In this document: positions 1-43,678 of the stretch, one piece after another
Layout of the letters: every line of letters starts with the position of its first letter
Position numbering within the stretch: the first letter of the stretch is position 1
Assembly: GCA_013138965.1 (NCBI GenBank)
Contig: WTBT01000023.1
Span: forward strand, 1-43,678
Direction of reading: 5' to 3'
Source of the DNA: Candidatus Aegiribacteria sp.
GTDB lineage: Bacteria; Fermentibacterota; Fermentibacteria; Fermentibacterales; JCC-6
Length of the DNA stretch: 43,678 nucleotides
The notes under the pieces: generated by a model
Database searches by the model: none
What the model was told of the DNA's origin: nothing
The model's input: only the letters and a program-made list of their open reading frames with translations
Made by a program: the position numbers and the translations under genes

Positions 1-145
1 GTGACCGTTTGTCATCAGGCGTATCCTGAAACATCTTGATCTCCGGGAAGACCCAAGACCCCCCGCCAGAGCCGCTGGAGCTGGTCTGCGAGCCATTCCA
101 TTCGCGAATATCAGTTCCATGGCAGGATATCCCACCGATTCCCAC
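1..145 (-). CDS. Partial unidentified protein (start of gene, runs off window)
   Basis: An open minus-strand frame reaches the window edge. From a GTG at 143-145 it reads MGIGGISCHGTDIREW, followed by a Ser/Gly-rich stretch (QTSSSGSGGGS) and then a charged segment. The same frame stays open upstream as far as the stop codon of the 1119-residue gene (227-229), including ITIAVGIGG just before the GTG. The true start is therefore uncertain. A strong purine-rich ribosome site (GGAGGAGAAGG) lies about 25 bases before the GTG and about 13 bases before an ATA at 155-157. The IAVGIGG stretch could be a nucleotide-binding loop, but too little is present to name a family. Confidence 0.4.
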   Translation of the reverse strand, partial: MGIGGISCHGTDIREWNGSQTSSSGSGGGSWVFPEIKMFQDTPDDKRS

Positions 146-226
146 CGCGATAGTTATGCGATTTGATCTACCTTCTCCTCCGGACAGTATACCAGTAGAA
201 GTATCTGATAAGTAACTGAATTCTGG

Positions 227-3200
227 TTACAAAGAAAGAGCATAATCCAGAAACACTTTTTCCCTTCGACTGGTAAGCGCTTTGCCGGGACACATTGTTT
301 CTGCAATGAGAATTCTGTATCCTTTGGAGTTCTCATGCTCAGAATCCAGTTTAACCGTTGCAGTTGCAGGTGTTGAATGCCCCGCTTCCCATCCTGAACC
401 CAGGCTGTTCAGCAATTTACCGTTCTCCTGATCTCGTGCCCGTTTGATTGCACTTATTATCCAGGATACGTTGTAGGGGAAAGACTCAGGTGCGCTTCTT
501 TCAAGGAGCTTTAACTGAGTCACAGAAACGTTAAAGAGCCATACCGCATCGCAGAACAGCATCTGCCTTAGTTCGTCCAGAGAATCCGGTAAAGGCATTC
601 TTGCTCTGCTCCTTGGAAATCTCAAGCTTCTTTCCCAATCCTTTCCCGCAAGCACCTCAAAAGGCGACATCCCTTTGATAATGTACATACTCGCCCTGCG
701 GTAACGTCTTTCAAGTGCTCTTATCACCTTGACCTTTCCCTGAAGCGTTTTTCTGGAGCTCTCCAGCCCTTCAGCTGCAATCTGGGCAAGAGTGAGATAA
801 GCGTTAAGAAGGTCCCCTCTCCTCAGGTTCTCCATGAAGAAGTCTGTCGAGTCTGCAACTTTGCATGAAAGGAGTCTATCTGCAAGTTGAGACACACTGA
901 TCATACCAGTTGATGCATCCATCAAGGCTGTTATGCTGATTACCTGTCTTTCGGAATCCTTATCCATGAACTTCAGATCGGATAGTGATTCGACAAGGGT
1001 GCATTCTGCAGATTCATTACGCAGAAGCTGATCGGATCCGATGCTATTCAGCCGTGCTTTAAGAGAGTCCGGCTTGCCCGTTACAAGTGAAGCCAGAATA
1101 ATCAGGAGATCATATTGTCCCACAATATCTTTATCTGGTGCAGTATATCGCGATTTGATAGTATCCGCTTCGAGTTTCCAGTGTTTAATGAACGTATTCA
1201 GTAATTCATCTGTTTTTACAAGATTCAGCTGCTGAAGATTATCTTCCGCAAGAGTTCCATATTCAGATATCATCAATGAATCATAATCCATAAGACATGG
1301 TGTACAGGATATAAGCTTGGTTATCTTCGTGGAGGCTTCCCAGGCTGTCAGGGTACCCTTATCTCTTCCGAGTGAGATCTTGTTTATCTCAGTAGTGTAC
1401 ATCAGGCTACTAATACCGAAAAGAGAAGAAATGAAGCTGGAATTCATCAGGTGTCTTTCAGACCAGTCGTGTTCTGTATAATGAGATGGCTGGGGCCCAA
1501 AGGAGGTTATAATTTCCATATAAGAATAGAAATTCGGAAACTTGATCGGATCAGATTGAGGATATTCATTGAACAATTTCCAATTCTCCATGTTTGATGA
1601 ATCACTCTGAAGAAGAAGAAGTAATATGACCGGCTTGATAAATATGGACACAACAGAAGGCTCTGATATCTCCGTGAGCTCGTTCAGAAGAGCATAGTGT
1701 TCATCGGCGATATTCTCGCTTTTTGCTGAGAGGAAGAAAAGTACAGCAAGTACTGCAAGCTTGCCGAAACCTGAATCAATGCATTTCCTGCAGGTGTTCG
1801 AAAGCAGATCTGGAACGAGTTGTTTTTCAGCGGAGCTGAGTAGCAGCAGATCACGGATCAGCTTCATTCGCGGGGGCAGCGCCATCTGCGCGAGTCTATT
1901 GCAAATGTTCGAAACATCGCGCCGTACTTCGGCAGGCTGATTTACTATTGCCTGTTTGCGCATATCAGCGAGTTCCAGAAGTATATCTGAGATCACCGTA
2001 ACCGCTTCAACGGAGACACAAGATAAAAGCAGATCTATGAGTTCAACAGTAACTTCAGGGCGGATCAGTCCGGCATAGCGCTCAAACAATTTTACGAGTA
2101 GTTCCGCTTTTTCTATATCACCCAGGGATTTATGATTCAGCGCCCAGACAAGCTCCCTGAGATTAGAACAGCCCTTACACTGCAGATATTCCAGGAATAA
2201 CTTCTCTGTTTCAATTCCCTTGAGATCAGGCGGGTTAGCAGACCATACAGATCTCCCGCTGCAATATCCGGTAGCAGTGAACGGGTATGCAATATTGAAA
2301 TCCTTGTCAGCAATACTGGCCAGAAAGCTGACGGAGATTCCCTGCAGTACTGATGTTGCTTGTTCTGCTTCTACAAAGGCAATTCCTGAACTTCGATTCT
2401 TTGTAATAAGCTGGTAGTATTCCATCGGAGATAGCCAGTCTCCAAAGTAACCTGGAGTTCTGTCCTTCAGTCGTGAAGTGATACGAGACAGAAGCAGGCG
2501 TTTTCTGGCTTTTCGGAAAGGAAGCCCCATTTCAAAAAGCCCATCTGTCCCTGAAGCATTTCCAGAGAGAAAGAAGAGATGTATCTCTGAATCAGCTGTC
2601 TCACGGATGATCTCTGAGATCATAGACTGGAGACTGCTGTTTTCCAGTTCCTCGGGAATATTGATAACGAGATCCTTCGGAGTCCCTGGCGAGATCATTG
2701 ATATCTGCTGCATTATAGTTCTTAAGTCACCGCTATTAAAAAGATAATCCCTTACGAGTATATCCCTCAGCTCTGGTATACTCCCTGCGACAATCTCAAT
2801 GACTATGTTCCCATCGAGTCTTCTTGATACACAGAAATCATTCATTAATACCCTTGCGCCCCAGGACTCTCTGCCGAAGATATTCACTCCATTGTAGCTA
2901 TTCCGAAGGGAAAAGTCTGCCGCCTCAAGGATCAGTTCCAGCTGATCCTCCATTCCCATAAGCCAGTTCGTTGGCATAGTGTGGTATGCCTCAGTCCAAG
3001 ATATCTCTTCATCTGGAATGATACCGTAATCCAGAAACTTAATCGCCATATCAAGAGATGCTGGATTGAGATTTGCTGCAGATGTGAACCTGTGAAATTC
3101 CTTCATGGGATCAACTATTCTCGTTCTGGGAGACAATACAGGATATGAAAGCGTGGGAGTGTCACTGGAAAGGAACACATTTTCATCAGTCAAGGCTCCA

Positions 3201-3586
3201 TGGGCACAGAAAGCAGTGCCAAGGCATTTCAAGGAGAATGCAGTACGAAACATCAACTTTGATACTGCATTACTGGATGGATCAATGGATATCAGCTCTC
3301 TTAGAGAAATACCGCGCTGAATATCTGACATAATGTAGAAAAGCGACCTGTCGGGTGGATTGCCATCCATGTCATATACAATCCCTGCGTCTCTGATACG
3401 GACGATACCTGCTCTTGCAATTCTGTTTGACGATTTTAACAGACCCTTGAGTACTCCAAGCGTCTCCGGGTTGGTATCAAACAGCTCAACACGGCATGTT
3501 CCATACATTAAACTATGCGATATCCACATCCCGTTCTCCGGAATGATTACAATATTTCCGTTTATTCGATGAACAGTTTTCTTCAT
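227..3586 (-). CDS. Large pseudokinase-like helical repeat protein
   Basis: This 1119-residue protein has no signal peptide. Residues about 1-200 look like a degenerate Ser/Thr kinase fold: a hinge-like segment (FYIMSDIQRGISLRELI) is followed by AHGALTDENVFL, which sits where kinases have HRDLKxxN. The catalytic Asp is replaced by Ala/Leu-type residues, and no glycine-rich loop or DFG is evident. Residues about 240-400 alternate hydrophobic strands and helices, as in an ATPase or STAND-like region, but I see no convincing Walker A motif. The remainder is long and helix-rich, with Leu-rich repeats of helices, suggesting a TPR- or HEAT-like scaffold. It ends 84 bases before the GTG of the next minus-strand gene, probably in one transcript. 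I infer a cytoplasmic signalling or scaffold role; the kinase relationship is a judgement from motif order only. Confidence 0.5.
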   Translation of the reverse strand: MKKTVHRINGNIVIIPENGMWISHSLMYGTCRVELFDTNPETLGVLKGLLKSSNRIARAGIVRIRDAGIVYDMDGNPPDRSLFYIMSDIQRGISLRELISIDPSSNAVSKLMFRTAFSLKCLGTAFCAHGALTDENVFLSSDTPTLSYPVLSPRTRIVDPMKEFHRFTSAANLNPASLDMAIKFLDYGIIPDEEISWTEAYHTMPTNWLMGMEDQLELILEAADFSLRNSYNGVNIFGRESWGARVLMNDFCVSRRLDGNIVIEIVAGSIPELRDILVRDYLFNSGDLRTIMQQISMISPGTPKDLVINIPEELENSSLQSMISEIIRETADSEIHLFFLSGNASGTDGLFEMGLPFRKARKRLLLSRITSRLKDRTPGYFGDWLSPMEYYQLITKNRSSGIAFVEAEQATSVLQGISVSFLASIADKDFNIAYPFTATGYCSGRSVWSANPPDLKGIETEKLFLEYLQCKGCSNLRELVWALNHKSLGDIEKAELLVKLFERYAGLIRPEVTVELIDLLLSCVSVEAVTVISDILLELADMRKQAIVNQPAEVRRDVSNICNRLAQMALPPRMKLIRDLLLLSSAEKQLVPDLLSNTCRKCIDSGFGKLAVLAVLFFLSAKSENIADEHYALLNELTEISEPSVVSIFIKPVILLLLLQSDSSNMENWKLFNEYPQSDPIKFPNFYSYMEIITSFGPQPSHYTEHDWSERHLMNSSFISSLFGISSLMYTTEINKISLGRDKGTLTAWEASTKITKLISCTPCLMDYDSLMISEYGTLAEDNLQQLNLVKTDELLNTFIKHWKLEADTIKSRYTAPDKDIVGQYDLLIILASLVTGKPDSLKARLNSIGSDQLLRNESAECTLVESLSDLKFMDKDSERQVISITALMDASTGMISVSQLADRLLSCKVADSTDFFMENLRRGDLLNAYLTLAQIAAEGLESSRKTLQGKVKVIRALERRYRRASMYIIKGMSPFEVLAGKDWERSLRFPRSRARMPLPDSLDELRQMLFCDAVWLFNVSVTQLKLLERSAPESFPYNVSWIISAIKRARDQENGKLLNSLGSGWEAGHSTPATATVKLDSEHENSKGYRILIAETMCPGKALTSRREKVFLDYALSL

Positions 3587-3644
3587 TTTACCAGTGTTTC
3601 AAAATACAAGGTGCATTCAAGTATCTCATGTAATACCTACAGCA

Positions 3645-3785
3645 TAGGAAGTATTTCAGCTGCACGATATGCACATCCTCCATACCAGCTACTATACCAC
3701 AGATGAAGGACACTTGCACTCAGGACGAGTAATATCGTCACAATTACTGGATTACCTCCCGCAAACAGCTTTCGATCATTGTGTA
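3645..3785 (-). repeat. Degenerate repeat copy A (remnant of a small membrane protein gene)
   Basis: This stretch aligns by eye with 6803-6945. Shared blocks are GAAGTATTT-AACTGCAC-like, CACAATT-TGGATTAC and GCTTTCG-TCA, in the same order and at similar spacing. On the minus strand copy A reads as an open frame ending in a stop near 3648, with a hydrophobic segment (PVIVTILLVLSASVLHLWY) followed by WYGGCAYRAAEILPML. It therefore looks like the tail of a small membrane protein. Copy B has stops in that frame. No function can be assigned. The rest of 3587-3818 shows nothing further. Confidence 0.45.
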
Positions 3786-3818
3786 AATAAGTGTCAATAA
3801 TAATTTGTAAAATATATC

Positions 3819-3861
3819 ATTGCAAATACCAATTGACAACAAGCAAAGACGTATGCATATA
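3819..3861 (+). promoter_or_regulatory. Promoter-like element P1 (ATTGCA-N7-ATTGACA, -10 CATATA)
   Basis: ATTGCA at 3819-3824, seven bases, then ATTGAC at 3832-3837, giving a -35 TTGACA at 3833-3838. A -10-like CATATA lies at 3856-3861 after 17 bases. The same arrangement occurs before the genes at 5213 and 7516. Confidence 0.55.
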
Positions 3862-3927
3862 TTACAATGCGATGGAAGAAGTATTGTGGTATTCCGGCGG
3901 AGCCACAAAAACCGGAAGGAGAAGAAG

Positions 3928-4605
3928 ATGATCATTTTTCGGAAATGCAGGCTTCATGTTTTAACGGGAGCTGTAATTGTAATGCTGTTTGCATACGGCT
4001 CGTCGATGGGAAGTTCTTTGTACGGGAATCCTTTTGGAGGACAACTGGCGATCGCGATCTGGTCAATAAATGAGAACTGCGGACAGATTATGGCGGATGA
4101 TTTTGTGATAGAGGGTTCGAATGCGGTAGTTGAAAATGTAGAATTCTGGGTGATCCTGGGTTATCCTGTAACCCAACCTTCTGCATTTAAATTAAGGTTC
4201 TATCAATCAGCCTCCAGCGGAATTCCAGAAACAGTTATTCAGGAAACCGAATGGATTTCAGATTTCACAATTGTAGACACCGGTGAGCTTCAGATGGGAA
4301 TGCCTGTGCATAAGGTCAGTATTGATCTAACTACTGCTCAACAGTTTAATGCTAGCAGTGGGATTAGATACTGGATTGGATTTCAGGCCCAGTCCACAGG
4401 TGGCATCTATTCAGCGCTGGGCAAGAAAATAACCGGAGCAATTGCCTGTATCTGGCTGTACGCCTCTTCAAGAGAATGGAGATGGGTGTCAACATATGAT
4501 GCTTTTACAGTAGGTGGCGCTACAGATGTGTTTTTCAACCTGAGTGGAAGTTTGGAAGGTGTACTTGAAAATACAACATGGGGTCTGATTAAGCATTCAT
4601 TTTAA
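3928..4605 (+). CDS. Secreted protein with short C-terminal TTWGxIKxxF motif
   Basis: This 225-residue protein starts at the ATG after GGAAGGAG (3914-3921). An upstream in-frame ATG at 3820 lies inside the promoter-like element and is rejected. A basic N-terminus (MIIFRKCRLH) and a hydrophobic core (VLTGAVIVMLFAYGSSMG) form a signal peptide. The mature part is beta-rich and resembles extracellular lectin- or jelly-roll-like domains (DDFVIEGSNAVVENVEFWV, RYWIGFQAQS), but no family can be named. The last residues, ENTTWGLIKHSF, match the end of the CBM96-like protein at 11513 (DETTWGELKATF), so this is probably a shared surface or sorting tag. A terminator follows. It has its own promoter-like element and probably forms a single-gene unit. 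Confidence 0.75.
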   Translation: MIIFRKCRLHVLTGAVIVMLFAYGSSMGSSLYGNPFGGQLAIAIWSINENCGQIMADDFVIEGSNAVVENVEFWVILGYPVTQPSAFKLRFYQSASSGIPETVIQETEWISDFTIVDTGELQMGMPVHKVSIDLTTAQQFNASSGIRYWIGFQAQSTGGIYSALGKKITGAIACIWLYASSREWRWVSTYDAFTVGGATDVFFNLSGSLEGVLENTTWGLIKHSF

Positions 4606-4636
4606 CTGACACTACTGGATATCAATAGCAGGTATG

Positions 4637-4668
4637 AGGAACCTCTACTTCGTGTGGGGGTTCTTTTT
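4637..4668 (+). terminator. Rho-independent terminator after the 3928 gene
   Basis: Stem AGGAACCTC at 4637-4645 pairs with GGGGTTCTT at 4657-4665, with two or three G-T wobbles and an 11-base loop. It is followed by a T-run. It lies 30 bases after the stop codon. Confidence 0.6.
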
Positions 4669-4793
4669 CGTGTGATTGGGGCAGTAGCCAGAAACCTGCA
4701 AAGAGTTGCAGAAAACACACATACACGCATTATGATGATGATATCCTGTTTGCTCGTTGAATCTGCTCTGTGAGCGGTTGCAGCATAAGAAAA

Positions 4794-5068
4794 GAACGGT
4801 TCATTTTTAGCGGTCTTTGTCGGAAGGCGTAGGTTCGGTTCTTTCTGTACTCCGCTTCAATGGTTATTGAGATACCTCCTCTTGTGCCGAAGTCTGCCTG
4901 AACCAGGCACTACCCTGGTTGAACAGCCCCACAACATCATCGAGAATGGTGTTGGTAACATGCTCGTGGAATATACATCTGTTGCAGTAGGTCTGGAAGT
5001 AGAGTTTCATGGATTTTGATTCTACGTTTTTTTGATCAGGTATATATGTGATTGTGATGGTGCAAAAC
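4794..5068 (-). pseudogene. queF: Decayed queF fragment (7-cyano-7-deazaguanine reductase)
   Basis: The minus strand encodes the C-terminal half of QueF, the NADPH-dependent enzyme that reduces preQ0 to preQ1 for queuosine. Visible blocks are TITITYIPDQKNVESKSMKLY, with YIPDxxxVESKSxKLY as the family signature, then IFHEHVTNTILDDVV. After a frameshift near 4880-4910 the other frame gives FGTRGGISITIEAEYRKN, matching the FTPRGGISI end of the family. The N-terminal half is missing, including the catalytic Cys of the LCPxTGQPDF segment, and the first frame stops at 4864-4866. It is therefore a non-functional relic, with no queuosine genes beside it. The rest of 4669-5138 shows no gene. Confidence 0.75.
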
Positions 5069-5138
5069 CATTCATGCGATAATAATCCGCAGTAGCTTCA
5101 TCCAGTAATGTAAGTGGGAAATATTGGGAATCAACATT

Positions 5139-5181
5139 ATTGCACATTGCCATTGACGACAATCGTATTAGGGCGTATTGT
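5139..5181 (+). promoter_or_regulatory. Promoter-like element P2 (ATTGCA-N7-ATTGACG, -10 TATTGT)
   Basis: ATTGCA at 5139-5144, seven bases, ATTGAC at 5152-5157 (-35 TTGACG at 5153-5158), then 17 bases and TATTGT at 5176-5181. This is the same geometry as the elements at 3819 and 7396. Confidence 0.6.
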
Positions 5182-5212
5182 TGAATCGAATAAAAAAGGA
5201 GGTGATTTAATA

Positions 5213-6685
5213 ATGACGAGAAGGAAAGCGATACTTTGCACGGTATACTGCGTTCTATTCCTCTCGGCGTCAGCTGGAGCACAGATCGAAATCAGCGGTC
5301 CGCAGTCCGGAATACTGGGACCTGGTACCTATCTTGTGGTAGGCGATATCAGTGTACAATCCGGCGATAGTTTAGAGATTGTTCCGGGTACTACTTTTAT
5401 CCATAACGGAGATGCGTCAAATTTTAAATGGCTGATCTCCGGCAAGTTTACCGCAGCTGGTGTCGAAGCAGACAGTATCTATTTTTTAAGCCAGAATTCT
5501 GTAGGCGTTTGGGAACGCTGGGGTGGTCTCCTTTTTTTAAGTGGCGCTCCAGCTGCGATAATTGATTACTGCGTGGTCGACGGTGGCATGGCGCATTATC
5601 AGGCTACTGGAGATAATGATGCGGTTGTATATATAAATAGCGGTTCTTCATTAACTTTGACCCATAGCCGTGTTTCCAATAACACCAGTAACATGGAAGG
5701 CGGAGGAGTCGCCGCCAATAATACCGTCCTCCTTATAGATAGCTGCCTGATTGTCAACAATATCCAGTTGGCAAAAGGAAAAGGTGTCGGAGTGAAGATT
5801 GTTGAATGCTCTGATTCCAGCATCCTGAATTCGGTAATAGCTTACAACCAATCTGCTCTTGGTGGTACTTGAGATCCCTGCGGCGGCGGTGGGGTCCACT
5901 GCCAGAACTCGAATACTTTAATTTCAAATTGCCTGATTTACATGAATGTCTCTCAGGAAGCAGGTGGTGGTATTATGGCACAAGGTAATTGTAACGTTAT
6001 CCTGAATAACAATACCATCGTATTTAATAGTACACAAAGAACTGTTGGCGGCGGAATTTGTACCCATGGTTGGAGTGGCGGTGCCGCAACCTTTTCAGGC
6101 GTGAACAATATTATCTATTTCAATACTTGTAATGGTAGTGATTCCCAATATGGCGCAGTATTTGGTGGGGGAGCCACAAGTCTCGAATATTCCTGTTGTT
6201 CCCAGGAGCTGACGGGAACCGGAAATATTACTAGTGACCCAATGTTCGTGAACGCGACAATAGACGATTATCATCTTCAGTACGGATCTCCCTGCATCAA
6301 CGCGGGGGATCCGGCATCACCACCTGACCCCGATGGCACCAGGGCTGATATGGGAGCTCTCTACTACGATCAGACCGGCATTGGCGGAGCGGTTAACCCG
6401 GCTCCCGTGTTCGAGATGTACCCGGCTTCTCCGAATCCTTTCAGTTCCATCGTGAATATTCCCTTCAGCCTTCCCGATGACGGGAATGTAAAGATCACGA
6501 TCTTCGACATAGCTGGTCGTGAAGTGTTCACGATAACTGATGAGTATTTGACTTCCGGGTTTCATAGCGAGGTGTGGGATGGCAGGAACAGCGCAGGGCA
6601 GAGGCCCCGAAGCGGTGTTTACTTCTGCAGATGTGAATTCGATGGAGCTGTTCTGACGAAGCAGCTGATATTGATTGGAGATTAG
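5213..6685 (+). CDS. Secreted beta-helix selenoprotein 1 (UGA = Sec220) with FlgD-Ig-like tail
   Basis: The 490-residue reading spans an in-frame TGA at 5870-5872. The ATG at 5213 follows AAGGAGGTGA with good spacing. Residues 1-23 are a signal peptide ending SAGAQ. A right-handed parallel beta-helix follows (short Asn/Gly-rich rungs such as VLLIDSCLIVNN and SILNSVIAYN) and continues after the TGA without any frame change. Then come a choice-of-anchor-Q-like segment (GSPCINAGDP, DPDGTRADMGALYYDQ) and a C-terminal FlgD-Ig-like domain (SPNPF, FDIAGREV, SGVYFCR, KQLILIGD). At the TGA the protein reads GGT-U-DPCGGGGVHC, so Sec and Cys form UxxC, with a further Cys six residues on. A hairpin follows at SECIS distance. 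The paralogue at 7516 has its TGA at the same place. A decayed gene is unlikely because both halves are intact and conserved. Substrate and role are unknown; a redox or metal site on an exported beta-helix is inferred. Confidence 0.82.
5873..5903 (+). promoter_or_regulatory. Candidate bacterial SECIS element of beta-helix selenoprotein 1
   Basis: Twelve bases after the UGA, GGCGGTG (5885-5891) pairs with CACTGCC (5897-5903) in a 7-bp stem with one G-T pair. The loop is GGGTC (5892-5896), 20-24 bases after the UGA. Bacterial SECIS hairpins sit inside the coding region just after the UGA with a G near the start of the loop, and the E. coli fdhF loop is GGUC. An alternative fold, GATCCC with GGGGTC, uses the same bases. 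Confidence 0.75.
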
Positions 6686-6802
6686 TTTATGAAATAACAG
6701 GGGTTTTCCCTGGAAAGTTTTGAGCAAACAAATAATATTATTTTTCTCAGTGTCCCATTGAGGTAATCTATTGCTCCGGTAACTTATCTAATATATTTAA
6801 TA

Positions 6803-6945
6803 TACGAAGTATTTTAACTGCACACGAATTGAAACGCATATCCTTCATATTCTCTAATCTACTACGGACGGAGGATGTATGCATTCAGGGCGTTTGGTCT
6901 TTTCACAATTGATGGATTACTTGCCTAGAGAGGCTTTCGGTCAAC
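6803..6945 (-). repeat. Degenerate repeat copy B (relic of the same sequence as 3645-3785)
   Basis: Block-by-block similarity to copy A: GAAGTATTTTAACTGCAC, CACAATTGATGGATTAC and GCTTTCGGTCA. The frame open in copy A is interrupted by stops here. It lies just downstream of beta-helix gene 1, between that gene and an IS110 fragment. The rest of 6686-6800 holds only a weak hairpin (CAGGG-GTTTT-CCCTG near 6699). Confidence 0.45.
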
Positions 6946-6953
6946 TCACTTAC

Positions 6954-7140
6954 AGGAACGACCTCCGGTTGTCAAGCGACAATATGTTCTTCCTGTAGGA
7001 ATATCCGGTCGGTACGGTTCAATGGCCTTGAGTAATGATAGCGGATCAGATTTCATATTGCTGTACAGCATAATGTTACCGTCAGAATCAAGAATGCATA
7101 GATACATTACTCTGGTGTGCAGATCAATTCCGCAGTAATA
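6954..7140 (-). pseudogene. IS110-family transposase fragment (N-terminus only)
   Basis: The minus strand reads YYCGIDLHTRVMYLCILDSDG, then NIMLYSNMKSDPLSLLKAIEPYRPDI, before diverging and stopping near 6952. IS110 transposases begin with an RuvC-like DEDD domain of the form YYxGIDLHxxxMxxCVLDxDG, so the family call is clear. The initiator ATG is gone (TAA stands in its place), and everything after roughly residue 50 is missing, including the C-terminal Tnp20 domain with its catalytic Ser. The element is therefore inactive. A purine-rich ribosome site (GGAGGAG, near 7175) and a possible promoter are still visible upstream. Confidence 0.7.
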
Positions 7141-7260
7141 TTAGTATGTAGTGGTATATAATCTTATTGGGGTCTCCTCCTTTGGTTTAAGGATCGCACC
7201 ACCAGCATATCGAATAGATATGAATAGTGGGAGGCCTCAATGAGTGTCAACTATTTCGAC
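7141..7260 (-). other. Relic of the non-coding end of the IS110 element
   Basis: Upstream of the transposase fragment (minus orientation) is TTGACA followed after about 18 bases by TATTCA, then a non-coding leader and a GGAGGAG site. In IS110 relatives such as IS621 the non-coding end before the transposase encodes the bridge RNA. Whether any bridge-RNA fold survives cannot be decided by eye. The remaining stretch 7261-7395 shows nothing. Confidence 0.3.
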
Positions 7261-7395
7261 AATTCCCAAGCTCAGTATAGTATATATTATCATACATTGT
7301 GATTAGAATCTATGCAGTTAATGCATGAAATATGCAATATAATCCAGCAGTATATACTAATCATCACCGTGAAGCAAGTTACATAAATGCATAAC

Positions 7396-7438
7396 ATTGC
7401 AGATAGCTATTGACGACACACTAATTGACACACATATT
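7396..7438 (+). promoter_or_regulatory. Promoter-like element P3 (ATTGCA-N7-ATTGACG, -10 CATATT)
   Basis: ATTGCA at 7396-7401, seven bases, ATTGAC at 7409-7414 (-35 TTGACG at 7410-7415), then 17 bases and CATATT at 7433-7438. The spacing is identical to the elements at 3819 and 5139. Confidence 0.6.
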
Positions 7439-7515
7439 TCTATTAGATGAATTTAGAAGTAAGATGGCATCATGTTTTATTGAGAGTATACTGAAAATGA
7501 AGGAGGATTATTCAA

Positions 7516-8958
7516 TTGAAACACAGGAATATGACCCTGTTTGCAGTGTCCTGTATTATGCTTTTCGCGGCATCAGCTGGTGCGCAAACGGAAATCAGCG
7601 GTCCGCAGTCCGGAACGCTTGGTCCGGGAACATATCTTGTCACCGGTGAGATTTCGGTTGCGTCCGGCAATTCCCTTACTATTGAACCGGGAACAACATT
7701 CCTTCATAATGGTAACCATCAATGGCTTGTTTCCGGTACCTTTAGCGCGATCGGGACTGAGACTGACAGTATCCGTTTCCTGCGCCGGGAACCGGTCAGC
7801 GGTCACCGATGGGGAGGTCTACATTTTATAGGCGGCGCTCCGATAGCCAATCTTGATTACTGTGTTGTTGATTATTGTTACATTGATTACAGCTCAAGCT
7901 ATTATGCCAGCGTGAATGTTTACAACGGAGGGCTTGGGATATCTCTTAAGCACAGCACTATTACAAATGGATATGTAGGCTACTATGGCGGAGGATTGTA
8001 CGCAAAGAACGCATCAGTCCTGATAGACAGCTGCCTTATAGCGTACAACTATCAATGGAATCACTCCAGGGGAACTGCAGTCTACCTTGTGGGATGTGAT
8101 GATTCGGAGCTTCTCAACTCGGAATTTGGACATAATTCCTGCAGTATGAGCGGCTCTTGAAGCTCCTGCGGCGGCGGTGGGGTCCACTGCGAGAACTCGA
8201 ATACTCTGATTTCACACTGTATTATTCACAAGAATACGCTTCATGATCCCGGTGGAGGTGTGATGGCGACCTATAGCTGCAATGTAACGCTGGTTAACAA
8301 CACAATAGTTCTTAACAGCACAAACGGCACTGGAGGCGGGATCTGTACAATGGAAACCGGATCAACCTTCTCAGGTGTGAACAATATCATCGTCTTCAAC
8401 ACCTCGGGAGATAACACACAGTACGGTACGATGTACGGAGGAGGGGCAAGTACCCTGACTTATTCATGCATCTCGCAGGATATGCCCGGAATAGGTAACA
8501 TCAATGACACGCCCATGTTCGTGAATGCGACTGAAGATGATTACCATCTTTCTTACGGATCTCCCTGCATCGACGCGGGGGATCCGGCATCACCACCTGA
8601 CCCCGATGGCACCAGGGCTGATATGGGAGCTCTCTACTACGATCAGACCGGCATCGGTGGAGCTGTTAATCCGTCTTCCGCATTCGAGATGTACCCGGCT
8701 TCTCCGAATCCTTTCAGTTCCATCGTGAATATTTCCTTCAGCCTTCCCGATGACGGGAATGTAAAGATCATTATCTACGATATAGCCGGTCGTGAGGTGT
8801 TCACTATAACTGATGAGTATTTAACTTCCGGGTTTCACACCGAGGTGTGGGATGGCAGGAACAGTGCAGGGCAGAGGGCCCGGAACGGTGTTTACTTCTG
8901 CAGATGTGAATTCGATGGAGCTGTTCTGACGAAGCAGCTGATATTGATTGGAGATTAG
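7516..8958 (+). CDS. Secreted beta-helix selenoprotein 2 (UGA = Sec215) with FlgD-Ig-like tail
   Basis: The 480-residue reading contains an in-frame TGA at 8158-8160. The TTG at 7516 is chosen because AGGAGG lies nine bases before it; an ATG at 7531 is the alternative. A signal peptide ends ASAGAQ. It is a paralogue of the protein at 5213 throughout: the same EISGPQSG-LGPGTYLV start, beta-helix rungs (SVLIDSCLIAYN, VTLVNNTIVLNS), GSPCIDAGDP and DPDGTRADMGALYYDQ segment, and a FlgD-Ig-like tail. The local context of the TGA is SGS-U-SSCGGGGVHCENS. U, the following Cys, GGGGVH and the second Cys are all kept, while the two residues between U and C differ. This pattern is expected of a real UxxC motif, not a random stop. 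The last roughly 390 bases are nearly identical to gene 1. It is probably anchored or exported by a type IX-like route; its function is unknown. Confidence 0.82.
8161..8191 (+). promoter_or_regulatory. Candidate bacterial SECIS element of beta-helix selenoprotein 2
   Basis: GGCGGTG (8173-8179) pairs with CACTGCG (8185-8191) through six pairs, with only the outermost pair lost. The loop is GGGTC (8180-8184), again 20-24 bases after the UGA. The stem-loop is almost identical to that of gene 1, although the six bases directly after the UGA differ. Confidence 0.72.
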
Positions 8959-9058
8959 TAATGAAGGTTATTTGAATATTCTGTGGGAAGCAATGTTCTT
9001 GGCATTGATGAGAAATTGTCCATAGCCATAGGTAGTGTAACGTAATGATTGGAGAAGT

Positions 9059-10477
9059 ATGAAAAGTTCGGCAATGTATCCTGTATTATTGCTATCTGGC
9101 ATTCTTGCCAGTTCTTACGCACAGACGATACATTTCGGTGATAAGCAGATAATTACAACTAACGCCTGGGGTGCAGGAACGGTATATGCTGCAGATCTGG
9201 ATGGGGATGGTGATATGGATGCACTTTCAGCCTCCGGTAATCAGAATAAAATCGCATGGTATGAAAACGATGGATCAGGTAATTTCGGTCCGCAGCAAAT
9301 CATTTCTACCAGCGCAAATGATGCTATATATGTGCATGCCGAAGATCTGGACGGTGATGGCGATATGGATGTGCTGTCAGCTTCCTGTGTCGATAATAAG
9401 ATTGCCTGGTATGAAAATGACGGTTCTGGAAATTTCGGGATCCAACGAATAATTACCACCAATGCAAACTATGCGTACTCTGTATATGCCTCGGATCTGG
9501 ACGGGGATGGTGATCATGATGTGCTTTCTGCTTCCGTTAGTGATGATAAAATTGCATGGTATGAAAATGATGGCTCAGGCAATTTTGGAACTCAACAGAT
9601 TATTTCAACTGAAGTAGATGCCCCTAATTATGCTTACGCTGCCGATCTGGATGGAGATGGAGATATAGATGTGCTTTCTGCTTCAAGTTTAGATAATAAA
9701 ATAGCCTGGTACGAAAATGACGGTTCCGGCAACTTCGGATCGCAGCAGATTATTTCTACCGAAACTCATGGAGCTGCATTTGTTTATACTGCTGATATAG
9801 ACGGGGATGGTGACCCGGATGTACTTTCAGGTTCATTTGCTGATGACAAAATCGCGTGGTATGAAAATGATGGTTCAGGCAATTTCGGAACACAACAAGT
9901 TATCTCTACTGATGCCGATGGAGTAATAACTGTGTATTCAATTGATTTAGATAATGATGGCGATATGGATATACTTTCCGCTTCGGGTAATGATAATAAG
10001 ATTGCCTGGTATGAAAATGATGGTTCAGGTAATTTTGGAACACAACAAATCATCTCTACGAATGTATCATATGCTGTCAGTGTATTTGCAGCAGATTTAG
10101 ATAGTGACAACGATCCGGATGTACTTTCTGCATCCTTTTGGGATGATGAAATCGCCTGGTATGAAAACCTGCCGCTGACAGGCATCAATGATAATGCCAA
10201 TCCATCATCCAATACCCTGATGGTTTCCCCTTGCCCATCTGCTTCCTCAGTCAAGATTACCTTCAGCCTTCCCCATCAGGGTAACCTTAGAGTATCCATA
10301 TATGATATCATGGGGCGTGAGGTTGTTACAATCGCTGATCAATTCGCTACCGCCGGTGACTACAGTATGACGTGGGATGGCAGGAACACTGCAGGACAGA
10401 AAGTTCAGAGCGGCGTTTATTTTTGCAGGTATGAATTGGATGGTATTTCCCAGAATCGTGAAATCATACTGTTGTAA
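9059..10477 (+). CDS. Secreted seven-bladed FG-GAP/VCBS beta-propeller with FlgD-Ig-like tail
   Basis: This 472-residue protein starts at the ATG after GGAG (9051). The signal peptide ends near SSYAQ. Residues about 43-375 are seven tandem units of 50 residues, each with a calcium-binding loop (DLDGDGDMD type), then VLSAS, then KIAWYENDGSGNFG, then QQIIST. The partial strand before unit 1 can close the ring with unit 7, as in integrin-like propellers. The last unit has lost the NDGSGNFG part. The C-terminal domain (YDIMGREVVTI, WDGRN, SGVYFCRYELDG) matches those of the beta-helix proteins. It probably acts at the surface in adhesion or polymer binding; the ligand is unknown. No promoter like those of its upstream neighbours is visible in the 100-base gap, so it may be read through from gene 2. 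Confidence 0.85.
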   Translation: MKSSAMYPVLLLSGILASSYAQTIHFGDKQIITTNAWGAGTVYAADLDGDGDMDALSASGNQNKIAWYENDGSGNFGPQQIISTSANDAIYVHAEDLDGDGDMDVLSASCVDNKIAWYENDGSGNFGIQRIITTNANYAYSVYASDLDGDGDHDVLSASVSDDKIAWYENDGSGNFGTQQIISTEVDAPNYAYAADLDGDGDIDVLSASSLDNKIAWYENDGSGNFGSQQIISTETHGAAFVYTADIDGDGDPDVLSGSFADDKIAWYENDGSGNFGTQQVISTDADGVITVYSIDLDNDGDMDILSASGNDNKIAWYENDGSGNFGTQQIISTNVSYAVSVFAADLDSDNDPDVLSASFWDDEIAWYENLPLTGINDNANPSSNTLMVSPCPSASSVKITFSLPHQGNLRVSIYDIMGREVVTIADQFATAGDYSMTWDGRNTAGQKVQSGVYFCRYELDGISQNREIILL

Positions 10478-10543
10478 GAGAATGATGTAAAAGAGATGAA
10501 GCAAGATTTGAAAACACATAATATCAGGAAAAGGAGGTAGCAA

Positions 10544-11332
10544 ATGAAACTTTATTTGGTGATTCTCTGTGTTCTCAGTGCTCTGTGCATCGCAGAGACA
10601 ATCCCAGATTTCACGGTAACAGATCTTGATGGGACATCTCATCATCTCTATGAGTACCTGGATCAGGGAATGTATGCTGTGTTGTGCTTTTCAATGCCTC
10701 AGTCAGGTTGAGGCAGTTGCTGTCTCGCAGTTGGCGAGATGAATGATGCCTACGAGTTGTATAACGAGAATACCGGTCCTCTTCTGGTAATTACTTTCTA
10801 TCAGCAGTGGGGTTCCGGAGATGATCAGGAGTGTATTGATTTCAATAACTCTCAGGGAGTATTATATCCGACCGTAGCTGGAAGCCAGGGTGAACCGTTC
10901 ATAGATCAGTGTACGTTCATTCAAGCCTATACTGAGTACGACATCGTTGCCCCGAACAGGGAAATTGTGGAAATGAATATCAGTCCTTATGACGGTGTTC
11001 TATTGCAACTCTTGGAGGAGCATATTCAGACTGGTATTAGCGGTTCAAGTGATAATCTGATCCACAGTATATCACTATCACCAAATCCAGCAGCCGAGTA
11101 TTTGAATCTCAATTATTCTTTACAAAACACCAGCGAAGTAAAAATTGAAGTTTATAATATTGCGGGGCAGTTGGTGCGGCAACTTGTTGATGAGGACATG
11201 CCGCAGGGTAGTCACGATTTCATCTGGCAAGGGACAGATGATTCTGATAGGAGGCTTCCCAGCGGGATTTACATCTTCAGAATTGAAACTGAAGAAATGG
11301 TTGTTAACAGAGTAGTAACGCTTGTGAATTGA
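10544..11332 (+). CDS. Secreted thioredoxin-like selenoprotein (UGA = Sec56) with sorting tail
   Basis: The 262-residue reading includes an in-frame TGA at 10709-10711. The ATG at 10544 follows AAGGAGG (10531-10537). Residues 1-18 are a signal peptide. Then comes a redoxin start typical of the AhpC/TlpA/thioredoxin-like fold: IPDFTVTDLDGTSHHLYEYL, then MYAVLCFSMPQSG-U-GSC. Redoxins have WCxxC at this position, so UGSC is a selenocysteine form of the catalytic motif. The frame continues with LAVGEMNDAYELYN and LLVITFYQQWG, and ends in a FlgD-Ig-like domain (LSPNPA, VYNIAGQLV, SGIYIFRIE). A perfect 6-bp SECIS-like stem follows the UGA. The product is probably an extracytoplasmic thiol or peroxide redox protein. 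If the UGA were a stop, only a 55-residue stub would be made, leaving a conserved open frame behind it. Confidence 0.87.
10712..10750 (+). promoter_or_regulatory. Candidate bacterial SECIS element of the thioredoxin-like gene
   Basis: The upper stem is TCTCGC (10723-10728) with GCGAGA (10734-10739), perfectly paired, with loop AGTTG 18-22 bases after the UGA and a G at loop position 2. Two G-T pairs extend it. A lower stem, GGCA (10712-10715) with TGCC (10747-10750), closes it across an internal loop. Confidence 0.75.
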
Positions 11333-11512
11333 AGATTTTGATCCTGCTTCCCCGTCGAAGCAGCCTATGATGATTTGAGAGCGGTAACGATGAGTGAGGA
11401 TGATCCACTGAGACAAGAAGGAGGATTATTGATTGTATCCGTTGATATCATGTGATTTTCCTTAAAGGCTTTAAATAACAGTCCTTTTACTATTTAAAAG
11501 ATAGGAGACGCT

Positions 11513-12136
11513 ATGCGTACGCTTACATTTATTCTGCTGACTTTGATCCTGGTTGCCAGTGCTGCAACCGTTACCTTCCAGCCCGATGCAGCGGTGGGGA
11601 AAGATACAATTACCTGGAAATTTTACCCAAATAGCAGTTTTGGAACCTTTGCAGCCATTGAATGGGGTACTCTTGCCAATCCTGATGACACCATCCATGG
11701 ATTTATTGAATTCACTGAACTTAATGATCCTCAGTACCAGGGAGTAATCGTTAACTCAGCTATTATACATTTTTACGCATTTTCCGTAGACGGTGGTGGT
11801 CAGCCGTACCAGTATGGTCCCTGCGATACTCCATGGGAAGAGAGTACTCTTACCTGGAACACAATGCCTGGAACCCATGAAACCATCACAACAACCTACC
11901 CCTCCAGTTCAGGCTGGATAACCTACGATATCACTGCATGGGTACAGAACTGGCTTGACGGAACTTGGAATAACAATGGTCTTGCATTTATCGATAATGA
12001 GGGTATTAATCAGTGTATTTGTGCCCGTTCTAGCGACTACTCAGTGGATCCCTCTCTGCGTCCCAAGCTGATACTGGATTACTCCTCCGCAGCACTAGAT
12101 GAAACCACTTGGGGGGAGCTAAAGGCAACGTTTTAA
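11513..12136 (+). CDS. Secreted CBM96/DNRLRE-type domain protein with C-terminal TTWGxLKxxF
   Basis: This 207-residue protein has an ATG preceded by AGGAG. A short signal peptide (LTFILLTLILVASAATV) leads into a beta-sandwich of the DNRLRE/CBM96 kind. Visible hallmarks are QPDAAVGKDT, NSSFGT near the start, IHGFIEF, SAIIHFYAF, then the diagnostic PWEESTLTWNTMP and a WITYDITAWVQNWLDG strand, ending RPKLILDYSS. Such domains occur in secreted polysaccharide-binding proteins. The protein then ends LDETTWGELKATF, the same short tag as the protein at 3928 (ENTTWGLIKHSF). The gap before it (11333-11512) has a small hairpin (GCTTC-GAAGC) and AAGGAGGATTATTGATTG, which resembles the start region of the 7516 gene but opens only an eight-codon frame. 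Confidence 0.8.
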   Translation: MRTLTFILLTLILVASAATVTFQPDAAVGKDTITWKFYPNSSFGTFAAIEWGTLANPDDTIHGFIEFTELNDPQYQGVIVNSAIIHFYAFSVDGGGQPYQYGPCDTPWEESTLTWNTMPGTHETITTTYPSSSGWITYDITAWVQNWLDGTWNNNGLAFIDNEGINQCICARSSDYSVDPSLRPKLILDYSSAALDETTWGELKATF

Positions 12137-12640
12137 CAAAGCATTTGTTTGTGGGAGGTCATACAGCGATATTTGCCGATCAACAAGGAGAACTAGCACT
12201 CTGTCAATCTTCAAATAATGGGTAGGGCTTCTTCAGTTTTATTCGTGCATCCGTGGCTGTGAATCTCCGAATCATAGGTTCCGCTTTAGAATTCCGTTTT
12301 TTCTACCAGGTAGCCTATTTCTTAAATGTCCATTGATCAGGTATCCTTCTGTTTATGTATACTTTGTTATTATTTAGGGCATAGCCTTCTGCAGCCGTAA
12401 CTCTTATACTCTCAAACACTTACGCGTTACACTCAGCTGTAACTAGGAAACTCGGGCTAGAATATCTCTTCCTCTTTGTGTAATTGGATTATAGTACTCT
12501 ATGAGCAATCCAATCAGTATACTTGATTGAGCATTAGTCTCGGCTGATTTTACTGTTCGATCCATCATGATATTTTGTGTTTGCGTTAAGCCATTTTGAA
12601 TTCGTGCTTGTTTGAGCACGTTAAACAGAAATACAGACCC
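12137..12640. other. Gene-poor stretch with a possible short relic frame
   Basis: No convincing gene is present. On the minus strand about 12458-12640 reads a short open frame (LFNVLKQARIQNGLTQTQN, then ETNAQSSILIGLLIEYYNPITQ) that ends in TAG. It looks protein-like but has no clear start or family, and may be a gene relic. A small inverted repeat (AACAAA-GCA-TTTGTT) follows the 11513 gene without a T-run. Confidence 0.3.
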
Positions 12641-13117
12641 GAAGCGACTTAAGAAGCGACCGTGGTTCTATTGTGATAACAAAAAAATCGACATGCAAAC
12701 CTGTAGCTTGCATGAATGATCCCTGATCCGACCAGCACAAATCCGGAGAAAAATAAAGAACAAGATATGAGCCAGCATTGGCGACGAAGAGGTGGCCGCA
12801 GGCCACAATCCCTGCGGAGTTCCGGGACAATGTCCAGGAACGGAGCAGCCGGAGGACGCCCCGCGCTGAACTCCATGAGCTTGAAGTCTGCGTGATGTGT
12901 GGGGCGACCGACAGAACCGGAGCGGAGTGGTTGGCGGAGCTTATGAGCATAGCATATAAGCTGGGACAACCGCGGAGCGGAGGTGGAGAGCAGCGCACCA
13001 CAGTCGGCAGAACCTCAGCGGTGCGCTGCGGCTGTGTTTTCTATCGAAATCTCCTGAAAATCATTCATTCTCACGATATTCCGGCACGAAAAAGGTTATC
13101 ACCCGGTTCAAAATTCC
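12641..13117. other. GC-rich, hairpin-rich non-coding island beside tRNA-Arg
   Basis: Base composition rises visibly compared with the AT-richer stretch before it. CGGAG-type words recur (for example near 12815, 12840, 12918 and 12972). Hairpins are GTGGCC-GCA-GGCCAC (12792-12806) and AGCGCACC with GGTGCGCT (12992-12999 and 13020-13027). Open frames exist on both strands but look like by-products of GC richness: low-complexity, Arg/Ser-rich and without domains. This could be a structured RNA or an inserted element, but I cannot name it. Confidence 0.35.
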
Positions 13118-13174
13118 GTACCAAAAGGGACGGAGGTAATTAGAATTTCTAATTACCTCCGTCCCTTTTGGTAC
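13118..13174. repeat. Perfect 28-bp palindrome overlapping the tRNA-Arg 3' end
   Basis: Arm 13118-13145 is the exact reverse complement of arm 13147-13174, with one base between. Each arm contains AAAAGGGACGGAGGTAATTA or its complement. The right arm runs into the CCA end of the tRNA gene (13169-13172). There is no T-run, so it is a poor terminator. It resembles a REP/MITE-type element placed at a tRNA end, but no transposase is nearby. Confidence 0.85.
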
Positions 13175-13244
13175 CCCCGACGGGATTCGAACCCATGCTT
13201 CCGGCTCCGGAGGCCGACGCTCTATCCAGCTGAGCTACGGGGGC
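13169..13244 (-). tRNA. tRNA-Arg (anticodon CCG)
   Basis: It folds as a full cloverleaf: acceptor GCCCCCG with CGGGGGT (first pair G-U), D-arm GCTC-GAGC, anticodon stem TCGGC-GCCGG around loop CTCCGGA, T-arm with GGTTCGAATCC, then encoded CCA. The anticodon is CCG and reads CGG arginine codons. The last bases are shared with the palindrome. Confidence 0.95.
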
Positions 13245-13274
13245 ACCTTTGATTGTAATATGCAGCAGAATAAG

Positions 13275-13760
13275 TTAGAAGGTAATCTTATCCACTTCCG
13301 GCTTTTGGTCTTTTTCAAGAGTAAGGAGGGCCATTGTTCTGTTTCCAATCGACCCTGATACTGCTCCCGGATTCAACATAAGAACACCATCTTTGATCTC
13401 TTCATTGAATACGTGTGAATGGCCGAAAACAATTATGTCCGGATTACGTGAATTGAACCTTTTGAAAATCCTGTTCTCTATTCCGAATCTTGCGCCAGTG
13501 CCGTGTGTCATGCATATCCTGTATCCTTCAAGTTCCAGCTCAAGGCTTTCAGGATATCTTGTGGTGATATCGTACTGATCCATATTGCCGTGTACCGCTT
13601 TTACGGGTGCGAATCTTTCAAGGTCGATTATAACGGCCAGGTCAATCATGTCTCCGGAATGCAGGATAAGATCGGATTCTGCACAAATCTCATATACCCG
13701 GCCGGGGATTGCCCCCAGCCTTGTTGGTATATGAGTATCTGAAAGAACAGCTATTTTCAA
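13275..13760 (-). CDS. YfcE/MJ0936-type metallophosphoesterase
   Basis: This 161-residue protein is the usual length for small calcineurin-like phosphodiesterases of the YfcE group. Metal-binding motifs are in order: SDTH (D8, H10), SGDM (D37), HGNMD (N59), MTHG (H86) and FGHSH (H114, H116). The family hydrolyses phosphodiester bonds in vitro with manganese; the physiological substrate is not known. The start is a TTG (13758-13760) directly after the stop of the small basic gene, so the two are translationally coupled. It is the last gene of the HU transcript and ends before tRNA-Arg. Confidence 0.88.
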   Translation of the reverse strand: MKIAVLSDTHIPTRLGAIPGRVYEICAESDLILHSGDMIDLAVIIDLERFAPVKAVHGNMDQYDITTRYPESLELELEGYRICMTHGTGARFGIENRIFKRFNSRNPDIIVFGHSHVFNEEIKDGVLMLNPGAVSGSIGNRTMALLTLEKDQKPEVDKITF

Positions 13761-13856
13761 TTACTTATTCTTCTTCTTATGTCTGTTTGCGCGACGCCTT
13801 TTCTTTAGCTTGTGCTTTGCGATTTTCTTGCGCTTTTTCTTCTTTCCATTGGGCAT
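13761..13856 (-). CDS. Tiny basic AURKAIP1/COX24 (mS38/bS22-like) ribosomal-type protein
   Basis: This 31-residue protein is almost entirely Lys/Arg/His (MPNGKKKKRKKIAKHKLKKR, then RANRHKKKNK). It matches the bacterial AURKAIP1/COX24-domain peptides of Bacteroidota and relatives, which have the form MPxGKKxxRHKxxTHKRKKRxRKNRHKKK. These peptides are related to the mitochondrial ribosome protein mS38 and bind the ribosome. Its ATG directly follows the TAG of HU with no gap, and its TAA directly precedes the TTG of the phosphoesterase, so all three genes are coupled. It is too short for most gene finders. The family assignment is from sequence pattern. Confidence 0.8.
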   Translation of the reverse strand: MPNGKKKKRKKIAKHKLKKRRRANRHKKKNK

Positions 13857-14138
13857 CTATTCGGCAACCTTATTTTTAACGAGTCTTGAGGGTTTGAATA
13901 CAGGGACTTTCCGTCTTGGAACTTCAACAGCGGCGCCTGTGTGAGGATTCCTTGCAATACGCTTCTTGCGGTCTACAACCTTGAATGTACCAAAACGTCT
14001 AATTTCTACATGCTCGTTCTTGTAAAGAGCCTCTCTGATTTCTTCAAGGAATCCATCGACCACCGAAGCAATATCCTTTTTATTCAGATCAATATCACCG
14101 CGTGACGCAATCTTGGATACGATGTCTGCTTTTGTCAT
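13857..14138 (-). CDS. hup: HU/IHF-family DNA-binding protein
   Basis: This 93-residue protein has the typical HU length. The ATG at 14136-14138 is chosen because GGAGGAA precedes it; a longer reading upstream is not supported. Features in order are MTKADIVSKIA, a helix pair, the RRFGTFKV strand, and the DNA-contacting beta-arm with RKKRIARNPHTGAAVEVPRR, including the conserved Pro that intercalates in the minor groove. It bends and compacts DNA in the nucleoid. It is the first gene of a three-gene transcript. The upstream region 14139-14402 shows nothing I can define. Confidence 0.95.
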   Translation of the reverse strand: MTKADIVSKIASRGDIDLNKKDIASVVDGFLEEIREALYKNEHVEIRRFGTFKVVDRKKRIARNPHTGAAVEVPRRKVPVFKPSRLVKNKVAE

Positions 14139-14402
14139 TTTTCCTCCGTTAGTGTTTAATGTTAACCGATAAACATGATTCCGGTTTTGCAACTTGCATT
14201 ATTCTTACGGCTTCTCCGCAGAACGGTTAAGATAGACAATATCAATGAGTTCAGCAAGGGGCGCAATGGAATCATACAATAATGCACTTATATTCATATT
14301 ATTTCATGTTGCCATTAATATATATCCATACTACTCTTTAACTCAACAGTAAAAACACCACACAAACTACTTCTGAGGTTCTCCAACTTGACAGGAGAAA
14401 AA

Positions 14403-14428
14403 GCGGAGAGGAGAACTCCCCGCCTTTT
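14403..14428 (-). terminator. Terminator between tRNA-Ala and the HU region
   Basis: GCGGAGAG (14403-14410) pairs with CTCCCCGC (14416-14423) with one mismatch and loop GAGAA. A-run on the left and T-run on the right let it work in both directions. It lies just after the 3' end of tRNA-Ala on the minus strand. Confidence 0.75.
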
Positions 14429-14430
14429 TA

Positions 14431-14507
14431 TGGTGGAGCTGACGGGAGTCGAACCCGTGACCCCCTGACTGCCAGTCAGGTGCTCATACCAACTGAGCTA
14501 CAGCCCC
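14431..14507 (-). tRNA. tRNA-Ala (anticodon GGC)
   Basis: Cloverleaf with acceptor GGGGCTG paired to CAGCTCC. The third pair is G-U, the alanine identity element. The anticodon arm is CCTGA-CTGGCAG-TCAGG with anticodon GGC, the T-loop is TTCGACT, and CCA is encoded. Confidence 0.97.
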
Positions 14508-14560
14508 TCTGAAGTAGGTGTACACTACGAAAATGACGGTAAAAGTCAATAGGGATTTAC

Positions 14561-14986
14561 TCAATCCTTCGGTATATCCAGCCTCCAGAATGCTCCCCCT
14601 GAGGGTATTCTTACGAATTTCGAAGAGAGTTCAAGCATCACAAGCTCTATGGTCATTGAAACAGTCCCGTTGAAAAGATGGCCGCCCCTGGCGGACATAT
14701 TCTCATCAGCAAGACTGACGTGAAGGTGAACGAAGGGTTTGCTCTCCTTCATGGATACATTCCCCTGAAGTGACAGAATCTCCGAAGATGCCTGAATTTT
14801 TGCGGTGACGTATTCCTTACCGTCGTACCTTCCTATCTCAATATCCTTAAGCATTCCTATGCCTGCAACAACTGCAGCTGATTCAACTTTTTCCTTTTCG
14901 CACCATTCAGCGAGGGTCTCCGGAAACTGTTCTCCTACATCAAATCTTATGACCGTTCTGCCGTTGTTCCTGTATAGAACTTTCAT
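14561..14986 (-). CDS. PPC/DUF296 domain protein
   Basis: This 141-residue protein is a single PPC (DUF296) domain. The signature is HLHVSLADENMSARGGHL, whose His residues and GGHL motif bind a metal or ligand in structures of the family. An RFDVGEQFPETLAEWC start and a VVAGIGML strand are also typical. Plant members are fused to AT-hooks; bacterial stand-alone members are of unknown function. The ATG lies just after the stop of the lipoprotein gene, so it is the last gene of a five-gene minus-strand operon that begins with the nitrilase. Confidence 0.85.
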   Translation of the reverse strand: MKVLYRNNGRTVIRFDVGEQFPETLAEWCEKEKVESAAVVAGIGMLKDIEIGRYDGKEYVTAKIQASSEILSLQGNVSMKESKPFVHLHVSLADENMSARGGHLFNGTVSMTIELVMLELSSKFVRIPSGGAFWRLDIPKD

Positions 14987-14987
14987 T

Positions 14988-15347
14988 TCAGTATCCTCCA
15001 GTCCAGCTTCTTCTTCCCGTGTCTATTGATCCGTGTCCAGCCGGACAGTTTATTGCATAGCCGCTGTCTGATGATTCGAGAATATATTCCTCATCGCTTT
15101 CCGGACATGTAAGGGGTCTCGATCTTCTAGCGTATTGATTCAGCTGTTCAATATCCGATGCCCATTCACCATTAGCGTCGCAGTAACTCGCCTGATCAGT
15201 GCATAGCGTGTTCAGATTAGCTCTGCATTGTCTTCTTTTTGCGATTTCATTAATGCTCTCAGAACCGCTTCCAGTGCATCCTGAAAACACGATCATTATC
15301 AAGGCAGCGGCAGTAATCCTCAGTATCAATGATTTCTTATTCATCAT
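14988..15347 (-). CDS. Small lipoprotein, Cys-rich, pseudopilin-like tail
   Basis: The protein is 119 residues. The N-terminus has a lipoprotein signal peptide (LILRITAAALIMIVFSGC). The mature part (INEIAKRRQCRANLNTLCTD, YCDANGEWASDIEQLNQY, LTCPESDEEYILE) resembles the periplasmic part of type II pseudopilin-like proteins (helix, then TCPxxxxxY), but the pilin transmembrane helix is replaced by a lipobox. Cys pairs suggest disulfides. It overlaps the end of the C25 peptidase gene by 11 bases and ends with UGA one base before the DUF296 start. Function unknown; an envelope role is inferred. Confidence 0.7.
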   Translation of the reverse strand: MMNKKSLILRITAAALIMIVFSGCTGSGSESINEIAKRRQCRANLNTLCTDQASYCDANGEWASDIEQLNQYARRSRPLTCPESDEEYILESSDSGYAINCPAGHGSIDTGRRSWTGGY

Positions 15348-17721
15348 TGATAACGATCATCTGTCTGGTTATCGGGTCTGTGCCTGTGGCAATGAATCTT
15401 GCGAAATAAACCCCGGCTGGCACACGCCTTCCTTCTTCATCCGTACAGTTCCAGATGAGGGTTCCTGTTTCAGCTTGATCCATTTCAACTACCTTCACTG
15501 TTCTTCCGGCAAAATCAAAGATTCTCAATTCAGCCGGACTGTCAAAGGTACTCCAGTTAAAGGTTACTGAATTGACTGCGGGATTTGGAAGAGGTTCGGA
15601 GATGAAGGGCAATCTTGCAGGAGTATGAGGAGATGATATACCTGTACCCGAAACGGGTATATCAATAGTCTGCAGTACGTGATTCCTGCTCCATACCGTC
15701 AATGCGACTGTATCGAACTGGTCGGATGCTGTAATGTCCATCTGAACCTGCCCTGAAGCGTCTGTATAATCAACTTCATACATTACGGTATCATCCCATT
15801 CACCCTGCATGAAACATACTCTGGCATCCTTAACAGGCCCCGAATTGTCCACCACAGAAACAGTGATAGTGTTCAATCCCTGTAAAAGAGTATCGGGAGC
15901 AGTCAGCTGCAGCGGTCCATCGGGAGCTTCAGACCACATCGGGAGTTCAGGGTCTCCGAAAAGCGTGATCGATTTAGCTATCCAGTCGTAATGAGTATCA
16001 GTTGGTATGAGGGGTATGAACTCGTCCCAGGCCATTGCATGCGCGACACCAAGGTTATAGAGGTCTTCCGTGAAGAAATTCGCAAAGAACTCCTGATCAA
16101 CCAGTTCACTCCATTTATCGCCAGGTTCAGAAGGTTCTCCCCAGCCGTACCTTGTATTCATCATGCAGAAACCACCGCCGCCTGGTGATCTGATCCAGGA
16201 TTCAGCAAGACAGGTACCTGTATCGAATGAACCGGAAAAGCAGGCTACTGTATTCCATATGGATACCCTTCCATGAGCTGCAATATTGGTGAGACCCATG
16301 AAATCGCCGCTTCCAAGGCTTCCGGAACCTATCGAAACACTTCCCTCGCTGCCGTGACCTGCATGATTTACAAGCTGCATGCCCGCGTTCAGCATCTCCA
16401 TAGTCCCTGCATAGCTCTGAGTACCGTTGCTCTGGTAATGTTTCACGACAGGCTGCCAGAGCGCAGGAGTATAGAGTGTATCAACTTTTTCCTTGCCTGC
16501 GCTGCCCGGACAGTACGGATTGCTCCAGAGAATTTCCGTGGTAAAACCCATGGATGTGAACCAGGGATCAGTATCCTTCGCATCGGTCAGTGAAGGCAGC
16601 TCGTATGCAAGAACCTTGTTCACGAATATATCAGCCTGGGGGCCGTTCTGAATGGACGCCCTTCCAATGAAGTAATCCGGATGGTAATCCATTACGTCAC
16701 CAATGAGTTCTCCCCATACACCGTTGTTGTTGGCATCCCACTGGTCCGTACCTACGGTCGGGTCGTTCATGTCCTGGAAGTATATGTCAGCTGCCGGGTA
16801 TTCCGTATAACCTTCAGCTGTTGCGTAGCAGTTCCTGTGCGGTACGAGCGGTGTGTCGCCGCCGAGGAGAACGTAAGTTGGTGGTGTCTGGCTGTATATG
16901 TCCCTCAGGAAGAACCTGAGTTTCTGCGCAGCGTCCACACCTGAATAATTCGATTCTATGTATTCCATGGTAACTATTGCCGCAGGCATACCCTTCATGG
17001 TCTTGAACTGCGCAAGGGGTTCAAAGACTGAAACAAGAGAGTCCCTTGTGATAATGAGATATTCCCCCCACGGAAGAGCATCCGCAGGTACAGCCGTCAT
17101 ATTGTTCAGGCTCATATCTTCAGGGTTCAGAACCTGACTGTTGATAATATCCTCCAATACCCTGAGCCCTTCGGTCCCCCTGCCGCGTGGAATACACCCT
17201 GCGTCTTCACAATGGTAATGAATTATCATTGAAATCGAACCGGTAAGAACAGCTTTGCCGGTGGATGGATTCCAGGCCAGAGGAGATATTCTCATGTTAA
17301 GGATACTGTATCCCATGAGCTGCCCCTGGGATACCGGAACAACCAGCGGAATATTCGAAGGTTCACCATAGGAAACAGCATTCCTGGGAGTCGGCGAATA
17401 GAGTTCAGGGCTGGAGATGGGAACTCCATGCTGAACAGGCTTGAGATCGTACGAACCGGGCAGTACGGTATCATTTGAGGATACGACAGTTATCGAATCC
17501 ATCCTGGCAGCAAATGGGAGAAGTACTGAAACAGGAAATACCGGAAGGGCAGGATCACCGGGAACCCCGGTATTCACTGCACCAGGCAGATAGAAATACT
17601 CGCCAAGGCTGCATTTTCTGACTGCAGGATCTGTGTTGGGGATTTCCCAGTTGATGAGCATCTCACCTGCATATACTGCGGATACAAATATAAAAAGCAC
17701 TGATATAGTTAGTTTCCTCAT
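15337..17721 (-). CDS. Gingipain-like cysteine peptidase (family C25) with FlgD-Ig-like sorting tail
   Basis: This 794-residue protein has a signal peptide at 1-18. Residues about 20-200 match the C25 propeptide. The catalytic domain spans about 215-600: EYLIITRDSLVSVFEPLAQF, YVLLGGDTPLVPHR, then NHAGHG (His456 as the likely catalytic His) and WNTVACFSGSFD (Cys494 as the nucleophile). An Ig-like domain follows, then a C-terminal FlgD-Ig-like domain (LPNPAVNSVTF, IFDFAGRTV, VPAGVYFARF, RQMIVIND). Gingipains are exported by the type IX secretion system through such C-terminal domains. This protein is therefore probably secreted or surface-bound and digests proteins for nutrition. It sits mid-operon after the permease gene with a 16-base gap. 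Confidence 0.9.
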   Translation of the reverse strand: MRKLTISVLFIFVSAVYAGEMLINWEIPNTDPAVRKCSLGEYFYLPGAVNTGVPGDPALPVFPVSVLLPFAARMDSITVVSSNDTVLPGSYDLKPVQHGVPISSPELYSPTPRNAVSYGEPSNIPLVVPVSQGQLMGYSILNMRISPLAWNPSTGKAVLTGSISMIIHYHCEDAGCIPRGRGTEGLRVLEDIINSQVLNPEDMSLNNMTAVPADALPWGEYLIITRDSLVSVFEPLAQFKTMKGMPAAIVTMEYIESNYSGVDAAQKLRFFLRDIYSQTPPTYVLLGGDTPLVPHRNCYATAEGYTEYPAADIYFQDMNDPTVGTDQWDANNNGVWGELIGDVMDYHPDYFIGRASIQNGPQADIFVNKVLAYELPSLTDAKDTDPWFTSMGFTTEILWSNPYCPGSAGKEKVDTLYTPALWQPVVKHYQSNGTQSYAGTMEMLNAGMQLVNHAGHGSEGSVSIGSGSLGSGDFMGLTNIAAHGRVSIWNTVACFSGSFDTGTCLAESWIRSPGGGGFCMMNTRYGWGEPSEPGDKWSELVDQEFFANFFTEDLYNLGVAHAMAWDEFIPLIPTDTHYDWIAKSITLFGDPELPMWSEAPDGPLQLTAPDTLLQGLNTITVSVVDNSGPVKDARVCFMQGEWDDTVMYEVDYTDASGQVQMDITASDQFDTVALTVWSRNHVLQTIDIPVSGTGISSPHTPARLPFISEPLPNPAVNSVTFNWSTFDSPAELRIFDFAGRTVKVVEMDQAETGTLIWNCTDEEGRRVPAGVYFARFIATGTDPITRQMIVINDE

Positions 17722-17737
17722 TATTTTCCTTACCTGA

Positions 17738-18835
17738 TCAGGTTTCCATTAAAGCGGTCATCCATCCTTTGCCATTAATCTCCTCAAGCATAACCTTCAT
17801 CATGATCGTTATTGGTACCGCCAGTATCATGCCCCATGCTCCCCACAGCCAGCCCCATGCAATAACAGCGAGAAGAACGGTGACGGGTCCGATCGGAAGG
17901 GAGAACTGCATCAGTTTAGGCTCTATGGCATTTGAAACTGTTATGTTCACAGCCATCACAACGATTATTACTGGCCATGCATCAAGAAAACTGCCGTGTT
18001 CGAAAACGGCCATTGTATAAAGAATTGCCCCCATACCAGCGATCAGTGAGCCGTAAATAGGAATAAAATTCATGACGAAACATATCGATCCCCAAATCAG
18101 GGCGTCCTGGGGATTTAGAAATATCATCAGTCCCAGCCCTATACATATGCCGGTAATGGAACTTGTAATCAGCTTGGTCAGTATGAATTTACGGGTATTC
18201 GATTCTATTTTGCCTGAGATATGCAGTATCCTTTTGTAGTTGGATGATGTGAGATTCTTTTCCAGATTATCTTCAAGCCGCCTTCTTCCGATCATGAGAA
18301 AAGTGGTAAGAAATAGTATCATTACAAATGTGAATACACCTGAAATGATCGGTCTAGCAGCATTGGGGGCTATGCTCAACGCTGATTCCGCCAGATTGTT
18401 TATGTAATCGGTCACCGCTGCTGAATCTCCGAAAACTCCGCTGGAAACCATCCAGTTCTTTATTGGTTGCACGATATTGCTCATAATCTCGCTGCTTTTA
18501 CTGAGGATAAGAGCAATCTGTCCCCTTGCCAGCAGGTATATTCCAAGGGAGAGGCTAACGAAGAGCAGTAATACAAGAATAACCGAGAATATGGCAGCCA
18601 ACTTCGATTCCTCACTGATATGTTCCCTGCCGAATTTTCCCTTCATCCTTAATAGCATATTGTCAACAATGCTTGCAGTTCTCTTCGCCACGGGCTGAAG
18701 AAGCAGCATGATGAAGAAAGCAACCGTAAGTGGAACGAAGACTCCCGAGGCGCTTTTAAGAATAGTGCCTGCTGCGACAATGCCCAGAAGCACAATAGCC
18801 ATAATGAAAAGCCTGCTGCCGTAATTATCGGTCAC
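17738..18835 (-). CDS. AI-2E family (PerM/YhhT) membrane transporter
   Basis: This 365-residue protein is of typical length. It has the family pattern: two or three hydrophobic helices at the start (LFIMAIVLLGIVAAGTILKS, VPLTVAFFIMLLLQPVAKR), a soluble helical middle with an amphipathic stretch, then a bundle of five helices. These include ITSSITGICIGLGLMIFLNP, FVMNFIPIYGSLIAG, VIIVVMAVNITVSNAIEPKL and a small-residue-rich LLAVIAWGWLWGAWGM helix. The NxxxNxxEPKLM motif near residue 300 is characteristic. Substrates vary; despite the family name, autoinducer-2 export is not implied. Its ATG overlaps the nitrilase stop by four bases. Confidence 0.9.
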   Translation of the reverse strand: MTDNYGSRLFIMAIVLLGIVAAGTILKSASGVFVPLTVAFFIMLLLQPVAKRTASIVDNMLLRMKGKFGREHISEESKLAAIFSVILVLLLFVSLSLGIYLLARGQIALILSKSSEIMSNIVQPIKNWMVSSGVFGDSAAVTDYINNLAESALSIAPNAARPIISGVFTFVMILFLTTFLMIGRRRLEDNLEKNLTSSNYKRILHISGKIESNTRKFILTKLITSSITGICIGLGLMIFLNPQDALIWGSICFVMNFIPIYGSLIAGMGAILYTMAVFEHGSFLDAWPVIIVVMAVNITVSNAIEPKLMQFSLPIGPVTVLLAVIAWGWLWGAWGMILAVPITIMMKVMLEEINGKGWMTALMET

Positions 18836-19629
18836 TGATATCCTCCCTGCCAGCTCAATGTACCATACTCCTCCGGCCTGCGATCCTCAAGACAATTAAT
18901 GTGTCTTCTCATCTCTCTCACATCCGTCAGGTCGATCTCAAAATCAGTGACGCCCTGCATCACATTGCGTCCCTTGATCATTTTTCCGCCCGGATGGGCT
19001 ACTCCACCGGAGCCCCCGAACATGACACCGAGATGCTCACCCCCCAGATTGCATCCCACAGTGAATATCTGAGCTTCCGCCGCCCTGGCTCTTAGCAGCG
19101 ATCTGAACAACTCCAGCCTTCCGCCGGGCCATTGAGCCGGAACAAAGAGTATCTCCGCTCCAGCCAGCACAAGCCTTCTGCTCAGCTCAGGAAATCTCAG
19201 GTCGTAGCAGACTATCCCGGCGCCGGTTGTTCCCATGAAAGGGAATGTTCCGCCGCATTTACCAGGGACAAATGCGCTGTCTTCTCCCATCTGCTTAAAC
19301 AGGTGAACCTTATCCGTCCAGTATACAAGCTCTCCTTCCGGTGAGTATGCAACCATTCTGTTCACCACTCCGCAATCGGTTCTCACAGCAAGGGTTCCGC
19401 CTATTATCCATATGCCGTTTTCCCCGGCAGCCGATGCTGCAGGAAGGTTACTTAAATCTTCCTCAGAAAGTGCAAGGGAAAGAATGTCGTCAAGCACGAA
19501 ACCCGTTGTAAATAGCTCCGGAAAAACCGCTGTATCCGGGACTGGTGATATTACAGCAGCCTCGGAGAATTTGTGCATATTTTCAGCTGGAGAACCCTCT
19601 ATATCGAATTCCACAAGTCTCAGAATCAT
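18832..19629 (-). CDS. Carbon-nitrogen hydrolase (nitrilase superfamily, omega-amidase-like)
   Basis: This 265-residue protein has the full catalytic triad of the superfamily: Glu38 in FPELF, Lys107 in WTDKVHLF and Cys141 in IVCYDLRFPELSRRL. The ending (EYGTLSWQGGYQ) and length resemble YafV/Nit2-type omega-amidases, which hydrolyse alpha-ketoglutaramate or similar small amides in the cytoplasm. No signal peptide is present. It is the first gene of the minus-strand operon. The 122-base gap before the divergent aminotransferase probably holds promoters for both. A substrate more specific than an amide cannot be read from the sequence. Confidence 0.88.
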   Translation of the reverse strand: MILRLVEFDIEGSPAENMHKFSEAAVISPVPDTAVFPELFTTGFVLDDILSLALSEEDLSNLPAASAAGENGIWIIGGTLAVRTDCGVVNRMVAYSPEGELVYWTDKVHLFKQMGEDSAFVPGKCGGTFPFMGTTGAGIVCYDLRFPELSRRLVLAGAEILFVPAQWPGGRLELFRSLLRARAAEAQIFTVGCNLGGEHLGVMFGGSGGVAHPGGKMIKGRNVMQGVTDFEIDLTDVREMRRHINCLEDRRPEEYGTLSWQGGYQ

Positions 19630-19751
19630 CGAATCTCCATATCAGGTTTCTTCAGTGGTTTTGTAATATAGTATTAATGTAATTCCAAGTATAATACATT
19701 GATTCATTGCATCATTGAAACAGCTTAATCATTCTGGAAGGAAAATTAGCG

Positions 19752-20957
19752 ATGACAATTCCCAATATAAGCAGAAGAGGCAGTCAAATTCAGGAATCGC
19801 CTATCCGTAAACTGGCCCCAATGGCCCTGGATGCGGTTAAGAGGGGTATAAACATTTACCATCTGAACATTGGCCAGCCTGATATTCCGACTCCAATTGA
19901 GTTCTGGGATGCGGTAAAATCCAATATGAAAACTGTACTTGCTTACGGCCCGAGCATCGGCATTCCGGAGCTCAGGGAATCCATATCCGGATACTATTCC
20001 AGATCAGACATCTCCATTGAACCGGATCAGGTGATGATAACCACCGGAGGGTCAGAGGCAGTCATTTTCTCAATGATGGCAACCTGTGATCCGGGGGATG
20101 AAATAATATGTTTTGAGCCTTTCTATGCGAATTACAACGGTTTTGCCACCCTTTCGGGTGTAAAACTCGTACCGATTACATCCTCAGCGGAGAACGGTTT
20201 TCACCTCCCACCGAACGAGGAGATAACTTCAAAAATTACGGATAGAACCAGAGCAATACTGATATGCAATCCGAATAATCCAACAGGCACAATACTAACA
20301 AATGCGGAAATAGCGGAGCTTGCCGATATCGTATCCCGTTATGACATCTATCTTCTTGCCGATGAAGTGTACAGAGATTTCGCGTTCGATGGAAGGGAAC
20401 ACTCGTCCATTCTGGAATTTCCAGCGATTGCAGAGAGAGCTGTGGTCATGGATTCCATTTCCAAGAGGTTCAGCTCATGCGGGGCAAGGCTTGGTAACAT
20501 TGTAACCCGTAACAACTCACTCATGGCAGCGTTCGTTAAATTCGGGCAGGCCAGACTCTGCCCTCCCACTCTCCCCCAGTATGGTGCTGCGAAGATGTAC
20601 AGATCCATGACGGAGGAGTATTTCAGCTCGATAGTATCAATGTATCAGAACAGGCGGGACATACTCATGCAGGAGCTGCACGGGCTGGAAGGAATCTTCT
20701 TCCTTAAGCCCGAAGGGGCTTTCTATGCAACTATCAGGCTCCCGATCGAAAACACCGATGACTTCGCCGCCTGGATGCTTACGGATTTCTCCGTTGATGG
20801 ATGGACCACAATGGTCGCCCCTGCTGGAGGATTCTATGCTACTCCGGGACTGGGTCTTGATGAGATCAGGATAGCTTACGTACTTGAAGAGAACAGGATG
20901 AGATCAGCTCTCGATATCCTTAAGGCCGGTCTGCGGGAATACCAGGCCAGCAGATAA
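19752..20957 (+). CDS. Pyridoxal-phosphate aminotransferase, class I/II (aspartate aminotransferase-like)
   Basis: This 401-residue cytoplasmic enzyme has all fold-type I motifs in order: NIGQPDIPTP near residue 39, TTGGSEAVIFSMM (98-110), CNPNNPTGT (172-180), LLADEVYRDF (201-210) and the PLP-binding Lys238 in DSISKRFSSCGARLG. A C-terminal substrate Arg lies in a DEIRIAYV context. The family moves amino groups between amino acids and 2-oxo acids. The SISKRFS variant and lack of other biosynthetic neighbours leave the amino acid open (aspartate, alanine or branched-chain). It is alone on the plus strand, divergent from the nitrilase; a shared nitrogen role with it is only a suggestion. Confidence 0.92.
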   Translation: MTIPNISRRGSQIQESPIRKLAPMALDAVKRGINIYHLNIGQPDIPTPIEFWDAVKSNMKTVLAYGPSIGIPELRESISGYYSRSDISIEPDQVMITTGGSEAVIFSMMATCDPGDEIICFEPFYANYNGFATLSGVKLVPITSSAENGFHLPPNEEITSKITDRTRAILICNPNNPTGTILTNAEIAELADIVSRYDIYLLADEVYRDFAFDGREHSSILEFPAIAERAVVMDSISKRFSSCGARLGNIVTRNNSLMAAFVKFGQARLCPPTLPQYGAAKMYRSMTEEYFSSIVSMYQNRRDILMQELHGLEGIFFLKPEGAFYATIRLPIENTDDFAAWMLTDFSVDGWTTMVAPAGGFYATPGLGLDEIRIAYVLEENRMRSALDILKAGLREYQASR

Positions 20958-20978
20958 TTCAGTGCAGAATAAACAAAT

Positions 20979-21362
20979 TCAGTAGGATACGGCATCGGGG
21001 GAAAGACTCTCGTCTTCACTTGCTATTACTATGAAAACACCAGAAGGAATGCATACGGCCAGATCGCCCGGCTTGATCAGCCAGCTTTGCCTGACGCAAT
21101 GCTGACCAGGACATGGGGAACGTGATATTCTGGCCCTTTCGTTCTCGATGTTTATTTCCATTTCACCGAGGTTTCCCATAACACCGAATATTGAATCCAC
21201 TCCCAGATCGTACTGGAGGATAGCCTCCCCCGTATGCACCTCAAGTCGGCATTCGGTTGTCTCTTCCCCTCCCCCCCGGAAACTCTGCAGAAGAAGGAAA
21301 AGAATCACCGGGATGGCAAGATCGTTGATGCGGAAAAAAGGGTATTCCTTATCAGATTTCAT
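20979..21362 (-). CDS. NusG domain II (NusG_II) membrane-anchored protein
   Basis: The protein is 127 residues. A short basic start and one hydrophobic helix (LAIPVILFLLLQSF) precede a compact beta domain with the NusG-II hallmark SPCPGQHCVRQSWLIKPGD, in which CPxxxC-like residues are followed by G-x-x-CIPSGVFIVI. Such proteins are often found beside ApbE and flavin-dependent electron-transport genes. Here apbE is two genes upstream. The ATG is chosen over a TTG six bases earlier; the gene overlaps the amrS end by 11 bases. It is the last gene of the long nusA-infB operon. Confidence 0.82.
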   Translation of the reverse strand: MKSDKEYPFFRINDLAIPVILFLLLQSFRGGGEETTECRLEVHTGEAILQYDLGVDSIFGVMGNLGEMEINIENERARISRSPCPGQHCVRQSWLIKPGDLAVCIPSGVFIVIASEDESLSPDAVSY

Positions 21363-22353
21363 GGACAATACTCAGTACATGGCCGCAGGAAACGCATTTC
21401 CCGTTGAGCATGCCCTCCGTACTGACGAACCATGCCGATCTTTCTATGCAGAGCGCGCCGCAGGAGGAGCAGAATGTATTGGATTTTTCAAGGGAAACGT
21501 TCCCTATGTATACGTGATGGAGTTTTTCGGAAAATATCTCTCTGGCCTTCAGTAATGTCTCGATGCCTGTAGACTCCTGCCTGAGCTTGTACCTTGGAAA
21601 GTATCTGGATATATGAAGAACGGTATCGGCCCCGCATTCACCTGAAATCCATTGAGCCATCTCCTTCCATTCCACTGGATCATCGTTCTCTTCCGGAATA
21701 ATCAGGAATGTTATTTCGAGGTGGCACGATGAGGCGGCGAGTGTCTTGATGGTTTGAAGCACGGTATCCCTTCTTCCGCCGCAGAGCCTTTTGTAGAAAT
21801 CATCCGACCATGATTTGAGGTCTATATTCCAGGCATCTGTGATCTCTATGAGCTGCAGGAGCGGATCGAGGTTAATCTCGCCGTTTGAAACCATTACAAC
21901 GACTCCACCCCTTGACCGCACCAGAGGCGCTGAATCGGCTATGTATTCAAACCATATGGTCGGCTCGGTATATGTAAAAGCGATACCTCTGCTTTTTCCT
22001 GTCATGGACATTACAGCCAGATCGTCAGGCGAGATATACCTGGTCGGAACGCTTCTGATCTGGGAAATTGACCAGTTCTGACAGAAATCGCAGGTGAGAT
22101 TGCACCCCGCAGGCCCCGTGGAAAGAATGCTGGAACCCGGGAGGAAGTGGTAAAGAGGTTTCTTCTCTATGGGGTCAACAATCAGGGAAACACATTCTCC
22201 GTAGCCGGGAAGATATGGTTTTCCGTCTTTCAGCCCCCTGACCCTGCAGTGTCCGAGGGTCGATGAATTACTTTTAAAAGAACAACCACGGGGACAGAGA
22301 AGGCATTTCCATCCTTTCTCATCTTCCATGAACCATTCAGGATCCCTCATCAT
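21352..22353 (-). CDS. amrS: AmmeMemoRadiSam-system radical SAM protein AmrS
   Basis: The protein is 333 residues. The ATG at 22353 overlaps the apbE stop as ATGA and has GGAGAAGGGG upstream, so it is preferred to the longer reading. Features are CLLCPRGC, then GHCRVR near the start, the signature GYGECVSLIVDPIEKKPLYH, and the radical SAM cluster CNLTCDFCQNW (Cys84, Cys88, Cys91). SAM-binding strands follow (GIAFTYTEPTIWFEY, GGVVVMVSNGEIN) with a C-terminal CSSCG zinc-ribbon-like end. AmrS belongs to the AmmeMemoRadiSam set with AmrA (AMMECR1) and AmrB (Memo), neither of which is in this window. Its reaction is not established. Confidence 0.9.
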   Translation of the reverse strand: MMRDPEWFMEDEKGWKCLLCPRGCSFKSNSSTLGHCRVRGLKDGKPYLPGYGECVSLIVDPIEKKPLYHFLPGSSILSTGPAGCNLTCDFCQNWSISQIRSVPTRYISPDDLAVMSMTGKSRGIAFTYTEPTIWFEYIADSAPLVRSRGGVVVMVSNGEINLDPLLQLIEITDAWNIDLKSWSDDFYKRLCGGRRDTVLQTIKTLAASSCHLEITFLIIPEENDDPVEWKEMAQWISGECGADTVLHISRYFPRYKLRQESTGIETLLKAREIFSEKLHHVYIGNVSLEKSNTFCSSCGALCIERSAWFVSTEGMLNGKCVSCGHVLSIVHEI

Positions 22354-23357
22354 ATGCTGCCCCTTCTCCATTCGGTTATCTCTCCGTTCTCATCTTCCGT
22401 AACTACAATGATAAGACTGAAAAGAGAATCAGGTATACTTTCCGCAGTGTCAATACCGCCTACTGAAACAGCCGTTGCAAGGGCGTCACCGAAAGCTGCG
22501 TTCCCGCATATCACTGTCACGGACGCTACTCCTGATTCCGGATATCCTGTCCGGGGGTCCAGAATATGGCAAAAGCGTATTCCGTTATCAAAGAAATAAC
22601 TCTCATAATCCCCCGAAGTGGCAACCGCCCCGCTATCGATTTCTATCATCTCCATGATATTGTCACCCCTGGGGTTCCTCACCGCAAGCCTCCAGAGTCT
22701 GGCCGTTTCAGGATCACCTCCGCAGCGTATCTCACCGCCTATCTCGACCAGAGCAGCCCTTGCACCCAGACTTCGCGAATGACTGTAGATTCTGTCTGCG
22801 ATGTATCCCTTCGCTATTGCTCCGAAATCGAGGAGAGTGCCGCTGCTCAAGAGTAGAGTGTCTCCGGATATCCGGACATTCACCAGACCTGATCTGGCAA
22901 GCGCCCTCTCTATTTCTGCGCTGTCCGGAAGGTGAGGATCGTCAGGAAAACCCCAGGTATTCACCAGAAGCCCCATTGCAGGATCGAAAAGAGAATCGGT
23001 AATAGAAGAGATGAACAGTGAGTTATCCAGCAGGTATTTCATATCCGGAGATAGTTCATGTGTCAGAACATATCCCCCCATATTAAGGTCAGATAGCTCT
23101 CCGTTACCATAAACGCCAAGCTCATTGTCCAGGTACCTTGCGAGGGAATCCATAGAAGAGAGAATTAAGGCGGCAGTTTCCCTCTCCGCTATTACAATGT
23201 ACGTGGCGAAGGTGCCGAGCACTGGAGTTCTATTTTTCATCTCCAGCAGTTCATCTCTGCCTGTAACGAATACTCGTACCAGTATAGCTGAAACAAGACC
23301 TCCCAGCAGAAGGGCCAGAAGAAAACCGGAATTGATATTTTTCCGGACGGGTTTCAC
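22350..23357 (-). CDS. apbE: FAD:protein FMN transferase ApbE
   Basis: This 335-residue protein starts at a GTG overlapping the previous stop by four bases. One N-terminal helix (FLLALLLGGLVSAILVRVFV) anchors it outside the cytoplasm. The ApbE domain shows LGTFATYIVI, DSLARYLDNELGVY, DPAMGLLVNTWGF, the key LDFGAIAKGYIADRI stretch, ALVEIGGEIRC, and the HILDPRTGYP plus GDALATAV metal and FAD site. The enzyme attaches FMN to Thr residues of extracytoplasmic subunits such as RnfG, NqrB or NqrC. With the NusG-II protein nearby, this hints at flavinylation-based electron transfer at the membrane, though no Rnf or Nqr genes are in view. Confidence 0.94.
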   Translation of the reverse strand: MKPVRKNINSGFLLALLLGGLVSAILVRVFVTGRDELLEMKNRTPVLGTFATYIVIAERETAALILSSMDSLARYLDNELGVYGNGELSDLNMGGYVLTHELSPDMKYLLDNSLFISSITDSLFDPAMGLLVNTWGFPDDPHLPDSAEIERALARSGLVNVRISGDTLLLSSGTLLDFGAIAKGYIADRIYSHSRSLGARAALVEIGGEIRCGGDPETARLWRLAVRNPRGDNIMEMIEIDSGAVATSGDYESYFFDNGIRFCHILDPRTGYPESGVASVTVICGNAAFGDALATAVSVGGIDTAESIPDSLFSLIIVVTEDENGEITEWRRGSI

Positions 23358-23671
23358 CTGGCTCCCGGATCCTGCTCCTCTGCCATGATATCATGATGAT
23401 ATCTGCAAAATCGGGATCCCGGTATTGAAGGCCTGCCGCATTCGACACATTTCAGAGTTTCCCCGGCTTTCCGTCTTTTTTCTTCCTGAGAGGCGCCAAG
23501 TCCCGTAGCCAGCATTATTATGAGAACCACACCGGATATCGGTGCCAGATAGGCCGCCATTCCCGCGAGACCCCAGGTAATGGACACTCCTCTGCCAAAA
23601 AGAAATCCCAGAGTCCAGATAAGTATACTGGAAACGAGACATATTTTAAGGATCTTCCTGAGTTTTCTCAA
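23354..23671 (-). CDS. Small membrane protein with C-terminal zinc ribbon
   Basis: The protein is 105 residues. Two hydrophobic helices (ILKICLVSSILIWTLGFLFG and LAPISGVVLIIMLATGLG) are followed by a basic linker and a Cys-rich end (LKCVECGRPSIPGSRFCRYH) that looks like a CxxC-x10-CxxH zinc ribbon. No family name can be given. Its stop overlaps the apbE start, so it is co-translated with apbE and may belong to the same membrane function. Confidence 0.72.
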   Translation of the reverse strand: MRKLRKILKICLVSSILIWTLGFLFGRGVSITWGLAGMAAYLAPISGVVLIIMLATGLGASQEEKRRKAGETLKCVECGRPSIPGSRFCRYHHDIMAEEQDPGAR

Positions 23672-23688
23672 TTGACTGTTTCCTTCCC

Positions 23689-24474
23689 TTAGAACAGGTC
23701 AATGAAACTGATGAAATGATTAGCGCCCAGTACTGCGATGCCTGTATCATCTTCACCGGCTGCAAGAAGAGCGATTCCCCCTGCTTCAACGAGGATATTC
23801 AGCCATCCTATCCCCCTGCCGGCTGACAGCTGTCCCCATCCTGGTAGAAGCAGTGATTTCCAGGGTTGGGTTGAGCGTTCGGTGTCTGCGTCTTCAGTAT
23901 CAATGGGGATGATATCTGCTGCAATACTCCACTGGGGAATAAGTGGTCTTCTCATTTGGGTGGGAAAGCCTGCTGTCCCCACTTCGAACTCTCTGAGTTC
24001 GGCATTCCGCCAGAAGACTTCATGACTCAGGGTTCCGCTTAATACACTGTCAATACTTGTAATACCACATTTTATGCTTATCCAGCTGAGATCACTGGTA
24101 TCAACCACATCAAGGGCTAAATCTGTAATTCCCATCCCGGGGAATCTGTTCATGCAGTCTGCGATAACGGAGAATATGCGGTTGATCGTAAAAACAGGTA
24201 TCTGTGCCTTATACTCTACAATTCCGGAGAACACTACATGGTTTGACGTAGAGGAATCCGGGTATACAGCATGTGAGCCCTCCATCATCATGCCGGCTCT
24301 GGTAGTAAGCTCAAGCTGTGTGCGTCCCGATTCAGGCACACCAGAATTGAGTTTTATGCGGATAATACTGATGAAGGGTTCACCTCCAACCAGTTCCTGT
24401 ACAACCGCGAATTCAAAGGGAGTCTGAGCCGAAGCCAGAGATACAAGCATGAATATCGCAAGAATTAAATGCAT
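23689..24474 (-). CDS. Secreted protein with DUF5683-like C-terminal region
   Basis: The protein is 261 residues, with signal peptide MHLILAIFMLVSLASAQ. The first 180 residues are beta-rich, of an unassigned periplasmic type (FEFAVVQELVGGEPFISIIR). The C-terminal part has the motif KSLLLPGWGQLSAGRGIGWLNI, followed by a glycine-rich hydrophobic helix (GGIALLAAG). This PGWGQ motif marks the DUF5683 family of small envelope proteins. It lies between the dipeptidase and the zinc-ribbon gene with 16-17-base gaps. Its role is unknown; envelope location is inferred. Confidence 0.7.
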   Translation of the reverse strand: MHLILAIFMLVSLASAQTPFEFAVVQELVGGEPFISIIRIKLNSGVPESGRTQLELTTRAGMMMEGSHAVYPDSSTSNHVVFSGIVEYKAQIPVFTINRIFSVIADCMNRFPGMGITDLALDVVDTSDLSWISIKCGITSIDSVLSGTLSHEVFWRNAELREFEVGTAGFPTQMRRPLIPQWSIAADIIPIDTEDADTERSTQPWKSLLLPGWGQLSAGRGIGWLNILVEAGGIALLAAGEDDTGIAVLGANHFISFIDLF

Positions 24475-24490
24475 TTATCCGATCCCCATT

Positions 24491-25339
24491 TCAATCATTG
24501 AGAAATACTCTTCTCCAGTTATTTCCCGCCACAGAAGCTATGTTCTCACTGCTCCAGCCTCTTCTATCCAGCAGTTCCATCATATCCGGCCAGCTTGTGC
24601 AGTCCTTAATGCCGTTTGGAAGATTAGGAACGCCATCGAAATCACTGCCGAAACCCGCATTGCTTATATCCGTCAGTTCAACCAGATGTTCAAGATGGTC
24701 GGCAATAGTATCCAGCGAAGAATTCTCACCCAGAAAATCAGGTACGAACGTGATTCCAACTACTCCTCCGGAAGCGGCGATCTCCTGTATGTCCTCGTCT
24801 GGAAGATTCCTTGGGAAATCATGAACTGCCCTGCAGTTGCAATGAGTAGCCACCGTTCTTAGCCCGAGCATAAGAAGATCTCTCCTGGAACGGTCACAGA
24901 GGTGTGACACATCCAGAATGACTCCAGCATTATCAAGTTCAGTCGCCAGCTGTTTTCCTTTTTCGGTAAGTCCTTTGTCAGTCCCTATTCCACCGCCCAG
25001 GCTGTTCTCTCCATTCCATGTGAGAGAGACAACCGAAAGCATCTCAATGATCTCATTCATTTCAGGAAGGTCAACAAGCGGCTGGCATCCCTCAAGCATC
25101 AGTAAAAGCTCTATAGTCGAAAGGTGAACTGCGTCTCTATACCTGGAGATACCACTGCAGAAGGCAGTATGAGGTTCCTTTTCCGCTTCCGCGCATATGG
25201 CTGTTACAAGGTGAGTTACTCCGCCCTTTATGGCTCTGGGCATATCCAGCTGCGTCCTGGAATTGCCGTTCAGATACTCCTCCGTAGAAGCTATTCTCAT
25301 CAAAGTATCAACATGAGCATCGAATACTGGATATTTCAT
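24491..25339 (-). CDS. Membrane-dipeptidase-like peptidase (family M19)
   Basis: The 282-residue protein lacks a signal peptide. The M19 pattern is clear: DAHVD at residues 7-11 (first metal His and Asp), LMLEG (bridging Glu), LTWNGENSLGGG, GVILDVSHLCDRS (metal His), ATHCNCRAVHDFPRNLPDE (second metal His) and GSDFDGVPNLPNG near the end. The family hydrolyses dipeptides, including D-amino-acid-containing ones. This copy is shorter than the usual 320-400 residues and probably acts in the cytoplasm on peptides. Its ATG overlaps the stop of the upstream small membrane gene (ATGA). Confidence 0.9.
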   Translation of the reverse strand: MKYPVFDAHVDTLMRIASTEEYLNGNSRTQLDMPRAIKGGVTHLVTAICAEAEKEPHTAFCSGISRYRDAVHLSTIELLLMLEGCQPLVDLPEMNEIIEMLSVVSLTWNGENSLGGGIGTDKGLTEKGKQLATELDNAGVILDVSHLCDRSRRDLLMLGLRTVATHCNCRAVHDFPRNLPDEDIQEIAASGGVVGITFVPDFLGENSSLDTIADHLEHLVELTDISNAGFGSDFDGVPNLPNGIKDCTSWPDMMELLDRRGWSSENIASVAGNNWRRVFLND

Positions 25340-25527
25340 CTGGGGTGGTTCTCCTCTACTGTGGAATCAGCATCAGAAGGAAAGAATATGTTAGCGAAGC
25401 CCTTTACGAATGTATCAGCTTTAAACATCAGAAACAAAATCAAAATAAACAGAAGAATGTACAGGATCAGCCGACCCTTAGCGGGTTGTCTGGGGTGTTT
25501 TTCGTGCCAGTGATCTATTATCGCCAT
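25336..25527 (-). CDS. Small single-pass membrane protein
   Basis: The protein is 63 residues. A basic, His-rich start (DHWHEKHPRQPAKGR) is followed by one strong hydrophobic helix (LILYILLFILILFLMF) and a short acidic tail. The family is not recognised. Reading is supported by its tight packing: the start overlaps the previous stop (TAATG) and its stop overlaps the dipeptidase ATG. Confidence 0.65.
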   Translation of the reverse strand: MAIIDHWHEKHPRQPAKGRLILYILLFILILFLMFKADTFVKGFANIFFPSDADSTVEENHPR

Positions 25528-25916
25528 TAATTGGTACGCCTCATGGGTTTCTCAATACGGAACTCGCAATGGAAAGTTGGAAATCCTGGAAATTCGATTG
25601 AATCGGCATAGGTTACTACGTATGCATCGCCTTCAAAACCATTGCCCGAATACATCCGTGATGCTGAAACAGCCCAGGAACACTCATCCGAATAGCGATA
25701 TTCACCCCACTCCTTGAGGAATTCGGCTTTCAGAAGAGAAATTGGCGTTACATTGTCCACCCTGCTGAAGATCTCCTCCAGTTCGGCGCGTACCTTCGCC
25801 GGCTTAAGCGAAACCACACTGAGATACTTGATAGTTACGCTGACAATCAATATAAAGACAACGAGAAGGAAAGTAAAAAGACCACTTTTACCTGAAAACA
25901 TATCTGACATATCCAC
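25527..25916 (-). CDS. Single-pass membrane protein of unknown function
   Basis: The protein is 129 residues. The GTG start directly follows the stop of the LptE-like gene. One hydrophobic helix near residues 12-30 (LFTFLLVVFILIVSVTIKYL) precedes a soluble domain of mixed helix and strand (EFLKEWGEYRYSDECSWAVS, FPGFPTFHCEFRIEKP). No family is recognised. The next gene is another small membrane protein, so the two may work together in the envelope. Confidence 0.65.
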   Translation of the reverse strand: MDMSDMFSGKSGLFTFLLVVFILIVSVTIKYLSVVSLKPAKVRAELEEIFSRVDNVTPISLLKAEFLKEWGEYRYSDECSWAVSASRMYSGNGFEGDAYVVTYADSIEFPGFPTFHCEFRIEKPMRRTN

Positions 25917-26435
25917 CTACCATCCTGAAAGGCATCTTCTGACAATATCCTCTGCGGATTCTTCCAGAAGCCTGTCCCTGGCTTCAATTTCGGATTCGGT
26001 ATCTGGGTCGTAAACCAGCCAGGTTGTCACGCTTTCCGCACCGATGATATCCTTCTCCTGAAGAAGATCCGTAAATGAAATTTCAACCCTGATCTCCAGC
26101 TTGTACTCCTCGACCACTTCCGCTGATGTATATGAATAAGGGGTTTTAGTGAATGAAGCAACAGTGCCCTCAATCTCTGAATCCTGGTTTTCAACCGCTA
26201 CTGCGAGCCTTCCATCCATCACTATCATCTCAATAACCCGTGAGGTTATATCCTGCTCAAGGCCGTATTGAGTGACTCTGCTTCGGAAGGGAATAACCTT
26301 GACCGACTGGATGTGCTCCGGAAGACTGCCACGGAATCCGTAGCTGCATGAGATGCCTGCCGCGAAATAAATAAGAAGTCCCAGTAGACCTGCATGGGTA
26401 TATCTATATTCCGGAATGACCGAATCCCCCTTCAC
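25917..26435 (-). CDS. lptE: LptE-like lipopolysaccharide-assembly lipoprotein
   Basis: About 172 residues if the GTG at 26433-26435 is used; a TTG, CTG or the ATG at 26462 are alternatives because the start lies inside dut. A hydrophobic stretch ends at a lipobox-like GISC, followed by [20 protein letters not shown], the typical LptE opening (C-x-Y-x-F-x-G-x-LP-x-H-I-x-T/S-V-x-V). Further on come [20 protein letters not shown] and an [19 protein letters not shown] strand set, also typical. LptE plugs the LptD barrel in the outer membrane and helps place LPS. lptD is not in the window. This supports an LPS-type outer membrane. Confidence 0.78.
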
Positions 26436-26850
26436 CTCTCTGCGTTTCGGGCACACAGTCAACTACCCTGAATTTTGGGTAAACTACAGGGGCAAGAACC
26501 GCCTGGGCTATCCTGTCGCCACGCTGTATCCTGAAGGGCTGTTCACCGAGATTTGCCAGTATGACCTTCACTTCTCCCCTGTAATCAGAATCAATTGTCC
26601 CCGGACTGTTAAGCACTGTAATACCGTATTTCAGGGCATTACCGCTTCTGGGGCGAATCTGCCATTCGTAACCCGAGGGTATGGAAACCTTCAACCCGGT
26701 TGGAATCAGTTCGGTGGTTCCCGGTCGAACAACAATATCCAATTCTACCGCAGCTGTAAGATCTACACCGCTTGAACCGGATGTGGCTCTGGATGGAATG
26801 GGAAGATCCGACGCATGCTCAAGAATTTCAAGCAGAACATCAAGTTCCAT
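26404..26850 (-). CDS. dut: Deoxyuridine 5'-triphosphate nucleotidohydrolase
   Basis: This 148-residue trimeric-type dUTPase has all five motifs: SSGVDLTAA (motif 1), [11 protein letters not shown] (2), [11 protein letters not shown] (3), [13 protein letters not shown] (4) and [10 protein letters not shown] (5, normally RGxxGFGSTG; here GHSG). It converts dUTP to dUMP, keeping uracil out of DNA. It is 23 bases after pnp in the long operon, and its end overlaps the LptE-like gene. Confidence 0.96.
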
Positions 26851-26873
26851 CTCTTCCCATCCTTCCAGGGTGT

Positions 26874-28973
26874 TTATTTTTCTACGTTCTGATCGATGCC
26901 CTTCATCGTCAGATCAATTTTGCCGTTGCTCTTGACTTCCGTAACTTTTACCCGCACGTGCTGACCGCGCTTGAGAACATCTTCCACCTTTTCGACACGT
27001 TCCCTGCTTATCTGGCTTATATGTACAAGGCCGTCTGTTCCGGGCATTATTTCAACAAAGGCTCCGAAGTTCATGATATTGGCCACGACTCCGTCGTATA
27101 TCTGTCCGAGCTTAGGTTTTCCCGTTGAAAGTTCTATCAGTTCAAGGGTTCTGTTCGCGGCTTCCGCGTCATCAGAAAGAACAACTACCGTTCCGTCATC
27201 ATCGATATTGATATCGGCGCCCGTTTCTTCGGTAATGGCCCTGATGTTCTTGCCTCCGGGACCTATCAGCTTGCCGATCATGTCCTTTTCTATCTGAACC
27301 GTATAGACCCTTGGCGCGAATTCACTGAGTTCCGCGCGGTTAGTGCTTATAACGGAATTCATCTCTCCGAGTATGTATTCCCTGTTCTCCTTCGCTCTGT
27401 TTATGGCTTCGCTGAGAATATCAAGAGAAATTCCTTCAACTTTCAGATCCATCTGTATTGCGGTTATACCGGCGGTAGTTCCAGCAATTTTGAGATCCAT
27501 ATCACCCAGATGATCTTCCACTCCGGCAATATCCGACAGAATAACGTAATCCTTACCATCGGTTACAAGCCCGAGAGCCAAACCTGCGACAGCATCGGTT
27601 ATCGGGACTCCGGCATCCATCAGGCTGAGGGAAGCGCCGCATATTGTCGCCTGACTGGATGATCCGTTCGATTCGAGTATATCCGATACTACCCTTACCG
27701 TATAGTTGAAATCCAGCTTATCTTTCGGCATGACCTGGGAAAGGGCCATCTCTGCAAGATGACCGTGCCCGATCTCCCTTCTGCCGGGTCCTCGGTCAGG
27801 CCTGACCTCTCCGACACTGAAGGATGGAAAATTGTAATGAAGCATGAAATCCTTCGTGTATTCCCCCAGAAGAGCATCTATCCTCTGCTCATCTCTGGCT
27901 CCTCCCAGTGTGACTGCCACGAGAGCCTGGGTTTCACCCCGTGTAAAGAGAGCTGAGCCATGAGGGCGGGGTAATACACCAACTTCGCAGGTTATCTTTC
28001 TTACATCGCCCTCGCCACGTCCATCGGGACGCTGGTGATCGAGAAGCTTTTTCCTGGCGACAAGCTTTTCAGCTTCGTTGACCGCCTTTGAGATCATTTT
28101 CTTCAGTCTATCATCATCAAGATCAGGATATTTACCTGACAGTTCTTCAAGGGCAGTTTCCTTCGCTGTATCTCCAGCTTCTGAAAGGGCGTTCTTGATC
28201 CCGTTTCCGTAAACCTTTTCGAATTCAGGGATAGCGATGGAGTTTACCGCTTCCGAGAGTCCATCCGGAACCTCAAAAGCCCTCACAATCGGACGTTTTT
28301 CTCTTCCAACGGCTGCCCTCAGTTCCATCTGAAGCTCGTTGATCAACGCGGCTGCATCGGCAGCTACCCGTATAGCTTCCATAACTTCGGTTTCTGAGAG
28401 CTGCGCGGTCGAACCTTCCAGCATCACCACATCGCTGCCCTTCACGGCAACCACAAGATCAAGGTCGCTTTCAACCTGCTCGTCGACAGTGGGGTTGATC
28501 ACGTACTCACCGTTCACCCTGCCTACTTTCACCGCGGATACGGGACCGTCCCACGGAATGTCCGATATCATCAGGGCTGCCGAAGCCCCCAGCAATCCAA
28601 GCAGACTGGGATCGTTCTGACTATCGGAACTAAGGACAAGGATATAAACCTGGGTCTCCTCCATGTAATCCGAAGGAAAAAGAGGTCTGAGCGGCCTGTC
28701 AATGAGCCTTGCGGTAAGTGTTGCAGCTTCCTGGGGTCTTCCTTCCCTCTTAAAAAAACCACCAGGGATCTTACCCGCAGCGTAAGTTCTTTCGCGGTAT
28801 TCTATTGTCAGGGGGAAGAAGGGTAGATCTCTCAATCCGCCTGATGTTGCGGCAACAAGCACTGCTGAGCCGCCATACGTAACGTAGACGGCACCATCGG
28901 CCTGTTTCGCCATTCTTCCGGTCTCAATTGTAAGTGTTCTGCCTGCTATTTCTCTTTCAACTACTTTTATCAT
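26874..28973 (-). CDS. pnp: Polyribonucleotide nucleotidyltransferase (PNPase)
   Basis: The 699-residue enzyme starts at the ATG after AAGGAAG; the longer upstream reading is not needed. Two RNase PH domains are separated by an all-alpha linker. The first holds [14 protein letters not shown] and [11 protein letters not shown]. The second, active one has [21 protein letters not shown] and the [23 protein letters not shown] stretch. Then come KH ([15 protein letters not shown]) and S1 ([19 protein letters not shown]) RNA-binding domains. It degrades RNA 3' to 5' with phosphate. rpsO-pnp is the classic order. Confidence 0.98.
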
Positions 28974-29089
28974 TTTTTTTATTTCTTCCTTTTTCAACTC
29001 TATCAACCCGGCTCTCTGCCGGGACACCTTACTACAAGCATCACATCAATTGAAATCCCGGGTGCAATCAGTGACGCTGAGAATACAAT

Positions 29090-29359
29090 CTATCTCCTCA
29101 GTCCCAGGTCCTTAACTATCTTTCTGTAACGTTCAATATCATTATTGGTGAGGTAATTGAGCAGTCTTCTCCTCTGTCCCACAAGCATAAGAAGTCCCCT
29201 GTTACAGTTATTGTCCTTCTTGTGAAGTTTCCTGTGCTCAGTAAGATTCCTTATCCTTTCCGTAAGGATGGCTATCTGTACTTCCGATTTTCCAGTATCG
29301 TTTTCACTATCTCCGAATTTCACGATTAACTCCGCCTTTTTATCGGCTGTTATGCTCAT
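29090..29359 (-). CDS. rpsO: 30S ribosomal protein uS15
   Basis: The 89 residues match the normal S15 length. Typical segments are [41 protein letters not shown] and [20 protein letters not shown]. It binds the central domain of 16S rRNA. Its ATG overlaps the ribF stop (ATGA). The 116-base gap before pnp may carry autoregulatory RNA structure, but none is obvious by eye. Confidence 0.98.
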
Positions 29360-30243
29360 TTTTCTGGATCCTCCATTCGTTCTTTCTTCAAAGCGTACCG
29401 CCTGACATTTTCCACATCGCCGGCAATAAGCTTTTTCAGCTCTTCAATACTTATTGAAGATGCTGTCCTTCTCAGTCTCTTTCTGAAACTAACGCTTACT
29501 ATACTGCCGTAGACATCCCCGCCCCGGTAATCGATCAGATGTGCTTCCACCGGCCCGGTGGCGCTACCGGGAACAAATACTGCTGCAGGTACTGGTCTGT
29601 TTCCTTCGCCGGATTCTACGTAACCTGCGTAACTGCCGGGTTTCGGAAGCAGTTTGCATCCGGGGACCCTGACATTCAATGTGGGAAATCCGATCTGTTT
29701 ACCTTGACCCTTACCCCTTGAAACTACTCCTGTAACCGAATAATGCCTGCCAAGAAGCTCTTCAGCGTTCCGGATTTCTCCATTTTCAAGAAGCTGCCTA
29801 ATCTTTTCACTCTTAACCGGCTCATCTCCACATTCCAGCGGAGGTACAATAATAGTATCAATCTCCCTTGAAGTACACCACTGATACAGGTATTCCGCTG
29901 TACCTGACCTGTTTCTGCCGAAATGGAAATCGTATCCTACTACGATTCTGGTGAATTTCTCCATTTCATGAAGTTCAGACAGAAATTCATCCGGTGACTT
30001 TTCGACTGTTTCTCTGTCGAAAGGAATGATTATTATCTTTTTCATTCCCAGTCTGTTTAGAATCACTGCCCTTTCGGATACAGTAGTGAGTCTCCTGCTC
30101 CATGAGTTATCCGTAAAATACTGACGGGCCACTGGTTCAAAGCAGACAAGGCATGTATCGCCACTGAAGGATCCGGCCTTTTCTATTACCTTCAGATGTC
30201 CCGAATGTATGCCGTCGAAATTTCCTAATGTAATTGTATTCAT
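29356..30243 (-). CDS. ribF: Bifunctional riboflavin kinase / FAD synthetase
   Basis: The protein is 295 residues from the ATG at 30243, five bases after the truB stop. The N-terminal nucleotidyltransferase-like domain starts [16 protein letters not shown] and has [14 protein letters not shown]. The C-terminal riboflavin kinase domain has [20 protein letters not shown], where the family has G-x-R-x-GR-x-LGFPTAN, and an SFRKRLRRT end. It makes FMN and FAD, the substrate used by ApbE encoded later in the same operon. Confidence 0.96.
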
Positions 30244-30248
30244 GATTT

Positions 30249-31109
30249 TCAGCTTCCGGCGAACACGCACAGCGGTTTCAGAATACTCCCATCCCCTTCA
30301 GCTACTGCCAGCAGATTATCATCCTTATCCAGCAGGACTACTGTACCAAGCTGATGACCTTTCAGGTTTCCTCCGTGTGATACGATCATGCGCTGTTCCT
30401 CGTCAAGCACTGCTTTCCTGTAATCCCGGAGAATATCCGACATACTCAACAGAGAGCTGTTATTGCGAGTTTCCTTTGAAGCTTCCTCAATGCTGAATGC
30501 CCCGATCGAAGTTCTCCTGATATCGAAGGCTGCTCCGCCTGTGCCAAGTTCGTTCCCGATATCGCGGGCAAAAGCTCTGATGTAAGTTCCCGAGCTTACC
30601 GTGACAGCGAGACGGATCCTTGATCCCATGAGCTCTTCAATCTTCCAGTTCTCCGTATACACCTCTCTTACAGGTGTAGAGGGCTTCAATCCTTTTCTTG
30701 CCAGCGAATATGCCCGCACGCCATCAACCCTTACTGCTGAATAATCCGGTACCTTCTGATTGATGGTTCCGGTATAATTACGTATTACCTTAAGAATATC
30801 CTCCTCAACGATGGGCGGAACGTGTCTCTTTTCCAGAACGGTACCACCTGTATCGTCCGTATCCGTTCTTATACCCAGTTCAATCCCGAAACTGTATGTC
30901 TTCCTGGAAGATGAGATAAACCTGGAAAGCCTGGTTGCCCTTCCCAGAAGAACAATAAGAAGGCCTGTCGCATCGGGGTCCAGGGTCCCTGCGTGTCCAT
31001 ATTTCCTGTACCCCCATTGCTTTGCAACCCTTGAAGCTGCTCTGCGCGAGTAAATGCCGGCTGATTTATCGAGAAGATATGCCGCACCTGTCATCCCAGG
31101 TGATGTCAA
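30249..31109 (-). CDS. truB: tRNA pseudouridine(55) synthase
   Basis: The protein is 286 residues. YRKYGHAGTLDPDATGLLIV contains the catalytic Asp of the GTLDPxATGLL motif. Also present are YSFGIELGIRTDTDDTGG, QKVPDYSAVRVDG and SSGTYIRAFARDIG. It makes pseudouridine 55 in the T-loop of tRNAs. The start overlaps the rbfA stop by four bases (ATGA), as is common in this operon. Confidence 0.97.
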   Translation of the reverse strand: MTSPGMTGAAYLLDKSAGIYSRRAASRVAKQWGYRKYGHAGTLDPDATGLLIVLLGRATRLSRFISSSRKTYSFGIELGIRTDTDDTGGTVLEKRHVPPIVEEDILKVIRNYTGTINQKVPDYSAVRVDGVRAYSLARKGLKPSTPVREVYTENWKIEELMGSRIRLAVTVSSGTYIRAFARDIGNELGTGGAAFDIRRTSIGAFSIEEASKETRNNSSLLSMSDILRDYRKAVLDEEQRMIVSHGGNLKGHQLGTVVLLDKDDNLLAVAEGDGSILKPLCVFAGS

Positions 31110-31450
31110 TCGTTACTCAGCTCCCTCATGATATTCAGAATTTTATCACCCTTTTCACCGGATTCATCTTTTACCAGTGACAGAACGGGAACCGTACGCA
31201 TCCTTATCCGGGATGCCAGCTGAGACCTGAGGAACCCCCTGGCTGATTTCATCGCTTCGAAAGCATCCTGCCTCTCGGCGTCAGTCCCTGCCGTCTCATA
31301 GAACAGCGTAGCATGCGAACCATCGCGGGAGAGCTTCACCCTTGTTATGCTCACGTTACGGAGTCTTGCGTCAGATACATTTCTGGACAGTGTTTCTCCG
31401 ACAATCTGCCGTATATCTACTTCAAGCCTGGATCTTCTTCTAGTATCCAT
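31106..31450 (-). CDS. rbfA: Ribosome-binding factor A
   Basis: The protein is 114 residues. The KH-like fold pattern is present: RRSRLEVDIRQIVGETLSRN, VSITRVKLSRDGSHATLFYE, then ARGFLRSQLASRIRMRTVPVL with the R-x-VPxL motif. It helps late maturation of the 30S subunit. It lies 22 bases after infB and ends in UGA overlapping truB. Confidence 0.95.
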   Translation of the reverse strand: MDTRRRSRLEVDIRQIVGETLSRNVSDARLRNVSITRVKLSRDGSHATLFYETAGTDAERQDAFEAMKSARGFLRSQLASRIRMRTVPVLSLVKDESGEKGDKILNIMRELSND

Positions 31451-31472
31451 ACGAAATTCCTCCGCGAAACCG

Positions 31473-33611
31473 TCAGAGTTCTCTGGCTATGGAAACGATC
31501 TCGAAACTTTCGATAACGTCACCAAGTTTGATATCATTATAGCCCGAAAGACCTATACCGCATTCGAAACCGGATTTGACTTCTTTCTTGTCTTCCTTGA
31601 AACGCTTCAGGGAACTTACGGTACCTGACCAGATATCAACGCCGTTCCGCACAAGCCGTATCTGGGCATTTCTCTTAATCATACCGCTGATAACGTAGGA
31701 TCCTGCAATGGTTCCGATCTTCGGAACCTTGAAGAGGTCTCTTACTTCAGCAGATCCAAGAAATTCTTCCCTCTCTTCTGGTTTCAGAAGCCCTGAAAGC
31801 GCCCTCGTGATAGTTTCTTCAACCTGGTGGATAACACTGAAGGTGGCAATTTCCACATCCCTGGCTGATGCCTCTTCACGGGCTCTTACGTCGGGACGAA
31901 CCCTGAAACCGATAATTATGGCATTTGATGCGGCGGCAAGATTGACATCGTTACTGGAAATACCTCCTGCACCACTCCTGATGATGTTGACGGAAACTTC
32001 TTCATTGCCCAGCTTGGTAAGTGTATCTACAATGGCTTCAGCAGTACCCTGAACATCCGCTTTGACAACAAGGTTCATAATACCCTTGTTGTCAACGGTT
32101 TTCTGCCAGAAATCCTCAAGGGATATCATTCTGCCCGCATGCAGTTCCCTTTCCCTCTGAACAATCTGGCGTCTTCTGGCAATGCGTTTTGCCTCGTGTT
32201 CGCAACTTACAGCTACTATCGGCTCTCCAGCGTCAGGAACATCGGTACAACCCAGTATCTGTACGGGGGTTCCGGGGCCTGCTTCCTTAATCTCGTTATC
32301 ATTTTCATCGTACATCGCCCGAACTCTTCCGCGGCATCTTCCGGCCACAAAATCGTCCTCAACCCTCAGCGTTCCATCCTGTATGATCGCATTAACAACT
32401 GTTCCCCGCCTGGGATCAACCTCACCCTCAAGAACAGTTCCTTTTGCCGGTCTCCCAGGGTAAGCTGTCAATTCCAGCATTTCAGCCTGCATCAACAGCT
32501 TGTCCAGAAGATCTTCGATGTTTTCACCTGTTATGGACGAAACCTCCGAACAAAGCACTTCCCCGCCCCACTCTTCAATAAGAACATTGTGGGATGCCAG
32601 GTCCTTCTTAATAAAATCGGGATTGGTAGTGGGAAGGTCGATCTTTGTAATCGCAACTACTATCGGAACTTTCGCGGCCCTGGCATGGTCAATTGCTTCC
32701 TGTGTCTGAGGCATGACCCTGCTGTCCGCCGCAACGACAAGGATAACAATATCTGTAACCCTGGCTCCCCTTGTTCTCATAGCTGTGAAAGCCTCATGAC
32801 CAGGTGTATCAATGAATGTTATCTTTTTACCGTCTCCAAATTTTGATATGTACGCGCCTATGTGCTGGGTAATTCCACCGGATTCAGTAGCCATGATGTT
32901 AGTCTGTCTTATTCTGTCCAGAAGCGCCGTTTTCCCATGATCAACATGCCCCATCACGGTGATTATCGGGATTCTGGTCTCTTCGGAACCGTTGACGCTG
33001 ACTCGCCTTTCCTCGAGCTCCCTGGCTCCGTAACTTTCGACCACCTCAACTTCAAAATTGAATTCATGCGCCACCAGGGATACAGTTTCAACATCAAGCC
33101 TCTGGTTCGCTGTAGCCATGACACCCAGTTCCATGAACTTGCCTATAACCTTGCTGAGGGGCATTTCCATCAGTTCGGACAGTTCCGAAGGACTCGTAAA
33201 CTCGGTAATGCGAATTAAAGCTGAATCTCCATCTATGATGGTTTCATGAAGTTTCTCAACTTTTTCTTCCCTGTATTTCTTCCGCTTCTTCTGTCTTGAT
33301 CTTCCAGTGCCTGAATCAATTCTGGCCAGGGTATCTTTGACAGTTTTTACTGCTTCCGCTGTGACTCTTGGTTTTTGACGGCGTTTTTTCTTCTTCTTTT
33401 TCTTTCGAACCGTCCTGGTCCTTGCAGCCTCTTTCTCCCGGTCAAACCTGTTCCTTACTTTCAGCAAATCTTCCGGGCTGAGTGAACTCATATGGCTCTT
33501 CACGGGTATAGTCATTTCTTCAATAACCTTGAGCAGCGCCTCACTTGACAGGTTCAACTCCTTGGCAAGTTCGTATACTCTCAGCTTCTTCACATTGCTT
33601 TGCTCAGCCAA
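31473..33611 (-). CDS. infB: Translation initiation factor IF-2
   Basis: The 712 residues run from the TTG at 33609-33611, which has GAAAGAGG at proper distance; a GTG nine bases earlier abuts that site. There is an N-terminal IF2-N segment (KLRVYELAKELNLSSEALLK), a short Lys-rich linker, then a second IF2-N region. The GTPase follows, with G1 GHVDHGKTALLD near residue 221, G3 DTPGHEAF and G4 TKID. Domains II-IV end with SGFECGIGLSGYNDIKLGDVIE. It delivers initiator tRNA to the ribosome. The linker is short compared with E. coli IF-2. Confidence 0.98.
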   Translation of the reverse strand: MAEQSNVKKLRVYELAKELNLSSEALLKVIEEMTIPVKSHMSSLSPEDLLKVRNRFDREKEAARTRTVRKKKKKKKRRQKPRVTAEAVKTVKDTLARIDSGTGRSRQKKRKKYREEKVEKLHETIIDGDSALIRITEFTSPSELSELMEMPLSKVIGKFMELGVMATANQRLDVETVSLVAHEFNFEVEVVESYGARELEERRVSVNGSEETRIPIITVMGHVDHGKTALLDRIRQTNIMATESGGITQHIGAYISKFGDGKKITFIDTPGHEAFTAMRTRGARVTDIVILVVAADSRVMPQTQEAIDHARAAKVPIVVAITKIDLPTTNPDFIKKDLASHNVLIEEWGGEVLCSEVSSITGENIEDLLDKLLMQAEMLELTAYPGRPAKGTVLEGEVDPRRGTVVNAIIQDGTLRVEDDFVAGRCRGRVRAMYDENDNEIKEAGPGTPVQILGCTDVPDAGEPIVAVSCEHEAKRIARRRQIVQRERELHAGRMISLEDFWQKTVDNKGIMNLVVKADVQGTAEAIVDTLTKLGNEEVSVNIIRSGAGGISSNDVNLAAASNAIIIGFRVRPDVRAREEASARDVEIATFSVIHQVEETITRALSGLLKPEEREEFLGSAEVRDLFKVPKIGTIAGSYVISGMIKRNAQIRLVRNGVDIWSGTVSSLKRFKEDKKEVKSGFECGIGLSGYNDIKLGDVIESFEIVSIAREL

Positions 33612-33682
33612 GGGAATCACCCTCTTTCTTCATTCATCCAATTCCAAACTGTTTTCAATAACTGAAGCCCCCGGGAAGACTG

Positions 33683-35071
33683 TTATTCCACTGCTGTTTC
33701 AGTATCGCAGACGCCATCAGCGTCATCTTCCAGTACAGCTTCACTTGCTTCCTTTTTCTTCAGTTCAACAGTTATCTTTCTACTGTCTATAAGCTCTCTG
33801 GCTTCCTTTATAAGGCTTTTCACTTTCACCGGACCTACACCCTGTACCTCAAGAATATTTTCCATTGGGCAGTCGAGAATTGTATCCGCAGAATCAAATC
33901 CTGCACGGGTAAGCCTCTCAGCAAGTTTATCGTTGATACATTCAAACTCGTGAATATCGACTCTGAGCATATCCTCCCAGTGTTTCCTTTTCTCCCAGAG
34001 AGATCTTTCCTCAACTTCAATCCTGCATCCAACCAGCTTACCTGCCAGCCTTACATTATGGCCGCCCTTACCCTTCGCCCTTCCTATCTCATCATCAGGA
34101 ACGGTAGCGATTATCAGGGTTTCTTCTTCCTCAGTCTCCTGGTTGATCCGTTTCTCCATCACGACTCTGAGGACGGTTGCCGGGAGGAGAGCGCTGGTTA
34201 CAAGCAATTTTTTATCTATAGTCCAGGAAATTATGTCAATTCTCTCACCGTTCAGTTCACGCATGACTGACTGGACCCTCATGCCCTTCATTCCGACAAA
34301 AGTACCAACCGCATCAACTCTGATATCGTTGCTTGCCACTGCGATCTTGGTTCTAACACCTGCTTCACGGGCAATGGCCTTAATCTGTACAACTCCCTCA
34401 TCGATTTCGGGAGCTTCTCTCTCGAAAAGTCTTTTCACAAGAAGTGGAGTGGCTCTTGAAAGAACAAGCTGGGGTTCAGTACTCTCCGGGCTGAGAACCT
34501 CCACAAGGACAGGAAGCACAGTATCTCCGTGTTCGAACCTCTCGCCCCTGGCTCTCTCTTCAGGCGGGATTAAGGCCTCTATCTGTCCTGCTATACGAAC
34601 ATTGACCCTGTTTCTGTAAACCTGCTGTACCACACATCGTGGAATCAGCTGACCGATCCTTCCAGAGTACTCCTCGTAAACCTTGTCCCGCTCTGCTGAT
34701 CTTTCCAGTGTGTGAAATTCCTGCCGGAAAATGTTTATCGCCGAACGACCGAAATCGTCAAAGCTAATGGGCACTCCCACCTCATCATCGTAATCGGCTT
34801 CGGGGTCGCATTTTCTGGCCTTTTTTCTCGTAATCTGAAGATGACCCATCCCAGGTTCAACTTCCATGACCACTTTCATAAGAGCAATGATATTAACATC
34901 ATCTGTCTTCTGGTCCCATGTTACTTTAATGTTCTGAGGAGTACCGTATTCATTCTCGGTTGCCTCCAGCAGCCCCTTTTTAAGCCACTCAAGAAGAAGC
35001 TCCTGGTTCGCGCCTTTGCTCTCCCTGATCACTGCTGCCAGGGCTTCTATTCTCTGATAATTATCCGACAC
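33683..35071 (-). CDS. nusA: Transcription termination/antitermination factor NusA
   Basis: This 462-residue protein has a GTG start after GAGGAGA. In order: the RNA-polymerase-binding N-terminal domain (RIEALAAVIRESKGANQELL), an S1 domain, KH1 and KH2 (VGTFVGMKGMRVQSVMREL, IGRAKGKGGHNVRLAGKLVG), and a C-terminal helix-hairpin-helix region (ENILEVQGVGPVKVKSLI) with an acidic tail. NusA controls pausing and termination. It lies between rimP and infB, the standard order. Confidence 0.98.
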   Translation of the reverse strand: MSDNYQRIEALAAVIRESKGANQELLLEWLKKGLLEATENEYGTPQNIKVTWDQKTDDVNIIALMKVVMEVEPGMGHLQITRKKARKCDPEADYDDEVGVPISFDDFGRSAINIFRQEFHTLERSAERDKVYEEYSGRIGQLIPRCVVQQVYRNRVNVRIAGQIEALIPPEERARGERFEHGDTVLPVLVEVLSPESTEPQLVLSRATPLLVKRLFEREAPEIDEGVVQIKAIAREAGVRTKIAVASNDIRVDAVGTFVGMKGMRVQSVMRELNGERIDIISWTIDKKLLVTSALLPATVLRVVMEKRINQETEEEETLIIATVPDDEIGRAKGKGGHNVRLAGKLVGCRIEVEERSLWEKRKHWEDMLRVDIHEFECINDKLAERLTRAGFDSADTILDCPMENILEVQGVGPVKVKSLIKEARELIDSRKITVELKKKEASEAVLEDDADGVCDTETAVE

Positions 35072-35106
35072 TTTTTATCTCCTCGCATAACTAGAAACAG
35101 CTTGCA

Positions 35107-35526
35107 TCAGTCCAGTACTTCCACTGCGCTCACGATCTCGTCAGTGGTTACCATCCTGCCTTTCCTGAACTTAAGACGTCCACTGGCGTATTCCTCAAGC
35201 CAGTCAGTAAAATTGTCATCCTTCATCTGTACGAACAGCTTTCTCTCGACGGATCTTATCCAGTCAACCTCTGTACTGAGAAGACGTCCTATGCCCGGAG
35301 AGCTGACTTCCAGCCTGTAATCCATCAACAGCATTTTTCCATCAATGAAATCCCTTATCACCCTGGAGAGCTTAGCGCATTCAGAAATGCTAACCCGCCC
35401 GGACCTGTCAACAAGGAGCCTTATCATGTGGCTCCTTCCGATGTTCTTCATGGTCAGATCAACCAGCAGGAGCCCCGCTCTGTCAACTTGCTCTTCTATC
35501 ATTTCGAACAGATCAGAGGAATCCAT
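35107..35526 (-). CDS. rimP: Ribosome maturation factor RimP
   Basis: The protein is 139 residues with an ATG after AAGGA. Pattern: LFEMIEEQVDRAGLLLVDL, IRLLVDRSGRVSISECAKLS, YRLEVSSPGIGRLL, the last being the family signature LEVSSPGxxRPL. It assists assembly of the 30S subunit. It is the first gene of the long operon; the promoter should lie in 35527-35545, between the ATG and the terminator of the gene beyond, or be read through. Confidence 0.95.
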   Translation of the reverse strand: MDSSDLFEMIEEQVDRAGLLLVDLTMKNIGRSHMIRLLVDRSGRVSISECAKLSRVIRDFIDGKMLLMDYRLEVSSPGIGRLLSTEVDWIRSVERKLFVQMKDDNFTDWLEEYASGRLKFRKGRMVTTDEIVSAVEVLD

Positions 35527-35543
35527 TTATCCTTCATTCAACA

Positions 35544-35575
35544 ATAAAAAATAAAGACGGATAGATACCGCCTTT
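35544..35575 (-). terminator. Terminator after the O-antigen ligase/TPR gene
   Basis: On the minus strand AAAGGCGG pairs with CCGTCTTT (35553-35560 and 35568-35575 on the plus strand) through eight pairs including one G-U, with a seven-base loop, then ATTTTTTATT. It separates the 35632 gene from rimP. Confidence 0.75.
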
Positions 35576-35631
35576 TGAATCACACGATCCTTCAGCGCAA
35601 TCATTAAGTGAAATCTAGTTCTTTCCGGTGT

Positions 35632-38600
35632 TTATGGCAAGTCAGGCAGCGTGATTCTGCCCATTATTAAATCGCTCTTGAGTACTTCAATATAATTCGA
35701 GAATTCACCACTGACCTGAATGGTCACCTGGTTGGAGAGATCGTTGAGGATCCTGCCTATCTGGTACTGCGCTTCATTCTCTCCTATAAGATGGACGAGT
35801 TTCCTGCGGGCGTCAGCAATAAGCAAAACCGTCTGTGCTCCCTGAACAGCGCTGTAGTGTGGTATGTCGCTGTAGGATGAGCAGAACAGAACGAAAAGCC
35901 ACTGGATCTCAAACTTGACTATCTCCGCATTCAGGGAATCCTGTTCTTCAAGTGCAAGTATTCCGGTGTATGAATTATCCAGTAATGAAGATTCCCGTAT
36001 AACAGGAGCTCCAGTTTGATCATCCCTCATCCTCATGAAGCAGTACAGCGGACCTCCAATACGTTCCCATAGAATCCCCAGCTCATCTCTGACGCTGATA
36101 GATGCATTCTGCAGTGAGGGTGAAGATTCAATGAAAATCATAATTCCACATATGCGCCTGTCGAATCTGAGCATATTGACTTCACTGGTCAGGTATATCC
36201 CCCTCTCATCGTATTCATCCAGCCCGGTGCTCAGGAGTGCTTTATTCAATTCATCCATCAGCTGCGATACTTCCATTGGCCAGGCTGTTATATCATCAAA
36301 ATCAGTATAGCTGAAGCTGTTCAGGATCTCACTTAGAGTCTGCATCCCCTCAAGATTACCCTCTGAAGCAAGAATGCGCCCTTTCAAAGTTCGCTGAATA
36401 GGAAGAATATCAAGTTCACTCGGACTGAGACCGCTGAGATCCCTCAGAACTCCATCAATATCTCCTTCTTCGAACCGTTGAAGGATATTCAGGCTCTCCT
36501 GCGTCCATTGTATCTGCATATCCGTATACTCTTTTATTATGAGCGCAATATCGGGATATCTGCTGCCTATAATTTTGATAAGTTCATGGTTAAGGCTGTC
36601 AGCCGAATCCTTGTGTCTGAGAAATGTTGTACCATAATCAAACATGAGAGATCTGAAAAAAGGAATTTGCGTGTTTATCACTTCGTTCCGGATTAACAGT
36701 TTACTAATAACCGGCATTGTCATCTGCCACTTCAGATATAGACCATCCATGGATGGTGCAATGGGGTTGAGTATCCTGATCTTCTCCGCATAGACACCTC
36801 TGTTGTGAACATGGAGATCCCATGCGTTCCGCAGGGAAGAAAGAGCGCTGTCCGGATATCCAAGATTTATCCATACAAGGGCAAGGTTATTATGAACCTC
36901 AGCATAATTCGGAGCCATGCTGGTAAGAGATTCGTAAGCTTCAAGACTAAGTCTCATATAACGATCAGTCTCTTCCCTATCTTCCGCGACCATTCCGTTC
37001 ATAAGGAGAATGTTCGTCATCGGCAGCGAGATCGGCTGATGCAGCTTTGCCATCGATATATAGGCGCTGCCGAGGGCGTACCACCCCCCAAGCTCATCAG
37101 GATTTGTCTCAACACATTTCTCGCACCATGCAATTGAACTGTCCGCCACCTGTCTTGCGTTATTGTAGTAGTAGAGTGCCCTGTTCTCAGCCTCAAGGTT
37201 CGCGGTGTTCCACCATTCCTGAGCAGCGTTAACGGCATTCTCAATAGCAGGCTGTATATTGCTAAGGTACACGTCCTTTCCCATGAACAGCTCCCTCCCG
37301 GATCTCATCGCTTGAAGGTAGTCGGGAAAAGCTACGGCTCCAAGAACAATCGCAACTAGGAAAAGGAGGCATGCCAGGCCATATCTCCTGACACCTTTGA
37401 GAAACGTGAATTCGCAGGGGATGGATGCAAGAAGCAGGCCTGTGAAAAGCGCCAGAAGCAACGCGGATAGCGGCCATCTAAGGGCCACCGATACCGTAGC
37501 TTCAGCCAGCAGAGCTACTATACCACCGATTATTCCAGATATCAGCCATTTAACTGCTGTCCCCTTTTTATCGTTGTGCAGAGAAAATGATTTTCTTTTT
37601 TTGTATAATATTCTGAAGATTGAATAAACTGCAGCTACCCACAACAGCAACCCTATGATCCCGGTATCACCGAGTATCTCAAGATACTCACAATGCGCAT
37701 GAAGGGTATTATGGCTGACACCGAGAAGAAAGTACTCCGGATTCCTGAACTGTGGAAATACTATCTGGAATGAAGCCGGGCCGAATCCCATGATTGGATT
37801 GCTCTCTATCATGGAAAGTGTGCCTGACCATATAAGCTTCCTTACCTGAAAAGTACCGGTTTCTATTGCAGCAAGTTCTTGCATTCGGTTTCCCAGGAGG
37901 ATAATTGAGCCTCCTATCAGAATCAGAAAAACCAGAAGCAGTGGAACAAGTACTCTTTTGTTCTTTCTGATGAACGGTATGAAGGAGAAGAATACAGCGA
38001 TAGCGAAAAGGCCTATCAGGCTGCCCCTTGTTTTGCTTGCAAGCATCGCACCCGTGCAGAGCAGAGCAAAACAGGCGGCTGATATTATCCTGAATTTTGA
38101 CAACTTCAGCCTGCTGAGAAGGAAACCTGCGCCTGCGGGCAGCATTGCCATTGAAATACTCCCGAGAAGGTTTGCATTCCCCATTGTCCCGGAACTTCTC
38201 GCCATCTGCGTAAGACCCGCATCCCATGAGAAGATTATCAGGCCCATGGATTGAAGGATAGCGTATACTGACAGAACAGAAGTGGAGACAACCATAACCC
38301 ACAGAATGATATCCCTGGTTTTCTCAGTGAATGTGGTCGCTATGACGAAAACGAGGCCTCCCAGGGCAACAGTGCTGTACATGTACTTGAAAGCATTGAC
38401 AGACTGAACTCCGGAATAATGGCGGAATATCATCCAGATAATAAGAAGTATGAATGATACTGCCAATGTCCTGCTGAGCCTTGCCAAGGCGATCCTGCCA
38501 TCTGTCAAGATGCCCAGAGATGCAGCCAGCAGGGCAAGCGCCGCGCCTCCAACGTAAATTACTTCCTTGATCAGTATGCTGCTTCTGCTGTTTGTATGAA

Positions 38601-38670
38601 CGAGGAACATCGAACCCAGTATCGTCAGGATTACAATTATCTGGATCGCGGTTCTTGAATGGTTCCTCAT
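35632..38670 (-). CDS. O-antigen ligase/polymerase-family membrane protein with long TPR-like tail
   Basis: The protein is 1012 residues. Residues about 1-440 hold ten or more hydrophobic helices. The Wzy_C/WaaL signature lies in the large loop: FRNPEYFLLGVSHNTLHAHC, then EYLEILGDTGIIGLLLWV, the HNxxLxxxxExGxxG-type motif. Residues about 470-1012 are soluble and helical with TPR-like repeats (DELGGWYALGSAYISMAKL, APNYAEVHNNLALVWINLGY). The family joins or polymerises lipid-linked glycans on the outer face of the inner membrane. The long tail probably binds partners. It overlaps the TagO-type gene by ATGA, so both probably serve one glycan pathway. Confidence 0.85.
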   Translation of the reverse strand: MRNHSRTAIQIIVILTILGSMFLVHTNSRSSILIKEVIYVGGAALALLAASLGILTDGRIALARLSRTLAVSFILLIIWMIFRHYSGVQSVNAFKYMYSTVALGGLVFVIATTFTEKTRDIILWVMVVSTSVLSVYAILQSMGLIIFSWDAGLTQMARSSGTMGNANLLGSISMAMLPAGAGFLLSRLKLSKFRIISAACFALLCTGAMLASKTRGSLIGLFAIAVFFSFIPFIRKNKRVLVPLLLVFLILIGGSIILLGNRMQELAAIETGTFQVRKLIWSGTLSMIESNPIMGFGPASFQIVFPQFRNPEYFLLGVSHNTLHAHCEYLEILGDTGIIGLLLWVAAVYSIFRILYKKRKSFSLHNDKKGTAVKWLISGIIGGIVALLAEATVSVALRWPLSALLLALFTGLLLASIPCEFTFLKGVRRYGLACLLFLVAIVLGAVAFPDYLQAMRSGRELFMGKDVYLSNIQPAIENAVNAAQEWWNTANLEAENRALYYYNNARQVADSSIAWCEKCVETNPDELGGWYALGSAYISMAKLHQPISLPMTNILLMNGMVAEDREETDRYMRLSLEAYESLTSMAPNYAEVHNNLALVWINLGYPDSALSSLRNAWDLHVHNRGVYAEKIRILNPIAPSMDGLYLKWQMTMPVISKLLIRNEVINTQIPFFRSLMFDYGTTFLRHKDSADSLNHELIKIIGSRYPDIALIIKEYTDMQIQWTQESLNILQRFEEGDIDGVLRDLSGLSPSELDILPIQRTLKGRILASEGNLEGMQTLSEILNSFSYTDFDDITAWPMEVSQLMDELNKALLSTGLDEYDERGIYLTSEVNMLRFDRRICGIMIFIESSPSLQNASISVRDELGILWERIGGPLYCFMRMRDDQTGAPVIRESSLLDNSYTGILALEEQDSLNAEIVKFEIQWLFVLFCSSYSDIPHYSAVQGAQTVLLIADARRKLVHLIGENEAQYQIGRILNDLSNQVTIQVSGEFSNYIEVLKSDLIMGRITLPDLP

Positions 38671-39740
38671 TTCTTGATATCCCTGGTTTCGGCACGGTTC
38701 ATAAAAAATGAAAAAAGAGCAATGAGACCAAGAGCATGGGCAAACAGCAGAACTGCCTGATAGGGTTGCAGCGTAGGAAGCAAAAGGGCCAGTGTGCCCA
38801 TAAGAGCCGCCACCACCAGCAAAACCCTGACCGCCTGGTTATGAGATAATCCCAGCCGCATCAGTCGGTGGGCAAGATGATTCCTGTCCGCATCGAAAAG
38901 AGGTTTTCCATTCTTCCATCTATACTTCAATACGAATGCTGTATCTATCATGGGAAGAGCAAGGATCAATACCGGGGTAAAAATGGCAATTTCCCGGATT
39001 GACCCTTCCGGAGTATAAACACCCAGTACAGCTATTATCCCCAGCATGAAACCAAGCATGTTGCTGCCACAGTCGCCCATGAAGATAGAAGCTGGATTGT
39101 AGTTGTAGAAAAAAAATCCGATCGTCGCCCCCGCAAGGGCCGCGCTGATGAACGCAACGGAGTAATTGCCGGAAATAAGATTAATTATTGAGAAGAATAT
39201 GGCAGCTATAGCACATGTTCCTGCAGAGAGGCCGTCTGCGTGATCAAGCAGGTTCACGGAATTGGTTATTCCTACCAGCCAGAGCACAGTAAGCGGAGCT
39301 GTAAGCCATGCAAAACTGCCGCCCTCAATGAATACGCTCAGCAAAGCTCCCTTTGTAACAAAAATAAAACCCACAAGAACCGCAGCAACGGTGTGAAGTG
39401 TAAGTTTGATAACTGGAGAAAGACCAAGGATATCGTCCACGAGTCCTACAATCGACATCAATCCAGCTCCAGTGATCACCATTAAACAAAGGGATCTCCA
39501 CCCGAAGGAGATTATGCTGGCGGCGCCATTGAGGAACAGCATACCTGCAATAACAGTCACAGCGAAGGAGAGGTAGATCGCCATCCCGCCAAAAAGAGGT
39601 GTGGTCATCAGATGTCTCTTTCTTCGATTCGGCTTGTCCACAAGTCTGTACCTTAAAGCAACCCTTCTTGCGAGAGGGGTTAAAAGCACACTTGCGCTCA
39701 AAGCTGCGAAGAAAGCAAAGCCTATTTCTTTAATACTCAT
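38667..39740 (-). CDS. Polyprenyl-phosphate GlcNAc-1-phosphate transferase (WecA/TagO/MraY family)
   Basis: The 357-residue protein has about ten membrane helices. Family motifs are DKPNRRKRHLMTTPLFGGMA near residue 36 (typically DxPxxRKxHxxPxPxxGG), VDDILGLSP, NSVNLLDHADGLSAG (active-site Asp pair in NxxDxxDGLxxG), MGDCGSNMLGF, and DRNHLAHRLMRLGLSH (HHxxLG-type loop). It transfers a sugar-1-phosphate from a UDP-sugar to undecaprenyl phosphate, the first step of O-antigen, teichoic acid or common-antigen glycans. Adjacent to the ligase gene. Confidence 0.92.
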   Translation of the reverse strand: MSIKEIGFAFFAALSASVLLTPLARRVALRYRLVDKPNRRKRHLMTTPLFGGMAIYLSFAVTVIAGMLFLNGAASIISFGWRSLCLMVITGAGLMSIVGLVDDILGLSPVIKLTLHTVAAVLVGFIFVTKGALLSVFIEGGSFAWLTAPLTVLWLVGITNSVNLLDHADGLSAGTCAIAAIFFSIINLISGNYSVAFISAALAGATIGFFFYNYNPASIFMGDCGSNMLGFMLGIIAVLGVYTPEGSIREIAIFTPVLILALPMIDTAFVLKYRWKNGKPLFDADRNHLAHRLMRLGLSHNQAVRVLLVVAALMGTLALLLPTLQPYQAVLLFAHALGLIALFSFFMNRAETRDIKK

Positions 39741-39779
39741 ATTTTATTACTGTACAACCAGATATAATTCATTCGTTTA

Positions 39780-40844
39780 TTAAGTTGTGTTAATTATTTT
39801 ACGTATGCCATCAATACCGAACAGGTGGCTTCTCAGCAAGTCCATGGAGAACCCGAACATCTCGCCGGGAAGCGCTTTAACTTTCGGGTCGCATCTTGCT
39901 GAGAACTGCCTGCCTTTAAATTTCATGTAGATGATATTCTCATTACCCAGAGTCTCAATAACCTCAACTTCACCAGAAAACCGGCTTTCCTCAGATGGAT
40001 GAATATCCTCCGGCCTTATTCCGAAGAGGTATTCCCCATTCGGCAAGCCTGAAAAGGGAGTATTCTCCAGGATTGTATCACCCATATGCATCACACCGTT
40101 TTCCAGATCAACGTTCAGGAAATTCATTGAGGGGCTGCCGATGAATCCTGCCACAAAACTGTTATCAGGATTATCGTAGAGATCCAATGGTGTCGCTATC
40201 TGCTGAATGTATCCATCCTTCAGCACCACTATCCTGTCACCCAGTGTCATCGCTTCTGCCTGATCATGTGTCACATATATCATTGTGGATCCCAGTTTTG
40301 TGTGCAGCTGACTCAGCTCATTCCGCATCTGTACCCTGAGTTTGGCGTCCAGGTTCGAAAGGGGTTCATCAAAAAGAAATACGGCAGGATGCCTGACAAT
40401 CGCTCTTCCCAGGGCCACTCTCTGTCGCTGTCCTCCAGACAGCTCTCGTGGCTTTCGTTGCAGATAATCGGAGATCCCCAGAATTTCCGAAGTTTCCATT
40501 ACGTTCTGATCGATCTTATCTGCGGGTATTTTTCTCATTTTAAGTGAAAATGCCATGTTCTCATATACTGTCATATGGGGATAAAGAGCGTAATTCTGGA
40601 AAACCATTGCTATGTCTCTGTCCTGGGGCTTGATATCAGTTACATTCCGATCATCGATGAAAAGTTCTCCTGTAGTCGGTTCTTCGAGTCCTGCCAGAAC
40701 GCGCAGAGTTGTGGATTTGCCGCATCCGCTGGGACCCACGAGAACCAGAAATTCACCGTCCCGAACTTCAATGTCGAATTCAGCAAGAGCAAGTATATCT
40801 TTCTGATAAGTTTTACTGACTCCCTGAAATCTCACAGAAGCCAA
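39780..40844 (-). CDS. ABC transporter ATP-binding protein, MalK/UgpC type
   Basis: The protein is 354 residues and starts at TTG (40842-40844) with AAAGGACG upstream. The ATPase has Walker A GPSGCGKST, Q-loop FQNYALYPHMTVYENM, signature LSGGQRQR, Walker B VFLFDEPLSNLD and the switch HDQ. The C-terminal TOBE/OB region (YLFGIRPEDIHPSEE) is typical of sugar importers of the CUT1 group, which serve several transporters. No permease or binding protein is nearby, so it probably energises transporters encoded elsewhere. The next gene encodes a glycogen-binding-like lipoprotein, a possible hint of alpha-glucan use. Confidence 0.92.
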   Translation of the reverse strand: MASVRFQGVSKTYQKDILALAEFDIEVRDGEFLVLVGPSGCGKSTTLRVLAGLEEPTTGELFIDDRNVTDIKPQDRDIAMVFQNYALYPHMTVYENMAFSLKMRKIPADKIDQNVMETSEILGISDYLQRKPRELSGGQRQRVALGRAIVRHPAVFLFDEPLSNLDAKLRVQMRNELSQLHTKLGSTMIYVTHDQAEAMTLGDRIVVLKDGYIQQIATPLDLYDNPDNSFVAGFIGSPSMNFLNVDLENGVMHMGDTILENTPFSGLPNGEYLFGIRPEDIHPSEESRFSGEVEVIETLGNENIIYMKFKGRQFSARCDPKVKALPGEMFGFSMDLLRSHLFGIDGIRKIINTT

Positions 40845-40861
40845 GAATCACGTCCTTTCGT

Positions 40862-41242
40862 TCATTTCGCAACCATGATGATCGAAACGGTCCGACCTTC
40901 AAATACTGCGGTTTCGGGATTGACCGGATCTCTTATCCATTTGTATCCGTTAACGTAGAAAGCATACCTGTAGACACCTCCGGGCAATCCTGCAATGTCT
41001 AGCGTCCAGAGGCCGTTGTCATCCTTTTCCATCCTCCCGGATACAGGATTTACGATACCACCCGCGGCAACACCTCCTCCCCAGTCATTCCAGTCAGACA
41101 GCACCTGAACCGAAGATGCTCCCGGGAGCCACAGAAGCAGCCTGTTACCCGGTTCAACTGGTTTCTGCATGGGAATGAAAAGTGAGCATCCTGAGGTTAA
41201 AATGAACAGAAGGATTATTGTAATAGTGATTATTCTTATCAT
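40862..41242 (-). CDS. Lipoprotein with glycogen-binding (CBM48/AMPK-type) domain
   Basis: The protein is 126 residues. The lipoprotein signal ends LLFILTSGC. The mature part is one early-set beta-sandwich of the CBM48/AMPK-beta kind: VQVLSDWNDWG, then MEKDDNGLWTLDIAGLPGGV and YRYAFYVNGYKWIRDPVNPE, matching the family outline V-x-GSFNxW, GxWxxxxxLxPGxYxYKFxVDG and WxxDPxNP. The domain binds alpha-glucans or modulates enzymes. Here it is membrane-anchored with no catalytic domain. Its ATG overlaps the stop of the upstream envelope gene. Confidence 0.85.
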   Translation of the reverse strand: MIRIITITIILLFILTSGCSLFIPMQKPVEPGNRLLLWLPGASSVQVLSDWNDWGGGVAAGGIVNPVSGRMEKDDNGLWTLDIAGLPGGVYRYAFYVNGYKWIRDPVNPETAVFEGRTVSIIMVAK

Positions 41243-42498
41243 TTAAGCAGTCCTGTCAGATTTATCCGTAATATGGGAGAGCTATCGTATTCCCAATCTA
41301 TTCCCAGAATGCCCCGTACAGGGCCAAGTGCTGCTGACACAGCAAGACCGCATGAAGGCTGAAGGCTGTTATCAAGATCCCCTGAAACCGATACTTCGGC
41401 ACATACATCATCCCTTGGCGAATAGGATACGCTCCCGGTAACCCTTGTGCTGTCATTGATTATCTCAACTGCTATGCCGGCCGAAGCGTTGGAATCGCTC
41501 GTAACTGAAGAGATGAAAGCTCTGTAATCGCAGTCGGCATAATAACTAAAGATCACATCCCAGGATACCCCTCCCTCGGAAATCATACCAGCCGACGCTG
41601 ATACTCCTGAGAGGCTGTCACTTTCCAGATCAAGCATACCCTTAATTCCGGCTGAAACGAAATACCTTCTTGATTCAAGGAATGCTCCGAGTGTGATTAG
41701 CCTCTGTCCGGGAACGAACGCGCTGCCGGGAAAATCAATTCTATCTCCTGCCAAGTGAATTCCGGGAACAACTTCTATCCTTCCCCATTGTGTATCTATG
41801 GGACGCAATTTCCGTATTTCGGCAGATACTGCCCATTTCCCTTCTTCTCCCTCAGCTCCGGCAACGACCAGCCATGGTTTGAAATAGCGGAAATCCCCCC
41901 TTACGGACAACACGTTCACTGTCATATTCCCGCCTGCGGAATCCGCTGTATGTATCTGTGCCCTGGAATAATCCACTCCGGCGAATCCCATCCATGGTGA
42001 ATGCACATTCAGCTGCGTAAGTGTGTCTCCCCGGGTGAGCTGGATGAGGTAATCACCCCTGAAACCGAGAATACCTCCGGAGGATAACCCAAATCCCTGA
42101 ATAGAATCAATATCCACCCACCCCCACTCAACTACCGGATTCGCCAAACCGGCAATGAACGGCTGTTGGTCGTTCAGGTAAACTCCTGCGGCTATCCAGG
42201 GTGTGCCCGGCCACTTTACGACAGCCCTTGCTCTTCTGAAAAGGAAACGTGATGCAGAATCGCTTCGCATGGCACCGGTTACGAGAAAGTCTACCTCAGG
42301 TGATGCAGCCCTTACTGAAACAGCGGCATCTATACCGGTGCTGTCGATTACCGGATGGTTGTTCTTCCAGCTCCCGCAGGCGGACGCATCGATAAGGCAA
42401 TCGTATCCGAATACCCAGTTTTCAGGAATAATGGAAACATCGAGAGAATCATGACCTCCGGCAAGAAGAATGATCATGGTCATAAATGAAATACTCAC
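41239..42498 (-). CDS. Secreted, probably outer-membrane, beta-rich protein
   Basis: The protein is 419 residues; the GTG start overlaps the previous stop. A signal peptide (FMTMIILLAGG) is followed by many alternating amphipathic strands (SVRAASPEVDFLVTGAMRSD, RFLFRRARAVVKWPG, ISEGGVSWDVIFSYYADCDY) ending LRINLTGLLK. The pattern suggests an outer-membrane barrel or surface beta-protein, but the family is not recognised. Between a PorV-like gene and the glycogen-binding lipoprotein, all overlapping, it probably forms one envelope complex with them. Confidence 0.6.
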   Translation of the reverse strand: MSISFMTMIILLAGGHDSLDVSIIPENWVFGYDCLIDASACGSWKNNHPVIDSTGIDAAVSVRAASPEVDFLVTGAMRSDSASRFLFRRARAVVKWPGTPWIAAGVYLNDQQPFIAGLANPVVEWGWVDIDSIQGFGLSSGGILGFRGDYLIQLTRGDTLTQLNVHSPWMGFAGVDYSRAQIHTADSAGGNMTVNVLSVRGDFRYFKPWLVVAGAEGEEGKWAVSAEIRKLRPIDTQWGRIEVVPGIHLAGDRIDFPGSAFVPGQRLITLGAFLESRRYFVSAGIKGMLDLESDSLSGVSASAGMISEGGVSWDVIFSYYADCDYRAFISSVTSDSNASAGIAVEIINDSTRVTGSVSYSPRDDVCAEVSVSGDLDNSLQPSCGLAVSAALGPVRGILGIDWEYDSSPILRINLTGLLK

Positions 42499-43274
42499 AG
42501 ATAACCTCCCGGAGATACGGAAATGCCAAGAACCTGCCTGCAGTCATGGTCATTCAGTATCACTGCCCAATCCAGCTTCAGCCATGCATGCTCAAGGGAT
42601 ACTCCGGTGTTCCAGGATGAGCCATCTGAGCCTGTTCTTACCGTAAGCCAGTCATTGACGGCAAGATCGAAACCGAGAGCGCTCTTTCCATTCGTTACAG
42701 AGAAATGGCCGCGAAATCTCCTGTCGAATGCCGTTGAAAACCCGTAGCCGATGACCCTTTCATGTAGCCTGTCTCCTGCGAGCCTCAGATTCGAAACGTT
42801 CACGCCTATGGCGATAGTCGGAAAGACCGAGAATTGAAAACCCAGGCCTGCGGAAAGCATTTCACTGCAATCTTCTGAATCTTCATCTGTAATTGCAAAT
42901 CCAAGTGATGCTCCGATTGAAATACTGGGGCCGAATACTCCTTCCATAAAACCTACAGGATCACCTTTAAGCGTTCTGGCAGCGACTAGAGCCACCTGAA
43001 CGGTATCAGGTTCTGATTCGGAACGAATGAGCCCTGCAGCTGCCCCGTAGTGCTGGGAGCCCAGTTCAAAGGCCGCGGCCGCGAATATGTTGTTATTATC
43101 CAAATCACTGGCAGTTGAGTAAACTGAGAACTGGGTTTTCGTGATTCTGACAAGTCCTGCCGGAGCAGAAAGACATGAAGACGCATCGTTTGACCAGGCG
43201 TATGCACCACAGGCGCATCCTGCCGCACCCGGGCCATCAGGGAAAGATTGCAGGGATAGAAGGAACAGAAGCAA
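42495..43274 (-). CDS. PorV/UPF0164-like outer-membrane protein
   Basis: The protein is 259 residues from a TTG. Upstream in-frame ATA and CTG codons right after AAGGGAAGGGG are alternative starts that would lengthen the signal peptide. After the signal peptide it reads FPDGPGAAGCACGAYAWSND, then ASSCLSAPAGLVRI. This resembles the PorV/PorQ/UPF0164 opening, in which G-x-R-x-x-x-MG-x-A and N-A-x-x-NPAGL appear near the N-terminus. Predicted strands follow (IFAAAAFELGSQHYGAAAGL, LGFQFSVFPTIAIGVNVSNL, WLKLDWAVIL). PorV relatives carry type IX cargo in the outer membrane. The relationship is suggested, not proven. Confidence 0.5.
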   Translation of the reverse strand: MLLFLLSLQSFPDGPGAAGCACGAYAWSNDASSCLSAPAGLVRITKTQFSVYSTASDLDNNNIFAAAAFELGSQHYGAAAGLIRSESEPDTVQVALVAARTLKGDPVGFMEGVFGPSISIGASLGFAITDEDSEDCSEMLSAGLGFQFSVFPTIAIGVNVSNLRLAGDRLHERVIGYGFSTAFDRRFRGHFSVTNGKSALGFDLAVNDWLTVRTGSDGSSWNTGVSLEHAWLKLDWAVILNDHDCRQVLGISVSPGGYL

Positions 43275-43282
43275 GCAGCCGA

Positions 43283-43525
43283 TCAGTATGCACCCCTTCC
43301 CTTGAATATTATCGCGATTGTTCTGAGCAGAATAGTGAAATCAAGCATCAAAAACTGATTGCTATTATAGTAGTAAATTATCTTACTGTCTAATGCCTTT
43401 ACGACCTTTTGAGGAAAGGCATATACTGGAAGAACCCTTTCATATATCCAGAAGAAGTATCATCAATCAAGTCGATCTGTTCCTCATAATTCAGCCTCTG
43501 TACCGGTACGCCTTCCCCTGAATCG
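43283..43525 (-). pseudogene. Frameshifted C-terminal tail of a bacterial sugar transferase
   Basis: The minus strand ends in IIYYYNSNQFLMLDFTILLR, then TIAIIFKGRGAY and UGA. This matches the usual end of undecaprenyl-phosphate sugar transferases (DxxYIENWSLxLDLKILLxT, then VLxGxGAY). Upstream, the reading VPVQRLNYEEQIDLIDD runs on to MKGFFQYMPF in a different frame, so a one-base frameshift lies near 43410. Either the gene is decayed or the base count is wrong. The remaining edge (43526-43678) contains a C-homopolymer near 43551-43562 and nothing else I can identify. Confidence 0.55.
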
Positions 43526-43678
43526 TTTCAATCAGGGCGCATTGACATCCTCCCCCCCCCCTGTATTAAAATCATCAGACAATAAACCACGCTTATTCAT
43601 CGTGTTGCACTGGTTCTGCCCCGGTCAAAGGGTAATACTACCTGAAAGGAGTGAGATGACAGAGTTCCGCTGACTGGA

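Follow-up and report, generated by a model that had tools for sequence, protein, structure and literature searches.

A bacterial reading frame that continues past an in-frame UGA may be decaying, may have that codon read as an ordinary amino acid or may insert selenocysteine (Sec) there, and this question is raised by a gene at positions 5213–6685 (gene 1) of a 43,678-nucleotide stretch, the window, from Candidatus Aegiribacteria sp. in the phylum Fermentibacterota. It forms contig C93 in a draft genome of 2.92 Mb that is 94% complete, and its three UGA genes described below, with their Sec codons and hairpins, lie on the forward strand. We hold it to be highly probable that gene 1 is a genuine selenoprotein gene, a judgement that covers the decoding of Sec and the nature of the protein and excludes its role; Sec is very probably built into a surface-directed protein of a bacterium from a little-studied phylum.

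As the original prediction had described, the frame of gene 1 stays open through a single in-frame TGA: it starts at ATG 5213, with AAGGAGG closely 5' of the start, carries TGA at 5870–5872 (residue 220 of 490) and stops at TAG 6683–6685, and D-P-C-G-G-G-G-V-H-C directly follows the TGA. The same prediction had run the protein from a signal peptide to a FlgD-Ig-like tail. A signal-like stretch ending in SASAGAQ is indeed seen at the N-terminus when judged by eye, and the C-terminal part (residues about 405–490, positions 6425–6682) is a type IX-like sorting tail, scoring 31.6 bits against TIGR04183, the T9SS type A sorting domain (cut-off 23), while its 26.5 bits against FlgD_ig fall slightly below the cut-off of 27.

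UGA terminates 13 of the 24 window genes in the ORF list drawn up in this analysis, so the code is not reassigned, and a genome-wide reassignment of UGA was ruled out. One gene uses UGA both ways: the window holds an exported AhpC/TSA-like protein gene (10544–11332; 27 bits against AhpC-TSA, cut-off 26) with a sorting tail, a U-G-S-C motif whose presumed Sec codon lies at 10709–10711, and a UGA as its terminal stop. Its internal UGA is followed by a SECIS-like hairpin of 8 bp with loop AGUUG (10721–10741), which folds better than shuffled sequences (z −2.89). An amino acid other than Sec, inserted by reassignment or near-cognate read-through, would also leave the frame of gene 1 open on either side of the UGA, yet we rate this the least probable reading of all, given the uses of UGA as a stop just listed, a complete Sec machinery and a constrained GGU-loop hairpin after the internal codon, both described below.

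Ten genes make up the family to which gene 1 belongs, spread over 5 of the 42 Fermentibacterota genomes: the window's genome has four, G016 has three, and G031, G025 and G011 have one apiece. In all ten, TGA stands at one alignment column within the motif U-x-x-C-G-G-G-G-V-H-C. A pattern allowing any TGN at the Sec codon matched exactly ten sites in the 42 genomes, every one of them TGA, so that this search found no TGC, TGT or TGG form of the beta-helix; the reversed pattern, used as a control over the same genomes, had no match. It had been proposed that homologues be searched for Cys or Sec at this position, and the answer among the 42 genomes is Sec in ten of ten rows and no Cys homologue, which means that the Sec rows alone provide it. 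With two peptide patterns (CGGGGVHC and one N-terminal pattern), a scan of 84,980 species' genomes returned five loci, of which four were Fermentibacterota contigs, matched by sequence to G016, G031, G025 and G011, and the fifth was a Calditrichaeota locus (L094) encoding a short beta-helix without Sec; the Sec family was not seen outside the phylum in this two-pattern scan. The named assemblies with the family are Candidatus Aegiribacteria, Sabulitectum and Fermentibacteraceae, and among plasmids the matches, in two Rhodothermus plasmids, were to the tail only.

The tandem neighbour of gene 1 shows the same arrangement. Gene 2 (7516–8958, with a TTG start in frame as read) encodes a beta-helix paralogue 65% identical to gene 1, and its one TGA, the Sec codon at 8158–8160, falls in the same alignment column and is followed by a SECIS-like hairpin of 7 bp with loop GGU (8174–8190). 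A six-frame scan, which required a start codon, a frame open before and after the UGA and a hairpin with a G[GU] loop, gave three sites in the window, 5870, 8158 and 10709, with thresholds that were chosen after the cases were known; the scan missed one SelD (L195) and gave one probably spurious site (L197:319). Both the tandem paralogue and the third UGA gene had been missed by the original prediction.

A true stop at 5870, either in decaying genes or in a truncated half beta-helix whose second half restarts separately, draws some support from the lack of a Cys form that would prove that the residue matters, and from an ATG at 5942 that could open an ORF in the downstream half. We regard it as very unlikely. 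Five assemblies carry between them ten genes with UGA at this very codon, which led us to reject both a pseudogene and a sequencing error, and sequence comparison points to purifying selection downstream of the UGA, where dN/dS was 0.10–0.22 in five of six pairs (the sixth being saturated in dS); upstream it was 0.07–0.13 in three of the six pairs, the other three being saturated. The synonymous sites frozen right after the UGA and a structural model that is continuous across the site, both treated below, also speak against a stop. As a separate observation, locus L090 contains a beta-helix relative with a TGA inside its sorting tail (position 813) and a weak hairpin (5 bp, loop GATTT), and this relative is possibly a decayed copy.

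Decoding of UGA as Sec would depend on a dedicated machinery, and the set of SelA, SelB, SelC (tRNA-Sec) and SelD is complete in the window's genome, as had been suggested for checking. The tRNA-Sec scores 75 bits and is called tRNA-SeC with anticodon TCA by ARAGORN, SelB scores 333.8 bits, and SelA (511 bits) adjoins SelB. SelD is present twice (G000:C74:6999-7931 and G000:C49:35877-36803), and both genes have an in-frame TGA, in G-U-A-A-K and G-U-A-G-K respectively; since the Sec site of SelD is listed as UxxK in Table 1 of PMC13188914, these serve as a positive control. At least nine other genomes of the phylum also have two SelD matches. Among the 42 genomes SelB was above cut-off in 35, tRNA-Sec was detected at E ≤ 1e-10 in 36 and SelD was found in 35, and the five genomes with the beta-helix family all have SelB and SelD, with tRNA-Sec detected in four and not found at E ≤ 1e-10 in the fifth, G011. 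We count 16 genes in the window's genome with an internal UGA read as Sec, namely four beta-helix, two Kelch, three FG-GAP, two propeller-like, two UxxC, one AhpC/TSA-like and two SelD genes.

Bacterial SECIS elements are modelled in PMC13188914 as a stem, capped by a small G[G/U] loop, 16–37 nt after the UGA. The hairpin of gene 1 (5885–5903) can pair in two ways, either as the predicted 7 bp with loop GGGUC at bases 20–24 after the UGA, or as 8 bp (GGCGGUGG/CCACUGCC) with loop GGU, the form that was compared with that model (8 bp, loop GGU, offset 20). A stem of at least 7 bp with a GGY loop in the SECIS range follows only 3 of 1947 TGA triplets when both strands and all frames of the window are considered, and the three are the two beta-helix UGAs and the TGA at 8147, whose hairpin is simply the one that belongs to 8158, 11 nt further downstream; GGY-loop hairpins after the beta-helix UGAs are thus more frequent than chance. 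When other G-containing loops are allowed, equally strong stems follow 67 of 1947 TGA triplets, and for this reason the hairpin alone is weak evidence; the strong evidence for Sec decoding is the conservation across genes. Folding energy was unusable as proof for the window's beta-helix hairpins: the 44-nt stretch of gene 1 folds at −14.4 kcal/mol, no better than shuffled sequences, z for the two window hairpins is an ordinary 0.05 and 0.46, and plain stems are common. L093, the most distant beta-helix copy, has a hairpin that folds better (z −2.16). The RNA folding that had been recommended thus finds the stem in place with ordinary energies, and an Rfam search of 5000–9100 at E up to 10 gave one chance match and nothing SECIS-like.

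Comparison of the genes is more informative. The stem is paired in all eight distinct rows of the beta-helix family and shows one pairing-preserving change (G-C to G-U); in these eight rows, where the hairpin hardly varies, there are no double (compensatory) changes, and thus no case for covariation in this family. Synonymous positions provide a different measure. Across the ten genes, the mean pairwise difference at third positions is 0.10 in the eight invariant codons after the UGA compared with 0.55 in the 88 other codons for invariant amino acids, and the third position is fully conserved in six of those eight codons as against 2 of the 88. When eight columns were drawn at random 100,000 times, the difference was never as low as that after the UGA, and the values hardly move (0.12 vs 0.57) when two near-duplicates are left out. 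The RNA stretch after the UGA is conserved beyond the needs of the peptide. The original prediction that this UGA is read as Sec is thus supported by the tRNA-Sec, SelA, SelB and SelD genes, by the UGA in ten of ten genes with the motif and by the conservation of the RNA. The UGA at 5870–5872 would be read by tRNA-Sec and SelB, SelB being recruited by the GGU-loop hairpin about 20 nt downstream, which the codons of a glycine-rich turn in the next beta-helix coil (C-G-G-G-G-V-H-C) would themselves supply.

An AlphaFold2 model of the gene 1 product, built from eight aligned sequences, is of moderate confidence (mean pLDDT 71.1, pTM 0.70) and has short regular strands both before and after residue 220, with Sec220 placed between strands 208–210 and 228–231. 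The model supports a parallel beta-helix that is continuous across the Sec site. Foldseek ranked a DHS dehydratase and phage tailspikes highest among its PDB matches; pectate lyase and AlgE-type epimerases came next, with FlgD for the tail, and TM-scores were low. A sequence profile compared with the PDB found the tail alone confidently (FlgD), no Pfam beta-helix model matched the product at E 0.001, and around the UxxC the model has a beta-helix and no thioredoxin profile matched. The exported beta-helix of the original prediction, with its sorting tail, is supported by profile matches and this moderate-confidence model, and the product would be exported as one continuous helix and displayed on the surface by way of its tail. 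Four relatives that lack the stop and are 30–33% identical have a seven-residue gap at the Sec loop and keep the GGG turn, so that the Sec loop seems to have been inserted ahead of the turn whose codons form the hairpin. Sec and the cysteine of the U-x-x-C pair would then sit in a short loop between two coils.

The mechanism of decoding is a known one, shared with SelB/bSECIS selenoproteins of the Escherichia coli fdhF type, in which UGA, machinery and a small G[G/U]-loop stem in the same range recur (PMC13188914). The present proteins differ from these in their parallel beta-helix, in the absence of a Cys form from our searches and in a hairpin made of repeat-turn codons. In their N...GGG turns, modelled beta-helix and sorting tail they resemble polymorphic-outer-membrane-protein-like, right-handed parallel beta-helix proteins with a T9SS-type tail, and the four relatives at 30–33% identity share this layout, but have neither the stop nor the seven-residue Sec loop. 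UxxC is a common Sec motif, found in selenoproteins of the thioredoxin and AhpC/TSA folds, and the U-G-S-C gene of the window is of this known kind (PMC13188914, Table 1); unlike those, the beta-helix family has no thioredoxin fold, and the AhpC/TSA-like protein here bears a surface sorting tail. Table 1 of PMC13188914, a 2026 review, has 119 families and lists no beta-helix, Kelch or FG-GAP family, in agreement with the prediction of a family not previously described, and passages of PMC12013277 and PMC8318568 contain none either. According to PMC13188914, known selenoproteins almost always have Cys homologues, on which widely used search methods rely, although the decoding mechanism does not demand them; since our search turned up no beta-helix with Cys, methods based on Cys/Sec pairs could systematically miss such families. 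The exported UGA proteins that were submitted matched no NCBIfam selenoprotein family, and among open-licence papers we found no literature on such families or on selenium in this phylum. Deng et al. 2026 (Cell Rep 45:116760) might contain some of these families. The protein family, its surface location, its missing Cys form and the wider set found across the phylum all appear to be new.

That set comprises several exported scaffolds besides the beta-helix, which in the window's genome show the same arrangement of UGA and hairpin, with compensatory changes in two families; the original prediction had not recognised the beta-helix as one such family of several. Contig C49 carries two Kelch genes (motif C-U-x-x-x-C-Q-V-W-Q-S) and one FG-GAP gene (U-C-T-G-A-T), each with a UGA followed by a GGU-loop hairpin. 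In the Kelch genes (L117:7080-8393 and L117:9738-10973), both of which terminate in UGA stops, the CQVWQ codons pair into a stem capped by a GGUC or GGUU loop, and a search with the Kelch protein at E ≤ 1e-50 gave, in one of the 41 remaining genomes, a match that is 68% identical and has one TGA. Contig C3 has a gene (C-U-G-S-P) that we label propeller-like, Pfam having given no repeat family, and a small U-x-x-C gene beside two beta-helix genes. Propeller-like exported proteins with C-U-[GS]-S-P are encoded at L116 position 1476 and L198 position 2177 (contigs C3 and C48), and each of these genes adjoins a U-x-x-C gene. Locus L090 holds five consecutive UGA genes on one strand, three beta-helix, one FG-GAP and one Kelch. 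TIGR04183 scores above cut-off in the beta-helix, Kelch, UxxC, AhpC/TSA-like and L090 FG-GAP proteins, and below the cut-off of 23 in the C49 FG-GAP (19.9) and C3 propeller-like (18.5) proteins.

The FG-GAP family (motif G-U-C-T-G; L117:8465-9724 on C49 and L131-L160) by itself reaches 36 of the 42 genomes of the phylum. The C49 protein has 101 matches there at E ≤ 1e-25, of which 96 contain exactly one TGA and five none, three of the five not covering the Sec residue. Among 34 readings of the Sec codon, taken from 32 loci and including one duplicate record, there are 32 TGA, one GAA and one TGT, the copy with TGT having a TGA directly after it. The copy with GAA (Glu; L141, G006:C35:13816-14997) keeps the hairpin sequence and looks like a recent loss of Sec. 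In 31 rows, 29 of them distinct, 96.1% of the hairpin's cells are paired and seven are double-change cells; its covariation score was reached by none of 500 shuffles, which ignore the relatedness of rows, while the numbers of pairs with a double change (two) and of pair types were reached by 194 and 192 of the 500. One stem pair goes from A-U to G-C in 3 of the 29 distinct rows, and the second half of this change is a Val to Ala replacement in the protein, which shows how a SECIS element can be fitted into a protein motif. The AlphaFold model of the FG-GAP protein was poor (pLDDT 51.4) and was not used.

The small U-x-x-C protein (L116:25-615, L161-L190) has 93 matches in 37 of the 42 genomes at E ≤ 1e-8, and its Sec codon, read in 35 places with three further rows not spanning the site, is TGA in 32 and TGC in three (G020, G023 and G031), by which codons it would be a classical Sec/Cys pair. 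Its hairpin, in 32 rows, has four double-change pairs; one of 500 shuffles matched that number and none matched its covariation score, again in a test that ignores how the rows are related. Pfam gave no match for this protein, which may be thioredoxin- or Omp28-like.

We think it rather probable that Fermentibacterota display Sec on a whole set of exported scaffolds (beta-helix, Kelch, FG-GAP and propeller-like proteins as well as small UxxC and AhpC/TSA-like ones, some of them from adjacent genes) that would form an extracellular layer of selenol redox or metal handling, the SECIS hairpin of the repeat scaffolds being made from codons of the protein's own motif (GGGGV, CQVWQ, NPQVVD).

From the motif and gene neighbourhood of the gene 1 product, we take its most likely role, at about even chances, to be that of a surface selenol/thiol redox pair, with a selenenylsulfide between Sec220 and Cys223 that would work outside the cell. 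The neighbourhood includes the AhpC/TSA-like U-G-S-C gene of the window and, on C3, the UxxC gene beside two beta-helix paralogues, and the exported proteins of these nearby genes are candidate redox partners. The main rival accepts the insertion of Sec and has it serve surface binding of soft metals or metalloids (e.g. Hg, Cu, Cd, As) in place of redox turnover. In its favour, several repeat scaffolds with no relation to one another carry Sec/Cys pairs of varied geometry (U-x-x-C, C-U, U-C), a pattern more in keeping with binding than with a single enzyme fold, and PMC13188914 states that ligand binding is predicted for about 20% of known selenoprotein families and that metals are involved in about 70% of this binding. 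We nevertheless consider it a lesser possibility, as the clusters concerned also encode oxidoreductase-like UGA proteins, and no metal transporter or regulator was noticed among the few annotated neighbour genes. With these exported families, the part that selenium plays outside the cell in these bacteria becomes testable. The AhpC/TSA-like gene follows gene 1 at a distance of 3.9 kb and gene 2 at 1.6 kb, and between gene 2 and the AhpC/TSA-like gene, at 9059–10477, the window encodes an FG-GAP protein without a UGA.
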